A DNA stretch of 64,000 bases. Source: Pedomonas mirosovicensis (GTDB lineage: Bacteria > Pseudomonadota > Alphaproteobacteria > Sphingomonadales > Sphingomonadaceae). The position numbers and the translations under genes are program-made. Location of the stretch: positions 1,069,001 to 1,133,000 of the forward strand of contig NZ_JAKFIA010000001.1 in the NCBI RefSeq assembly GCF_022569295.1. The letters run 5' to 3'. The notes under the pieces were generated by a model that was given only the letters and a program-made list of their open reading frames with translations, made no database searches and was not told the origin of the DNA. Of this stretch, positions 1 through 64,000 are shown piece after piece; position 1 is the first letter of the stretch; every line of letters begins with the position of its first letter.

Positions 1-81
1 CCCTTAGGCTGGCGTGATTTGCCGCATCGCCCAAGCCGCCAGTTCCAAGCGTGGCTGGAAAAGCTTAAGAACAACTTTTAG
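1..81 (+). CDS. 3' end of an upstream gene, possibly glutathione S-transferase (partial)
   Basis: Frame 1 is open from the window edge to a TAG at 79-81 and encodes 26 residues ending QAWLEKLKNNF. The tryptophan followed by a Leu/Lys helix resembles the C-terminal helix of glutathione S-transferases (AWxxRLKxRP-like), but 26 residues are too few to be sure. The stop lies 111 bases before the probable djlA start. Confidence 0.35.
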   Translation, partial: PLGWRDLPHRPSRQFQAWLEKLKNNF

Positions 82-192
82 AACGGGTTCTCCTCCCGCA
101 ACAGGGTGGATTCACCTGAGGTCCGGATGGACCCGGCAGACCGTGGCCCGGACAAGGCCCCGGCGGCCGATGGCAGGGCACTGGCGGAACGA

Positions 193-924
193 ATGTCAAT
201 CTGGGGTAAACTCATCGGCGGCGCGGCAGGGCTGGCCATCGGCGGCCCGATCGGCGCGTTGATCGGCATTGTCATCGGCCACGCCATGGTCGACGTGCCG
301 GTGGAGCGCTGGCGCACGCCCGAGACGGAGCGCCGCCAGGTGGCCTTTACCATCGCCGCCATCGCCCTTGCCGCCAAGATGGCCAGGGCCGACGGCCATG
401 TGGACGAGGCCGAGTTCTGCGCCTTCCGCCGCCTGTTCCGGGTGAAGCCGGAGGAAGAGGCCAACGTGGTGCGCTTCTACCGCCTCGCCCAGAGATCGAC
501 CGACGGCTTCGAGGCCTATGCGCGCCAGGCGGCCCAGCTGTTCGGCGAGGGCTCGCCGGTGCTGGAGGACCTGCTCGATGCCCTGTTCCTCATCGCCAAG
601 TCCGACGGCTATGTGACCGACGAGGAGCTGGCCTATCTGGAGACGGTCGCGCGCCTGCTCGGCTTCAGGGGCGGGGCGTTCGCCCGCATCCGCTCCCGCC
701 ACCTACCCAGCCACCCGGACGATCCTTACGTGATTCTCGGCGTTGAGCCGGGGGCCGACCTTGCCGAGGTGCGGGCGGCCTATCGCCAGATGGTCAAGGA
801 ACACCACCCGGACCGCCACATCGCGGCGGGCGTGCCGCCCGAGTTCATCCGCGTCGCCGAGCAGCGTATGGCGGCGATCAACGCGGCCTACCGTACAATC
901 CTGGCCCAGGAAGAGGCTGCATGA
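193..924 (+). CDS. DjlA-like membrane-anchored TerB/J-domain co-chaperone
   Basis: A 243-residue protein. Residues 3-33 are a glycine-rich hydrophobic segment (WGKLIGG..GGPIGALIG), as at the N-terminus of DjlA, where it anchors the protein in the inner membrane. Residues ~45-165 form a TerB-like helical domain with acidic metal-type motifs (ADGHVDEAE and KSDGYVTDEE). Residues 177-243 are a C-terminal J domain with HPD at 205-207, the motif that stimulates DnaK ATPase. The frame stays open upstream to a GTG at 106, but the DjlA-type N-terminus begins at the ATG at 193, so I chose that. It overlaps the next gene by ATGA. General DjlA knowledge suggests a DnaK co-chaperone at the membrane; its client is unknown. 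Confidence 0.85.
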   Translation: MSIWGKLIGGAAGLAIGGPIGALIGIVIGHAMVDVPVERWRTPETERRQVAFTIAAIALAAKMARADGHVDEAEFCAFRRLFRVKPEEEANVVRFYRLAQRSTDGFEAYARQAAQLFGEGSPVLEDLLDALFLIAKSDGYVTDEELAYLETVARLLGFRGGAFARIRSRHLPSHPDDPYVILGVEPGADLAEVRAAYRQMVKEHHPDRHIAAGVPPEFIRVAEQRMAAINAAYRTILAQEEAA

Positions 925-1814
925 AGCCGTTGCATTTCGCTTTCCTCATGCTCATCAACGTGGCGTGGGGCTTCAACATCGTGCCCATCAAGCTGGCGCT
1001 CATGGAGCTGGACCCGCTGGCGGCGGCCGTCATCCGCTTCGCCTTCCTGCTCATCCTCTGCTCGCCCGCCCTGCGCTGGGTGCCGGGGCGCATGGGCGCG
1101 ATCATCGCCACCGGCCTCGTCATGGGCGCGCTCCAGTTCTCGTTCATGAACGTGGCCTACGGCATGGCCACCAACGTGAGTGCGCTGGCCATCTCCTCCC
1201 AGCTGTGGGTGCCGTTCAGCCTCATCCTCGCCATCGCGCTGCTCGGCGAGCGCATCCGCTGGATCCGCACCGTCGGTATCGCGCTGGCCTTCTCGGGCAT
1301 CGCCTACCTCTCGTTCGATCCGCACGTGTTCAGCGAGCGGCTGCCGCTGGCGCTGATGGTCATTTCCTCCTTCGCGGCGGCGCTGGGAACGGTGATGGTG
1401 CGCCGGCTGACCGGCATCTCGCCGCTCAACCTGCAGGCGTGGATCTCGATTTCCAGCATCCCGCCGCTGGCGCTGCTCTCGCTCGTCTACGAGCCGGGGG
1501 CGCTCACGCACCCGCTGGATATTCCGCTCAGGGTCTATGGCTATCTGCTGTTCGCGGCGGGCTTCTCCTCCGTTGTCGGTCACGCGGGGCTGGCCTGGCT
1601 GCTCCAGCGCTATCCGGTGACGATCATCTCCCCCTTCACCCTGCTTTCGCCGCTGCTGGCGGTGCTGTTCAGCGTGTGGGTGTTTGACAACGTGCTCACC
1701 GAGCAGATGATTATTGGCGGCGTGATCGCGCTTGTGGGCGTTGCCATCATCACCTTCCGCGGCGCCCAGAAGCAGGAAGAGCAGGTGCAGGCGAGCGAGG
1801 CCAAGCGGGCATGA
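921..1814 (+). CDS. EamA/DMT-superfamily transporter
   Basis: A 297-residue integral membrane protein with about ten hydrophobic segments arranged as two tandem EamA repeats (roughly residues 3-136 and 146-284). It begins MKPLHFAFLMLINVAWG, and the WG motif in helix 1 is typical of drug/metabolite exporters. A charged, glutamine-rich tail ends the protein. It starts in an ATGA overlap with the djlA-like gene and ends in an ATGA overlap with the amidase gene, so the three are probably co-transcribed. Family members export amino acids or other small metabolites; nothing here shows the substrate. Confidence 0.85.
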   Translation: MKPLHFAFLMLINVAWGFNIVPIKLALMELDPLAAAVIRFAFLLILCSPALRWVPGRMGAIIATGLVMGALQFSFMNVAYGMATNVSALAISSQLWVPFSLILAIALLGERIRWIRTVGIALAFSGIAYLSFDPHVFSERLPLALMVISSFAAALGTVMVRRLTGISPLNLQAWISISSIPPLALLSLVYEPGALTHPLDIPLRVYGYLLFAAGFSSVVGHAGLAWLLQRYPVTIISPFTLLSPLLAVLFSVWVFDNVLTEQMIIGGVIALVGVAIITFRGAQKQEEQVQASEAKRA

Positions 1815-2548
1815 AGGTCATCGAGCGTCCCTCGCCGAACCACGACGACCGGCGCGGCCTGACGGTTTCCATGCTGGTCATCCACTACACCGGCATGGAG
1901 ACCGCCGAGGCGGCGCTGGCGCGGCTTACCGATCCGGCAGCGAAGGTTTCCGCCCACTACACCATCGACGAGGATGGCACGGTTTATGCCCATGTGCCGG
2001 AAGACCGGCGGGCCTGGCATGCGGGCGTCTCCGTGTGGCGGGGCATGACGGACGTGAATGCGGCCTCCATCGGTATCGAGCTGGTCAACCCAGGCCACGC
2101 GTTCGGCTACCGCCCGTTCGCGCAGGCGCAGATGGAAGCGCTCACGGAGTTGGCGCGCAGGATCGTGGGACGCCATCCCATTCCAGCCCGCAACATCGTT
2201 GGTCACTCCGATGTGGCGCCGGCGCGCAAGCTCGACCCCGGCGAGCTGCTCGACTGGAAGCGGCTGGCCGCGGCAGGCGTCGGGGTATGGCCGGCAGGGC
2301 AGGCGGGGGCGGAAGACTACGCCCCGCTGGGGCCGGGCGCGTCGGGCGAGGCCGTGCGCCTTTATCAGGCCCGGTTGGCGGATTGGGGCTACGGGCTGGC
2401 GGCAACGGGCTCCTTCGATGCCGAAACCGAGGCGGTCACCATTGCCTTCCAGCGCCATTTCCGCCCGGAACGGGTGACCGGCCACGCGGATGCGGAAACG
2501 CAAGGGCGCCTCGCCGCTTTGCTGGCGCAGGTGCGCGCTCAGGCATAA
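1811..2548 (+). CDS. N-acetylmuramoyl-L-alanine amidase (Amidase_2, AmiD type) with peptidoglycan-binding domain
   Basis: A 245-residue amidase that cleaves the bond between MurNAc and the stem peptide. Residues ~15-150 are an Amidase_2 domain. The zinc ligands are visible as H25 (VIHYT), H132 (GHSDVAP) and D142 (KLDPG), and E90 in GIELVN fits the catalytic glutamate. Residues ~175-240 match a PG_binding_1 repeat (LYQARLADWGYG..ATGSFDAET). I see no clear signal peptide or lipobox, so it may be cytoplasmic and act on recycled muropeptides, or be exported in another way. It is translationally coupled by ATGA to the EamA gene and stands two genes upstream of the cell-wall cluster. Confidence 0.88.
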   Translation: MKVIERPSPNHDDRRGLTVSMLVIHYTGMETAEAALARLTDPAAKVSAHYTIDEDGTVYAHVPEDRRAWHAGVSVWRGMTDVNAASIGIELVNPGHAFGYRPFAQAQMEALTELARRIVGRHPIPARNIVGHSDVAPARKLDPGELLDWKRLAAAGVGVWPAGQAGAEDYAPLGPGASGEAVRLYQARLADWGYGLAATGSFDAETEAVTIAFQRHFRPERVTGHADAETQGRLAALLAQVRAQA

Positions 2549-2569
2549 GCGCTGCAAGAACAATCGCTT

Positions 2570-2610
2570 GCAGGCGCTGGCTGATTCGATGCGCGAATCG
2601 GCCAGCCTGC
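2570..2610. terminator. Hairpin between convergent genes
   Basis: An imperfect inverted repeat has arms CTGGCTGATTCG at 2577-2588 and CGAATCGGCCAG at 2594-2605, extended by GCAGG/CCTGC with a 2-base bulge. It lies between the convergent amidase and lipoprotein genes. Neither side has a T run, so a role as a bidirectional terminator is inferred only from position. Confidence 0.35.
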
Positions 2611-2639
2611 TCTGTCAGAACAGCGCCAGCGCGGCAGGC

Positions 2640-2936
2640 TTATTGGGGCGGGATGGGATCGCCCAGGTGGGCGCTGTTGGCCGAATCGCCGGCCAGGGTA
2701 TCCGGCAGGCGCTTGGCGGCCTTCTTGATGTCTTCCGCCACGGTGATCGGGGCGGCGCGCTGGGCCTGCTGCCGGCCGAACACGCCGGGCTCGGACGCCT
2801 CGGCATCGGGCGGGCCCGCCTCCTGTTCGGTCTGGTTGGCTTCGATGGTTTCCTCAGCCGCGCCGAAAATGCCGCGAACAGTGCTGCAACCGCTCAGCAA
2901 GAGGGCTGCGGAAACCAGAATAAGTCCAAAGCGCAT
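2640..2936 (-). CDS. Small predicted lipoprotein of unknown function
   Basis: A 98-residue protein beginning MRFGLILVSAALLLSGCS, a short lipoprotein signal with a lipobox (LSGC, Cys17). The mature part is acidic (EETIEANQTEQEAGPPDAE), then carries a short basic segment (EDIKKAAKRLPDTL) and a Pro/Gln end. The frame is open upstream to 3002, but those residues have no signal-peptide character, so the ATG at 2936 is preferred. It is convergent with the amidase gene and divergent from rnpB. I do not recognise the family. Size and lipobox suggest an envelope lipoprotein. Confidence 0.72.
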   Translation of the reverse strand: MRFGLILVSAALLLSGCSTVRGIFGAAEETIEANQTEQEAGPPDAEASEPGVFGRQQAQRAAPITVAEDIKKAAKRLPDTLAGDSANSAHLGDPIPPQ

Positions 2937-3061
2937 GGCTGCCTTCTCCTCGCTGAGAAGCACCCGTAAGGCGCAGCCTGCCAATTGGCAAGGGTCACGC
3001 ATGAGACGAGCGGGCGTTTCTCCATTGGCAAGACGCGAAGAATTCCCATATCAAGGCGCGA

Positions 3062-3454
3062 GGGCAGAGGATCGGACGGCCGCCGCCCGCGTGAAGCGGG
3101 GGGAGGAAAGTCCGGGCTCCATGGATTAACAGCGCCGGGTAACACCCGGCCGGGGCGACCCGAGGGACAGTGCCACAGAGATCGAACCGCCGGTGGTCTG
3201 CCGCCGGTAAGGGTGAAAAGGTGCGGTAAGAGCGCACCGCTGGGCCGGCAACGGCGCAGGCATGGTAAACCCCGCTGGGAGCAAAACCGAGTAGGGACGG
3301 CGCGGCAGCCCCTTGGGGCTGTCAATGCGGATCCGGCATGACCGTCCGGGTTGGTTGCTAGAGGCAGGCGGTAACGTCTGTCGTAGAGGAATGGTCGTCG
3401 GCGTGGGATTTCATCCCACGCGCACAGAACCCGGCTTACAGATCCTCTGTCCTC
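3062..3454 (+). ncRNA. rnpB: RNase P RNA (class A)
   Basis: This is the catalytic RNA that processes tRNA 5' ends. The universally conserved core GAGGAAAGTCCGGGCTCC is at about 3104-3121, and the matching 3' core ACAGAACCCGGCTTAC is at about 3424-3439. CAGAGGATC near 3065-3073 pairs with GATCCTCTG at 3441-3449 to close helix P1, which fixes the ends. The hairpin GTGGGATTTCATCCCAC lies near the 3' end. Several apparent reading frames on both strands here are artefacts of the RNA gene. The position directly upstream of mraZ is familiar from sphingomonads. Confidence 0.96.
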
Positions 3455-3602
3455 CATTCATTTCCCGTTCATTCCGGCCCTGATGTGTCCGGAACAATGT
3501 CTTGAAAATTAACACAAAATTAACACTCGGGCGCATTTGCGCCCGCGAAACGATCCTGCCTGGGTCCGTTTGGCCGCGAAGTGGCGGCAAACCACCCCAT
3601 TT

Positions 3603-3617
3603 TGGGGCGTAGTGGGG
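3603..3617 (+). promoter_or_regulatory. Probable MraZ box
   Basis: TGGGGCGTAGTGGGG is a direct repeat of TGGGN with a five-base spacer (period 10), the arrangement bound by MraZ in front of its own operon in other bacteria. Further TGGG copies on the opposite strand (CCCAT at 3624-3628 and 3635-3639) continue the series. The repeat lies just upstream of the likely -35 element of mraZ. Autoregulation of the dcw cluster by MraZ is inferred from family knowledge. Confidence 0.5.
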
Positions 3618-3627
3618 CTTTTTCCCA

Positions 3628-3656
3628 TTGAAAACCCATAAAGTGGCATGTACACC
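3628..3656 (+). promoter_or_regulatory. Candidate promoter of the dcw cluster
   Basis: TTGAAA (3628-3633) is followed after 17 bases by TACACC (3651-3656), a reasonable sigma-70 type pair. It lies about 95 bases before the mraZ start and is adjacent to MraZ-box-like repeats. The -10 element is imperfect. Confidence 0.4.
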
Positions 3657-3752
3657 TTGGCCGTGGGCGGCGTTTTCTTCTCTTTTTCAAACCGTGGGCC
3701 GGGGCGCATTTCGCGCCAACCATGAGCCTTTGAAGAGAGGAGCGCTGTTCGA

Positions 3753-4268
3753 GTGGAGGACGGCGCACGCGTGGTCGAGCAGGGCGAACAGCTGTTTTAT
3801 GGCAACGCTTTGAACAGCGTTGACAGCAAGAACCGGGTCTCGGTTCCTGCACAGTTTCGTGCTGTCATCAAAGGGCGCACCGGCGGCGAGGAGTTCCTCA
3901 TTCGCGAGCACGAGGATCTGCCGTGCCTCGTGGCCTACGATCATACGTATCTCAAGGAGTTGCGCGAGGAAGCTGAGGCGCGGCTGGCGCAGGATCCCAC
4001 CGCCAACCGGGAAGACGTGCGCCGCAGCCTGTTCGGCGCCGCGGATTCGGTGAAGTTCGACGACGCCGGCCGCATCGTGCTGGACGGCTTCTTCATCGAC
4101 TACGCATCCATCGACAAGACCGCGCTGTTCCTCGGCGCGCAGGGGTATTTCGAAATCTGGAACCCCTACACCTTCCTCGAGGCCCAGGCCCACCAGAAGG
4201 CCCTGTGCCGCAAGGTCATGTACCTCTTGAAGCAGAAGAAGCTGCCGTTGCCGGAAGGGGAGGCCTGA
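3753..4268 (+). CDS. mraZ: Transcriptional regulator / division protein MraZ
   Basis: A 171-residue AbrB-fold protein that in other bacteria binds TGGGN repeats upstream of its own operon. The first MraZ repeat is seen in [17 protein letters not shown] and the second in [17 protein letters not shown]; the pattern of Asp-x-Lys/Ala-x-Arg followed by Val/Ile and Pro or Leu is typical. The start is the GTG at 3753, preceded by GAGAGGAG; a GTG at 3771 is an alternative. It is the first gene of the division/cell-wall cluster and overlaps rsmH by TGATG. Confidence 0.92.
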
Positions 4269-5230
4269 TGAACGCCTTGCCCGACATCACGGCTCCGCAC
4301 ATTCCCGTTCTGCGCGATGAGGTGCTGGCGGCTCTCGATTTGCGCGAGGGCGACGTGGCGGTGGATGCCACCTTCGGCGCGGGCGGCTACACCCGCGCGA
4401 TTCTGGCCAGGCCGGTAACGCAGGTTTACGCCTTCGACCGCGACCCCACCGCCATTCAGGGCGGGCAGGGGCTGGTCGAGGAGGCGAAGGGCCGCCTGAC
4501 GCTGATTCACGGCCGCTTCGGCGAGATGGAGCGCCTTCTCTCCGAACGGGGCGTCGCGCAGGTGGACGCTATCGCCTTTGATATCGGCGTTTCCTCCATG
4601 CAGCTCGACCAGGCGGAGCGGGGCTTCTCCTTCCAGAACGACGGCCCGCTCGACATGCGGATGGAGGCTGAGGGGCCGAGCGCGGCGGATGTGGTGAACA
4701 CCGCCAGCGAGGAAGAGCTGGCCGACATCTTCTATTACTTCGGCGAGGAGCCCAAGGCCCGGCGCGTCGCCAAGGCGATCGTGAAGGCGCGGGCGGAGCG
4801 GCCGTTCGAGCGCACCGAGCAGCTGGCGGATGTGATCCGCGCGGCGCTGGGCGGACGGCGCGGCCCCAAGGACCCGGCGACCCGCAGCTTCCAGGGCCTT
4901 CGCATCCATGTGAACGCGGAGCTGGACCAGCTGAAGGACGGCCTGCGCGCGGCCGAGAAGCTGTTGCGCCCCGGCGGGCGGCTGGCGGTCGTCAGCTTCC
5001 ACAGCCTGGAGGACCGCGTGGTCAAAACCTTCCTGCGCGAGCGCGGCGGCCTGGTCGCGGGCGGCTCCCGGCACCTGCCGGAGCGCCCCCAGCCCACGAA
5101 GGCCCCGAGCTTCGAGAAGATCGCCAAGGCGGTTCGCCCCTCCGACGAGGAAACCGCCCGTAATCCGCGTGCCCGGTCCGCAACCTTGCGGTCGGCCGTC
5201 AGAACGTCAGCACCGGCCTGGGAGAACTAG
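4268..5230 (+). CDS. rsmH: 16S rRNA (cytosine(1402)-N(4))-methyltransferase
   Basis: A 320-residue SAM-dependent methyltransferase (MraW) that modifies C1402 in the ribosomal P site. Motif I is visible as [14 protein letters not shown], followed by the acidic ribose-binding residue in FDRDPTAI. Also present are the family signatures [26 protein letters not shown] and [13 protein letters not shown]. The frame is open upstream, but ATG 4268 gives the expected N-terminus (..[14 protein letters not shown]) and overlaps the mraZ stop as TGATG. The length is normal. Confidence 0.96.
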
Positions 5231-5233
5231 GAA

Positions 5234-6040
5234 ATGCGCTACTACACAGGCATCCTCATGGCACTGGCAACCGCGGTCTCCGCCGTGGTGTGCTTTGCCG
5301 TCAGCCTGGAAGTGGGTGAGCGCCGGGACGAGGTGACGGCGCTGAAGCGGCAGATCGCCAGCGACATGCGGGAGGTGCGCCGCCTTCAGGCCGAATGGCA
5401 GATCCGAGTGCGCCCGGCCCAGTTGCAGCGGCTGAACGATACCTACTTCGGCCTGACCGCGCCGACGGCGGACCGCTATTTCGCCTCGGCCGACGCCTAT
5501 GTGGCCTTCGCCGCCGATCCCAACTCGGTGCCGCAGAAGGCGCAGGTGATGCCGGCCATTGAGCAGCAGGACAACCAGTACGAGATGCCCCAGACCTACC
5601 TCGCCAAGGCGACGGGCGGCGAGGCGCATCTGGTGGCCGTTTCCTCCGACGGGCCGGCGGTGGCCATGCGCCTGCCGTCCGCCTCGGCCATTGCCGCCGC
5701 GCAGCGGCCCCGGCCCGGCTTTGGCCCGGATGCGCCCAAGGTGCACCTGGCGTCGTGGTCCGGCCCGGCGGAGTCCGGCCGGGTTCAGTTGGCCTCGTGG
5801 TCGCCCGAGCCGGCGGTTGCCGCGCAGCCGAAGCCCAAGGTGGCCTCCAAGCCGGTGGCGGCGAAGACCGAGCCGCGCGAGGACAATGTCGAGCTGGCGA
5901 TGCGCGCCCCGGCTGTTCCGGCGGCTGCCGCGCCCTATGCGCCGGCTATCCCCAAGGGCGCGACGCCGCTGAGCGGACTTGATGCCTCGACCATCGCGTC
6001 GATCGAGCGCCTGGCTGCCATCGAGGCGGGGACTCAATGA
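5234..6040 (+). CDS. ftsL: Cell division protein FtsL (long form)
   Basis: Its identity rests on position between rsmH and ftsI and on architecture: a short cytoplasmic start, one membrane segment (residues ~6-24) and a heptad-like coiled coil (EVTALKRQIASDMREVRRLQ, ~33-55) ending in the WQIRVRPAQLQRLND block common in alphaproteobacterial FtsL. At 268 residues it is more than twice the size of E. coli FtsL. The extra C-terminal ~170 residues are Ala/Pro-rich, apparently disordered periplasmic sequence. FtsL joins FtsB and FtsQ to activate FtsWI. It overlaps ftsI by ATGA. Confidence 0.82.
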   Translation: MRYYTGILMALATAVSAVVCFAVSLEVGERRDEVTALKRQIASDMREVRRLQAEWQIRVRPAQLQRLNDTYFGLTAPTADRYFASADAYVAFAADPNSVPQKAQVMPAIEQQDNQYEMPQTYLAKATGGEAHLVAVSSDGPAVAMRLPSASAIAAAQRPRPGFGPDAPKVHLASWSGPAESGRVQLASWSPEPAVAAQPKPKVASKPVAAKTEPREDNVELAMRAPAVPAAAAPYAPAIPKGATPLSGLDASTIASIERLAAIEAGTQ

Positions 6041-7746
6041 ACCAGGCCGCGCTGCGCTCGCTCAGGATTCAACTTGCTGGCCACCGCCAGCAGGCGCTGG
6101 AGCGGTCGCGGCAGCGCTTGATGATTGGCGTGCTGCTGTTTGCGGCCGTGGCGATCGTTCTTGCCTTGCGTCTCATGGATCTGGCGGTGCTCAAGGCCAT
6201 CGATCGGAATGTGGGTCGCACGGATATCCTGGCGGCGGTGCGGCCGCCGCGCGCCGACATCATCGACCGCAACGGCGAGGTGCTGGCGACCACCCTCAAG
6301 GTGCAGGCGCTGGCCGTGCGCCCGCAGAAGATCATCGGCGACAAGGAGGAGCTGGCGCGCCGGATCGTCGCCGTGCTGCCGGATCTGGACCTGGCGTTCG
6401 TGCGCCGCCAGCTCTACTCCCATTCGAAGTTCCGCTACATCACCCGGCGGCTGACGCCCGAGCAGGTGAGCCGGATCAATGCCATCGGCGAGCCGGGGCT
6501 GGAGTTCGAGGACGAGGCGGAGCGCGTCTATCCCAACGGCGAGCTGGCCTCGCATGTGCTCGGCTACACCAACATCGACGGCAAGGGCATGGCCGGGATC
6601 GAGCGCGCGTTCAACGACCGCTTGAGCGCCGAGGATCAGCTGAGCAAGCCGCTGCAACTGTCCATCGATGTCCGCGTGCAACATGCGCTGGAATATGAAC
6701 TGAACGCAGCCGTGAAGAAGTTCAACGCCCTCGGCGCGTCCGGCATCATCATGGACGTGCACACGGGCGAGCTGCTTGCGATGGTTTCCTTGCCCAGCTT
6801 CGACCCCAACGCCGTGTCGCACAGCCCGTCGAGCGCCTGGTTCAACCGGGCGACGCAGGGCGTCTATGAGCTGGGGTCCACCTTCAAGACCTTCACCATG
6901 GCCATGGCGCTGGAGGAAGGCACGATCACGCTGGGGAAGAAGTATGATGCCACCAAGCCGCTCCAGGCCGGGCGCTTCCGCATCCGCGACGATCACCCGG
7001 AGAACCGCTGGCTGACGGTGCCGGAAATCTTCATGTATTCGTCCAACATCGGCACGGCGCAGATCGCGCTCGATGTGGGCGAGGAGAAGCAGCAGGCGTA
7101 CATGCGGAAGCTGGGCTTCCTGGAGCCGGCGCAGATCGAGCTGAAGGAATCGGCCCAGCCGCTCTACCCCAACCCGTGGGGCAAGATTTCCACCATGACC
7201 ATCAGCTACGGCCACGGCATTGCGGTCACGCCGCTGCATCTGGCCAATGGCATCGCCACGGTGGTCAACGGCGGCGTGTGGCGACCGACAACGCTGATGA
7301 AGGTGCCGGCCGGCACCGAGCCGGCGACGGGCGAGCGCATCTTCAGCGAAGAGACCTCCCGTACCATGCGGATGCTGATGCGCCTGGTGGCAGTGGCGGG
7401 CACCGGCAAGCAGGGCGACGCGCCGGGCTACCGCATCGGCGGCAAGACCGGCACGGCGGAAAAGCCAGGCGTCGGCGGCTATCAGCGCAAGTCGCTGATT
7501 ACCACCTTCGCCGCCGCCTTCCCGATGGACAATCCGAAATACGTGGTCATCGCGACGCTGGATGAGCCCAAGGGCATCAAGGAGACTTACGGCTTCGCCA
7601 CGGCCGGCTGGAATGCCGCGCCGACGGTGAAGGCCGTAGTGCAGCGGGTCGGGCCGATTCTCGGCATCGAGCCCAACGTGGGCAAGGACGTCGATCTGTC
7701 CCCCCTGTATCCGTACATCGCGGAGAAGGCGAACCTAACCGGGTAG
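6037..7746 (+). CDS. ftsI: Septal peptidoglycan transpeptidase FtsI (PBP3)
   Basis: A 569-residue class B penicillin-binding protein that cross-links septal peptidoglycan. One membrane anchor lies at residues ~28-48. The pedestal/dimerisation domain includes RPPRADIIDRNGEVLA. The transpeptidase domain shows all three active-site motifs: S281-T-F-K284, S335-S-N337 and K470-T-G-T473. It starts in an ATGA overlap with ftsL, and murE follows 11 bases after the stop. Confidence 0.97.
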   Translation: MNQAALRSLRIQLAGHRQQALERSRQRLMIGVLLFAAVAIVLALRLMDLAVLKAIDRNVGRTDILAAVRPPRADIIDRNGEVLATTLKVQALAVRPQKIIGDKEELARRIVAVLPDLDLAFVRRQLYSHSKFRYITRRLTPEQVSRINAIGEPGLEFEDEAERVYPNGELASHVLGYTNIDGKGMAGIERAFNDRLSAEDQLSKPLQLSIDVRVQHALEYELNAAVKKFNALGASGIIMDVHTGELLAMVSLPSFDPNAVSHSPSSAWFNRATQGVYELGSTFKTFTMAMALEEGTITLGKKYDATKPLQAGRFRIRDDHPENRWLTVPEIFMYSSNIGTAQIALDVGEEKQQAYMRKLGFLEPAQIELKESAQPLYPNPWGKISTMTISYGHGIAVTPLHLANGIATVVNGGVWRPTTLMKVPAGTEPATGERIFSEETSRTMRMLMRLVAVAGTGKQGDAPGYRIGGKTGTAEKPGVGGYQRKSLITTFAAAFPMDNPKYVVIATLDEPKGIKETYGFATAGWNAAPTVKAVVQRVGPILGIEPNVGKDVDLSPLYPYIAEKANLTG

Positions 7747-7757
7747 GATGTGTTGCC

Positions 7758-9245
7758 GTGGTGGTTACGTTGCACGATTTGACAGGTTGGAATGGCCCGG
7801 AGCGGCTGGCGCCGGTGAGCGGCCTTGCGATCGACCATCGCAAGGTGACGCCGGGCGCGATCTTCGGGGCCTTTCCGGGCGTGAAGGTCAACGGCGAGGA
7901 TTTCATCGAGGCCGCCATCGAGGCGGGGGCCGTCGCCATCGTCGCGCGGCCGGAGGCGAAGGTGGACACCAGCCGCGCCGTGCACATCGTGGCGGCCAAC
8001 CCGCGCCAGCGCTTCGCTGAAATCGCCGCTAAGCTTTACGGGCCGCTTCCCGCCACGATCGCGGCGGTGACCGGCACCAACGGCAAGACCTCGGTTGCTG
8101 ACCTCCTGCGCCAGATCTGGACGCGGCTCAATCGCCCGTCGGCGAGCCTGGGCACGCTTGGCGTCATCACCGCCATCGGCAAGCGGGATCTCGGCATGAC
8201 GACGCCGGACGTGCTCACCTTCCTCTCCACCATGAGCAGCATGGAACGGGCGGGCATCAACCACGTGGTGTTCGAGGCCTCCTCCCACGGGCTCGACCAG
8301 CACCGGGTGGACGGGGTGGACGTGAAGGCCGCCGCCTTCACCAACCTCACCCGCGATCACATGGACTACCACGGCACGATGGAGGCCTACCGCGACGCCA
8401 AGGCGCGCCTGTTCTCCGACCTCCTGTCGAAGGACGGGACGGCGGTGCTGTGGATGGACGATCCGGCTGCCGACTTCATGGCGGAGGTGGCGGCCAGCCG
8501 GGGCATCCGCATCTTGCCCGTGGGCACGGGGGCGACCGCCATCGCGGGCCTCAGGATGACGGAGCGGCAGGCCCTGCCGGACGGACAGAAGCTGACGGTT
8601 GAATACCAGGGCAAGCCCCACGAGATTCGCCTGCCGCTGCTGGGCGGCTACCAGGCGGCCAACGCGCTGGTGGCGGCGGGTCTCGCCATTGCCTGCGGCG
8701 AGCAGGCGATGCGCGTGTTCGAGGCGCTTGGCGCCGTGAAGGGCGTGCCGGGCCGGTTGCAGAAGGCTGCAACCACGCCTGCGGGCGCGCCGGTGTTCAT
8801 CGACTACGCCCACACGCCCGACGGTTTGCGCGCGGCCATCGAGGCGCTGCGCCCGCATTGCCAGGGGCGGCTCATCACCGTGTTCGGCTGCGGCGGCGAT
8901 CGTGACCGCGGCAAGCGGCCGCAGATGGGAGCGATTGCTGCAAGTCTTTCGGACTTGGTTTATGTGACCGACGACAACCCCCGTTCGGAAGACCCGAAGG
9001 CCATCCGCGCCGAAATTCTCAGCGCGACGCCGCGGGCAATCGAAATCGGTGATCGCGCCGAGGCGATCCGCGCTGCCCTCAAGGCGGCACGGGCCGGCGA
9101 TCTCGTGCTCGTTGCCGGCAAGGGTCACGAGCAGGGGCAGATCGTGCAGGGCGTCGTCCATCCCTTCGATGATGTGGAGGTGGCGGCCCGGATCTCTCAG
9201 GAACTGAACGCTCGGGATATGGCAGGGCAAGGACAGACGGCATGA
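7758..9245 (+). CDS. murE: UDP-MurNAc-tripeptide synthetase MurE (meso-diaminopimelate adding)
   Basis: A 495-residue Mur ligase that adds the third residue to UDP-MurNAc-L-Ala-D-Glu using ATP. The P-loop TGTNGKT is at 105-111. D406-N-P-R409 is the motif that selects meso-diaminopimelate over lysine, which fits a Gram-negative. The start is the GTG at 7758 (another GTG follows directly). The stop overlaps murF as ATGA. Confidence 0.96.
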   Translation: MVVTLHDLTGWNGPERLAPVSGLAIDHRKVTPGAIFGAFPGVKVNGEDFIEAAIEAGAVAIVARPEAKVDTSRAVHIVAANPRQRFAEIAAKLYGPLPATIAAVTGTNGKTSVADLLRQIWTRLNRPSASLGTLGVITAIGKRDLGMTTPDVLTFLSTMSSMERAGINHVVFEASSHGLDQHRVDGVDVKAAAFTNLTRDHMDYHGTMEAYRDAKARLFSDLLSKDGTAVLWMDDPAADFMAEVAASRGIRILPVGTGATAIAGLRMTERQALPDGQKLTVEYQGKPHEIRLPLLGGYQAANALVAAGLAIACGEQAMRVFEALGAVKGVPGRLQKAATTPAGAPVFIDYAHTPDGLRAAIEALRPHCQGRLITVFGCGGDRDRGKRPQMGAIAASLSDLVYVTDDNPRSEDPKAIRAEILSATPRAIEIGDRAEAIRAALKAARAGDLVLVAGKGHEQGQIVQGVVHPFDDVEVAARISQELNARDMAGQGQTA

Positions 9246-10645
9246 CCGCTTTGTGGACTTCCACAGGATTGGCGATGGCCACGGGCGGCGCGGCATTCGG
9301 CGACTTTGCGGTCGGCGGCGTGACGTTCGACAGCCGTGAGGTGATGCCGGGCGACCTGTTCATCGCGCTGAAGGGCGAGCAGATGGACGGGCACATGTTC
9401 CTGCCGCAGGCGTTCGCCGCCGGGGCGGCGGGTGCGCTGGTGGCCGATGCCGCGCGCCTGCCGGACGCGGACGCGCCGCACGTTGCGGTTTCTGACACCT
9501 TTGAAGCGCTCAACGATCTGGCGCGGGCCGCCCGCCGCCGCATGAACGGCAAGGTGGTGGGTGTGACCGGCAGCGCGGGCAAGACCGGCGTCAAGGAAGC
9601 GCTGCGCCTCGCCCTGGAGCGTTCCGCGCCGGGCCGGGTTCATGCGTCCGTTAAGTCCTACAACAACCATACCGGCGTGCCGCTGTCGCTGGCGCGGATG
9701 CCCGAGGACTCCACTTACGGCGTGTTCGAGATGGGCATGAACCATCCGGGCGAGCTGACGGCGCTCGCCGACCTGGTGCGCCCGCACGTGGCCATCATCA
9801 CCACCATTGCCAGCGCGCACCGCGCCTTCTTCGATAGCGAGGAGGCGATCGCCGACGCTAAGGCAGAAATCTTCACCGGGCTTCAGCCGGGCGGCACCGC
9901 CGTGCTCAACAAGGACAATCCGCACTACGCGCGCCTGCGCGCGGCAGCGGAAGCGGCCGGGGCGGCGCAGATCGTCACCTTCGGCGTGGCGAGCGCGGAC
10001 GCGGACGTGCGGCCGCTGAAGATCGCGCCCTCCGAGACCTGCACCTCCATGACCGCCGACGTGCAGGGCGAGCGGCTGACCTTCAAGATCGGCATGCCGG
10101 GCGAGCACTGGGCGCTGAACGCGCTGGGCGTGCTGGCGGTCGTCAAGGCCGTGGGCGCGGACCTAGGGCTGGCGGGCCTGGCGCTCGGCGAGATGCAGGG
10201 GCTGGAAGGGCGCGGCAAGCGCACGCTCATCGAGGCGGGTGGCGGCATGGCCATGCTCTTGGATGAGAGCTACAACGCCAACCCGGCTTCCATGGCGGCG
10301 GCGCTCAGCGTTCTGGGTGGGTTTGAAACCCGGCGGCGCGGGCGGCGCATCGCGGTCTTGGGCGCGATGAAAGAACTGGGCGACGAGACCGAGGCGATGC
10401 ACGCCGATCTCGCCGGTTCCATCGAGGCGGCGGGGGTGGCCGAGGCCATTCTCGTCGGCCCGGAAATGGCGGTGCTGGCGCGGGTCCTGCCTGCGCGCAT
10501 TCCGCATCATCATGTGAACACGGCCGAAGAGGCGCTGGCGCTGGTGCGCGGCCTCGTGCGGCCGGACGATATCATTCTAGTCAAGGGTTCAAACAGCGTG
10601 GGACTCGGGCGGGTCGTGCGGTCGCTGAACCGGCAGGGGGCGTAA
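9242..10645 (+). CDS. murF: UDP-MurNAc-pentapeptide synthetase MurF
   Basis: A 467-residue Mur ligase that adds D-Ala-D-Ala to the tripeptide precursor. It has the P-loop [12 protein letters not shown], the ATP-domain segment [11 protein letters not shown] and the C-terminal motif [13 protein letters not shown], which is characteristic of MurF. It is coupled to murE by ATGA and followed by mraY after 10 bases. Substrate supply comes from ddl further along the same cluster. Confidence 0.96.
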
Positions 10646-10655
10646 TAAAACTCCA

Positions 10656-11729
10656 ATGTTGTCTTTGCTGGCCAACCTCGACCTCGACATTCCTGGCATC
10701 AATGTCTTCCGGTATCTGACGTTTCGCACCATCGGCGCGATTCTGACGGCTTTGCTCATCGGTCTCATCGCCGGTCCGAGGCTGATCGCCCACCTGCGCC
10801 TGAAGCAGGGCAAGGGCCAGCCGATCCGCGAGGACGGGCCGCAGTCGCACCTGCTCACCAAGAAGGGCACGCCCACCATGGGCGGGTTCCTCATTCTCAT
10901 CGCCATGACCGTCTCCACCCTGCTGTGGGCGGACCTCACCAACGGCTACATCTGGGTGTGCCTCGGCGTGACGCTGGGCTTCGGCGCGGTCGGCTTCTAC
11001 GACGACTACAAGAAGGTAACGAAGGCCAGCCACGACGGCCTGTCGGGCAAGGTGCGGCTCTTGATCGAGTTCGCCATCGCAGGGCTGGCTGTTGCCTACG
11101 TCTCCCACCACACCGGCACGACCCTGTGGCTGCCGTTCTTCAAGGACACCGGGATCAACCTCGGCTGGGGCTACCTGATCGTCGCCTCGTTCGTTGTTGT
11201 CGGCGCGGGCAATGCGGTCAACCTGACGGACGGGCTCGACGGCCTTGCCATCATGCCGGTCATCATCGCGGCGGTGACGTTCGCCATCATCGCCTACCTC
11301 ATCGGCAACGTGAACTTCGCCGACTACCTTCAGGTGCGCCACGTGCCGGGCGCGGGCGAACTGGCGGTGTTCTGCGGCGCGCTGATGGGGGCGGGGCTCG
11401 CCTTCCTGTGGTTCAATGCGCCGCCCGCCATGGTGTTCATGGGCGACACTGGCTCGCTGGCGCTGGGCGGCGCGCTGGGCGCGGTCGCCGTTGTCACCAA
11501 CCACGAGATCGTGCTGGCGATCGTCGGCGGCCTGTTCGTTCTTGAGGCGGTTTCAGTCATCGTTCAGGTGGCCAGCTTTAAGATGACCGGCAAACGGGTG
11601 TTCCGCATGGCGCCCATTCACCACCATTTCGAACAAAAAGGCTGGGCGGAATCGACCGTCGTGGTCCGCTTCTGGATCATCGCGCTCGTGCTCGCCCTCA
11701 TTGGCCTCTCGACGCTGAAGCTGAGGTAA
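10656..11729 (+). CDS. mraY: Phospho-MurNAc-pentapeptide transferase MraY
   Basis: A 357-residue polytopic membrane enzyme that transfers phospho-MurNAc-pentapeptide to undecaprenyl phosphate, forming lipid I. About ten hydrophobic helices are visible. Family motifs include KKGTPTMGG near the N-terminus, the acidic FYDDYKK loop, [13 protein letters not shown], the [12 protein letters not shown] loop and MAPIHHHFE near the C-terminus. The length is normal. murD begins two bases after the TAA. Confidence 0.97.
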
Positions 11730-11730
11730 G

Positions 11731-13089
<1,359 letters not shown>

Positions 13090-13093
<4 letters not shown>

Positions 13094-14247
13094 TCCCCTT
13101 TCGTCGTACCGACCGCACCGCCGTCAGCCGCTGGTTCTGGACCATCGACCGGATCCTGCTGGGGATGCTGCTGCTGCTCATCTCCATCGGCATCGTGGCG
13201 GTCATGTCGGCCAGCCCGGCGGCGGCGCACCGCTACTCGGGCGGGTCGGTTCGCCTCAACGATATGATGTATTTCCAGCGCCACCTGTTCTGGGTGGGGC
13301 TGGGCATTCCGGTGATGATCGCGACCTCCCTGCTGCCGATCCAGTGGATCCGGCGGCTGTGCGTCGTGGGGTTCCTGTTCTTCCTGGCGGCGCTGATGGC
13401 GGTGCCGCTCGTCGGCTCCGACGCCAACGGCGCGGTGCGCTGGATCAGCCTGGGGGGCTTCCAGTTCCAGCCGTCGGAGTTCCTCAAGCCCGCGTTTATC
13501 GTCACGACCGCGTGGATTCTCTCCGCCCGCTATGACGACAGCACGGTGCCCGCCTTTCAGGTGGCCGCGGGCCTCCTGGTGCTCGTCATCGGCTTTCTGG
13601 TCATCCAGCCGGATTACGGCCAGAGCGCGCTCATCCTGTTCGTGTGGTTCGCCCAGGCGCTGCTGGCGGGCCTGAACCTCTATGCCTTCGGCACCATGGC
13701 GGTGGCGGGCCTCTCCGGTATGGGGCTGGCCTATCTGTTCGTGCCGCACGTCCAGTCGCGTATCGACCGGTTCATCTTCTCCGAGGGTGACACCTATCAG
13801 GCGGACAAGGCCATGGAGTGCTTCCAGGCGGGCGGCCTGTTCGGCACCGGGCCGGGGCAGGGACTGGTGAAGATGCAGCTGCCCGAGCCACACACCGACT
13901 ACATCTTCGCCGTCATCGGCGAGGAGTTCGGCATGCTCGCCTGCCTCGGGCTGGCGATCCTTTACCTTGGCATCATCGTGCGCGTGCTGCTGCAGCTGGT
14001 GAACGAGGACGACCCCTTCATCGTGCTGTCGGTGGCGGGGCTCACCACACAGTTCGGCGCGCAGGCCTTCATCAACATGGGCGTGAACCTGCACCTCCTG
14101 CCCTCCAAGGGCATGACCCTGCCGTTCATCAGCCACGGCGGTTCCTCGTTCATCGCCACGGCCATGACCATGGGGCTGGTGCTGGCGCTGACGCGGCGCA
14201 ACCGCTTCCTCGATGCCAGCCCGTTCGTGGCGGGGAGGGCCGCATGA
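13090..14247 (+). CDS. ftsW: Septal peptidoglycan glycosyltransferase FtsW
   Basis: A 385-residue SEDS-family polymerase that extends septal glycan chains from lipid II with FtsI. Around ten membrane helices are visible, with SEDS signatures GAVRWISLGGFQFQPSEFLKP, QPDYGQSAL, PEPHTDYIFAVIGEE and the C-terminal LPFISHGGSS. It starts in an ATGA overlap with murD and ends in an ATGA overlap with murG. Confidence 0.96.
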
Positions 14248-15403
14248 CCGCGTTGCCGAACAAACCGCTCATCGTGGTGGCGGCCGGGGGCACCGGCGGC
14301 CACATGGTGCCGGGCCATGCGGTGGCCAAGCGGCTGGAGGCGCTCGGCTTCCGCGTCGCGCTGATGACGGACGATCGCGGCCTGCGCTACCCCGGCCTGT
14401 TCGAGGGCATGCCCCGGCACGTGCTGGCCTCCGGCACGCTGGGTGGCGGCCTCAAAGGCAAGGTGACAGCGCTCACCAAGATTTACGAGGGCGCGAAGAC
14501 CGCCCGCCGCCTGATGCAGGCGGACCGGCCCGCCGTGGTGGCGGGCTTCGGCGGCTATCCGGCGCTGCCCTCCCTGCTGGCGGCGATCAGCTTGGGCATT
14601 CCCGTCATCATCCACGAGCAGAACGCGGTGCTGGGGCGGGTCAACCGCCTGCTGGCGGGGTTCACGGCGGCCATCGCCACCACCTTCAGCCACACCCGGC
14701 GGCTGAAGGCGCGGCTCAACGCCCGCACGCATGTCACCGGCAACCCGGTGCGGCAGGAGATTCTGGCGCTGCGGGACCTGCCTTACCCCGAGTTCAACGA
14801 CCGGTCGGCATTCCGCATCCTCGTCATCGGCGGCAGCCAGGGGGCGAAGATCCTCGCCGACGTGGTGCCCGCCGCCATCGACCTGCTGCCGCCCGAGCTG
14901 AAGCGGCGCGTCCGCATCACCCAGCAGTGCCGCGAGGCGGATCTGGAGACGGTGCGTAAGCTCTACGTTCGCGTCGGCGTCTCGGCCGAATGCAGCGCCT
15001 ACATCACCGACATGGCGGACAAGCTGCGTCTTGCCCATCTGGTCATCGCTCGCGCCGGAGCCTCGACGCTTTCGGAACTGACGGCCGTCGGCCGCCCGTC
15101 AATCCTCGTGCCGCTGCCGACCGCCATGGACGACCACCAGACCGCCAACGCGCGGGACGTGGCGGACGCGGGCGGCGCGCTGCTGATCCCGCAAGGCGAG
15201 TTCACGCCCGAGGCGCTGGCGGCGAGCATCCGCGCCTTCGCCGAAACTCCCTCCAGTCTCGTCGAGATGGCAAACATGGCAAAGGCCGCGGGCAGGCCGG
15301 AGGCAGCGGCGGAACTGGCGCAACTGATCGCCCGCGTGGCGGGCGCGCCCACATCAACGACAACAGGCGGCAAGGCCGTCGCAAGCAAGGCAAAGGCAGC
15401 AGT

Positions 15404-15407
<4 letters not shown>
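14244..15407 (+). CDS. murG: UDP-GlcNAc:lipid I N-acetylglucosaminyltransferase MurG
   Basis: A 387-residue GT28 glycosyltransferase that converts lipid I to lipid II at the inner face of the membrane. It has the N-terminal glycine loop [55 protein letters not shown] and the C-terminal donor loop [19 protein letters not shown]. The reading frame is open far upstream inside ftsW, but ATG 14244 (ATGA overlap with ftsW) is the family start. The Thr/Lys/Ala-rich tail after residue ~365 is a short unstructured extension. Confidence 0.96.
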
Positions 15408-16824
<1,417 letters not shown>

Positions 16825-16828
<4 letters not shown>

Positions 16829-17772
16829 CGCTGGCCACGGCCATTCCCGCGCTGATCGACCGGCTGCCGCCCGCGCGCGGCACGCTGGAGGCTGGCGGCT
16901 CGCTGGCGGACTTCATCTGGTTCCGCTGCGGCGGCCCGGCGGACGTGCTGTTCCGTCCGGCAGACCTCGACGATCTGATGGATTTCCTGAAGAACTGCCC
17001 GGCGGACGTGCCGGTGCTGCCGGTGGGCGTTGGCTCGAACCTCCTGGTGCGGGATGGCGGCGTCGAAGGCGTGGTGGTGCGGTTGCCGAAGACCTTCGCG
17101 CAGGTTGCTGTCGAGCCGAACAATCGCGTGCGCGCCGGGGCGGCGGCCATGGGCATCACCGTGGCGAGCGCCGCGCGCGATGCGGGGCTGGGCGGCATGG
17201 AGTTCCTGCGCGGCATTCCCGGCACCGTCGGCGGGGCCGTGCGGATGAACGCCGGCGCTTATGGGCGCGAGACGGCGGACATTCTGGTGGAATGCACGGT
17301 CGTCCATCGGGACGGGCGGGTGGAAACCTTGCCTGCTTCCGCGCTCGGCTACACCTACCGCCACTCCGAACTGCCGGAGGGGGCGATCGTCGTCGAGGCG
17401 GTGTTCAAGGGCGTGCCCGCCGACCCGAAGGTGGTGGGCGCGGAGATGGACCGCATCGCTAGCGAACGCGAGGCGAGCCAGCCGCTGCGCTCCCGCACCG
17501 GCGGCAGCACCTTCAAGAACCCCGATGGCGACAAGGCGTGGCGTCTGATTGATGCCGCCGGCTGCCGGGGGCTGACGCGCGGGGGCGCGCAGGTGAGCGA
17601 GAAGCACTGCAATTTCCTCCTCAACACCGGCGGGGCGACGAGCGCCGATCTGGAAGAACTGGGCGAGGAAGTGCGTGCCCGCGTGAAGGAGACGAGCGGG
17701 GTCGATCTCCACTGGGAGATCCAGCGCATCGGGCGTCATCAGAAGACCAGCGTACGGAAGGATGAGGCATGA
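16825..17772 (+). CDS. murB: UDP-N-acetylenolpyruvoylglucosamine reductase MurB
   Basis: A 315-residue FAD enzyme that reduces enolpyruvyl-UDP-GlcNAc to UDP-MurNAc. The FAD-binding segment contains [19 protein letters not shown] and [18 protein letters not shown]. The C-terminal substrate domain has [10 protein letters not shown], whose serine is the catalytic proton donor in the family, and [15 protein letters not shown]. The length fits the short type II-like alphaproteobacterial enzymes. The start at 16825 overlaps murC, and the end overlaps ddl by ATGA. Confidence 0.95.
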
Positions 17773-18695
17773 GCCGTCATGTTGTTGTGTTGATGGGCGG
17801 CTGGTCCGCCGAGCGGGAGGTCTCGCTGACCTCGGGCAAGGCCGTGGCCGATGCCTGCGAGCGGCTGGGCTATCGCGTCACCCGCCTCGACATGCAGCGC
17901 GACGTGGCCCAGCGCCTCGCCGAATTGAAGCCGGACGTGGTGTTCAACGCGCTGCACGGCCATCCGGGCGAGGATGGTTCGGTGCAGGGCATGCTCGACC
18001 TTATGGGCATTGCCTACACCCATTCAGGGCTCACGACCTCGGCCGTCGCCATCGACAAGCAGCTCACCAAGGTTGTGCTGGAGAAGGCGGGCATCCGCAT
18101 GCCGGGCGGCGGAGTCGTAAAGTCCGAGAGCATCTACGAGGCCGACCCGCTGCCGCGCCCCTATGTGCTGAAGCCGGTGAACGAGGGGTCGTCGGTCGGC
18201 GTCGCCATCGTCACCGACACCTGCAACTACGGCAACCCGATCCGCCGCGATGCCAAGGGCCCGTGGCAGCAGTTCGAGGAGTTGCTGGCCGAGCCGTTCA
18301 TTCCGGGGCGGGAGCTGACCGTTTCGGTGCTGAAGGGCGAAGCGCTGGCCGTGACCGAACTTCAGCCGACGCAAGGCTTCTACGATTACGACGCCAAGTA
18401 CACCGATGGCCTGACCCGCCATATCGTACCGGCGCAGATTCACCCCGACGTAGCGCGGCAGGCGATGGAAATGGCGGTTGCAGCGCATAATGCGCTTGGG
18501 TGCCGGGGTGTATCCCGCTCCGATTTCCGCTATGACGATACTCAGGGCGAGCCGGGGATTCTGTACCTGCTTGAAGTCAACACGCAGCCGGGTATGACCC
18601 CGCTGTCGTTGGTGCCCGAGCAGGCGGCGTACCGGGGCATCAGTTTCGACGCGTTGGTCGGAATGCTGATTGAGGAGGCAGGGGGCAATCGATGA
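17769..18695 (+). CDS. ddl: D-alanine:D-alanine ligase
   Basis: A 308-residue ATP-grasp ligase that makes D-Ala-D-Ala for MurF. Motifs include the N-terminal VLMGGWSAEREVSLTSG, ALHGHPGEDGSVQGML, AYTHSG, LKPVNEGSSVGVAIV and the metal-binding VNTQPGMTPLSLVPEQA. It sits between murB and ftsQ, as in most proteobacterial dcw clusters, with ATGA overlaps on both sides. Confidence 0.96.
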   Translation: MSRHVVVLMGGWSAEREVSLTSGKAVADACERLGYRVTRLDMQRDVAQRLAELKPDVVFNALHGHPGEDGSVQGMLDLMGIAYTHSGLTTSAVAIDKQLTKVVLEKAGIRMPGGGVVKSESIYEADPLPRPYVLKPVNEGSSVGVAIVTDTCNYGNPIRRDAKGPWQQFEELLAEPFIPGRELTVSVLKGEALAVTELQPTQGFYDYDAKYTDGLTRHIVPAQIHPDVARQAMEMAVAAHNALGCRGVSRSDFRYDDTQGEPGILYLLEVNTQPGMTPLSLVPEQAAYRGISFDALVGMLIEEAGGNR

Positions 18696-19543
18696 GCAAA
18701 CGCTCATCCAAATCGAAGAAGCAGCAAACCGGTGCGCTCTGGCGGAGCCTGCGCCGTGGCCTGATGCTGGCCGGCGGACTGGCGGCTGCCGGTGCCGTGG
18801 CGGGCCTTTGCCTCTGGTATTTCGACGTGCCGCAGCGCCTGAAATTCAGCCTGGCCCAAGGGGTGGCCAGCCTCGGTTTCGAGGTGACGACGCTTCATGT
18901 CACCGGCCTCAAGCATGCGCCGCGCCTTGCCGTCTACAGCGCCGTGCTGGATGGCCGCACCAATTCCATGCTCACCATCGACCTCGACGATGTGCGCGCG
19001 CGCCTGCTGGAGAACCCCTGGATTCAGGAGGTTTCCGTCTCGCGGCGGCTGCCGGATACGCTGAACATCGTCGTTCAGGAGCGCAAGCCGGTCGCCCTCT
19101 GGCAGACCCAGGGCCGTCTCAGCGTCATCGACGTCTATGGCCGGGTGCTGGAGACCGAACGGTTGAAGCAGTTCGCCAAGCTGCCCATCGTTGTGGGGGC
19201 AGAAGCCAACCAGCACGCCATGAGCCTGTTCTCCCTGCTCTCCATCCACCCGGAGCTGCGCTCGCGCATGGACGCGGCCACCTGGATCGGCGGCCGGCGC
19301 TGGGACCTGCGCTTCCGCTCGGGCGAGCTCCTGATGCTGCCCGAGGGCGAGGAAGCCAGCCGCAAGGCGCTGGAGCGGTTCTCGGTGATGGAGCGCAACA
19401 CGGGGCTCTTGGGCAGGGGTTTCGCCCGCTTCGACATGCGGCAGGAAGACCGGCTTTACACGCGCCGGGCCGCCACCATGAAAAACAGCAGCGACACCCG
19501 TAGCGTACGCGCCGAAGTTGCGGCGCAGGGAGTTGATATATGA
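18692..19543 (+). CDS. ftsQ: Cell division protein FtsQ
   Basis: A 283-residue bitopic protein: a basic cytoplasmic start (SKRSSKSKKQ), one membrane helix at residues ~25-46, a POTRA domain (~72-140, with SVSRRLPDTLNIVVQERKPVA) and the FtsQ beta domain. FtsQ forms the periplasmic scaffold with FtsB/FtsL. It overlaps ddl and ftsA by ATGA. Identity rests on the POTRA plus FtsQ layout and on gene order. Confidence 0.92.
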   Translation: MSKRSSKSKKQQTGALWRSLRRGLMLAGGLAAAGAVAGLCLWYFDVPQRLKFSLAQGVASLGFEVTTLHVTGLKHAPRLAVYSAVLDGRTNSMLTIDLDDVRARLLENPWIQEVSVSRRLPDTLNIVVQERKPVALWQTQGRLSVIDVYGRVLETERLKQFAKLPIVVGAEANQHAMSLFSLLSIHPELRSRMDAATWIGGRRWDLRFRSGELLMLPEGEEASRKALERFSVMERNTGLLGRGFARFDMRQEDRLYTRRAATMKNSSDTRSVRAEVAAQGVDI

Positions 19544-20817
19544 GCGGGAACCGGCGCAAAGGCGGGGCCAGGCTTGCTCTCTCCAAGGGGGAGCGTATCG
19601 TTGCGGCCCTTGACGTGGGCACCTCCAAGGTGGCGGCGCTGATCGCGCTGCTGACGCCCGGCAGCGAACCGCGCATCCTCGGCTTCGGCCATCAGCTGTG
19701 CACGGGCGTCCGCAAGGGCATGGTCGCGGACATGGAAGCGACCGAGCGGGCCATCCGCGCTGCCATGGACCAAGCCGAGAAGATGGCCGAGACCACGGTC
19801 GATCGGGTGGTCGTCAGCATGTCCTCGGGCGGGCTGGCCTACCAGATTCATCAGGTGGACGTGGACATCGCCGGCCACCGCATCGAGCGGGCGGATATCG
19901 ACCGCGTGCTGAACGAAGGCCGCGAGCGGATTGACCCCGGTGGGCGCACCATTCTGCACGCCATTCCGGCCATCTACACCATCGACGGGCTGACCGGCGT
20001 CGTGAACCCGCTGGGCTTCCATGCCGAGCGGCTGGGGGTGGACATTCTCGTCGTCTCCGCCGAGACGGCCCCCTTGCGGAACCTCGACCTGTGCGTGCGC
20101 CAGGCGCACCTCGACGTGCAGGCGATCGTCGCCTCGCCGCTGGCCAGCGGCCTGGCCTGCCTCGAGGCGGAGCAGCGCGAACTGGGCGTGGCCCTCGTCG
20201 AGATGGGCGCGGGCGTTACCAACGTCTCGGTGCTGGCGCGCGGCATGGTCGTGGGCATGGCCTGCGTGCCCATGGGCGGCTCGGACATCGTCGATGACAT
20301 CGCGGCGGCCTTCAACACGCGGCGCAGCCATGCCGAGCGGATGCTCTCGCTCCATGGCACGCTCATCACCACCAGCCGCGACAACCACGATCTGGTCGAG
20401 GTGCTGCCTCTCCGTGATGGCGGCCCGGCCTCGTGGATCACCAAGGCGCAGCTTTCCAGCGTCATCCGCATGCGGGTGGAGGCGATTCTCTCCGAGGTGG
20501 CGCAGCGGCTCGACGAGCTGGGTTTCCGCCGCGCGGTGGGCCGTTCCGTTGTCATGACGGGCGGCGTTGCGGACCTCAACGGCATAGCGCATTTCGCCAC
20601 AGGCGTGTTCGGCAGGGAAACAAAAATTGCGACGCCTAGGCCACTTGAGGGATTACCGGAGGCTGCAACCGGACCGGCGTTCTCGACCCTCGTCGGCCTG
20701 GTGCAGCATGAGCTGCGGCAAGGACATGATATCTGGCGAGACGCGCGCATCTCCATGAACCGGATTTCGCGCAGCCCGCTCGAGCGCATGATTGAGATCC
20801 TGAGGGGAAGCTTGTGA
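19540..20817 (+). CDS. ftsA: Cell division protein FtsA
   Basis: A 425-residue actin-like ATPase that tethers FtsZ to the membrane. It has the phosphate-1 loop VAALDVGTSKVAALIA, the SHS2/1C subdomain (GVRKGMVADMEATERAIR), the phosphate-2 region VEMGAGVTNVSVLARG and the adenosine loop VMTGGVADLNG. A short amphipathic C-terminus (SPLERMIEILRGSL) matches the usual membrane-targeting helix. 85 bases separate it from ftsZ. Confidence 0.96.
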   Translation: MSGNRRKGGARLALSKGERIVAALDVGTSKVAALIALLTPGSEPRILGFGHQLCTGVRKGMVADMEATERAIRAAMDQAEKMAETTVDRVVVSMSSGGLAYQIHQVDVDIAGHRIERADIDRVLNEGRERIDPGGRTILHAIPAIYTIDGLTGVVNPLGFHAERLGVDILVVSAETAPLRNLDLCVRQAHLDVQAIVASPLASGLACLEAEQRELGVALVEMGAGVTNVSVLARGMVVGMACVPMGGSDIVDDIAAAFNTRRSHAERMLSLHGTLITTSRDNHDLVEVLPLRDGGPASWITKAQLSSVIRMRVEAILSEVAQRLDELGFRRAVGRSVVMTGGVADLNGIAHFATGVFGRETKIATPRPLEGLPEAATGPAFSTLVGLVQHELRQGHDIWRDARISMNRISRSPLERMIEILRGSL

Positions 20818-20902
20818 CCAGGGCCCCGATGGACCAAAACGATAACAAACTGAACCAATTATCGGTCAGATACGAACTTCGTCGAGACAAGGAGGTTAGG
20901 GC

Positions 20903-22429
20903 ATGGGTATTGAACTGAAGCGGCCGGAGCTGACAGAGCTTGCGCCGCGCATTACCGTGATCGGCGTGGGTGGCGCAGGCGGCAATGCCGTTGCCAACAT
21001 GATCCGGTCTGGCCTGCAGGGCGTGGACTTCGTCGTGGCCAACACGGACGCGCAGGCGCTGGCCAGCAGCCCGGCCGAGACCCGCATCCAGCTTGGCCTC
21101 AAGATTACCCAAGGCCTCGGCGCGGGCTCGCGTCCCGAAATCGGCCGCGCCGCGGCCGAGGAAACGCTGGAGACGCTGGAGACGGCGCTCGAGGGCAGCC
21201 ACATGTGCTTCATCACCGCCGGCATGGGCGGTGGCACCGGCACCGGCGCGGCGCCGATCGTCGCCCGCGCGGCCCGCGAGAAGGGTATCCTCACCGTCGG
21301 CGTCGTGACGAAGCCGTTCAGCTTCGAGGGCGCGCGCCGCATGCGCTCGGCCGATGAAGGCATCGCCGAGCTGCAAAAGCACGTCGACACGCTGATTATC
21401 ATTCCGAACCAGAACCTGTTCCGTATCGCCAACCCGCAGACCACCTTCAAGGAAGCCTTCTGCATGGCGGACGAGGTGCTGCACGCGGGCGTGCGCGGCA
21501 TCACTGACCTCATGGTCATGCCGGGCCTCATCAACCTCGACTTCGCCGATATCCGCACGGTGATGAGCGAGATGGGCAAGGCGATGATGGGCACCGGCGA
21601 GGCCGAGGGCCCGAGCCGCGCCATCGAGGCCGCCCAGGCTGCCATCGCCAACCCGCTGCTGGACGAGGTGTCCATGCGCGGGGCCAAGGGCGTCATCATC
21701 AACATCACCGGTGGCGACGACCTCACCCTGTTCGAGGTGGACGAGGCCGCCAACCACATCCGCGAGATGGTGGATCCGGAAGCCAACATCATCGTCGGTT
21801 CGGCCTTCAACGAGGAACTGACCGGCCGTATGCGCGTGTCGGTGGTCGCCACCGGCATCGATGCCGCCACCCCGGCCGCCCAGCAGCCCCAGCAGCCGGC
21901 GGCGCGCCCCGGCATGGGCTTTGCGCCGGTCGCGTCGTCCTTCCCAACCGCCGCTGCTGCCAAGCCGGTTGCCGGCGCTCCGGCTCCCGTGGCTCCGGTT
22001 GCGGCTGCCCCGGCTCCCGAGCCTGCCGCTCCGGTGGAGGAGGACATCCTCTCGCTCGATGCCAGCAATCAGGTGGAGGAGCCCGAGGCCGCCCAGGCTC
22101 CGGCCGCTGCTCCGGCTGCGCCTGCCGCGCCGGTTCGCGCTGAACCGCCGGTCGAGGCTGCGCGTCCGGCCCCGGTTGCGCCGGCGCCTGCCGCCCATGT
22201 GGCGCCCGAGCCGGTTGCCGCGCCGGTCTATCCGGAGCCGATGCGCCCGATGAAGCGCCCCGAGCCTCAGCGCGCGCCAACCCTGTTCGAGCGCATGATG
22301 GGCATTACCCGCTCGGCTCCGGCCGAGGAGCCAGCGCAGGAAACCCCCGCGCCGCAGCCGCGCGGCCAGCGCGCCCAGGGTGATGATCCGCTGGAGATCC
22401 CGACGTTTCTGAAGCGGCAGGCCAACTAA
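20903..22429 (+). CDS. ftsZ: Cell division GTPase FtsZ
   Basis: A 508-residue tubulin homologue that forms the Z ring. The GTP-binding tubulin signature GGGTGTG is at residues 109-115, and the T7 catalytic loop is seen in [13 protein letters not shown]. Residues ~320-480 form a long Ala/Pro-rich linker typical of Alphaproteobacteria. The last ten residues, [10 protein letters not shown], form the conserved C-terminal peptide bound by FtsA. The ribosome site AAGGAGGTTAGGGC precedes the ATG. A clear terminator follows 43 bases after the stop. Confidence 0.97.
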
Positions 22430-22471
22430 GGCCCGCACGCTTCCCTGACCGAATAATCTCGACGAAGACTG

Positions 22472-22507
22472 GCCTCTTCCCGGCATGCCGGGGAGAGGCT
22501 TTTCTTT
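22472..22507 (+). terminator. Intrinsic terminator after ftsZ
   Basis: The stem GCCTCTTCCCGGC (22472-22484) pairs with GCCGGGGAGAGGC (22487-22499) with one internal mismatch, and is followed by TTTTCTTT. This closes the dcw transcript. Confidence 0.85.
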
Positions 22508-22602
22508 GCCCGATGAGTTGACCCACCGGAAAAACAGGAGCGGGGAGCCCCGGCCAGCCCCAAGGCGTCCGGGCGATCCGGAAACTCCCCTTGGCATTCG
22601 CG

Positions 22603-22701
22603 TCAATCCCTGCCGCGCCGCCCGAGCGACAGCCCTAAGCGGACCGCTTGCACGAGCAAGGCCAGCATGGCGACGACAATCGCCATCCCGTCAGATGTCA
22701 T
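22603..22701 (-). CDS. Possible 32-residue hydrophobic peptide
   Basis: A minus-strand frame from ATG 22701 encodes 32 residues: a short polar start (MTSDG), a hydrophobic core (MAIVVAMLALLVQAVRLGL) long enough for one membrane helix, and a basic end (GRRGRD). A longer frame continues upstream to 22806 but looks non-coding. The upstream AAAGGGTGATCAAAGAA is a poor ribosome site. The size and layout resemble small membrane peptides or type I toxins, but chance is a fair explanation. Confidence 0.2.
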   Translation of the reverse strand: MTSDGMAIVVAMLALLVQAVRLGLSLGRRGRD

Positions 22702-22836
22702 TTCTTTGATCACCCTTTCTAAGCCCGCAAATTTCCACACGTGTGCGGATTGAGGCGGTTGACGGCAGGACGCGCTGCCGGGCCAAACAACCAGCCAGAC
22801 GGACAAGAGGGATAGGAGCAGGCGAAGCGAGGCTGC

Positions 22837-23033
22837 ACAAGAACTCTATGGTCGTAAGCGATTGAAATATAATAGAATTAATTTAGCCACCTTGCGGTGG
22901 ATGACGAATATTAGACCATAGAGCTGTTGTGCTGGGTGCCGGTGGCTATATGGTGGCGGCACCAGTCAGATGTCGTTACGACAATCACCTTTCAAGACCC
23001 CGCGGGCGGCCAACCTGCGGGGTCTTTTACGTT
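22837..23033 (+). ncRNA. Candidate structured small RNA (three hairpins ending in a terminator)
   Basis: No protein gene is visible between ftsZ and hemF. Instead there is a long imperfect hairpin with arms near 22835-22853 and 22914-22932 (inner ten bases CTCTATGGTC/GACCATAGAG perfect; 16 of 19 overall). Its AT-rich 60-base loop contains a small hairpin CCACC-TTGC-GGTGG. A second hairpin, GGTGCCG/CGGCACC, spans about 22934-22962, and a terminator hairpin lies at 22996-23023. The ftsZ terminator lies upstream, so a plus-strand terminator here implies its own transcript. No convincing promoter was found, and the sequence does not match RNase P, SRP, tmRNA or any 6S form I know. Confidence 0.45.
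22996..23028 (+). terminator. Intrinsic terminator
   Basis: GACCCCGC pairs with GCGGGGTC around a 12-base loop, followed by TTTTAC on the plus strand. On the minus strand the tail is poorer (TTGAAAGG), so it serves hemF less well. It probably ends the candidate small RNA upstream. Confidence 0.7.
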
Positions 23034-23061
23034 CAGGCCGGAACTCAGGTAAGCCGGGGGC

Positions 23062-23931
23062 TCAGGGCCACTTGGCCTCGGGCGGCAGGCTCATGAGAAT
23101 GGCCTCCACGTTGCCGCCGGTCTTGAGGCCGAAGGTGGTGCCGCGATCGTAGACCAGATTGAACTCAGCATAGAGGCCGCGATAGCGCAACTGTTCCTCG
23201 CGCTGCTCAGGGGTCCACTCCTCCTTCACATGGCGGCGCACCAGTTGCGGGTAGATATCGAGGAAGGCCTTGCCCACGTCCTGGGTGAAGGCGAAGTCCT
23301 TGCCCCAGTCGCCGGTGTTCAGGTGGTCGTAGAAAATGCCGCCGACGCCCCGCGCCCGGTTGCGGTGCGGGATGTAGAAGTATTCATCGCACCACTGTTT
23401 GAAGCGCGGATAGTAGTCCGGGTCATGTCGATCACACGCCTGTTTGAAGGCGGCGTGGAAGTCTGCCGTGTCCTGCCCGACGGGAAAGGGCGGGTTGAGG
23501 TCCGCCCCGCCGCCGAACCACCATTTGGTGGTGACGAGAAACCGCGTGTTCATGTGCACGGCGGGCACCAGCGGCGAGCGCATGTGGGCAACGAGGCTGA
23601 TGCCGGTGGCAAAGAAGCGCGGATCTTCGGCTGCCCCGTTGATCTGCTTGGCGAACTCAGGCGCGAAGGTGCCCTCGACGGTTGAGATGTTGACGCCAAC
23701 CTTCTCGAACACCCGGCCCTTCATAATGGACATGACGCCGCCGCCGCCAGGCGCACCGGTGTAATCCGTGCGCTCCCACGCCTTGCGCTCGAAGCGGCCG
23801 GGGGGAAGGTCGGAGCCGGGGCCGGTGGTCTGTTCGTTCTCGATCGCCTCGAAGGCGGCGCAGATCTGGTTCCGCAACTGCTCGAACCACTGCGCGGCCT
23901 GTCTCTTGCGGTCGTCCATCTGGTCCGTCAT
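23062..23931 (-). CDS. hemF: Oxygen-dependent coproporphyrinogen III oxidase
   Basis: A 289-residue HemF that decarboxylates coproporphyrinogen III to protoporphyrinogen IX using O2. Conserved blocks are [64 protein letters not shown], the region around [11 protein letters not shown] and [17 protein letters not shown] near the end. It overlaps trmL by ATGA, so the two are co-transcribed. The oxygen-dependent form agrees with the aerobic respiratory genes nearby. Confidence 0.97.
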
Positions 23932-24386
23932 TGCGGAAATCCTCCCGTCTGCCGCAATGCCTCGGACAGAACCATGGCGGCGGCTGTGGCAACATTGAGC
24001 GAGCGCGCCGACGGCAGCATGGGTATCCGCACGACGGCATCGCAGGCCGCTTCCACCTCAGGCGGGGTGCCGGAAGTTTCGCGACCGAGCATGAGTATAT
24101 CCTTGGGCGCAAAGCCGAAGTCTATGTGGCGCAGGGTCCCGGTGGTCTCCACCAGGACCAGCCGGTGCCCCGCTTCCCGGCGCCAGGCGTTGAAGGCGGC
24201 AAAGTCGATATGCCGCCGCAGGTCGACGAAATCCATGTAATCCATGCCTGCGCGCCGGAGAGCACGGTCGGAGAAGGGGAAGCCGCACGGCTCGACGATA
24301 TCCACCGGCACGCCCAGGCAGGCGCACAGGCGCAGCATGGTGCCGGTGTTGGGCGGAATCTCGGGTTCAAACAGGGCAAGACGCAT
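23928..24386 (-). CDS. trmL: tRNA (cytidine(34)-2'-O)-methyltransferase TrmL
   Basis: A 152-residue SPOUT methyltransferase of the minimal TrmL type that methylates the wobble base of leucine tRNAs. It starts [19 protein letters not shown], has [18 protein letters not shown], the SPOUT knot [11 protein letters not shown] and the C-terminal [21 protein letters not shown] at 24419 would extend it into the preceding gene; ATG 24386 gives the family start. It overlaps hemF by four bases. Confidence 0.93.
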
Positions 24387-24397
24387 GGCAAGGGGCT

Positions 24398-25516
24398 CTA
24401 GCGGCTTGCCCCCTGGCACATCAAGACCCCGCGCTCATAGACCGAGCCGACGAACAGCCGGTTGTTCTGGTCCACCATCGCCACCGAGGAGGCGGACAGC
24501 TGGTTGCCGTCGTCCACGAAGGGCAGGGGCAGGTCCGGGCGCGGGGGCGCGGGGAAGGGCAGGTCCTTGGGATCGAGCTGCAGCACCATGGAGGGCGCGC
24601 GTCGCTTGTGCGGCGCCTTCGCATAGGCCTGGAAGGCCAGCGGACGCGGATGGCCGGCAACGACCACCGTCCCATCCGGGTGCAGAACAAGGTTGTCCGC
24701 CGCCATGGGCAGGGGGATCTCGCGTTCCTTCGCCAGCTCCCCGGTGAACGGGTTGCGACGAAACAGCGTGACGGAGCGGCCAACCGATTCGCCCACCAGC
24801 AGCCATTGTCCGTCGGGCGAGCGAATGATGCCGTTGGCGAATTGCAGTCCCTCGGCCACCACATGGGCCCGGCGGCCGTCATAGTAGGCGACCGTGTTGG
24901 TGGGCAGCATCAGATAGGTGGCGGCAAGGCGCTTCCAGGTCGGATCGTCGAAGGGATCGTTGGTAACGTAGAACTGGTCGGCCGATATGGCGACGATGTC
25001 GTTGGGCGAGGTAAAGGCCGTGCTGCCGATGGTGCGGCTGTGGATCAGCTGACCATCCTTGCCCACGTCGAACACTTCGATGGAATGGCGCTTTCCATCC
25101 GCCCCGTGGTTGACGACGAACAGGCGGCGGCTGCCGTCCCAGTCCACCAGCAGATCGAGGCCATGGGGGAAGAAACCATCGTCTTTCCGCGCGTTCAGGG
25201 GCGTGAGCGTTGGAGTTGGCCCGCTGAAATCGAGAAGGAAAATATCTCCCTTCGGCCGGCCGCCATGGTTGACGGCATAGCGGTCGGCGCTTGAGACGTA
25301 GGCGCGCTTGCGTTCCCAGTCGACGGCGAAGTCCTCCGCCCCCACCGGGCCGGCCAGCCGTATGCATTGGGCAGGGGAGCGGGGCTCCAGCGGCTCCAGC
25401 CAGCCGGTCAGCGGCAGCGCCATCGCCGTATAGAGGCTAATAGCCAATACGGCGAGGATTGCCGCCAGTCTGATCCGCCGCTTTTCGTCGCGCATGTGCC
25501 TGCCTTTCCGGTGCAA
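24398..25516 (-). CDS. Paraoxonase/arylesterase-like six-bladed beta-propeller protein, membrane-anchored or secreted
   Basis: A 372-residue protein. Residues ~14-36 form one hydrophobic segment (signal or anchor), and the rest is a beta-propeller. The order of motifs follows animal paraoxonases rather than ordinary SMP-30: FFPHGLDLLVDWDGSRRLFVVNHG, SPNDIVAISADQFYVTND, NTVAYYDG, VAEGLQFANGIIRSPDGQWL, VHPDG-like LHPDGTVVVAGHPRP and a final SSVAMVDQNNRLFVGSVYERGV. In paraoxonases the Asn and Asp of such motifs bind calcium at the active site and the natural activity is lactonase. Substrate here is unknown. A GTG/ATG pair near the start (ATG at 25495) leaves the exact start uncertain. It precedes trmL by 11 bases. 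Confidence 0.78.
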   Translation of the reverse strand: MHRKGRHMRDEKRRIRLAAILAVLAISLYTAMALPLTGWLEPLEPRSPAQCIRLAGPVGAEDFAVDWERKRAYVSSADRYAVNHGGRPKGDIFLLDFSGPTPTLTPLNARKDDGFFPHGLDLLVDWDGSRRLFVVNHGADGKRHSIEVFDVGKDGQLIHSRTIGSTAFTSPNDIVAISADQFYVTNDPFDDPTWKRLAATYLMLPTNTVAYYDGRRAHVVAEGLQFANGIIRSPDGQWLLVGESVGRSVTLFRRNPFTGELAKEREIPLPMAADNLVLHPDGTVVVAGHPRPLAFQAYAKAPHKRRAPSMVLQLDPKDLPFPAPPRPDLPLPFVDDGNQLSASSVAMVDQNNRLFVGSVYERGVLMCQGASR

Positions 25517-25712
25517 TCTGCGTCTTGAAACAGAGGCTTAAATCATTTCCGAGGGTTGCATAGAGGGCAATGCGGCCAAATTGCCCATTGCGCCACACTG
25601 TCAGGGTTATTATGGAACCGGGCATATTGGGGGCATGGGGGCCTCCCAATGGGCTTTTGGACCGACGGCTATGGGGCCGCCGGTCGTAGTTGCATCAGGG
25701 ACCACGACAGAT

Positions 25713-26282
25713 ATGGCTACAGCCGAAACACCAGCCGCCGCTCAGCCAGGGACGACGGAGGAGGGCGTTCGCCGCCGCGACTTCATCCACATCGCCACCG
25801 GTGCCTTCGTGACGGGCGGCGCCGTCATGGCGGCTTGGCCGTTCATTTCTCAGATGAACCCTGCCGCGGACACGCGCGCGCTTTCCACGGTCGAGGTCGA
25901 CCTGACGCCGATTGCGGCCGGTCAGGCGATCAAGGTCATGTGGCAGGGCAAGCCGGTGTTCATCCGGAACCGCACTCAGGCGGAGATCCAGACCGTTCGT
26001 GCGGTCAACGTCTCCGAACTGCGCGACCCGCAGACCGATCAGGAACGCGTCAAGGCAGGCCACGACAACTGGCTCATCACCCTGGGCGTGTGCACCCACC
26101 TGGGCTGCGTGCCGCTCGGCACCGCCCAGGGCGAGCCGAAGGGCGAGTACGGCGGTTACTTCTGCCCGTGCCATGGTTCGCACTACGATGCTTCGGGACG
26201 TATCCGCAAAGGCCCGGCGCCGAAGAACCTTGAAGTGCCCCAGTACGCCTTCAAGACGCCGACCTCCATTGTGATCGGGTGA
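25713..26282 (+). CDS. petA: Ubiquinol-cytochrome c reductase, Rieske iron-sulfur subunit
   Basis: A 189-residue Rieske subunit of the bc1 complex that passes electrons from ubiquinol to cytochrome c1. The N-terminus has [13 protein letters not shown], a twin-arginine-type membrane anchor (~residues 24-45). The [2Fe-2S] ligands are C127 and H129 (CTHLGC) and C151 and H154 (CPCHGS), with C132 and C153 positioned for the disulfide. The frame is open upstream to 25581, but ATG 25713 gives the normal length. petB follows after eight bases. Confidence 0.95.
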
Positions 26283-26290
26283 GGTAAGAC

Positions 26291-27562
26291 ATGTCGTTTC
26301 ATTGGGCCAAGCCATACGAACCCAAATCGCCGGTGATGAAGTGGATTGACAGCCGTCTTCCGCTGCCCCGGCTTGTTGTTGAATCCCTGGGAACCTACGA
26401 GGCTCCCAAGAACCTGAACTACTGGTGGAACTTCGGCTCGCTCGCCGGTCTGTTCCTGGTGGTGCAGATCGTCACCGGCATCGTGCTGGCCATGCACTAC
26501 GCGGCCAACGAAACCGTCGCCTTCGCCTCGGTCGAGCGCATCATGCGCGACGTCAACTTCGGTTGGCTGATCCGCTACATGCACGCCAACGGCGCGTCGT
26601 TCTTCTTCATCGTGGTCTACGTCCACATCTTCCGCGGCCTCTACTACGGTTCCTACAAGGCACCGCGCGAGATGCTGTGGATCCTGGGCGTCGTGATCTT
26701 CCTCCTCATGATGGCCACCGCCTTCATGGGCTACGTGCTGCCGTGGGGCCAGATGTCCTTCTGGGGCGCGCAGGTGATCACCGGCCTGTTCGGCGCCATT
26801 CCGCTGATCGGCTCGGACATCCAGACCTGGCTGCTGGGCGCGCCGTTCGTGGGCAACCCGGCGCTGAACAAGTTCTTCTCGCTGCACTACCTGCTGCCGT
26901 TCGTCATCGCCGGCGTTGTGATCCTGCACATCTGGGCGCTGCACATTCCGGGTTCCAACAACCCGCTGGGCATCGACGTGAAGGGTCCGCAGGACACGGT
27001 TCCGTTCCACCCGTACTACACGATCAAGGACCTGGTCGGCGTGGTGGTGGCGCTGATTGTCTTCTCCGCCTTCGTGTTCTTCCTGCCGAACGCGCTCGGC
27101 CACCCGGACAACTACATCCCGGCCAACCCGCTGGCGACCCCGGCGCACATCGTCCCTGAATGGTATTTCTGGCCGTTCTACGCGATCCTGCGCGCCTTCA
27201 CGGTCGACTTCTTCGGCATCCCGGCCAAGCTGTGGGGCGTGCTGGCGATGTTCTCGTCGATCCTGCTGTTGCTGTTCCTGCCGTGGCTCGATTCGTCGCC
27301 GGTCCGTTCGGCCCGCTTCCGCCCGGTCTACAAGCAGCTGTTCTGGCTTCTGATGTTCGACGTGCTGCTGCTGGGCTTCTGCGGTCAGGCCCCGGCCGAG
27401 GAACCGTTCGTCCGCATCAGCCAGTTCGCTGCTGCCTACTACTTCATTCACTTCCTGATCCTCGTGCCGCTGGTCGCGCGTCTTGAAACGCCGAAGCCGC
27501 TGCCGCGCAGCATTGCGGATCCAGTTCTGCCGGGCGAAACCGTCGCTCAGCCGGCCGAGTAA
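26291..27562 (+). CDS. petB: Cytochrome b of the bc1 complex
   Basis: A 423-residue membrane protein with about eight helices that carries both b hemes and the quinol sites. The N-terminal part ([29 protein letters not shown]-like) and the heme-ligand histidines in helices B and D ([53 protein letters not shown]) are visible. The Qo loop motif PEWYF is at about residue 289. It is the second gene of petABC and is followed by petC after 14 bases. Confidence 0.97.
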
Positions 27563-27576
27563 GGGGGACCTGCGTA

Positions 27577-28398
27577 ATGATCCGTTATGTTTCCTACGGT
27601 GTGGGCGCGATCTTCTCGCTCGCTCTCCTGGTGGGCGCCTTCACTCCGCGTGACGAGGCGCACCCCGATCCGGTGAAGGCGCTGGAGAAGGAGCACAAGG
27701 AAGTGCACTTCGCCCATCAGGGCATCTTCGGCACCTATGATCGCGCGCAGCTGCAGCGCGGCTTCCAGGTCTACCGGGAAGTCTGCTCCGCCTGCCACAG
27801 CCTGAACCTGGTGGCCTTCCGCTCGCTGGCCGACCTCGGCTACAACGAGGCCGAGATCAAGGCGATCGCCAAGAGCTATGAGGTTCCGGCCATCGACGAG
27901 AAGACCGGCGAGGCGACCACCCGCCCGGCTCTGCCGTCGGACCACTTCCATGGTCCGTACGAGAACGAGGTTGCGGCGGCTGCTGCCAACAACGGCAAGG
28001 CTCCGCCGGATCTGTCGCTGATCGTGAAGGCGCGCGAGGGCCATGAGGCCTACATCTACTCGATCCTGACCGGCTATCAGAACCCGCCGGCTGGCTTCGA
28101 CGTGCCGGAGGGCCGCAGCTTCAACCCGTACTTCCCGGGTACGGTCATCGGCATGCCCAAGCCGCTGTCGGACGATCAGGTCACCTACGCCGACGGCACC
28201 AAGGCAACCGTCGACCAGATGGCCAAGGACGTGGCTGCGTTCCTGACCTGGACCGCCGAGCCGAAGCTGGAAAACCGCAAGCGCACCGGCGTTGGCGCCA
28301 TCGCCTTCCTGAGCATCCTGCTGGTGCTCAGCATCATCAGCTACAAGAAGATCTGGGCCAGCGTGAAGGGCCCCAAGCCGCACGACACCATGGCGTGA
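27577..28398 (+). CDS. petC: Cytochrome c1 of the bc1 complex
   Basis: A 273-residue c-type cytochrome with an N-terminal signal/hydrophobic segment (~5-24), the heme site C70-SA-C73-H74, a likely methionine ligand in VIGMPKPL and a C-terminal membrane anchor (~240-258, AIAFLSILLVLSIISYKKIW). It accepts electrons from the Rieske protein and hands them to soluble or membrane cytochrome c. A terminator follows the stop, which sets off petABC as one unit. Confidence 0.96.
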   Translation: MIRYVSYGVGAIFSLALLVGAFTPRDEAHPDPVKALEKEHKEVHFAHQGIFGTYDRAQLQRGFQVYREVCSACHSLNLVAFRSLADLGYNEAEIKAIAKSYEVPAIDEKTGEATTRPALPSDHFHGPYENEVAAAAANNGKAPPDLSLIVKAREGHEAYIYSILTGYQNPPAGFDVPEGRSFNPYFPGTVIGMPKPLSDDQVTYADGTKATVDQMAKDVAAFLTWTAEPKLENRKRTGVGAIAFLSILLVLSIISYKKIWASVKGPKPHDTMA

Positions 28399-28423
28399 TC
28401 GTGAGACTTGATTGATCTGAGGG

Positions 28424-28459
28424 AAAGGCCGGGGCTGCGCTCCGGCCTTTCGCTTTTTT
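28424..28459 (+). terminator. Intrinsic terminator after petC
   Basis: AAAGGCCGG (28424-28432) pairs with CCGGCCTTT (28442-28450) and is followed by CGCTTTTTT. Confidence 0.85.
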
Positions 28460-28491
28460 GAGGGCACGGCAAATACAGGCAGCGAGGAACC

Positions 28492-29385
28492 ATGGCTGGG
28501 CATCGGCAGGGCGGGCGTCTTGGCATTATCGGCGGCAGCGGCCTCTACCGCATGGCGGGGCTTGAGGATGCGGAATGGCAGACCGTGGAGACGCCGTGGG
28601 GCAGCCCGTCGGAGGCATTGCTCACCGGGCGGCTGGCGGGCCGGGAGGTGGTGTTCCTGCCCCGGCACGGGCGGCACCATGGCCTCGCGCCGCACGAGCT
28701 GAACCACCGCGCCAACATCGCGGCGCTGAAGACGCTGGGCGTGACGGAGATCCTCTCCATTTCCGCCTGCGGCTCCTTTCGCGAGCATCTGCCGCCGGGC
28801 ACGTTCGTCATCGTTGACCAGTATATCGACCGCACGCAGGGCCGGGCGCGCAGCTTCTTCGGGGAGGGCGTGGTCGCCCACGTCTCGATGGCCGAGCCCG
28901 CCTGCGGGCGGCTGGGGGCCGTGGCGGCCGAGGCCTGTGCGGCGCTCCGCATCCCTCACCAAAAGGGCGGCACTTACCTCTGCATGGAAGGGCCCCAGTT
29001 CTCGACCCGCGCCGAGAGCCGGCTCTACCGCTCCTGGGGCGCGGATGTGATCGGCATGACCAACCTGCCCGAAGCCTACCTCGCCCGCGAGGCGGAGATC
29101 TGCTACCAGAGCGTCGCCATGGTGACCGATTTCGACAGCTGGCATGAAGCCCACGCCGCCGTTGAGGCCGCCGATGTGCTCAATGTGCTGTCCAACAACG
29201 GTCGGCTCGCCCAGGCGCTGGTAGCGGACATGGCGGCGCGGCTCGCCCCAAGGTCCGATGCCTGTCCGTCCGGTTGCGACCGGGCGCTGGATAACGCGAT
29301 CCTGACGCCCCCGTCTGCCTGGCCGGAGGAGGCGCGGGGGCGCCTCGCCGTGGTTGCCGGGCGGGTGATGGGAGATATGAAATGA
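28492..29385 (+). CDS. mtnP: S-methyl-5'-thioadenosine phosphorylase
   Basis: A 297-residue family 2 nucleoside phosphorylase that splits methylthioadenosine into adenine and methylthioribose-1-phosphate. It has the phosphate-binding start LGIIGGSGLYRM, PRHGRHHGLAPHELNHRANI, SACGSFRE, CMEGPQFSTRAES, ADVIGMTNLPEA and VTDFDSWH. The ribosome site GAGGAACC precedes the ATG at 28492. It is coupled by ATGA to apt, which uses the released adenine, so the pair is a salvage module. Confidence 0.93.
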   Translation: MAGHRQGGRLGIIGGSGLYRMAGLEDAEWQTVETPWGSPSEALLTGRLAGREVVFLPRHGRHHGLAPHELNHRANIAALKTLGVTEILSISACGSFREHLPPGTFVIVDQYIDRTQGRARSFFGEGVVAHVSMAEPACGRLGAVAAEACAALRIPHQKGGTYLCMEGPQFSTRAESRLYRSWGADVIGMTNLPEAYLAREAEICYQSVAMVTDFDSWHEAHAAVEAADVLNVLSNNGRLAQALVADMAARLAPRSDACPSGCDRALDNAILTPPSAWPEEARGRLAVVAGRVMGDMK

Positions 29386-29924
29386 CCGCGCCGAACGACG
29401 ACCTGAAGCAGCTTATCCGCACCATTCCGGACCACCCCCTGCCGGGCGTGCAGTTTCGGGATATCACGCCGCTGCTGGGCGATGGTTTTGGCCTCAAGGA
29501 GAGCGTGCGCCGGCTGGCCGAACAGCTACAGGGCACGGGCGGACACAAGGTGGCGGGCATCGAGGCGCGCGGGTTCATCCTCGGCGGCGCGGTGGCCGCG
29601 CGCCTGGGGCTGGGGTTCGTGCCGGTTCGGAAGCGGGGCAAGCTGCCGTTCGAGACGGTAGGGCGGGACTACGAACTGGAATACGGCACCGACCGGGTGG
29701 AAATCCACGTGGATGCCGTCCGGCCCGGCGAGAAGGTGATCCTGGTCGATGATCTCATCGCCACCGGCGGCACGGCGCTGGCGGCGGTCGGCCTGTTCCG
29801 CTCCGTCGGCGTTGAAGTGGCTGCCAGCGGCTTTGTCATGGACCTGCCGGACCTGGGCGGCAGCGCGCGGCTGCGCGACGCCGGCGTGCCGGTGTTCAGC
29901 CTGCTCGACTTCCCTGGGGCTTGA
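29382..29924 (+). CDS. apt: Adenine phosphoribosyltransferase
   Basis: A 180-residue type I phosphoribosyltransferase that turns adenine plus PRPP into AMP. It has IPDHPLPGVQFRDITPLL, the IEARGFILGGAVAARLG block and the PRPP loop VILVDDLIATGGTALA. The ATGA overlap with mtnP links it to methylthioadenosine recycling. A hairpin follows the stop. Confidence 0.95.
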   Translation: MTAPNDDLKQLIRTIPDHPLPGVQFRDITPLLGDGFGLKESVRRLAEQLQGTGGHKVAGIEARGFILGGAVAARLGLGFVPVRKRGKLPFETVGRDYELEYGTDRVEIHVDAVRPGEKVILVDDLIATGGTALAAVGLFRSVGVEVAASGFVMDLPDLGGSARLRDAGVPVFSLLDFPGA

Positions 29925-29934
29925 TCGGGGCTTT

Positions 29935-29958
29935 GCAGGAGGGGCGAGCCCCTCCTGC
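29935..29958. terminator. Perfect hairpin between convergent apt and MaoC genes
   Basis: GCAGGAGGGG (29935-29944) pairs perfectly with CCCCTCCTGC (29949-29958) around CGAG. It is followed by GAATACCCCCTTATGG, which resembles the inner edge of the ~160-base repeat elements elsewhere in the window. It probably works as a bidirectional terminator, though neither side has a long T run. Confidence 0.55.
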
Positions 29959-29983
29959 GAATACCCCCTTATGGCTCAAAAAC

Positions 29984-30430
29984 TCACGCCGGGCGCTGGG
30001 AATAGAAGACGGTCGAGATCAGCGACATGACCGGCTTGCCCTCGGCATCCACCGTCTTCTGGTCGAAGGTCACAAGGCCAAAGCCCGGCCGGCTGCCGGA
30101 CAGGCGAGTGCCGATCACTTTTACCCGCACGCTGAGCACGTCGCCCGGCACCACCGGGCGCAGCCAACGGATCTGCTCCACGCCCGGCGAGCCGTGGCCC
30201 AGCTCGCCCGTTTCCTTCATGCGCTCGGTCAGCATCCGCATGGTCATGGCGCAGGTATGCCAGCCGCTCGCGCACAGCGTGCCGAACAGGCTCTGGCGGG
30301 CAGCTTCGGGGTCCAAATGGAAAGGCTGAGGGTCGTACTTGCCGGCGAACTCAACAATCTCTTCAGCCGTTACGGCGTAGCGGCCGAAGGTTTCCTCATG
30401 ACCGACACAAAAATCCTCGAAGTACTTCAA
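29984..30430 (-). CDS. MaoC-family dehydratase (hotdog fold)
   Basis: A 148-residue single-hotdog protein. The R-specific hydratase signature lies in FAGKYDPQPFHLDPEAA (Asp and His dyad), with GWHTCAMTMRML and the C-terminal VFYSQRP typical of MaoC-like proteins. I chose the TTG at 30430 as start: GTGAGG lies just upstream at good spacing, and the family N-terminus is KYFEDFCVGHEE. In-frame ATGs further up lie inside ychF. Members hydrate enoyl-CoAs or related thioesters; the substrate cannot be told. It starts 7 bases after ychF ends. Confidence 0.8.
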   Translation of the reverse strand: MKYFEDFCVGHEETFGRYAVTAEEIVEFAGKYDPQPFHLDPEAARQSLFGTLCASGWHTCAMTMRMLTERMKETGELGHGSPGVEQIRWLRPVVPGDVLSVRVKVIGTRLSGSRPGFGLVTFDQKTVDAEGKPVMSLISTVFYSQRPA

Positions 30431-30437
30431 GTCAGCC

Positions 30438-31535
30438 TCACGTATTGAAGCGGAACAGCATGATATCGCCATCCTGAACGACATAATCCTTGCCTTCAAG
30501 ACGCATCCGTCCCGCTTCCTTCGCGCCCTGCTCGCCGCCGAACTTCACGTAGTCGTCGTAGGAAATGGTCTCGGCGCGGATAAAGCCGCGCTCGAAGTCG
30601 GTGTGAATGACGCCGGCAGCCTCCGGAGCCTTGGCCCCCTTGTGGACGGTCCAGGCGCGGGCCTCCTTGGGGCCGACGGTGAAGAAGGTGATGAGGCTGA
30701 GAAGGCCATAGCCGGCGCGGATGACGCGGGCGAGGCCGGTTTCCTCCAGGCCGAGGTCGGAAAGGAAGGCGGGGCGGTCGGCCGGGTCCATCTGGGCGAT
30801 CTCGGCCTCGATGGCGGCGGAGATGACGACGCTGAACGCCCCCTCGGCGGCGGCCTTCTCGGCCACCTTTTGCGAATAGGCGTTGCCAGTGGCGGCGCTG
30901 CCCTCATCCACGTTGCAGACGTAAAGCACCGGCTTGGAGGTGAGGAGCTGGGCTTGGCGGAAGACGCGCGCCTCCTCCTCGTCCTTCGGCGTGTAGAGGC
31001 GGGCGGGCTTGCCGTCGCGCAGCAGGTCGAGCACCGGCGTGAACACGGCTTCCTGCACCTTGGCTTCCTTGTCGCCGCCCTTGGCCTTCTTGGAAATCGC
31101 GACGAGGCGGCGCTCAAGGCTGTCCAGATCCGAAAGCATCAGCTCGGTTTCCACCGTCTCGGCGTCGGCGATGGGATCGACCCGGCCCTCGACGTGGGTG
31201 ACGTCCCCCTCGAAGCAGCGCAGCACGTGGATGATGGCGTCTACCTCGCGGATGTTGCCGAGGAACTGGTTGCCGAGCCCTTCGCCCTTGGAGGCGCCGC
31301 GCACAAGACCGGCGATGTCCACGAACGCCAGCTGGGTCTCGATGATCTTGGCGGATTTGGCCAGCTTGGCGATTTCGTAAAGGCGCGGGTCCGGCACCGG
31401 CACCTGGCCCACGTTCGGCTCGATGGTGCAGAACGGGTAGTTGGCGGAGGCCGCGGCGGCGGTCTCGGTCAGCGCGTTGAACAGGGTGGACTTGCCGACG
31501 TTGGGCAGCCCGACGATGCCGCATTGAAAACCCAT
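30438..31535 (-). CDS. ychF: Redox-regulated ATPase YchF (OBG-like)
   Basis: A 365-residue translation-factor-class NTPase. It starts MGFQCGIVGLPNVGKSTLFNALT with the G1 loop, has DIAGLVRGASKGEGLGNQFL (G3 region) and a C-terminal TGS-like domain (LISLITFFTVGPKEARAWTV..GVIHTDFERGFIRAE). YchF binds ATP rather than GTP and associates with ribosomes. It lies in the usual rplY-pth-ychF order, transcribed leftwards. Confidence 0.95.
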   Translation of the reverse strand: MGFQCGIVGLPNVGKSTLFNALTETAAAASANYPFCTIEPNVGQVPVPDPRLYEIAKLAKSAKIIETQLAFVDIAGLVRGASKGEGLGNQFLGNIREVDAIIHVLRCFEGDVTHVEGRVDPIADAETVETELMLSDLDSLERRLVAISKKAKGGDKEAKVQEAVFTPVLDLLRDGKPARLYTPKDEEEARVFRQAQLLTSKPVLYVCNVDEGSAATGNAYSQKVAEKAAAEGAFSVVISAAIEAEIAQMDPADRPAFLSDLGLEETGLARVIRAGYGLLSLITFFTVGPKEARAWTVHKGAKAPEAAGVIHTDFERGFIRAETISYDDYVKFGGEQGAKEAGRMRLEGKDYVVQDGDIMLFRFNT

Positions 31536-31613
31536 GGTGATCCTTGTCTCGCAACTGGCTTGCCGGGCGGGTCCGCTGGGCCCGCGCCCGGGTTTGACGA
31601 TTTGGAAGGGGTA

Positions 31614-32391
31614 TTAGCGCTTCTTGCCGAACTTGTCGAAGAGCGACTGCAGGGTGGGCATCACCCGGCTCGCGTTCGAAGGGGCATTGGAGGGCGCAGC
31701 AGCCGGAGCCGGGCGAGGCGAGGCTGAAATGACCCGCGCCACCGGCGTTCCCGGCGCGGCCGGGGCAGGAGCAGCAGCCTTTGCGCCCGCTGCCTTCTCC
31801 TGCGCCTCCTTCTTCGGCCGGGGCGGGGTGAGGCGCTGGGCGACGGCGGAGGCGAAGCGCGCGTCGTTGCCCTTGGCCAGCCACTGGCTCTCGGCTGCTA
31901 CGGCGTCCAGCAGGGGCTCCAGCCAGTCCTGGTCCGCCTTGGCGAAGTCCCCCAGCACCCAGCCATGGACCCGCTCCTTCGAGCCGGGGTGGCCGATGCC
32001 AAGGCGCACGCGCCGGTAGTTGGGGCCAAGGTGAGAATCGATGGAGCGCAGGCCGTTATGTCCGGCTGCGCCGCCGCCCGTTTTCATCTTGAGCTTGGCG
32101 GGCGCGACGTCCAGTTCGTCATGGAACACGACGAGGGCCTCCAGCGGCAGCTTGTAGAAGCGCATGGCCTCCGCCACCGACTGGCCGGAGAGGTTCATGT
32201 AGGTCTGCGGCTTCAGGAGCAGCACCTTCTCGCCGGCGATGGTGCCTTCCGCCGCCAGGCCCTGAAACCGGCTGCGCCATGGGCCAAAGCCGTGCTCACG
32301 CGCGATCTCTCTCCACCGCCATGAAGCCGATGTTGTGGCGGTGGTGCTCGTACTGACTGCCGGGATTGCCCAGTCCAACAAAGAGCAGCAT
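31614..32391 (-). pseudogene. pth: Peptidyl-tRNA hydrolase, reading frame broken by one base
   Basis: Pth releases peptides from stalled peptidyl-tRNA. From ATG 32391 the frame reads [20 protein letters not shown], with the expected active-site N9 and H19, as far as GFMAVE, then stops. The rest of the enzyme continues in another frame from [10 protein letters not shown] through [26 protein letters not shown] and [11 protein letters not shown]. The span is 778 bases, one too many. Removing T32308 in plus-strand GATCTC gives a 258-residue protein with MAVERIAREHG across the join. The C-terminal ~70 residues are an Ala/Pro/Lys-rich extension beyond the usual enzyme. Since pth is essential, I read this as a sequence error. 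Confidence 0.9.
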
Positions 32392-32428
32392 GGCCGAACC
32401 CCTGAAAAACTCTCCCGTTCCTACAAGC

Positions 32429-32463
32429 AAAAGGGGCGCAGGATCAAATCCCGCGCCCCCTTT
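32429..32463 (-). terminator. Intrinsic terminator after rplY
   Basis: Read leftwards, GGGGGCGCGGGAT pairs with ATCCTGCGCCCC around a short loop, followed by TTTTGCTTG. It lies between rplY and pth, so pth needs read-through or its own promoter. Confidence 0.7.
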
Positions 32464-32484
32464 GTGGCTGTGCTGACGCCAGGC

Positions 32485-33096
32485 TTAGGCGGTCGCTTCG
32501 CCTTCAGCAGCAGCTTCTTCCGACTTCAGGCCCGACGGCGCCACGACGGTGGCGACGGTCGCGTCGCGGTCGGTGATGGCGGTGGAGACGCCTTCCGGCA
32601 GGTTCAGGTTGCTGAGGTGCAGCGAGTCGTTGACCTCGAGGCCCTTCAGCGACACCACCAGTTCGTCAGGGATCTTGTCGGCCGGGCAGACCAGCTCGAC
32701 TTCGTGACGAACGATGTTCAGCACGCCGCCGCGCTTCAGGCCGGGGCTCTGTGCCTCGTCCTCGAAGCGGACCGGCACGGCCACGGTCACGGTGGTGTTG
32801 CCGGAGACGCGCAGGAAGTCCACGTGCAGCGGACGGTCGGTCACCGGGTGGAACTGGACGTCGCGGGGCAGGGTGCGCTCGACGGAACCGTTGATCTCGA
32901 TTTCAACCATCGAGTTCATGAAATGGCCCTTGTTGAGGAGCTTCCACAGCTCCTTGTCCGACACGGCGATCAGCGTCGGCTCTTTCTTGGCGCCATAGAT
33001 AACGGCCGGAACGAGGCCCTGATAACGGGTCTTGCGGGCGGCTCCCTTGCCAGCACCGTCACGCAGCTCGGCTTTCAGAGAAAGCACTTGGCTCAT
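32485..33096 (-). CDS. rplY: 50S ribosomal protein L25 (long form, Ctc/TL5 type)
   Basis: A 203-residue protein with an N-terminal 5S-rRNA-binding L25 domain (residues ~5-90, [20 protein letters not shown]) and a C-terminal beta-rich TL5 domain (~95-185), followed by a Glu/Ala-rich tail. This long form is usual in Alphaproteobacteria. The ATG at 33096 is the family start; the frame extends upstream without homology. It is the first gene of the leftward rplY-pth-ychF group. Confidence 0.94.
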
Positions 33097-33294
33097 GGGT
33101 AATCTCCATAGAACATGGGCGGACCTCCAGGGATGCGCCGCCCGGTTTGCGAAGCCGCTGTCTCTAGCGGACCAACCCGAAAAAGGCAAGGGCGCGAGCA
33201 GGGCCAAAACGGGGCGAAACGAAGCGTTTGCCGCCCCTCAGCAAAGCAGGTGGGGGGCGTGTGCGGCAGGCCAGCGCATACGCTACACATAAAC

Positions 33295-33323
33295 TTGACC
33301 CTGGTCAGGGCCGCCGTTAGGGT
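33295..33323 (+). promoter_or_regulatory. Candidate promoter of glyQS
   Basis: TTGACC (33295-33300), 17 bases, then TAGGGT (33318-33323), 36 bases before the glyQ start. The rest of the 262-base gap between rplY and glyQ shows no other gene. Confidence 0.45.
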
Positions 33324-33358
33324 CCGCCGTCCGTTTCAACAGCGGGGTAGGCGGCACA

Positions 33359-34258
33359 GTGGCCGACGCGAAAAAGCCATCGTTTCAGGAACTCATTCTC
33401 ACTCTCCAGCGCTACTGGGCGCAGCAGGGTTGCGTTGTTCTGCAGCCCTATGATGTGGAGATGGGGGCAGGCACCTTCCATCCGGCGACCACCTTGCGTT
33501 CGCTCGGGCCGGAGCCGTGGAAGGCCGCCTATGTCCAGCCGTCCCGGCGTCCGACCGACGGCCGCTACGGCGAGAACCCGAACCGGTTGCAGCACTATTA
33601 CCAGTTTCAGGTGATCCTGAAGCCGAGCCCGGAGAACATCGTCGATCTCTACCTCGGCTCGCTGAAGGAAATCGGCATCGATCTGGGCATGCACGACATC
33701 CGCTTCGTCGAGGACGACTGGGAGAGCCCGACGCTGGGCGCCTGGGGCCTGGGCTGGGAAGTGTGGTGCGACGGCATGGAAGTCACCCAGTTCACTTACT
33801 TCCAGCAGGTGGGCGGATTCGATTGCAAGCCGGTGGCGGGCGAGATCACCTACGGCCTTGAGCGCCTGGCCATGTATATCCAGGGCGTCGATAACGTTTA
33901 CGATCTGGACTTCAACGGCCAGGGCGTGACTTACGGCGACGTGTTTCTGGCCAGCGAGAAGCAGTTCTCGGCCTATAACTTCGAGCACGCCAACACCGAG
34001 ATCCTGTTCCGCCAGTTCCGCGAGGCGCAGGAGAGCTGCAAGGCGCTCCTGGAGGCGAAGCTGCCGCTGCCGGCCTATGACTTTGCCATCAAGGCCAGCC
34101 ATCTTTTCAATTTGCTCAATGCCCGGGGCGTCATCTCGGTGGCCGAGCGCCAGGCCTACATCGGCCGCGTGCGCGAACTGGCCAAGGGATGCTGCGAGGG
34201 CTGGATTGCCGTGAACGCGGACCGCTGGGCCCGTGATTTCGGGTGGAGTGCCGCCTGA
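33359..34258 (+). CDS. glyQ: Glycyl-tRNA synthetase alpha subunit
   Basis: A 299-residue class II synthetase catalytic subunit of the bacterial alpha2-beta2 enzyme. It has [34 protein letters not shown], the [19 protein letters not shown] motif 2 region and [13 protein letters not shown] (motif 3). The start is a GTG. It overlaps glyS by TGATG. Confidence 0.97.
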
Positions 34259-36339
34259 TGTCTGAACTGTTGCTTGAGCTGCAATCGGATGAAATTCCGG
34301 CGCGCATGCAGGCGCGGGCGAGCGAGGATCTTGCCCGCCTGCTGGGCGATGCCCTGAAGACGCAGGGGCTCGTTCCGGAAGCGCTGGAAGCGTTTGCGAC
34401 GCCCCGGCGCCTCGCCGTGGCGGTGAAGGGCCTGCCCGAGGCCCAGCCGGACCTGGAGGAAGAGCGGCGCGGGCCGCGCGTCGATGCGCCCGCCCAGGCG
34501 ATCGAAGGCTTCCTCAAGTCCACCGGCCTCACCCGCGACCAGCTGGAGGAGCGCACGGAAGGCAAGGGCACCTTCCTCTTCGCCCGCATCTCCCGGAAAG
34601 GAAGGCCGACGCTCGAGGTGCTCCCCGAAATCATCACCGGCGTCATCCGTAGCTTCCCGTGGCCCAAGTCCATGCGCTGGGGCGAGCACTCCATCTCCAC
34701 CGATTCCCTGCGCTGGGTGCGCCCGCTGCAATCCATCCTGTGCCTGTGGGACGGCCAGGTGGTGCCGCTGGAGGTGGAAGGCGTGCGGAGCGGCAACATC
34801 ACCCGCGGCCACCGCTTCATGGGCCCGTCGCCCTTCCCGGTGAACAACGCCGAGGAATACCGCACCAAGCTGCGCGTCAGCCGGGTCGTTCTCGACCTGG
34901 CGGACCGTCAGCGGATGATCGATGCGGGCGCGCGCAAGCTGGCGGAGGCCGCCGGGCTGGAGCTGATCGAGGACCCCGGCCTGCTCGCCGAGAACGCAGG
35001 GCTGACCGAATGGCCGGTGCCGCTGATGGGGCAGTTCGATGAGAGCTTCCTCGCGGTGCCGCCCGAGGTCATCCAGCTGACCATGCGGGCCAACCAGAAG
35101 TATTTCGCCCTGCGCGTGCCCGAAACGGGCAAGCTCGCCAACCGCTTCATCTGCGTTTCCAACGTGGAAGCGAGCGATGGCGGCAAGGCCATCGTGGCGG
35201 GCAACGAGCGGGTGCTGGCCGCCCGCCTGTCGGACGCCAAGTTCTTCTATGAGACAGACCTGAAGATCCGCCTTGAGGACCGGCTGCCGAGGCTCGGCGA
35301 GATCGTGTTCCACGAGAAGCTGGGCACGCTTGCCGCCAAGGTGGAGCGGGTGGCAAGGCTGGCCCGTGATCTCGCTCGGTTCATCCCGAACTGCGACGCT
35401 GATCTTGCCGAGCGCGCGGCGCGCCTCGCCAAGGCGGATCTGGTCACCGGCATGGTGGGCGAGTTTCCCGAGCTTCAGGGCGTGATGGGCGGCTACTATG
35501 CGGAAGCCGAGGGCGAGCCGCTGCAGATCGCCCAGGCGATCCGCGAGCATTACAGCCCGGTCGGCCCCAATGACGCCTGCCCCACCGCGCCGGTCTCCGT
35601 CGCCGTGGCGCTGGCCGACAAGCTGGATACGCTCACCGGCTTCTTCGCCATCAATGAGAAGCCGACGGGCTCCAAGGACCCCTATGCGCTGCGTCGCGCG
35701 GCGCTCGGCGTCATCCGCCTCATCCTCGAGAATGAACTGCGCCTGCCGCTGCTGCCGGTGCTTGAGGCTGCTCGCAAGGCGCTGGGCCAGGACGGCGCGG
35801 ACGGTGCCGTCGACCAAAGCCTGCTCGATTTCTTCGCCGACCGGCTGAAGGTGCAGCAGCGCGAGGCGGGCGTGCGGCACGATCTCATCGACGCCGTGTT
35901 CAGCCTCGGCGGCGAGGATGATCTGGTGCGCCTGCTGGCCCGCGTGTCGGCGCTCGGCACCCTGCTGGAAAGCGAGGACGGTTCCAACCTGCTGGCGGGC
36001 TACCGCCGCGCCGCCAACATCCTGCGGATCGAGGAGAAGAAGGACGGCCGCCGCTTTGATGGCGCGGTTGATCCCGCGCTCTTCACGCAAGGGGAAGAGC
36101 GGGCGCTGCACGAGGCGCTGCTGGGCGCTCGGGCCGAGGTGGACGGGCTGCTGAAGGTCGAGGACTTCGGCGGCGCCATGTCCGTGCTGGCCCGGCTGCG
36201 GCCGCTGGTCGATGCCTTCTTCGATAACGTGACCGTCAACGCCGAGGATGCAGCGGTGCGCGCGAACCGCCTCAACCTGCTGAACGCCCTGCGCGCGGCC
36301 GTTCACACGGTGGCGGATTTCGGCCGCATCGAGGGATAA
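34258..36339 (+). CDS. glyS: Glycyl-tRNA synthetase beta subunit
   Basis: A 693-residue tRNA-recognition subunit. It begins [15 protein letters not shown], has [57 protein letters not shown] and a C-terminal helical DALR-like anticodon-binding region ending [20 protein letters not shown]. The start is ATG 34258, which overlaps the glyQ stop. A very long open frame on the opposite strand here is a codon-use shadow. Confidence 0.96.
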
Positions 36340-36396
36340 AGCCGTTTTCAGGCAGGGCGGCAGTGCGCCCTGCGGCAGACAAGTGTGGCCATAACA

Positions 36397-36441
36397 GTCT
36401 GGAGCCGCGATCCGCACGCAAAGCGGGTCGCGGCTCCAGAC
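36397..36441. repeat. 19-bp stem-loop upstream of ppdK
   Basis: GTCTGGAGCCGCGATCCGC (36397-36415) pairs with 36423-36441 over 19 positions, with one G-T wobble, around the loop ACGCAAA. A small second hairpin (GGCGA/TCGCC, 36448-36463) follows. There is no T run on either side, so it is not a standard terminator. It may be a regulatory RNA structure in the glyS-ppdK gap. Confidence 0.6.
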
Positions 36442-36481
36442 GCAAACGGCGACGCATATCGCCACCCCAACGATGTTTGGG

Positions 36482-36510
36482 TTGACTTTTGTGGCGTCAC
36501 CGTCATTTGA
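36482..36510 (+). promoter_or_regulatory. Weak candidate promoter of ppdK
   Basis: TTGACT (36482-36487) is followed after 17 bases by ATTTGA (36505-36510), 63 bases before the chosen ppdK start. The -10 element is poor. Confidence 0.3.
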
Positions 36511-36573
36511 GTGCGCGAAACGGCGCTGCGTTGCAGCAAAGTTACAAGGGCGCGAACGGAGAGGCAGCAGACC

Positions 36574-39237
<2,664 letters not shown>

Positions 39238-39285
39238 CGACCAGCAGGGACGGCCCGGCTTCGGGCACGCCCTGCGGCAAAACGG

Positions 39286-39325
39286 AAAAGCCGGTGCACT
39301 CCCATGGGGTGCATCGGCTTTTTTC
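39286..39325 (+). terminator. Intrinsic terminator after ppdK
   Basis: AAAAGCCGGTGCAC pairs with GTGCATCGGCTTTT (one mismatch) around TCCCATGG and runs into TTTTTT. Confidence 0.85.
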
Positions 39326-39394
39326 ATATGCGCGGCGTTTTTCGCGTCTTCGTCTTTGGCGCGTGTTGATGCGTAAAGACTAGGCTGTTTAAGC

Positions 39395-39423
39395 TTGACA
39401 GCGTTTACCCATCCCTCATTCTC
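39395..39423 (+). promoter_or_regulatory. Candidate -35 element and weak promoter before the antiporter gene
   Basis: A perfect TTGACA at 39395-39400 is followed after 17 bases by ATTCTC, a poor -10 element. It lies 97 bases before the antiporter start. Confidence 0.3.
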
Positions 39424-39519
39424 GATCCCAAACGAAAAGCAAATGGCGGGCCGCGCCTATGGCGCCCTAGGAGCATCTGAGGGCCTGGCGGATCTGTCGG
39501 ACGGGGAGGGCGGTTCGCG

Positions 39520-40836
39520 ATGGAATTTCTGCACTTCAAACCCAGCACGCTGCTGATGGCGCAGGCCGCGCTCGTCATCGGCCTGCCGTATCTGTTGTGG
39601 CGCATCCGGCCGCTGGCGCGGCTCGCGCCGCTGGGCGTGCTGCAAATCGTGGTCGCCATCTTTCTCGGCCCCACCTTTGCCGGGCAACTCGCGCCCGAGC
39701 TGTGGAGCCGCACCTTCCCCGTCGCCAGCCACGACTACATCACCGGCATCGGCTGGTTCGGCGTCATGCTGTTCGCCTGTACGGTCGGCAGCGCCTTCAG
39801 CCTGGAAGACCTGCGTGGCAAAAGCGCCAAGCTCACGGCGGTGAGCCTGTCCAGCATGATTACGCCCCTGGTTCTTGGCGGCCTGGTCGGAGCCTGGCTG
39901 GGCAGCGCCCACCCATCGATGATTGGCGAGGGCGTGAGTCCGGTTCTCTTCTCGGCGGCGGTTGCGGCCTGCATCGCCGTGACCGCCATGCCCATCCTTG
40001 CCCTCGTGTTGCAGGACATGGGCATCGAGACCACGCCGCTCGGCCGTGCGGCCATGTCTGCTGCCCTGTTCGACGACAGCGTCATCTGGGTGGGCCTGTC
40101 CGCGCTCATCATTCTCGCCACCGGTAGTTCATCATCGGCAGCCACCGTGGTCGTTGCCACCTTTGCGCTCGCCGGGGTGCAGGTTGCCGTCATGGTGTGG
40201 GGGGTGCGCCCGCTGCTCGTGCGCTGGTGGAGCCGGGCGGCGGCGACGCCTGTGGCCGATGCGGTTGCTTTCAGCCTATGCATCATCACCTGCTGCGTCT
40301 CGGCCACCGTTGCAGACATAATCGGCGTGCACTTCGTCATCGGCGCATTTCTGGCCGGGGCGATCCTGCCTCGGGACATGGCCGGGCGGGCGATCACCGT
40401 TATCCGCCCGGTGACCACCTATGCGCTGCTGCCCTTCTTCTTCCTCGGCACCTCGTTTCAGGTGACGAGCAGCCTGGGGGAGGAAGGGATTCTCGCCGCT
40501 TTCCTGCTGGCAACGGCGGCCGCTGGGCTGGGCAAGCTGCTGGGGGCGGCGGTTCCCGCCCGCCTGTTCGGCGACAGCTGGAACCAAGCGCTGGCGCTCG
40601 GCTCCCTGCTGCAGTGCAAGGGGTTGATGGAAATTGTCGCGCTCCGCATCCTGCTGGACGGGGGCATCATCAGCAGCCAATGCTTCAGCGCCTTCATCGG
40701 CATGGCAGTGGCCACCACCCTGGTGTCCAAGCCCCTGGCTGCCTTCTTCCTCGCGCGTCAGCGCAGGGCCGGGGCGAAGCGCGCCTCCCTCAACGCCCTG
40801 GGTGTGCCGGCTGAAAAGGAGCAGCACGCCTGCTAA
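39520..40836 (+). CDS. CPA2-family cation:proton antiporter (Kef-type)
   Basis: A 438-residue membrane protein with about 12 hydrophobic helices. The family features are the helix FACTVGSAFSLEDL, the acidic pair in SAALFDDSVIWVGL, which corresponds to the ion-binding aspartates of monovalent cation/proton antiporters, and VHFVIGAFLAGAILPRDM. There is no C-terminal TrkA-N nucleotide-binding domain, so it is the short form. It probably exchanges K+ or Na+ for H+ across the inner membrane; the ion cannot be told from sequence. It stands alone between terminator-bounded neighbours. Confidence 0.85.
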   Translation: MEFLHFKPSTLLMAQAALVIGLPYLLWRIRPLARLAPLGVLQIVVAIFLGPTFAGQLAPELWSRTFPVASHDYITGIGWFGVMLFACTVGSAFSLEDLRGKSAKLTAVSLSSMITPLVLGGLVGAWLGSAHPSMIGEGVSPVLFSAAVAACIAVTAMPILALVLQDMGIETTPLGRAAMSAALFDDSVIWVGLSALIILATGSSSSAATVVVATFALAGVQVAVMVWGVRPLLVRWWSRAAATPVADAVAFSLCIITCCVSATVADIIGVHFVIGAFLAGAILPRDMAGRAITVIRPVTTYALLPFFFLGTSFQVTSSLGEEGILAAFLLATAAAGLGKLLGAAVPARLFGDSWNQALALGSLLQCKGLMEIVALRILLDGGIISSQCFSAFIGMAVATTLVSKPLAAFFLARQRRAGAKRASLNALGVPAEKEQHAC

Positions 40837-40936
40837 GGTTCGAAAGCCCAGTTAAGGTCCAGGCGCGGATGCGTAAAATATAATCAGAGGAACTTTAATA
40901 AATCAGGCTTGTTTCCTCAGAATGGAGAGGTGGCAT

Positions 40937-40965
40937 GATTATTGCTATACTTGTCAGCAATAATC
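40937..40965. promoter_or_regulatory. Palindromic operator candidate over an extended -10 promoter
   Basis: GATTATTGCT (40937-40946) and AGCAATAATC (40956-40965) form a perfect 10-bp inverted repeat with a nine-base centre. Within it TGCTATACT fits an extended -10 element (TGN-TATACT, 40943-40951) pointing at the rubrerythrin-like gene, 94 bases away. A repressor bound here would block that promoter. I do not recognise the site as Fur, Irr, PerR, Rrf2 or IscR. Confidence 0.5.
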
Positions 40966-41044
40966 GCAAGGCGCTGCTTTTCTGTGGGAATAAGCGCCAA
41001 GTCAGGCTCTCCACTCAAGAATAGCGTGATTGTTGGAGGGTGTG

Positions 41045-41620
41045 ATGAGCGTAAAGCGTCGTGACCGTCTGATGTTTGGCTTGGTGATTGCCGCAGCACT
41101 TGGCTCGGCAAATGTTGCGCTCGCCCAAGGGAGTGCTCAGGAAAGCGCTCACCGGTTCGTGCTGGTGCAGAACGACCTGGACGAAGCGATGAAGAACGAG
41201 GCCTTTGATGCGGCCAAATATACGCTTTTCGCGCAGCAGGCGCGGGAGCGGGGCAATCAGGCTCTCGCCGCCGTGTTCGAGCGCGTGGCCAACACGGAGA
41301 AGACGGATCATTTCCGGAAACTTGCGGCCCTCTCCGGGCACGAGACCGCCATGGATCAGGCGGAGCAGCAAGCCGAACTGGCGAAGCTGCCGAACAAATC
41401 TGACGAGGCGAACCTGCGTGACGCCATGACCACCGAAAGGTTCCAGGCGAACGCCCTACGGTCCGACATGGTCAATCGCGCCATCAAGTACGGCGACCTG
41501 CAGGCAGCCAACATGTTCCTGAACATCGGAAACGGCGAGATCAAAAATCTCCTCGCGTTCCGCGCCGCCAAGAAGCTGGCAAAACAAAGCCAGCCGCAGG
41601 GCGCGCCGGTCCAGTCCTGA
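41045..41620 (+). CDS. Exported rubrerythrin-like (ferritin-like) protein
   Basis: A 191-residue protein with a signal peptide (MSVKRRDRLMFGLVIAAALG..ALAQ, cut near residue 28). Residues 43-95 (LDEAMKNEAFDAAKYTLFAQQARERG..FERVANTEKTDHF) resemble the first half of an erythrin four-helix bundle. Residues 125-172 (DAMTTERFQANALRSDMV..AANMFLNIGNGEIKNLL) resemble the second. Candidate metal ligands E52, E85, E131 and E165 are kept. The histidines expected three residues after the second and fourth glutamates are D88 (H89 is adjacent) and N168, so the di-iron site may be altered. There is no rubredoxin domain. The ATG at 41045 follows GGAGGG. A role in peroxide handling is inferred only from the family. 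Confidence 0.7.
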   Translation: MSVKRRDRLMFGLVIAAALGSANVALAQGSAQESAHRFVLVQNDLDEAMKNEAFDAAKYTLFAQQARERGNQALAAVFERVANTEKTDHFRKLAALSGHETAMDQAEQQAELAKLPNKSDEANLRDAMTTERFQANALRSDMVNRAIKYGDLQAANMFLNIGNGEIKNLLAFRAAKKLAKQSQPQGAPVQS

Positions 41621-41640
41621 GCGTATCTCAAGGATTTACT

Positions 41641-41806
41641 AAGGGGGCCTCGAGCCCCCTTGGAACCCCCATTCGTTTGTCGGGCCGTGTTTCGGGAATG
41701 CGCTGGAAACATGGCCGGATGAACAGGATTTCACTGGGCTGCGACCGCTTTCCCGCGCCCGATTCAAAGTGAAAGAGAGGTGCAGGAGGGTCCGCGACCC
41801 TCCTGC
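41641..41806 (+). repeat. ~160-bp hairpin-bounded intergenic repeat, copy A
   Basis: The element begins with hairpin AAGGGGGC-CTCGA-GCCCCCTT (41641-41661) and ends with hairpin GCAGGAGGGTC-CGC-GACCCTCCTGC (41782-41806). Inside, CCCCCATTCGTTTGTCGGG follows the first hairpin, and the core CTGGAAACATGGCCGGATGA matches copy B on the other strand nearly base for base. It fills the gap between the convergent rubrerythrin-like and uvrC genes. Confidence 0.75.
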
Positions 41807-41838
41807 AAAAAACCAAAATACCAAAAACTTGAACGAAC

Positions 41839-43764
41839 TCAGCGCACCGGGTGGAAGTGGTCGTAGATCGCCTGCGCCATGGCGGTAGAGATGCCGTCCA
41901 CCTTGGCGAGGTCGTTGACGCCCGCGCGGGTGACAGCCTGTGCCGTGCCGAAATGCAGCAGCAGGGCGCGCTTGCGGCTTGGCCCGATGCCGGGGATGTC
42001 GTCGAGCGGGCTCTTGGTGATGTCCCGCGCCCGCTTCTGCCGGTGGCTGCCGATGGCGAAGCGGTGGGCCTCGTCGCGCAGGCGCTGGATGAAGAACAGG
42101 GCGGGGCTGCCCGGCTCCAGCGTCATTTCCCGCCCGCCGGGCAGGTGGAAGACTTCGCGCCCGGCGTTGCGATCTGGCCCCTTGGCGACGCCGACCATGG
42201 GCATATCCTCAATGCCGAGGTCTTCCAGCACGGAAAGCGCCACGCTCAGCTGGCCCTTGCCGCCGTCGATGAAGACGAGATCCGGCCAGTCACCCTTGCT
42301 GCGGTCCGGGTCCTCCTCCTGCAGGCGGGCGAAGCGGCGGGTGAGCATTTCGCGCATCATGGCGAAATCATCGCCCGGCTTCAGTTCGGTCGAGCGGAAG
42401 TTGAACTTGCGGTAGGCGTTCTTGCGGAAGCCTTCGGGCCCAGCGACGATCATGCCGCCGACGGCATTGGTGCCCTGGATGTGGCTGTTGTCGTAGACCT
42501 CGATGCGCTGGGGCGGAGCTTCCAGATCGAACACCTCCGCCAGCAGCGCCAGGTGCTTGGCCTGGCTGCTGGATTCGATCATCCGCCGGTCGAGCGCGTC
42601 GCTGGCGTTGCGCGCGGCCAGCTCGACGAGCTGGGCCAGCTTGCCCCGGCGCGGCATTTCCAGGGAGACGCGATGCCCGGCGCGGGTGGAAAGGGCTTCC
42701 TCCAGCAGGTCCATTTCGGGCAGCTGCCGGTCCAGCAGGATGCGGCGCGGCGGCAGCTTGTCCTCGTAAAACTGGGTCAGGAAAGCGAAAACCACGTCCT
42801 CCAGCGTCTCGGACTTGTCGTGGCGCGGAAAGAGGGCGCGGTTGCCCCAGTTCTGGCCGCCGCGAATGAAGAAGATCTGGATACAGGTGACGCCGCCCTT
42901 CTGGCAGGCGGCCACCACGTCCGCATCGCCCGCGCTTTCGGCGTTGATGCCCTGCTCCTGCTGGATGAAGGTGAGGGCCCGCAGCCGGTCGCGGAACACG
43001 GCGGCGCGCTCGAAGTCCAAATTCTCCGCCGCCTCTTCCATCTGGGCGGCAAGGCGCTTCTGCACGTCCTGGCTGCGGCCTGAGAGGAACGCCTTGGCGT
43101 CGCGCACCAGCCCGGCGTAGCTCTCCGCATCAATGCGATTGGTGCACGGGGCCGAACAGCGCTTGATCTGGTACAGGAGGCACGGGCGCGAGCGGTTGGA
43201 GAAAAAGCTGTCCGTGCAGGAGCGTAGCAGGAACACCTTCTGCAGCGTGTTCAGCGTGCGGTTCACCGCGCCGGCGGAGGCGAAGGGGCCGTAGTAGTTG
43301 GCCTTGCCCTTGGCGCGCGCGCCCCGGTGCTTGGAAATCTGGGCAAACGCATGGTCTTCCCGCAGCACGATGAAGGGGAAGCTCTTGTCGTCCCGCAGCA
43401 GCACGTTGAACGGCGCGCGGTAGTGCTTGATGAGGTTGGCCTCCAGCAGCAGCGCCTCGGCCTCCGTGTGGGTGGTGACGACCACCATGGAGCGCGTCTG
43501 CGCCACCATGCGCTGCAGGCGCACCGGCAGCCGGTTCACCTGGGTGTAGCTCACCACCCGCTGCTTCAGGCTCTTGGCCTTGCCCACGTAGAGCACATCG
43601 CCGCGCGCATCGACCATGCGGTAGACGCCGGGCCGGGTGGGCAGGGTCTTGACCACCTCGCGGATGACCGAGACGCCACGCTCCAAGTCCGGGGCATCGC
43701 CGCCCTGCACGGTGAAGATGGCCTGTTCTTCCAAAAAGCGATCGTTGATCGGGGACTGACTCAT
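41839..43764 (-). CDS. uvrC: Excinuclease ABC subunit C
   Basis: A 641-residue nucleotide-excision repair nuclease that cuts both sides of a lesion within UvrBC. It has the N-terminal GIY-YIG domain ([28 protein letters not shown]), a UVR motif ([23 protein letters not shown]), the RNase H-like C-terminal nuclease ([21 protein letters not shown]) and a final helix-hairpin-helix region ([18 protein letters not shown]). A TTG at 43773 could start it three codons earlier. The length is normal. Confidence 0.96.
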
Positions 43765-43867
43765 GAGCGCCAATATAGGGGGGCTAGGCCTTAGCCCCTA
43801 GAAGGATTGATGTTACGGGCGAGAACGAATCAAGCCTATGGCCAGGGCTCGATCTGATGCTGTGAAC

Positions 43868-44091
43868 TTATCCACGCCGCCTGTGGATAAGTTTGTGGGC
43901 ATGCCGTTGGTGGATTGCCCAAACCCGCAGAACTCTGCCATTCCCTGCCACTTGCCTGTTTTTTGAGCATATTCAACAAGCTATTGAAAAAGATCTACTT
44001 TTTTCATGTCAACACTGTTACGCCCTGAGACGGAGCGGCTCCAATAGCTGAATTTCCCTGATACACGGCGGCCTTGCGGGGATGTGTAAAA
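43868..44091. other. DnaA-box-like sites and AT-rich stretch between uvrC and folB
   Basis: The 341-base gap has no gene. It holds TTATCCACG (43868-43876), TGTGGATAA (43882-43890, the reverse complement of the perfect DnaA box TTATCCACA) and TGTGTAAAA (44083-44091, which fits TTWTNCACA on the minus strand). Between them, about 43960-44024 is much richer in A+T than the rest of the window. The first two sites also form the inverted repeat CTTATCCAC/GTGGATAAG. It could be a DnaA-binding locus or part of a replication origin, or simply a hairpin. Confidence 0.35.
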
Positions 44092-44114
44092 CTTATTCCT
44101 GCGGTTACCATTCA

Positions 44115-44525
44115 TCAGCCGATACGGGTGCGGGTGATCTCTACGCCCACCGACTCCGTTCCGGCGACCGCCTCCAGCTTTTCCACCCGCACCGTGACCG
44201 CAAGGGCCTGGGGGTAGGCGAGCACGAATTCGGCAATCTCATCGGCGATGGTCTCGACCAGGTGAATGTGCCGATTGCTCAGGATGCGACGCATCCCGTC
44301 CGCCAGTTCGGCGTAGCATAGCACGTTCTCGATCTGGTCGTCGTGCGGCCGGGTGGCATCGGTGATGACGTCGAGGTTGAGTCGCACCGGCTGGACGCGA
44401 CCTTTCTCGGACTCGAGAACGCCGACCTCGGTCTGCACCAGAAGATCGCGCACGAACACTCGGCGGATGGCATTGACGGCAGGGGAGGGCGTGGCGCCCG
44501 GCAGGGCGGCAAGATTGTTTTCCAT
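44115..44525 (-). CDS. folB: Dihydroneopterin aldolase (FolB-like)
   Basis: A 136-residue tunnelling-fold protein. The FolB pattern is seen in RRVFVRDLLVQTEVGVLESEKGRVQPVRLNLDV, then CYAELADGMRRIL, HIHLVETIADEIAEFVL and a final VRVEKLEAVAGTESVGVEI. FolB splits dihydroneopterin on the way to folate. The ATG at 44525 lies one base past the stop of the reductase gene upstream, so they are one operon. The frame is open upstream without homology. Confidence 0.88.
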   Translation of the reverse strand: MENNLAALPGATPSPAVNAIRRVFVRDLLVQTEVGVLESEKGRVQPVRLNLDVITDATRPHDDQIENVLCYAELADGMRRILSNRHIHLVETIADEIAEFVLAYPQALAVTVRVEKLEAVAGTESVGVEITRTRIG

Positions 44526-44526
44526 G

Positions 44527-45291
44527 TCAGTAGGTCCCATCGAGGTCGGGGGTTTTCCAGGCGAGGTGCTGGCCGCCATCCACGGCGATCAGCTGGCCGG
44601 TGATGGAGGGCTGGTCCAGAAGAAACAGCGCCGTCTCGGCGATCTCCTCCGGGGCGACGGCGCGCGCCAGCGGGATGCGCGAGGCTTCCCGCGCGAAGCG
44701 GTCGGGGGTCTGGTAGATGCTTTGCAGGACCGGCCCCGGCCCGATGCCGTTGACCCGGATGCGCGGGGCCAGCGCCTGCGCCAGCGTTTGCGTCAGGGTC
44801 CACAGGCCGGTCTTGCTCACCGTATAGCTGGTGAAGTCGGGGTTGAGCCGCCATACCCGCTGGTCGATGAGATTGACGATCGCCCCTTCCATCGTCTCCG
44901 GTAGCTGCCGGGCGAAGGTCTGGGAAAGGTGAAAGGGCGCCCAGAGGTTGATGGTGAGGTTGCGGTCCCAGCCCTCGCGGGTGACCGTATCCCACTGGTC
45001 CCGGTCGAACACCGAGGCGTTGTTGACCAGCGCGGTCAGCGGTCCCACCGCCTCGACCGCCTTGCCGATAAGGCCGGCGGTCTCCTCGTCGCGGGCAAGG
45101 TCGGCCTGCACCGCGACGGCGAAGCCGCCGTCGGCGCGAATCGCCTCCACCGTCTCCGCCGCGGCCTTTTCAGACGTGTTGTAGTGCACCGCCACGCGCC
45201 ATCCCGCCCGGCCGAGCCGGAGGGCGATGGCGTGGCCGATGCGCTGGGCCGCGCCGGTGACCAGAACGGACTTTACGGGGCTGGCCGTCAC
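44527..45291 (-). CDS. SDR-family pteridine (dihydromonapterin) reductase, FolM-like
   Basis: A ~254-residue short-chain dehydrogenase. The cofactor motif is TGAAQRIGHAIA, the TGxxxRxG form of pteridine reductases/FolM instead of the usual TGxxxGxG. NNASVFDRD and the catalytic YTVSK are present. Together with the adjacent folB this points to reduction of dihydromonapterin or dihydrofolate. I take the GTG at 45291, which overlaps the previous stop as GTGA; a GTG at 45297 is the alternative. Confidence 0.8.
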   Translation of the reverse strand: MTASPVKSVLVTGAAQRIGHAIALRLGRAGWRVAVHYNTSEKAAAETVEAIRADGGFAVAVQADLARDEETAGLIGKAVEAVGPLTALVNNASVFDRDQWDTVTREGWDRNLTINLWAPFHLSQTFARQLPETMEGAIVNLIDQRVWRLNPDFTSYTVSKTGLWTLTQTLAQALAPRIRVNGIGPGPVLQSIYQTPDRFAREASRIPLARAVAPEEIAETALFLLDQPSITGQLIAVDGGQHLAWKTPDLDGTY

Positions 45292-46169
45292 TGGCACGGC
45301 CCCACGGTGTCGCGCAGCCGTTGATAGCCGGTCTTCACGGCGGCTTCGTCGCCAATGGCGGCGGCGGTCTCCAGTACCCGCTCCGGCAGGCTGTCGGGCA
45401 GGCCGCAGGCGAGGAAATAGCCCACCAGCGAATTACGCTCCAGCGGCCGGGTTTCGCCCAGGCTGTCCGGCATGGCCACCTGGATGGAGCCTGCGCCGGT
45501 GGCGGTGTCGGGCACGCTGACGGTCATCATGCCCTTCTCGGCCGTCTGGATGAGGAAGTGGGTGGCGAAGTCCTCATCGCTGCGGCGCTGCATCCGGGTG
45601 GCGTCAACGACACCGGTCACGCGCAGGCCGAAGCCCGTTGCCCGATTCGGGTCGGCGGCGACGTCGCGCACCATCTGGATGGCGGGCGAGGGGTTCAGAA
45701 CCTGGGCGTTGCGCGCGACCAGCTGATAAATCCGGTCGTTGCCCGGCACGGAGCGCAGGAAGAGGAGAACGGTTTCCTCCTTCAGCTTGGGACGCTTGCC
45801 GTAGACGGACTCGGGCGCGTCCCAGATGTAGGTGATCTCGCCCGGAATCGCCCGGGGCGCCAGCAGGACGCCGGTCACGTTGGCGCGGATCACGAAGCGG
45901 TTGTAGCCCTCGGACAGGCCCGGCGCTTCCTTGGCGGACAGGCGCTCCAGCTTCCGGATCGTGGCCACCAGCACCACATCGGCATTGAGCGTGAGATTGG
46001 CGACCAGCGGATAGGTCACGGAAGCGGCCGGAGTCGCCGTGCCGGATTGGGCCGAAACCGCTGTCGGCATGGCCAGGGCGAGGGCGGATGCCAGCAGAAT
46101 CCGGGTCGCCAGCAGGGAGCGGCGAGACGTTTGTCGCTTAATTTGAACGGCTGATCGCAAGGACGGCAT
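45288..46169 (-). CDS. Exported protein of unknown function
   Basis: A 293-residue protein with a basic start and a signal peptide (RILLASALALAMPTAVSAQS, cut near residue 41). The mature part begins YPLVANLTLNADVVLVATIRKLERL and later has EITYIWDAPESVYGKRPKLKEETVLLFLRS. It resembles secreted beta-rich domains, but I recognise no family. Only one cysteine pair (CGLPD and a terminal GPCQ) could form a disulfide. AAGGGAAGCC precedes the ATG. It overlaps the SDR gene downstream, so it is probably in the same transcript although no folate role is evident. Confidence 0.78.
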   Translation of the reverse strand: MPSLRSAVQIKRQTSRRSLLATRILLASALALAMPTAVSAQSGTATPAASVTYPLVANLTLNADVVLVATIRKLERLSAKEAPGLSEGYNRFVIRANVTGVLLAPRAIPGEITYIWDAPESVYGKRPKLKEETVLLFLRSVPGNDRIYQLVARNAQVLNPSPAIQMVRDVAADPNRATGFGLRVTGVVDATRMQRRSDEDFATHFLIQTAEKGMMTVSVPDTATGAGSIQVAMPDSLGETRPLERNSLVGYFLACGLPDSLPERVLETAAAIGDEAAVKTGYQRLRDTVGPCQ

Positions 46170-46397
46170 GGCTTCCCTTCTACTTAAATCGGCGGATCCA
46201 ACTGGTAATATGGCTCCGCTGTGTCCAGGTGCCCAGGGGCGTGGGCTGGACCTTGTTTTACAATGAACAATGGGCCCGGATTGACTGCGGACCGGGGGGA
46301 GAAGTCAAGCGCTCAGGCGGTGCGGAGGCTTCGCCACTATGCGGTTTATAGGGTCCCGCGAGGCCATTTTGAGCCCTTTTACCCTTCGAAAAAGCGG

Positions 46398-46426
46398 TTG
46401 CGACAGCGAACCGTCGCGGCTACTAC
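46398..46426 (+). promoter_or_regulatory. Candidate promoter of the tonB-exb operon
   Basis: TTGCGA (46398-46403), 17 bases, TACTAC (46421-46426). It lies in the 403-base divergent gap 46170-46572, which shows no gene. Transcription from here would give a leader of about 140 bases. Confidence 0.4.
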
Positions 46427-46572
46427 TCAGGGTAAGTGGGGGTCCGGCGTTCCGTCGGCGGGCGTCCACTTTTCGTTTTTGGTGTGGGCTGCGGCAGCAG
46501 AGGACAGACATGGGCTGTGGCGCCACCATGACGGATCATCTCAGTTCATGGGAGAGGAGCTGACCCCCTTCG

Positions 46573-47226
46573 ATGGCGTACACTGACCAGCAAATGAGTA
46601 AAGGACGGATCGGCGCGCTCAGCGTCGTGATCGTCATCCATATTATGCTCGGCTGGGCGTTTTCTGCCGGCTTGGCGCCGAAGTTCATCAAACTCATTCA
46701 GGGGCCGATCGAGGTTACCGAGATCGAGGAAGCCCCGCCTCCTGAGGATGAACCACCGCCGCCGCCACCAGAGCTGGAAGAAATCCCGCCCTACGTGCCG
46801 CCGCCCGATCTGCCGATCGAGCTGCCGCCGCCGCCGGCGCCGCCTCCAATCACCTCGCAGACCACGGTCAAGCAGGTTGAGCCGCAGCGCGTGACTCAGC
46901 CCGCCCCTCCGACGCCTGCCGTGGCTCCGAAGCCCGTCAACCGGGTTCCGGCCAAGGGCAGCCGCCGCAACGTTATCAGCGAGGACGACTATCCGTCTGC
47001 TTCGCTGCGTGCGGAGGAAGAGGGCGTGACCCGCGTCCGGTTCACGATCAACACCGAAGGCCGCGTTTCGCAGTGCTCGGTGGTCGAGAGCTCGGGCCAT
47101 CCGCGTCTGGACGAGAAGACCTGCGACCTCATTCAGCGTCGTTTCCGGTTCGATCCGGCGACGGCTGATGGCAAGCCGGTCGAGGAAACGCGGACGCAGA
47201 GCGTGAAGTGGCAGATCCGCCGCTAA
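46573..47226 (+). CDS. tonB: Energy transducer TonB
   Basis: A 217-residue TonB-family protein: a cytoplasmic start, one membrane helix (~residues 14-34, with the ExbB-contacting histidine in VIVIHIMLGWAF), a Pro/Glu-rich periplasmic spacer (EEAPPPEDEPPPPPPELEE, ~50-115) and a C-terminal TonB domain (YPSASLRAEEEGVTRVRFTI..VVESSGHPRLDEKT). It couples the proton gradient to outer-membrane receptors. Two cysteines in the C-terminal domain could form a disulfide. exbB follows. Confidence 0.92.
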   Translation: MAYTDQQMSKGRIGALSVVIVIHIMLGWAFSAGLAPKFIKLIQGPIEVTEIEEAPPPEDEPPPPPPELEEIPPYVPPPDLPIELPPPPAPPPITSQTTVKQVEPQRVTQPAPPTPAVAPKPVNRVPAKGSRRNVISEDDYPSASLRAEEEGVTRVRFTINTEGRVSQCSVVESSGHPRLDEKTCDLIQRRFRFDPATADGKPVEETRTQSVKWQIRR

Positions 47227-47286
47227 TCGCGCGCGCATCATTGAGCATAAAAAGCCGAGAAACGAATTCAAAAGAGGAAGTTCGAA

Positions 47287-48009
47287 ATGGAACAGGTTGC
47301 CGTTGACAATCCGTACGGTTTTACCGCTGCGCTGAAGCAGGGTGGCATCGTTGCCCAGGCCACGTTTGGCCTCATGGCGATCATGTCGCTTGTCTCCTGG
47401 TACATCATTTTCACCAAGGCGTGGGATCAGTCGAAGATCCTGAAGCAGAGCAAGGAACTGGATAAGAAGTTCTGGACTGCTGGTAGCCTGAAGGACGGCG
47501 CGAACAAGCTGGGCAAGAACACTGCCTACCGCCAGATCGTGGACGATGGCCTGCGCGCCACCGAGCACCACGAGGGCCGTCTGACCGACAAGATCGACCA
47601 GCACGAGTGGGTGACCATGTCGCTGCAGCGTTCGGTCGGCGCGATCAACAGCCACCTGCAGGGCGGCCTGGCCTTCCTGGCTTCGGTGGGCGCGACCGCT
47701 CCGTTCATCGGTCTGTTCGGTACCGTGGTCGGCATCTACCGCGCTCTGGTGAACATCGGCATGTCCGGTCAGGCCTCGATCGACAAGGTCGCGGGTCCGG
47801 TCGGTGAAGCGCTGATCATGACCGCCATCGGTCTGGCCGTCGCCGTGCCGGCGGTGCTGGGCTACAACTGGCTGACCCGCCGCAACAAGGCGATCATGGA
47901 CAACCTCAACAACTTCGCTGCTGACGTGCATGCGTTCCTGATGTCGGGCGCCCGCGTGACGGCTCCGGCCGCTCCGGCTCCGGCTGCTGCCACCGCCGCG
48001 AAGAAGTAA
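47287..48009 (+). CDS. exbB: TonB-system proton channel subunit ExbB (MotA/TolQ/ExbB family)
   Basis: A 240-residue protein with three membrane segments (~20-42, ~120-145, ~170-192) and the family block AFLASVGATAPFIGLFGTVVGIYRAL followed by VGEALIMTAIGLAVAVPAVLGYNWLTRRNK. It forms the pentameric channel that ExbD plugs. The tail is Ala/Pro-rich. The ribosome site AAAGAGGAAG precedes the ATG. Context (tonB before, two exbD after) favours ExbB over TolQ. Confidence 0.92.
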   Translation: MEQVAVDNPYGFTAALKQGGIVAQATFGLMAIMSLVSWYIIFTKAWDQSKILKQSKELDKKFWTAGSLKDGANKLGKNTAYRQIVDDGLRATEHHEGRLTDKIDQHEWVTMSLQRSVGAINSHLQGGLAFLASVGATAPFIGLFGTVVGIYRALVNIGMSGQASIDKVAGPVGEALIMTAIGLAVAVPAVLGYNWLTRRNKAIMDNLNNFAADVHAFLMSGARVTAPAAPAPAAATAAKK

Positions 48010-48046
48010 GTCGTCCACCGTCAATTCACCACGGGGAGACCATCCC

Positions 48047-48505
48047 ATGGCAATGAGCGTAGGAAACGACGGGGGCGGTGAAGGCAAGGCCATGTCGGAC
48101 ATCAACACGACGCCGCTTGTCGACGTCATGCTGGTGCTTCTGATTATCTTCCTCATCACCGTTCCGGTCGTGATCCAGACTGCGCCGGTGGAACTGCCAA
48201 AGGTGGCGAGCATCCCCCTGCAAACGAAGCCTGAGAACATCGTCATTTCTGTCGATGCGGACGGCAACGTCTACTGGGGGGCTCAGCTGCTCGAGGGCGG
48301 CAAAGCGGAACTGCGGGAACGGGTGAAGGAGCGGGTGATCAATGCCGTCCAGGCTGGTCAGCCGATTCCGGAAGTCCATATCCGTGGCGACCGTAACACG
48401 CCGTATCAGTACATCGGCGGTGTGATCTTCAACGTGCAGGTCGCTGGCATTCCGAAGGTCGGGTTCATCTCCGAACCTCCGGCTGGCATGACCGTCACGC
48501 GCTGA
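48047..48505 (+). CDS. exbD: ExbD/TolR-family protein, first copy
   Basis: A 152-residue bitopic protein. DINTTPLVDVMLVLLIIFLITVPV contains the conserved Asp at the start of the single helix that carries protons. The periplasmic part holds the usual ..PENIVISVDADGNVYWG strand pattern. The N-terminal MAMSVGNDGGGEGKAMS is nearly the same as that of the second copy, which points to duplication. Confidence 0.92.
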   Translation: MAMSVGNDGGGEGKAMSDINTTPLVDVMLVLLIIFLITVPVVIQTAPVELPKVASIPLQTKPENIVISVDADGNVYWGAQLLEGGKAELRERVKERVINAVQAGQPIPEVHIRGDRNTPYQYIGGVIFNVQVAGIPKVGFISEPPAGMTVTR

Positions 48506-48531
48506 CGCACCGACTCCGAGGAGTAACGAAA

Positions 48532-48963
48532 ATGGCAATGAGCGTAGGAGAAGGTGGGGGTGATGACGCCCCGATGGGCGATATGAACACCACGCCGTTG
48601 ATCGACGTGATGCTCGTGCTGCTCATCATGTTCATCATCACCATTCCTATCCAGACCCACGCCGTGAAGCTGGATATGCCTCAGCAGAACAACAACCCGC
48701 CGCCGACTGACGTGGAACAGCCCGTCATTCACCGGGTTGAGGTCGACTTCCTCGGCCAGATCTACTGGGACAACCAGCCCGTCGATCTCCCGACGATCAC
48801 GGAGTACTTCCGGCAGGCTGCGAACCAGCCGAACCAGCCGGAGATCCACATTCGTCCGGACGCTATGGCGAAGTACGAGGTCGTTGACCAAGTGCTTGCC
48901 GCAGCCCAGACGGTCGGCGTGACCAAGATGGGCTTTGTCGGCAACGAGGCTTACGCTCAGTAA
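48532..48963 (+). CDS. ExbD/TolR-family protein, second copy
   Basis: A 143-residue paralogue of the gene before it, with MAMSVGEGGGDDAPMG at the start and DMNTTPLIDVMLVLLIMFIITIPI around the proton-carrying Asp. Its periplasmic domain has diverged (HAVKLDMPQQNNNPPPTD). Two ExbDs per TonB operon are common in Sphingomonadales and Xanthomonadales; in Xanthomonas the second copy has a separate role. It follows the first copy after 26 bases. Confidence 0.9.
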   Translation: MAMSVGEGGGDDAPMGDMNTTPLIDVMLVLLIMFIITIPIQTHAVKLDMPQQNNNPPPTDVEQPVIHRVEVDFLGQIYWDNQPVDLPTITEYFRQAANQPNQPEIHIRPDAMAKYEVVDQVLAAAQTVGVTKMGFVGNEAYAQ

Positions 48964-49117
48964 GCCTTGGGCCGCACTGGCAATGCCAGAGTTCATAGTG
49001 GGTTAAGCGTGGGGCCGGTACTTCCGGCCCCACGTGTTTTGGGCTTAATGAAGTTTGAGCCCACCGAATTTCGGAAGGCCGCAAGGGAAGAAGGCGGCCA
49101 AGCGGGAGAGAACCATT

Positions 49118-50410
49118 ATGCTGAAATCACGCATTCGTCCTGTTGCTTCGGCGCTCGCGCTGGCCGCCATGACGGCAGCGGGCGCGGCGGTCATTGCCGC
49201 CCCGGCGGTAGCCGCGCAGGACAAGGGCGAGGCTCCCAAGCCGCCCAAGCCGAGCAAGAAGGCCGCCAAGAGCCTGAGCGAGATCCAGAAGGCGCTGGGC
49301 GAGAAGGACTTCGCGACCGTCAAGGCCAAGATCGCCGAGCTGGAAAGCAAGGGCGAGCTGACCGAAGAGGACATGTACTTCATCTCCAACTTCAAGTTCC
49401 AGGCGGCTGCCGACACCCAGGACAATGCCCTGCTGGAACAGGCCCTCGAGCAGATGGCTGCCAACAAGTACACCTCGCCGACCGAGGTGCCGAAGATCCG
49501 CAACAACCTGATCGCCCTGGCGATCCAGGCCGAGAACTACCCGAAGGCGATCCAGCGTTCGAAGGAGGCCCTGGCCGCCGACCCGAACAATGTTGAGACC
49601 ATGCTCAACATGGGCCGCATCTACTACCAGCAGGATGACTACGCCAACGCGGGCGCGACCTTCCGCCAGGCCGTCGACACCGCCAAGCGTCTCGGCCAGC
49701 CGGTGGAAGAGAGCGTCTACAAGCTGATCGCCCAGTCGGCCATCCAGTCGAACGACAACGCGGCCGTGCAATCGGCCATGCTGGAGCTGGTGCGGAACTA
49801 CCCGAATGCTACCAACTGGCGGGATGCGCTGGTGCTGTACCGCAGCCAGCAGGGCATCACCGACCCGATGATCCTCGACTCCTATCGCCTGCAGTGGGTG
49901 AACAACGCACTTGAGGGTCAGCGCGAGTACATTGAAATGGCCGAGCTCGCCATGAAGCGCGGTCTGCCGGCTGAAGCCAAGGCAGTGCTGGAAAAGGGCA
50001 TGGCCGCGAACGTGTTCGACTCGGCGAAGGCCCTGGCCAACGAGACGCTGACCTCGGCGCGCACCCGCGCCGCGGCCGACATCAAGGAGCTGCCCTCGCT
50101 GGAAGCCGAAGCCCGTTCCGGCAAGACCGGCGACCTGGCGGCGGCCACGGTGGGCCAGGGTTATCTCAGCCACGGCAATTACGCCAAGGCGGTCGAGTTC
50201 TATAAGCTCGGCCTCGACAAGGGCGTGAAGAACAAGGACGAGGTTACCCTGCAGTACGGCATCGCCCTGGTGGGCGCGGGCCGCGCGCAGGAAGCCCTCA
50301 CGGCCTTCCAGTCGGTCGGCGGCAACCTGAAGCCGCTGGCGGACCTGTGGGCCGCCCACGCCGAGAACGTCGCCCAGGGTGGCGCTCCGGCAGCGAGCGG
50401 TCAGCAGTAA
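49118..50410 (+). CDS. Exported tetratricopeptide-repeat protein of the TonB cluster
   Basis: A 430-residue protein with a signal peptide (MLKSRIRPVASALALAAMTAAGAAVIA.., cut near AVAAQ), a Lys/Pro-rich linker and helical repeats through the rest, including clear TPR units (NVETMLNMGRIYYQQDDYANAGATFRQ and YLSHGNYAKAVEFYKLGL). It has no catalytic motif. It lies 154 bases past the second exbD with a shared direction, and a terminator follows it. A periplasmic scaffold linked to TonB-dependent transport is an inference from position. Confidence 0.8.
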   Translation: MLKSRIRPVASALALAAMTAAGAAVIAAPAVAAQDKGEAPKPPKPSKKAAKSLSEIQKALGEKDFATVKAKIAELESKGELTEEDMYFISNFKFQAAADTQDNALLEQALEQMAANKYTSPTEVPKIRNNLIALAIQAENYPKAIQRSKEALAADPNNVETMLNMGRIYYQQDDYANAGATFRQAVDTAKRLGQPVEESVYKLIAQSAIQSNDNAAVQSAMLELVRNYPNATNWRDALVLYRSQQGITDPMILDSYRLQWVNNALEGQREYIEMAELAMKRGLPAEAKAVLEKGMAANVFDSAKALANETLTSARTRAAADIKELPSLEAEARSGKTGDLAAATVGQGYLSHGNYAKAVEFYKLGLDKGVKNKDEVTLQYGIALVGAGRAQEALTAFQSVGGNLKPLADLWAAHAENVAQGGAPAASGQQ

Positions 50411-50440
50411 GTTCTTAAAACTTACGCCACGCTGAAACGG

Positions 50441-50468
50441 AAACGGCGGCCTTCGGGCCGCCGTTTTT
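50441..50468 (+). terminator. Intrinsic terminator after the TPR gene
   Basis: AAACGGCGGCC and GGCCGCCGTTT pair perfectly around a TTCG tetraloop and run into TTTTTG. Confidence 0.92.
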
Positions 50469-50524
50469 GTTTGAGTGAACTGCTTCGGTTTTTGCAGGTT
50501 CTGCGGGAGGGATAATTCTGTTTT

Positions 50525-50687
50525 GTGCGCCTGCGCGCACGGAACCCTTTTGCGCCTCCCTTCGATTTTTCGGGCCGCGCCCTGCGATGTGTCGTGGCGT
50601 TCTTCTCTCCGGCCTTGTGCTGCAGGCTAGACCGGCGCGTCCCGATAAAAACGAATGGGGGATCGAAGGGAGGAACTGCATCCCTTC
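50525..50687 (+). repeat. ~160-bp hairpin-bounded intergenic repeat, copy C
   Basis: It starts with a small hairpin (GTGCG/CGCAC, 50525-50540), continues CCTCCCTTCGATTTTTCGGG, and later has CGCGTCCCGATAAAAACGAA followed by TGGGGG. It ends with hairpin GAAGGGA/TCCCTTC (50665-50687). Both inner ends match copy D closely. It lies between the convergent TPR and gpmA genes. The remaining bases 50688-50890 show nothing recognisable. Confidence 0.7.
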
Positions 50688-50891
50688 TTCATCTTTTCTG
50701 CCCAACGTCTACAAGGGCGAGGTCTCGCTTCGGCATGGCCCGTAAACGCTCGCAAAGGCCTCTTGCAGCGCCAAAGTGGGCCTGCCCGCTACCACCCTAG
50801 CTGAAATAGGTAAAAACCTCTCATAGAGCGTTTAAACCCCCTTAGCGTCGATTTCATGTTTTGAGCGAATCTGAGGGGTTGGCAGGCAACC

Positions 50892-50921
50892 AAAAAGCGC
50901 CCCGGTTGGGCCGGGGCGCTT
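50892..50921 (-). terminator. Intrinsic terminator after gpmA
   Basis: Read leftwards, AAGCGCCCCGG pairs with CCGGGGCGCTT around CCCAA and runs into TTTTTGG. Confidence 0.88.
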
Positions 50922-50937
50922 CGGTGCGTCAGATGCC

Positions 50938-51624
50938 TTAAAGGTCGTTCAGGTAGTAGCTGCGCTCGGGCGTCAGAGTGTCGTCCAGATCATAGACCAG
51001 CGGCTGGCCGGTCGGGATCTCGACCTTGGTGATCTCCTCGTCCGTCAGGCTGTCCAGATGCTTGACGATGCCCCGGATCGAGTTGCCGTGAGCGGCGATG
51101 ATGACGCGCTTGCCCGCCTTCAGGTCGGGCGCGATGCTCTCTTCCCACAGCGGCAGCACGCGGGCGATGGTGTCCTTCAGGCTTTCGGTGCGCGGTACCG
51201 GCAGCCCGGCGTAGCGGCGGTCCTTCGAGACGTCGAACGGGCTGGTCTCTTCCAGGTCCGGCGGCGGGATGTCGTAGGAGCGACGCCAGATGAACACCTG
51301 CTCCTCACCCACCTTGGCGGCCATCTCGGCCTTGTTGAGGCCGGTCAACGCGCCGTAGTGGCGCTCGTTCAGCCGCCAGTCCTTCACCACCGGCAGCCAC
51401 AGCTCGCCCATTTCCTCAAGAACGAGGTTGAGGGTCTTGTTGGCGCGGGTCAGCAGCGAGGTGTAGGCGATATCGAACTCGAAGCCCTTGGCCTTCAGCT
51501 CGCGCCCAGCCACGCGGGCCTCCTCGACGCCCTTGTCGGTGATGTTCACGTCCCACCAGCCGGTGAAGCGGTTCTCCAGGTTCCAGGCCGACTGGCCATG
51601 ACGAATCAAGACAAGCTGAGGCAT
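50938..51624 (-). CDS. gpmA: 2,3-bisphosphoglycerate-dependent phosphoglycerate mutase
   Basis: A 228-residue glycolytic mutase interconverting 3- and 2-phosphoglycerate. The catalytic phospho-histidine is H9 in [12 protein letters not shown], followed by [27 protein letters not shown] and [15 protein letters not shown]. The frame is open to 51744, inside repeat copy B, but ATG 51624 is the family start. Confidence 0.96.
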
Positions 51625-51719
51625 CGCAATCCCATTCGAACGGATGAAACAAAAGGCTCCGCCGCTGTGTAGCCAACTCGCTCCGCTCAGGCAAAGAAGG
51701 TTTTGGGAGAGGGGTTTTT

Positions 51720-51881
51720 GCAGAGGGCCTGTAACCCCCTGCATCCCCCTCGTTTTGACGGACCGTGCGGGTGATGACGGGGGCAGCCCAATGAAACAGT
51801 TTCATGCGGACGTGTTTCCAGAGAGTGCCGGAAACGCCTTCGGCAAAACGAAAGGGAGCGCAAAGGGGCCGCGACTCTTTG
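51720..51881 (-). repeat. ~160-bp hairpin-bounded intergenic repeat, copy B
   Basis: On the minus strand it runs from an imperfect hairpin (CAAAG/CTTTG, 51861-51881) through CTCCCTTTCGTTTTGCCG, the core CTGGAAACACGTCCGCATGA and TTCATTGGGCTGC shared with copy A, then CGTCAAAACGAGGGGG and a G/C hairpin near 51720-51742, next to TTTTT. It lies between the flavoprotein gene's 3' end and gpmA. Confidence 0.72.
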
Positions 51882-51919
51882 AAAAAGCCCTTAAAGATCA
51901 ATATACAAGCAACGCTTAT

Positions 51920-53161
51920 TCAAGCCGGCACGGCCATCAGGTCCTTCAGCGGGAAGGCGGGGTTGCAGAGGAGGGTTCGGTCCGGCTCCAGCCCGGCCGT
52001 GACCAGCTTCTTGCCCGCCATGAAATCCTTGATGCTGTTGATGCAGTCGATGGCGACGACCCGCCCGGCGCGCAGGTAGAGAACCGAGAAGGGGGCAGCA
52101 TCGGGCGTGCCGCGCACGATGATCTCGTCGTAATCAAGGGCAAGGCCCGCCGTTTGCAGCTTGATGTCATACTGGTCGGACCAGAACCACGGCAGGTCGG
52201 CGTAGGGCTCGGGCGCGCCGAGGATCACGCTGACGGCGGTCTTGGCCTGGTCGACCGCGTTCTGCACCGATTCCAGCCGCACCGGGCCGCCGGGGGCGTA
52301 GCGGTTCGGGTGGCGGGCGACGTCCCCGATGGCGAGGATGCGGGGATCCGCCGTGCGGCAGAGGTCATCGACCATGATGCCGTTGTCGCAGGCAAGGCCT
52401 GCGTCCTGCGCCAGCTCGCAGTTGGGGAGGATGCCGATGCCGACCACCACCACGTCGGCCGGAATGACCTCTCCGCAAGCCAGCGCCACGCCGGTGACGC
52501 GGGTTTCCCCCTCGATGGCGGCAACGGCCGTGTTCAGGCGCACGTCCACGCCCTCGGCCTGGTGCTTGGCCTCGAAGAAGCGGGAGACGACCGGGCTGGT
52601 GACGCGGGCGAGCACCCGGTCCAGCGCCTCGATCAGCGTGACCTCGTGCCCCAGCTTGCGGGCCGAGGCCGCCACCTCCAGCCCGATGTAGCCGCCGCCG
52701 ATGACGGCGAGCCTTGCCCCCGGCGTGAGGCTCGCGCGGATGCCGTCCACATCAACGAGGGTGCGGAGGTAATGCACGCCCGGCAGGTGCGCGCCGGGGC
52801 AGGGCAGGGGGCGCACCCGCCCGCCGGTCGCCAGGATGCACCAGCCGTAGCGGATGGCCTCGCCCGTGCTGAGCGTTGCCGTGCGGGCCGAGGGGTCGAG
52901 GCGGGTGATGGTGGTCTGCGTCCGCACCTCGACAGCTCGTTCCTGCCAGAACTCGGCCTTGCGGAGGAACAGCCGATGCGGCTCCAGCTTGCCCGCGAGA
53001 TAGGCCTTGGAGAGCGGCGGGCGCTCATAGGGCAGGGCGGCTTCCTCCCCCACCATGAGGATGGAGCCGCCAAAGCCCTTCTGCCGCAGGCCGACGGCGA
53101 CCATGGCCGCCGCATGCCCCGCGCCCACGATCAGAACGTCCCGCTCCGCCGCCGTCGTCAT
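51920..53161 (-). CDS. FAD-dependent ferredoxin/rubredoxin reductase-like oxidoreductase
   Basis: A 413-residue two-dinucleotide-domain flavoprotein. FAD motif DVLIVGAGHAAAMVAVGLR near the start; YERPPLSKAYLAG is the signature of class I oxygenase-type ferredoxin reductases; the NAD-binding motif is LAVIGGGYIGLEVAASARKLG and the second FAD contact is ILAIGDVARHP. The C-terminal reductase domain is present (WFWSDQYDIKLQTAGLA). ATG 53161 follows GGAGGAAAG. No ferredoxin or P450 partner is nearby. It follows the M14 gene after 31 bases. Confidence 0.88.
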   Translation of the reverse strand: MTTAAERDVLIVGAGHAAAMVAVGLRQKGFGGSILMVGEEAALPYERPPLSKAYLAGKLEPHRLFLRKAEFWQERAVEVRTQTTITRLDPSARTATLSTGEAIRYGWCILATGGRVRPLPCPGAHLPGVHYLRTLVDVDGIRASLTPGARLAVIGGGYIGLEVAASARKLGHEVTLIEALDRVLARVTSPVVSRFFEAKHQAEGVDVRLNTAVAAIEGETRVTGVALACGEVIPADVVVVGIGILPNCELAQDAGLACDNGIMVDDLCRTADPRILAIGDVARHPNRYAPGGPVRLESVQNAVDQAKTAVSVILGAPEPYADLPWFWSDQYDIKLQTAGLALDYDEIIVRGTPDAAPFSVLYLRAGRVVAIDCINSIKDFMAGKKLVTAGLEPDRTLLCNPAFPLKDLMAVPA

Positions 53162-53192
53162 GCCGCTTTCCTCCTTCTGCCGGGCTGCCGGA

Positions 53193-54326
53193 TTACCGCA
53201 GGTTGTCCGCAAGCTCCAGCAGCGCATCGAGGCAGGAGCGGCCCAGATGCTGGCAGCGCTCCGGCGACCAGCCGTGAACCGGGTCCGGATTTTCTGCCGC
53301 GTCCTTGAACGGCATTTCCAGCGTCATGGCCAGGCACTTGTAGCGCCCCGCGATGGCGTTGGTGGACATGCTCATGTTGGCCTCGCCCGGCTTGGAGGGC
53401 ACGTAGCCAACGCGGGTCTGGAAGTCCGGCGTGATGCGGGCCAGCGTGGTCTTGTAGCGCTCCAGCAGTTTGAACTGGTGCTCGGTTGCCTCCAGCACGC
53501 CCTCGAAGCCGGCGATGAAGTTGTGCGGCAGGGCCTCGTCGCCATGTACATCGAGGCAGAAGTCGCAGCCGACCGCATCCATGTGGTTGCGGACCAGCAG
53601 GACTTCGGGGCTGCGCTCCATGGTGGGGGTGTCCCACTCCCGGTTGAGGTTGACGCCTGCGGCGTTGGTCCGCAGGTGGCCGCGGCGCGAGCCGTCCGGG
53701 TTCATGTTGGGGACGATGTAGAACACGCACTTCTCGCGCAGGCGCTTGGTCACGGGGTCCGCCAGGTCGGTCAGGCGGCGCAGCATGCCCTCCACCGCCC
53801 ACTCGGCCATGGTCTCGCCGGGGTGCTGGCGGGCGATGACCCAGACGTTGCGCTTGTCCGCGCTGGGCTCGCCGATGCGAACCAGGTCCAGATCCTGCCC
53901 GTCGAGCGTCTGGCCGAGCACGACGGTGTCAACGCCCGGCTCCTGCGCCATCTCGGCGATGAGATCGTGGTGCCGCTCCATGCTGTAGGGCGCGAAATAG
54001 GCGAACCACACGCTGTTGCCGATCGGGGTGTAGTGGATGGTCAGCTCGCCATTGGCGTAGCTGGTCTCCGCCTGCGTCCAGCTCATGCGGTCTTCCGACA
54101 CGCGGGCCTGGTAGCCGGGCCAGCCGTCCGGATAGGCCGAGCCGCCCGCATTGACGATGGTGATCGTGCAGGGCACGCCCGCCGCGCCGGTGAGGCGGAA
54201 GTGGAACCACTGGTAGAAATCTGAATTATGGTCTCGCCGGATGGAGAGCCGGATGTTCTCCGGGCTGTCGATGGAAAGAACCTCGATGTTGCCGCTGTCG
54301 AAGTTGGCGGACACCCTAAGCGCCAT
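53193..54326 (-). CDS. M14-family zinc carboxypeptidase (cytosolic carboxypeptidase/AGBL-like)
   Basis: A 377-residue enzyme. Residues 1-125 form the beta-rich N-terminal domain typical of cytosolic carboxypeptidases (YQWFHFRLTGAAGVPCTITIVNA). The peptidase domain has zinc ligands H168 and E171 (RQHPGETMAEW) and H261 (LDVHGDE), NPDG at 209-212 with an Arg-rich loop following, and a candidate catalytic E337 (MTLEMPF). No signal peptide is seen, so it is cytoplasmic. Eukaryotic relatives remove C-terminal glutamates from tubulin; the bacterial substrate is not known. Confidence 0.87.
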   Translation of the reverse strand: MALRVSANFDSGNIEVLSIDSPENIRLSIRRDHNSDFYQWFHFRLTGAAGVPCTITIVNAGGSAYPDGWPGYQARVSEDRMSWTQAETSYANGELTIHYTPIGNSVWFAYFAPYSMERHHDLIAEMAQEPGVDTVVLGQTLDGQDLDLVRIGEPSADKRNVWVIARQHPGETMAEWAVEGMLRRLTDLADPVTKRLREKCVFYIVPNMNPDGSRRGHLRTNAAGVNLNREWDTPTMERSPEVLLVRNHMDAVGCDFCLDVHGDEALPHNFIAGFEGVLEATEHQFKLLERYKTTLARITPDFQTRVGYVPSKPGEANMSMSTNAIAGRYKCLAMTLEMPFKDAAENPDPVHGWSPERCQHLGRSCLDALLELADNLR

Positions 54327-54332
54327 GATGAA

Positions 54333-54941
54333 TTACCTTCCTGAAGGTTCAACGTACTGGGTGGTTTTGCCCGAAGGGCCGGGGAAGCTGGAGAGCAGGG
54401 CATCGGCCAGCTTCGGAAACAGGGAGGCGAAGTCGCCGCCTTCCTCCCGGTCGGTCTCGGTGGTGGCCCGGCCTTCCCACACGGTCTTGCCATCGGGCGT
54501 CATCAGCCGCAGGGAGAGGGTGTGGATGCGGGTGCCGTTGTTCTCCTTCTTCTGGCCGAGGCCGAAGGAGGTGCCGACGCTGACGCCCACGTGACTGCCG
54601 ATGCCGCCAACGCCAAGGCCGACGGAGATGGGCGAGGAGGAGCCATCGCGCAGGGGCGCGCGGGTGGAGGTGACGTAGCCCACCTCGCCGATAAAGTCCG
54701 CCTGGCCGCCGCTTGCCGGACGGAAACCGTGGCGGGCCAGCCGCTCGCCCAGAATCGCCGCATATTGCTGAAACTCGAGGCTCTGGGTGACCTTGGGGTC
54801 GGCATGGCGCAGGGAGACGGTGCCCGCCTGGGCCACGTCGTTGCGATGGAACCGCACCACGTCCGCCTCGAAGCGCGGGGCCGCGCAGGCGGCAAGGGAC
54901 GTGGCGAGGAAAGCTGCTGCTAAAAGACGGGTAACGGGCAC
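54333..54941 (-). CDS. DUF4136-type lipoprotein
   Basis: A 202-residue protein from GTG 54941 (preceded by CAGGAG) with a lipoprotein signal (VTRLLAAAFLATSLAACAAP, Cys near residue 18). The mature part has RFEADVVRFHRNDV, a glycine-rich stretch (SVGLGVGGIGSHVGVSVG) and KTVWEGRATTE, the layout of DUF4136 outer-membrane lipoproteins. The longer frame upstream has no signal-like features. It ends six bases before the M14 start. No function is assigned to the family. Confidence 0.7.
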   Translation of the reverse strand: MPVTRLLAAAFLATSLAACAAPRFEADVVRFHRNDVAQAGTVSLRHADPKVTQSLEFQQYAAILGERLARHGFRPASGGQADFIGEVGYVTSTRAPLRDGSSSPISVGLGVGGIGSHVGVSVGTSFGLGQKKENNGTRIHTLSLRLMTPDGKTVWEGRATTETDREEGGDFASLFPKLADALLSSFPGPSGKTTQYVEPSGR

Positions 54942-55189
54942 GAAGGGCGACTCCTGACAGGAATTGGCTGCAAATCTAAGCCCCTCTGGCCAGGACAGCA
55001 ATCATGGACCGGTGCCGCGTGGTCGATTCACGGCACGTTCAGGCAGGCGGCCCTATGCGCGGCCATGGCCGGGCTTGCCGATTTTAACAGGTTGAAATCG
55101 TGGAATTCATGTCCACGTTTTTGTCTCGTAAGGCCCTGCCGTACCGCCGTGGTTGCCATGGCCCGACCAAAGGAGTAGCCGGGCAGGGG

Positions 55190-55195
55190 TATAAT
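55190..55195 (+). promoter_or_regulatory. Possible -10 element of galE
   Basis: A perfect TATAAT lies 40 bases before the galE start, but no good -35 element is at the right distance. The rest of the divergent gap 54942-55234 shows no gene. Confidence 0.3.
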
Positions 55196-55234
55196 TCGTG
55201 CGGTTTCTTCCGCGCAGACTCTCTGGAGGGGGCT

Positions 55235-56233
55235 TTGAAGGACACGACTGTTCTGGTGACCGGCGGTGCGGGCTATATCGGCAGCCACGCGGTTCTGGCG
55301 TTGAAGGACGCGGGCTATCCGGTCGTCGTCATCGACAATCTGGTGACGGGTTTCCGCTGGGCGGTGCCGGAGGACGTGCCCTTCCATCAGGGCGACATCG
55401 CCGACGAAGCGCTGCTGGACAAGATCTGCGCGCAGCACGGCGTTGAGGCCATCATGCACTTCGCGGGCTCCGTGGTGGTGCCGGAGTCGGTGGAGAACCC
55501 GCTCAAATACTACCACAACAACACCGCCAAGAGCCGCACGCTCATCGAAAGCGCGGTGCGGAACGGGGTGAAGCACTTCATCTTCTCCTCGACCGCCGCC
55601 GTCTACGGCATTCCTGAGCAGGTGCCGGTGGCCGAGGACAGCCCCACGGTGCCGATCAATCCCTACGGCGCCTCCAAGCTGATGACCGAGATCATGCTGC
55701 GGGATTGCTCGGCGGCCTATCCGTTCAACCACGCAGCGCTGCGCTATTTCAACGTGGCGGGCGCGGACCCTGAGGGGCGCACCGGCCAGTCCACCCGCAA
55801 CGCCACCCACCTCATCAAGGTGGCGGCCGAGGCCGCGCTGGGCAAGCGCGCCTCGCTCAGCGTCTACGGCACGGACTATCCGACGCCCGATGGCACAGGC
55901 GTGCGCGATTACATCCACGTCTCCGATCTGGTGAACGCCCACGTGCTGGCGCTGGAGCGCTTGATCGAGGAGCCGGAGAAGAGCCTGCTCCTGAACTGCG
56001 GCTACAACCGGGGCTTCTCGGTGCTGGAGGTGATCGAGGCGGTGGAGCGCGTCTCCGGTGTCAGGATCAGGCGCGAGCTCGCCCCGCGCCGCGCGGGTGA
56101 TCCGGCCGCGCTGGTGGCGGACAACCGCAAGATTCAGGAAACCTTTGCCTGGCAACCGCGCTACGGCAACCTAGATTTCATCGTTGAGACCGCGCTCCGC
56201 TGGGAGCAGCAGGTCGAGTCCCGCGTGAGGTAA
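55235..56233 (+). CDS. galE: UDP-glucose 4-epimerase
   Basis: A 332-residue extended SDR that interconverts UDP-glucose and UDP-galactose. NAD motif VLVTGGAGYIGSHAVLALKDAG; FSSTAAVYG provides the catalytic Ser/Thr, and NPYGASKLMTE holds the Tyr and Lys of the active site. RYFNVAGADPEGRTGQ is typical of GalE. The start is most likely the TTG at 55235, which follows GGAGGGGG; the upstream frame to 55100 has no homology. It supplies sugar nucleotides for surface polysaccharide. Confidence 0.92.
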   Translation: MKDTTVLVTGGAGYIGSHAVLALKDAGYPVVVIDNLVTGFRWAVPEDVPFHQGDIADEALLDKICAQHGVEAIMHFAGSVVVPESVENPLKYYHNNTAKSRTLIESAVRNGVKHFIFSSTAAVYGIPEQVPVAEDSPTVPINPYGASKLMTEIMLRDCSAAYPFNHAALRYFNVAGADPEGRTGQSTRNATHLIKVAAEAALGKRASLSVYGTDYPTPDGTGVRDYIHVSDLVNAHVLALERLIEEPEKSLLLNCGYNRGFSVLEVIEAVERVSGVRIRRELAPRRAGDPAALVADNRKIQETFAWQPRYGNLDFIVETALRWEQQVESRVR

Positions 56234-56250
56234 AAACAGCTGGAGTGAGC

Positions 56251-57798
56251 ATGACTGTCCCTGCGAGCGGCTTTGATCAGATCTGCGAGGAACTGGTGCA
56301 TAGGCCGCTCCGGCAACTGTCAGCCGCCGCGCCGCCCCAGCCGCCGTTCGTGCTGGATATCGGCCCGCTCCACATCGATTTCACCAAAACCCATTGGCAT
56401 CCCAAGCTGTGGGAGGCCGCCCTGCCGCTGTGGCCGCAGGGCGGCTGGAGCGGGGCATTCCGCGCCCTGACGCAGGGCGGCATCGTCAACCCGAGCGAGG
56501 GGCGGGCAGCGCTGCACACCGCCGCGCGCGGCTTCATCGTGCCCGAGACGGCGGCGGACGGCAGCCCGGTGCGGGCGGTGGTGGCTGAGGGCGACAAGCG
56601 CATGAAGGCGCTGGTCGAGCGGCTGCGCCATCGCGCCGCCAGCGATTACGACGCGGTGCTGCACATCGGCATGGGCGGCAGCGTGCTGGGGCCGGCGCTC
56701 GCGGTGGAAGCGCTTGCGGCGGGATACCGGGGCAGGTTTATCGCCCGCTTCCTTGCCAACGTGGACGGCCATGCCTTCCAGCAGGCCATCAACGGCCTCG
56801 ACCCGCGCCGGACGCTGGTGGTCGCCGTCTCCAAGAGCTGGACGACGGCCGAGACCAGGGCCAACCTGGACCTCGCCCGCACCTGGCTGGAAGAGGGCGG
56901 GGTGGTTGCCCCGGCGCAGGCGGTGATCGCTGTCACTGCCGCCAAGGAAAAGGCGCTGGCGGACGGCATACTTGAGGAAAACATCCTGCCGTTCGGCAGC
57001 TGGGTCGGCGGGCGCTATTCGGTGTGGTCGCCGGTCGGCGTCACCATCGCGCTGCAATACGGCTGGGAGGCGTTCGAGGCTTTCCGGGCCGGGGGGCGGC
57101 TGATGGACACACACGTCGCCGAGGCGGGCGACGGGCCGAGCGCGCCCACCATCGCGGCGGTGCTGGGTTATGCCTACGCCCGCTGCTGCAAACGCGCGAC
57201 GCGGGGCGTGTTCGCCTATGACGAGCGGCTGGTCTCACTGGTGCCCTACCTTCAGCAGCTGGAGCTGGAGAGCAACGGCAAGGGCGTGAAGGCGGATGGC
57301 AGCCCCTACGACGGCCCGGCCATGCCGGTGGTGTGGGGCGGCGTCGGCACCAGCGCGCAGCACGCGGTGTTCCAGTGGCTGCACCAGTCGACTGACTGGG
57401 CCCCGGTCGACTTCATCGCCGTGGCCCGGCCCGACCATCCGCACGAGGCCTCGCACCGGGCGCTGCTGGCCAACTGCCTGGCGCAGTCCAGCGCGCTGAT
57501 GAACGGCACGGACGGCGACGGCGACCCCGCCCGCCGCCACCCCGGCAACCGGCCCTCGACGCTCATTCTGCTCGATCGGCTGTCGCCTGAGGCGCTGGGC
57601 GCGCTGCTCGCCTTCTACGAGCACCGCACCTACGCCTTCGCCTGCCTCATGGGCATCAACTGCTTCGACCAGATGGGCGTGGAACTGGGCAAGCGCATGG
57701 CGGGCGGCGTGGAGACGGCGCTGGCAACCGGCAACGTGGCGGGGCTGGACCCCTCCACCGCCAATCTGGTGCGGCGTCTGGCGTCGGCGGGGGAGTAG
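56251..57798 (+). CDS. pgi: Glucose-6-phosphate isomerase
   Basis: A 515-residue isomerase. HIGMGGSVLGPALAVEAL and VVAVSKSWTTAETRANL form the sugar-phosphate SIS domain, and LPFGSWVGGRYSVWSPVGVTIALQYG matches the first PGI signature. The second region GVGTSAQHAVFQWLHQ carries the catalytic His. ATG 56251 with GGAG upstream is preferred over the GTG at 56245. It is 17 bases past galE, so both steps at the glucose-phosphate node may be co-expressed. Confidence 0.95.
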   Translation: MTVPASGFDQICEELVHRPLRQLSAAAPPQPPFVLDIGPLHIDFTKTHWHPKLWEAALPLWPQGGWSGAFRALTQGGIVNPSEGRAALHTAARGFIVPETAADGSPVRAVVAEGDKRMKALVERLRHRAASDYDAVLHIGMGGSVLGPALAVEALAAGYRGRFIARFLANVDGHAFQQAINGLDPRRTLVVAVSKSWTTAETRANLDLARTWLEEGGVVAPAQAVIAVTAAKEKALADGILEENILPFGSWVGGRYSVWSPVGVTIALQYGWEAFEAFRAGGRLMDTHVAEAGDGPSAPTIAAVLGYAYARCCKRATRGVFAYDERLVSLVPYLQQLELESNGKGVKADGSPYDGPAMPVVWGGVGTSAQHAVFQWLHQSTDWAPVDFIAVARPDHPHEASHRALLANCLAQSSALMNGTDGDGDPARRHPGNRPSTLILLDRLSPEALGALLAFYEHRTYAFACLMGINCFDQMGVELGKRMAGGVETALATGNVAGLDPSTANLVRRLASAGE

Positions 57799-57826
57799 GC
57801 GCGAATTTTGATTCGCAGGTATTTTC

Positions 57827-57981
57827 GCAGAAGATCTCGGACCCTCTGCACTCCCGTTCGTTTTATCGGGCCGCGTATGGCGGGATCGCTTGTGCCCTTT
57901 CTGGTTTACGCCGCGGACAAGACCGGGTGCGTCCCGATGAATCGAATGGGGGAATGTTAAGGGGGGCCAAGACCCCCTTAA
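57827..57981 (+). repeat. ~160-bp hairpin-bounded intergenic repeat, copy D
   Basis: It starts with a decayed hairpin ending ACCCTCTGC (57827-57849), then TTCGTTTTATCGGGCCGCG, a core related to copy C, and GCGTCCCGATGAATCGAA followed by TGGGGG. It ends with hairpin TTAAGGGGG/CCCCCTTAA (57957-57981). It lies 28 bases past pgi and 21 bases before the end of the convergent phosphatase gene. Confidence 0.75.
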
Positions 57982-58002
57982 ATCTGTACCTTGTGTGCCC
58001 CC

Positions 58003-58833
58003 TCAATCCGGCAGCAGCGGGCCGACGGAGAGGAAGCGGCGGTTGCGTTCCTCCAGGATGACCGCGCTGAGGACGCCGTGGCGGTAGGCTCCGGTGTCAA
58101 CGCCGATGCGGTTGGGCAGGTTCTGCGGCTCCGGCGTGATGGTGTGGCCGTGGACGACGACTGCGCCGAAGTCCTCCTCCGACGTCAGGAACGGCTCGCG
58201 AATCCAAATCAGGTCCTCCTCCCGCTGCGCGTCCAGCGGAACGCCGGGGCGAATTCCGGCATGGGCGAAGACATAATCCCCGAAGCGCAGGCTGAGCTGG
58301 GTGGCGGCGAGGAATCGACGATGATGAAACGGCACGGCATCGCGCGCTGCGGCCCGGATGGCATCCAGATCGCCCGAGTAAAGCAGGCGAGCACTCACCC
58401 CATAGCTCGAAAGGGTTTCCATGCCGCCATATTCCAGCCAGGCAGCGGCCGTTTCGTCCGGCGCGGTGCCCGCCAGCACATCGAGAAAGCACTGCTCATG
58501 GTTGCCGCGCAGGAAGTGGGGCATGGCCCAGGCGGGGGCAAGGTTGATGAGCCATTCGATCGTCTCGGCCGACTGGGGACCACGGTCGATGTAGTCACCC
58601 AGAAAGATCAGATGGGTCTCCGTTGCCGGAAGATCAGGGTCGGGCGCGGCGGTGCAGCTGCCACGCAGCTGCGCGATGAGGCCCTGTAGCAGATCGAGCC
58701 GGCCGTGGATGTCGCCAATGGCAACCAGCCGTACCCCCTCGGGCGTGGCGGCATGGGCGAACTGCGGTGCCTCCGGTTCAGGTTCGTCCATGTCGTTGCG
58801 ACTCGCCAGCCGGGTCAGCAGACGCCTTATCAT
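58003..58833 (-). CDS. Metallophosphoesterase of the serine/threonine protein phosphatase family
   Basis: A 276-residue PPP-type phosphatase. The metal motifs are in order: [22 protein letters not shown] and RGNHEQCF, with later histidines in FAHAGIRPG and VVVHGHT. These bind two metal ions in PrpA/PrpB-like bacterial phosphatases and in diadenosine tetraphosphatases, so the substrate may be a phosphoprotein or a nucleotide. The ATG at 58833 follows GGGAG; the frame runs on to 59115 across the rpmJ promoter without homology. Confidence 0.87.
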
Positions 58834-59002
58834 CCGTTCGTTCTCCCGCTTGTCGGTGTCTCTGATGCCCGTACCCCTGGCCGCCCCGCCATTGCTGTTG
58901 GGGCGTGGGCGTTCTATAGCGCATTCGTCCGCCCGCCGCAGCAGGGACGCGCCGGAACGGTGCGCCGGGTAGGCGTTTGCGCGCATTTTAAGCGCGTTAG
59001 AC

Positions 59003-59031
59003 TTGACAAAAGGGCCGCCAACCCATATCCG
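59003..59031 (+). promoter_or_regulatory. Promoter of rpmJ
   Basis: A perfect TTGACA (59003-59008), 17 bases, then TATCCG (59026-59031), 42 bases before rpmJ. It lies in the gap divergent from the phosphatase gene. Confidence 0.6.
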
Positions 59032-59073
59032 CGCTGCTTCAAGTTTAAACCACGACATAAAACGGCAAGCGTC

Positions 59074-59199
59074 ATGAAAATCCGTAACTCGCTGAAGTCG
59101 CTCAAATCCCGCCACCGCGATTGCCGGGTCATCCGTCGTCGTGGCCGCGTCTATGTGATCAACAAGACCAACCGTCGCTTTAAGGCCCGCCAGGGCTAA
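59074..59199 (+). CDS. rpmJ: 50S ribosomal protein L36 (type B, zinc-free)
   Basis: A 41-residue very basic protein, [20 protein letters not shown] onward. The single cysteine shows it lacks the four-ligand zinc site of the C+ form. The zinc-independent form often stands alone away from the ribosomal operons, as here. The HAD gene starts two bases after the stop. Confidence 0.95.
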
Positions 59200-59201
59200 C
59201 T

Positions 59202-59820
59202 GTGGCGATTGCCGGAGGGCCGTCGGCGGTCGTTTTCGACGTCGGCGGCGTTCTGTGTGACTGGGACCCCCGTCACCTCTACGTCAAGCTGATCCCTGAT
59301 CCCGAGGAACTGAACTGGTTCCTCGCCAACGTGGTCACCCACGACTGGCACTTTCAGCACGACGCCGGCCGCTCGGTCCGTGAGACCATTCCGGAACTGA
59401 CGGCCAAATACCCAAAATACGCTGAGCTGATCGCGCTCTACGATCTCGCGCTGGATGGAAACCATCCCCAGCGCCATCGAAGGCACCTGCGCGCTGGTGG
59501 AAGAACTGGCCGCCAGGGGCGTGCCGCTGTTCGCCATCACCAACTTCTCGGCCGAATTCTTCCCCCGCTTCTGCGCCGACTATCCGATCATGCGCCACTT
59601 CCGCGACATCGTGGTCTCGGGGGTGGAGAAGGTCATGAAGCCGAACCCGCGCATCTACGAGATTGCGCTTGGCCGCTTCGGTCTCAAGCCGGGCGAGGGC
59701 ATGTTCATCGACGACCGGCTGGACAACGTGCAGGCAAGCGCGGCCGCAGGCTTCGTGCCGCACCACTTCCGCTCGCCCGAGCTGCTGCGCGCCGAACTGG
59801 AAGCGGCGGGGCTGCTTTAG
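59202..59820 (+). pseudogene. HAD-superfamily hydrolase, reading frame broken by one base
   Basis: A haloacid-dehalogenase-like phosphatase. The first frame (from GTG 59202) has motif I VVFDVGGVLCDWDPRHLY with the nucleophilic Asp and runs to ..ELIALYD. The rest continues in another frame: RWMETIPSAIEGTCALVEEL, motif II FAITNFSAEFF, the lysine motif KVMKPNPRIY and motif IV MFIDDRLDNVQAS. The span is 619 bases, one too many. Removing T59446 in GATCTC restores ..YDPRWMET and a 205-residue protein. It may be a sequence error rather than a dead gene. Substrate unknown. Confidence 0.85.
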
Positions 59821-59993
59821 GTTAAGCGCGGGCCGGTAGCGTCGCCGGAAAAGAATCGACGTTCGGCCAAGCCGGGACGGTGGGCAATTAAATGCTTATG
59901 ATTTAAGGTCTCGGCCTGCAGGCGATTGGTCTTGCAGGGCACCGGGCCGTTGCCGAGTTATGGCCCGCCTCGTCATCGTCCAAAGGGGCCTTC

Positions 59994-61820
59994 ATGTTTG
60001 ACCGCCGTCAGTTCGTTGTATCCGCTGCCGTCGCGCTTGCCGCCGGTCGTCTTGCTTCCGCTGCCGCCGCATCCGGCCCGAGCAGCGCGGGGCAGAGGGA
60101 CGGCAAGTCCCTGACGCAGATTCTTGATGAACTGATGCAGCGGGCCCTCGCCATCTCGCCCACCCTGATGACCATGACAGGACTCGACACCGGGGCGAAC
60201 GCGTCGGCTCGCGGCCAACTGGATGATCGTTCGCTCGCAGGGGTGGAGCGTTACAAGGCGATCTTCGTCGATCTGGAGCGGGCGCTCGCCGGGTTCGACC
60301 CCGCCACCCTGTCCGGCGCAGACTGGATCAACCACCAGACCGCCGCCTATGTGGCGAAAACCACGCTCGAGAGCTACCGCATGCCCTTCGGCGACCCGAA
60401 CGTGGGCGTGGCGGTGCCATACATCGTCTCCCAGCTGTCCGGCAATTACCGGAACCTGCCGACCTTCCTGACCACCCAGCACCCTGTCGAGACGGCGCAG
60501 GACGCGGAATACTATCTCTCCCGTCTCTCCGCCTTGGCCGGGGCGCTGGATGACGAAACGGCGCGGGTGCGGGCGGATTTCGCCAAGGGGGCGACGCCGC
60601 CCGACTTCGTGCTGAAGAAGACCCTGGTTCAGCTCGACGCGATCCTCGGAGCCGCCCCGGAAAACTCGGACCTGGTCACGTCGCTGGTCAGCCGGGCCGC
60701 GGCCAAGGGCCTTGCGGGCGACTGGCAGGCGCGTGCGGGCGCAATCGTGGCTCAGGAGGTCTATCCTGCCCTGCAGCGACAGAGGGCCGTGCTGGAGGCG
60801 GCCCTGCCCACGGCCACCCATGACGCCGGCGTCTGGCGGCTGCCGCAGGGTGGCGACTACTACGGATATGCCATTCGCACCGCGACGACCACCGACATGC
60901 CCGCCGATGAGATCCACAAGCTGGGACTCGAACTGGTCGCCCGCTTCTCGGCGAAGGCGGATGCCATCCTGCGCCAGGAAGGGCTCACGCAGGGCACGGT
61001 GGGGCAGCGCATCGCCGCGCTGCGCCGCAACCCGAAGTACCTCTTTCCCAACACGGAGGAAGGCCGCGCCGCGCTGATTGCCTATGGCGAACAGCTCACG
61101 GAGGCGGTGAGGGCCCGCCTGCCGCAATGGTTTGGACAGTTGCCCAAGGCTCCGGTGGAGATCCGCCGTATGCCCACCGCCATCGAGGCAGGCGGACCCG
61201 GCGCATTCTATCAGACGCCGAGCCTGGACGGCAGCCGTCCAGGTCAGTTCATCATCAACCTGCGGGATACGGCCAATCAGCCGCGCTTCGACCTGCCGAC
61301 GCTGATTCACCACGAGGCGCTGCCGGGGCATCACCTCCAGAATGCCCTGATGATCGAGGCGGCGGACCTGCCCATGCTGCGGCGCATGCCGCTGTTCTCG
61401 GGCTACAGCGAGGGGTGGGGACTCTACGCCGAGCAGCTGGCGGACGAGATGGGGCTTTTCGAGAACGACCCGCTGGGACGGCTGGGCTACTTCGCCTCCA
61501 TGCTGTTCCGCGCCGCCCGGCTGGTGGTGGACTCTGGCCTGCATTACAAGCGCTGGACCCGCGAACAGGCCATTGCCTACATGCGGGAGACGCTGGGCGA
61601 CAGCGAGGACAACGTCACTCGCGAGGTGGAGCGCTACTGTGTGCAGCCGGGCCAGGCGTGCAGCTACATGCTGGGCTGGCGTGTGTGGACCGAAGCCCGC
61701 GCCAGGGCGCAGGCGCGTCTTGGCACCCGCTTCGATATGCGCGTCTTCCACGACCGGGGGCTGCTTTCGGGCAGTATGCCGCTGGATGTGCTGGCCCGCG
61801 TGATCGACGACTGGCGGTAG
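59994..61820 (+). CDS. DUF885-family exported protein (putative metallo-hydrolase)
   Basis: A 608-residue protein with a Tat-like signal peptide (MFDRRQFVVSAAVALAAGRLASAAAA). The DUF885 motif H439-HEALPGHH-447, a zinc-type HExxPGHH motif, follows FDLPTLIHHE, and GWGLYAEQLADEMGLF comes after it, as in the family. Related exported proteins are often annotated as peptidases, but activity is unproven for most. A single copy of TTTAAGGTC.. upstream shows no clear promoter. It is convergent with pyk. Confidence 0.88.
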   Translation: MFDRRQFVVSAAVALAAGRLASAAAASGPSSAGQRDGKSLTQILDELMQRALAISPTLMTMTGLDTGANASARGQLDDRSLAGVERYKAIFVDLERALAGFDPATLSGADWINHQTAAYVAKTTLESYRMPFGDPNVGVAVPYIVSQLSGNYRNLPTFLTTQHPVETAQDAEYYLSRLSALAGALDDETARVRADFAKGATPPDFVLKKTLVQLDAILGAAPENSDLVTSLVSRAAAKGLAGDWQARAGAIVAQEVYPALQRQRAVLEAALPTATHDAGVWRLPQGGDYYGYAIRTATTTDMPADEIHKLGLELVARFSAKADAILRQEGLTQGTVGQRIAALRRNPKYLFPNTEEGRAALIAYGEQLTEAVRARLPQWFGQLPKAPVEIRRMPTAIEAGGPGAFYQTPSLDGSRPGQFIINLRDTANQPRFDLPTLIHHEALPGHHLQNALMIEAADLPMLRRMPLFSGYSEGWGLYAEQLADEMGLFENDPLGRLGYFASMLFRAARLVVDSGLHYKRWTREQAIAYMRETLGDSEDNVTREVERYCVQPGQACSYMLGWRVWTEARARAQARLGTRFDMRVFHDRGLLSGSMPLDVLARVIDDWR

Positions 61821-61853
61821 GCCGCGGTTTCCCCGGCGGAGGGGAGCAGGACT

Positions 61854-61876
61854 GCAGGGGGCCGAACGCCCCCTGC
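61854..61876. terminator. Perfect hairpin between convergent DUF885 and pyk genes
   Basis: GCAGGGGGC (61854-61862) and GCCCCCTGC (61868-61876) pair perfectly around CGAAC. It resembles the end hairpins of the ~160-base repeats and is followed by TTGAGCCCCATGG. It is likely a bidirectional terminator without a long T run. Confidence 0.55.
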
Positions 61877-61890
61877 TTGAGCCCCATGGC

Positions 61891-63342
61891 CTAGCGGCGA
61901 GGCAGTTTCTTCAGTTCGTCGCCCTGCAGGCGGGCGATGTGGAGCACGTTGGTGGAGCCGGGCGTGCCGAAGGGGTAGCCGGCCATGAGGATGATCTGAT
62001 CGCCGCCGTCCGCCAGCTGCGAGCGCAGCGCCATGCGCTTGGACTTGCCGACCATTTCCTCGAAGTTGGCCACGTCGCGCGTGCGAATGGCATGAAGGCC
62101 CCAGACGAGGCCGAGCTTGCGCGCCGTCTCCAGCTTGGGGGTGAGCACCAGAATAGGCGTGATCGGCCGCTCGCGGGCGGCGCGCAGCGCGGTCGAGCCC
62201 GAGGTGGTGAAGCAGCAGATGGCCTTGGCGCTGAGCGACAGGGCGATCTGGCTGGCCGCCGCCGAGATGGCGTCGGCGGTGGTGGCCTCGGGCTGGATTT
62301 CGCTGAAGTGGACGCGGGCCTGGTAGGTGACGTCCTGCTCCACCTGGGTGGCGATCTCATCCATCATGCTGACCGCTTCCAGCGGGTAGGCGCCGGCAGC
62401 GGATTCGGCGGAGAGCATGATCGCGTCCGCGCCGTCGTAGATGGCGTTTGCCACGTCCGACACCTCGGCCCGTGTGGGCGTGGGCGACTGGATCATGGAT
62501 TCGAGCATCTGGGTCGCAACCACCACCGTCTTGCCCTTGGCGCGGGCGCTGGCGACGATCTGCTTCTGGAGGCGCGGCACCTCGGCGATGGGAGCCTCGA
62601 CGCCCAGATCGCCGCGGGCGACCATCACCGCGTCGGCGAGGTCGAGAATCTCATCGAGGCGCTGCACGGCGGCGGGCTTCTCGATCTTGGCGAGCACCCC
62701 GGCGCGCCCCTGGATGAGCTTGCGGGCCTCGGCCACGTCCTCCGGCCGCTGGACGAAGGAGAGGGCGATCCAGTCCGCGCCCTTCTCCAGCGCGAAGGCG
62801 AGATCGCTGCGGTCCTTCTCGGTCAGCGCCGCGAGCGGGATGACCGCATCGGGCACGTTGACGCCCTTGTTGTTGGAGAGGCGGCCGCCCACCATCACGC
62901 GGGTGACGATACGGTTGGGGTGCACCTCCAGCGTCTCCAGCCGGATTTTGCCGTCGTCGAGCAGCAGGCGCTGGCCGGGGGCAAGGGCCGCGAACAGCTC
63001 GCGGTGGGGCAGGTGGACGCGGGTGGCGTCGCCCGGCGCCGGGTCGAGGTCGAGCACGAAGGTCTGCCCGCCCGTCAGCTCAATGGTGCCGTCGGCAAAA
63101 GTGCCGACGCGCAGCTTGGGGCCCTGAAGGTCCACCAGAATGGTGGTGGGGCGGCCCAGCTGGCCTTCCAGGTCGCGAATGCGGGAGATGACCTCCGCAT
63201 GCCCTTCCTGGGTGCCGTGGGACATGTTGATGCGAAAGACGTCGGCGCCCGCTTCGAACAGCGCCCGAATCATTTCAGGCGAGCGGCTGGCAGGACCGAG
63301 CGTGGCGAGAATGCGAACCTTGCGGCGGCGTGGTTTGAACAT
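61891..63342 (-). CDS. pyk: Pyruvate kinase
   Basis: A 483-residue glycolytic kinase forming pyruvate and ATP from PEP. It has RKVRILATLGPASRSPEMI, FRINMSHGTQEGH, LVDLQGPKLRVG, AKIEKPAAVQRLDEI, MVARGDLGVEAPIAEVPRLQKQIV (with the metal-binding and catalytic residues) and TQMLESMIQSPTPTRAEVSDVANAI. The C-terminal regulatory domain is present. The length is normal. It opposes PPDK, also in this window. Confidence 0.97.
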   Translation of the reverse strand: MFKPRRRKVRILATLGPASRSPEMIRALFEAGADVFRINMSHGTQEGHAEVISRIRDLEGQLGRPTTILVDLQGPKLRVGTFADGTIELTGGQTFVLDLDPAPGDATRVHLPHRELFAALAPGQRLLLDDGKIRLETLEVHPNRIVTRVMVGGRLSNNKGVNVPDAVIPLAALTEKDRSDLAFALEKGADWIALSFVQRPEDVAEARKLIQGRAGVLAKIEKPAAVQRLDEILDLADAVMVARGDLGVEAPIAEVPRLQKQIVASARAKGKTVVVATQMLESMIQSPTPTRAEVSDVANAIYDGADAIMLSAESAAGAYPLEAVSMMDEIATQVEQDVTYQARVHFSEIQPEATTADAISAAASQIALSLSAKAICCFTTSGSTALRAARERPITPILVLTPKLETARKLGLVWGLHAIRTRDVANFEEMVGKSKRMALRSQLADGGDQIILMAGYPFGTPGSTNVLHIARLQGDELKKLPRR

Positions 63343-63428
63343 TGTTTTGACGCGCTTATCTCAAATGACAACGGTGACAATATTGCTTAGCAGACATTAC
63401 AGACATAAGGCATAAAGGGAATTCCCAA

Positions 63429-63761
63429 ATGGAGAACGGTCAAATGGACCGGGCGACTCGGACTGAACTGGAAGCGGCGGCGTTCCGGCGGCTCCTCACC
63501 CACCTTCAGCAACGCACGGACGTACAAAACGTCGATCTGATGGGCTGGGGCGGCTTCTGCCGCAACTGTCTTTCTGAGTGGCTGGCGGAAGAGGCCGAGG
63601 CGCGGGGACTGGCGCTGGACAAGCACCAGGCCCGCGAATGGGTTTATGGAATGCCCTACGAGGAATTCAAGGCCCGCCACCAGCAGCCCGCGACCCAGGA
63701 GCAGCTGGACCGGATGAACGCCAGCCTTGAGGTGAACAAGCGCGTGCGCGGCCAGAGCTAA
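63429..63761 (+). CDS. DUF1244-family protein
   Basis: A 110-residue protein. The central block DLMGWGGFCRNCLSEWLAEEA, with two cysteines in CRNC, and the following VYGMPYEEFKARHQ are the family signature. It is found widely in Alpha- and Gammaproteobacteria; a structure is known for the family but no function. It is divergent from pyk. An ATG at 63444 is an alternative start. Confidence 0.85.
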   Translation: MENGQMDRATRTELEAAAFRRLLTHLQQRTDVQNVDLMGWGGFCRNCLSEWLAEEAEARGLALDKHQAREWVYGMPYEEFKARHQQPATQEQLDRMNASLEVNKRVRGQS

Positions 63762-63850
63762 AGGGGGACTGGCCGCAACCCTCTTGTTCAGCCGGACCTT
63801 GGCCGCTACGGATGCCTGTTCTGAAAAGGTTTCCATCAAGGATAGGCGGG

Positions 63851-64000
63851 ATGAGCGAAGTTATTGCGGCCGACCTGTTGCGTCAGCTCATTGAGCGCGT
63901 GGAGCGGCTGGAAGAAGAGAAGAAGGGCATCGCAGAGGATATCCGCGAGGTGTTCGCGGAGGCCAAGGCGCAGGGTTTCGACGTGAAGACCATGCGTCAG
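63851..64000 (+). CDS. gapR: Nucleoid-associated protein GapR / DUF2312 (5' part; runs off the window)
   Basis: The visible 50 residues, MSEVIAADLLRQLIERVERL and onward through EEKKGIAEDIREVFAEAKAQGFDVKTMRQ, match the long N-terminal helix of GapR (DUF2312). In Caulobacter GapR clamps overtwisted DNA ahead of replication and transcription forks. The ribosome site AAGGATAGGCGGG precedes the ATG. The remainder of the gene is beyond the window. Confidence 0.88.
   Translation, partial: MSEVIAADLLRQLIERVERLEEEKKGIAEDIREVFAEAKAQGFDVKTMRQ

Follow-up and report, generated by a model that had tools for sequence, protein, structure and literature searches.

The 29-base palindrome upstream of the gene for an exported rubrerythrin-like protein in Pedomonas mirosovicensis shares its left arm with what, judged from its bases, is very probably a sigma-54 (RpoN) promoter of that gene, located at positions 40930-40946 of the window (the whole 64-kb stretch of DNA that was analysed). 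The promoter type is already known and this is most likely a previously unrecorded instance of it. Under this assignment the rubrerythrin-like gene would no longer count as driven by a repressed sigma-70 promoter but would belong to the sigma-54 class, which depends on activators, and its exported product would be tied to a promoter type that in this genome serves surface (PEP-CTERM) and flagellin-like genes. The features to which we refer are the following.

40884-40921, strand not assigned: candidate activator site, imperfect inverted repeat TCAGAGGAA / TTCCTCAGA (9-nt arms, 89%)
40923-40951, plus strand: sigma-70-like alternative, TGGAGA-N17-TATACT with TG before the -10 (9/12 match)
40930-40946, plus strand: putative sigma-54 (-24/-12) core, GG at 40932-40933 and GC at 40944-40945 (11/13 consensus positions)
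40935-41024, plus strand: 29-codon frame MIIAILVSNN... over the palindrome, behind GGAGAGG
40937-40946, plus strand: left arm GATTATTGCT of the inverted repeat, containing the -12 element TTGCT
40956-40965, plus strand: right arm AGCAATAATC, mainly the beginning of the transcript given a start at 40957
40957, plus strand: predicted transcription start (+1 = G), at the usual 12-nt distance from the -12 C at 40945
41003-41044, plus strand: possible leader hairpin pairing with the ribosome-binding site GGAGGG (predicted fold)
41045-41620, plus strand: gene for the exported rubrerythrin-like protein, 191 aa (PF02915, 24.9 bits, cut-off 22.8)

The sigma-54 core and its specificity

From 7 bases left of the palindrome the DNA reads GTGGCATG-ATTA-TTGCT (GTGGCATGATTATTGCT), a GG-N10-GC sigma-54 core. 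The core, its specificity in the genome and the presence of rpoN were all computed. Scored against the -24/-12 consensus YTGGCACG-N4-TTGCW, this was the only site on either strand of the 64 kb to reach at least 11 of 13 positions, and a single rpoN match was found in the genome (PF04552, E 2e-69, in a 534-aa frame). The likeness to known sigma-54 promoters comprises the GG-N10-GC spacing, the TGGCA and TTGCT cores, the position and strand of the site before the gene and the presence of rpoN. The site departs from the consensus by a C to T change at the sixth core base (TGGCAT), a variant that also occurs at the promoter-like sites L212, L214 and L219 of the same genome, and it adds to the usual architecture a second -12 region, inverted, that covers the start site.

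We sampled 40 evenly spaced 20-kb stretches, which together with the window make up 864 kb (24% of the genome). The strict core TGGCA[CT]N5TTGC[AT] occurred there at 9 sites, versus 0-2 sites for each spacer of 1-4 or 6-11 (5 in all), none for the reversed core and a mean of 1.3 for letter-permuted cores (60 tries, largest count 8, none reaching 9). A looser core, TGGC[AC][CT]N5[TC]TGC[AT], was found at 19 sites versus 12 in the reversed control, so that the strict core alone is discriminating. Seven of the eight other strict sites (L120, L212, L214, L216:12486, L218 and two in L219) lie 41-88 nt, counted from their first base, upstream of a start codon in the same orientation, and the eighth (L216:12392) lies within coding DNA; the L214 site is the same as the L169 site, and that of L218 is also inside an open frame of 568 codons that runs the other way. 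Counted in the same way, the window site stands 115 nt from its ATG, farther than at the seven other sites. In this genome the strict core marks promoters rather than random DNA.

The genes that follow the seven sites include four of the PEP-CTERM type (L120, L214, L216 and L218) and two flagellin-like genes (L219, read by eye), and one gene to which inspection by eye gave no name (L212). The PEP-CTERM assignment was confirmed by NCBIfam model TIGR02595 at L120 and L169, and also at L172 and L115 outside the 864-kb count, and comes from a pattern match to the tail at L216 and L218.

As the core occupies 40930-40946, its -12 element falls within the left arm of the palindrome; a palindrome spotted by eye can in this way be half of a known promoter element. 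With C40945 as the -12 C the start would be at 40957, so that the palindrome would consist of the -12 element and its inverted counterpart and would span the start site, from -20 to +9. From a sigma-54 promoter it follows that the gene is probably turned on by an activator, and we infer this requirement, like the start site and the use of the promoter in the cell. On GG (40932-3) and GC (40944-5) RpoN-polymerase would form a silent closed complex, which an AAA+ enhancer-binding activator, bound upstream, would have to remodel before initiation near 40957. A motif search of the 864 kb gave no gene for an enhancer-binding protein, and upstream of the window promoter no convincing activator site was seen, the repeat at 40884-40921, centred at about -54, being a weak candidate.

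Comparison with PEP-CTERM promoters

Haft 2006 (PMC1569441) reports that 99 of 167 proteobacterial PEP-CTERM genes are preceded by a sigma-54 motif together with an upstream motif, and names PrsK, PrsR and PrsT; PMC9850573 reports for pepA of Aquincola a mapped, RpoN1-dependent start with TGGCAC and CTGCTT elements. A 13/13 sigma-54 site that we found before the PEP-CTERM gene of L172, outside the 864-kb sample, agrees with the RpoN control described in these two papers. The window promoter resembles this group in that it has the same core in the same genome and its gene also encodes an exported protein; the distance to the start codon, 98 nt, is of similar order to the average of 71 nt (SD 38.5) stated in PMC1569441.

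It differs from the PEP-CTERM/PrsR promoters in the missing PrsR-type box and in its product, which gave no PEP-CTERM family match and has no PEP-CTERM tail. We read the box of this genome, expected some 60 nt upstream, as TGTCGG-N6-TTACA, with pattern matches before L120, L124, L216 and L218 and variants, seen by eye, before L169 and L172. It is absent at the window promoter, where the best score, 8/15, is at background level (464 kb, made up of the window and 20 stretches, has 17,420 positions with this score on its two strands), and membership of the rubrerythrin-like gene in a PrsR regulon is therefore not supported. Elsewhere in the genome, TGGCCC-type sigma-54-like sites were noticed at L124:4222 and L121:19821 (minus strand); the one in L124 has a 15/15 PrsR-type box upstream.

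The palindrome and alternative readings of the site

The original prediction, which as a whole is partly supported, described a perfect 10-bp inverted repeat with a nine-base centre and read it as an operator for tight repression over an extended -10 promoter. The repeat, GATTATTGCT-ATACTTGTC-AGCAATAATC, lies at 40937-40965 exactly as described (29 bases), TGCTATACT overlaps its left arm, and the repeat does cover the promoter of the rubrerythrin-like gene. It sits in a 208-nt gap (46% GC versus 66% for the window) that is flanked by a CPA2-type antiporter gene (39520-40836) on the left and by the rubrerythrin-like gene (ATG at 41045) on the right.

A perfect repeat with arms of at least 10 and a gap of 0-20 arose in 4 of 3000 first-order Markov versions of the 208-nt gap; over the whole non-coding DNA of one window we estimate the chance at a few per cent, taking a crude non-coding fraction of 14%. 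The window as a whole holds 12 such repeats, most of them GC-rich and hairpin-like, versus 1 to 7 in 12 Markov runs. In the 464 kb we counted 71 perfect repeats with a gap of 3-15 (Markov mean 14.7, three replicates), again GC-rich and hairpin-like for the most part, six of which, the palindrome among them, have arms of at most 40% GC (Markov mean 0.0, three replicates), and the palindrome is therefore one of a small non-random class.

With up to 3 mismatches allowed, the full pattern matches nowhere but at the site itself, both in the window and across the genome, so the search for further copies, proposed earlier, yielded none. At the same tolerance 9 of 149 genomes of the family matched, its own included (the control was non-zero, 1 row), and at eight of the nine other family loci the match lay inside an open frame of at least 120 codons, twice in what looked by eye like a MucR-like gene; a looser pattern matched in 38 of 148 genomes, with several match strings that again look MucR-like by eye. 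A genome-wide operator was rejected, as the full pattern occurs once in the genome and the family matches lie mainly in open frames. The exact 18-base version, ATTATTGCT-N9-AGCAATAAT, was present in 47 scattered stretches of the named genome collection, by title three alphaproteobacterial and seven from Nostocales, none being recognisable by title as a close relative. The Nostocales matches (L023, L027, L034, L036, L038, L050 and L052) could represent a conserved repeat there. Intergenic DNA of plasmids and phages gave no match to the palindrome, and Rfam none in 40700-41200; among the papers listed for its two 9-mers, the titles look unrelated to the motif.

The sigma-70 reading, in which an extended -10 promoter (TGCTATACT) is tightly repressed by a redox or metal regulator bound to the operator, can point to TG-N-TATACT with a -35-like TGGAGA at 17 nt, a 9/12 match that the palindrome covers. 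We consider it improbable: one such match compares with a mean of 0.3 (sd 0.6) per shuffled region and is not clearly above it, whereas the sigma-54 site on the same bases occurs once in 64 kb, and the TGCT that opens the -10 stretch is the end of the sigma-54 TTGCT. Nor does a regulator gene adjoin the site, which together with the lack of a second full copy of the palindrome leaves the proposed redox or metal signal unsupported. The idea of tight repression fared better in part, as a protein on the dyad would, given its position relative to the predicted start, block transcription; with a specific sigma-54 core on the same bases, however, control by an enhancer-binding activator is the first expectation. 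Both promoters could be in use at the site. That the inverted repeat works as RNA, by forming a hairpin that terminates transcription of the antiporter gene or structures the leader, would accord with its folding energy (-10.7 kcal/mol, z -3.9), but is very unlikely because no U-run follows the repeat and a transcript from 40957 would leave the left arm untranscribed; no terminator-like site was found in 40820-41060 either. Just as remote is control by a leader peptide, in which translation of the 29-codon frame would open a hairpin that hides the ribosome-binding site of the gene. The frame has its Shine-Dalgarno-like GGAGAGG, and the 5' arm of the predicted hairpin (fold of 40958-41060, z -2.0) takes in its last codons, yet its third-position GC is 52% versus 76% and 85% in the flanking genes, the loci tested held no relative of it, and it starts upstream of the predicted transcription start; from its composition it is probably not a gene.

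The dyad as a possible operator

Within the preferred sigma-54 reading, a repressor on the dyad would exclude RpoN-polymerase and provide a second layer of control. If the dyad is an operator, the repressor would oppose RpoN at the -12 element itself, a simple veto on an activator-only promoter. A second sigma-54 promoter with a dyad (9-bp arms, N10) is present in the genome before a PEP-CTERM gene, at G000:C1:745733, where the relative of the palindrome (G000:C1:745743, L169) sits in CTGGCATAGCTATTGCT, a textbook sigma-54 promoter. The pattern ATTGCT-N3..20-AGCAAT has six sites in the genome (none in the reversed control), two of which, by our reading, are at sigma-54 cores, namely these two promoters. 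A further site, G000:C1:381823 (L114/L168; N9, 6-bp arms), before a gene read as gltD, was set aside since it has no sigma-54 core and its arms stop; it is a possible weak relative of the palindrome.

Searching the order with TGGCAYN5TTGCTN4..16AGCAA gave 53 places in 47 of 396 genomes (the controls were non-zero, 5 rows), with a spacing of 9-10 at 7 of the 53 and of 14 at 20. In 35 of these places the outward extension of the arms summed to 16 versus 11.6 after shuffling (16% of shuffles as high) and the inward extension to 18 versus 13.2 (14% as high); without the two sites of the own genome the outward sum was 7 versus 10.4. A dyad as a general feature of sigma-54 promoters was rejected on these counts, as a spacing of 9-10 is not favoured and the arm extension stays within the range of shuffling.

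As the dyad is present at 2 of the 9 strict sites in the 864 kb, with centres of N9 and N10, and the order shows no trend, we treat its role as a repressor operator as a tentative possibility. It is quite conceivable that the promoter is a sigma-54 promoter that repeats its -12 region in inverted form by coincidence and without function, for which the same low count and unequal centres speak, as do the lack of a trend to longer arms in the order and the homologues with usable alignments, which have no dyad. Against a coincidence, about 0.1% of such regions would acquire perfect 10-bp arms by chance, and the second promoter lengthens TTGCT/AGCAA by 4 outward pairs in partly different letters (GCTATTGCT/AGCAATAGC). 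The more specific proposal, that one repressor reads TATTGCT-N9/10-AGCAATA and competes with RpoN-polymerase at a few genes for exported proteins, with a veto over the activator, is rather unlikely.

We know of no match of the palindrome to the operator consensus of Fur, Rrf2 or OxyR. A repressor palindrome over a start site is described in PMC12849132 for PhaR at phaP1, and the window dyad resembles it in lying in the start-site region. The PhaR motif as given there, YTKNTGCRNYGCANMAR, is palindromic but degenerate, has a 1-nt centre and lies near -35 and -10 boxes, whereas the window dyad has 10-bp arms, a 9-nt centre and a place on the -12 element.

The rubrerythrin-like gene, its homologues and other repeats

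The 191-aa protein has a signal-peptide-like start, read by eye, and scores far below the cut-offs of the NCBIfam rubrerythrin and nigerythrin models; the genes near the site are those for the CPA2-type antiporter and uvrC. The first Glu-x-x-His motif of the protein has an apparent extra residue (EKTDH), and the metal site may be altered. Protein matches were found in 3 of 196 genomes of the order and 14 of 385 of the class, both counts including the genome itself and all other matches being weak, and in 4 plasmid records (34-35%); the genus-level search covered one genome, the source genome. No close relative appeared in the order, class, plasmid or named-genome searches.

Among the 19 homologue loci, 11 gave a usable alignment; 4 others aligned with an E above 1 only, and the remaining 4 did not align. 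None of the 11 usable, distant loci has a comparable repeat upstream, L069 and L073 having other repeats there, and L071 alone has a sigma-54-like core, in TGGCATAGTTGTTGCT-N10-AGCAA before the start of a rubrerythrin gene (L071:187-217, 5-bp arms). L071, from an AT-rich, fragmented and 81% complete genome of the same class, is striking but was set aside as evidence, being 1 of 11 usable loci with only 5-bp arms. The repeat of L073, also before a rubrerythrin-like gene in another member of the class, has 18-bp arms (TTCATCTTATATAAATCG).

Several other observations concern repeats and reading frames in this genome. The PEP-CTERM gene that follows the second dyad promoter (L169:1559-2171) runs for 97 codons from its ATG and has its tail in another frame, with a run of six G where the two frames overlap, which may be a sequencing error or else a sign of phase variation or decay. 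Other perfect inverted repeats, AT-rich and with arms of 15 to 17 bp, were seen at L126:1046-1089, L117:6225-6257 and L124:19313-19353. A near-identical hairpin, TGCAGAGGGTC-N3-GACCCTCTGCA (with TGCAGGAGGGT variants), recurs in many copies in the 464 kb, for instance at 41781-41807 of the window and at L117:12913, L118:3523, L118:18340, L126:349, L126:9453, L128:8586 and L131:17738, and is possibly a genus-specific terminator or repeat family. Finally, a perfect dyad, AACTTATCCAC-N7-GTGGATAAGTT, whose halves we take to be DnaA-box-like, lies at 43865-43893 of the window, upstream of uvrC (minus strand).
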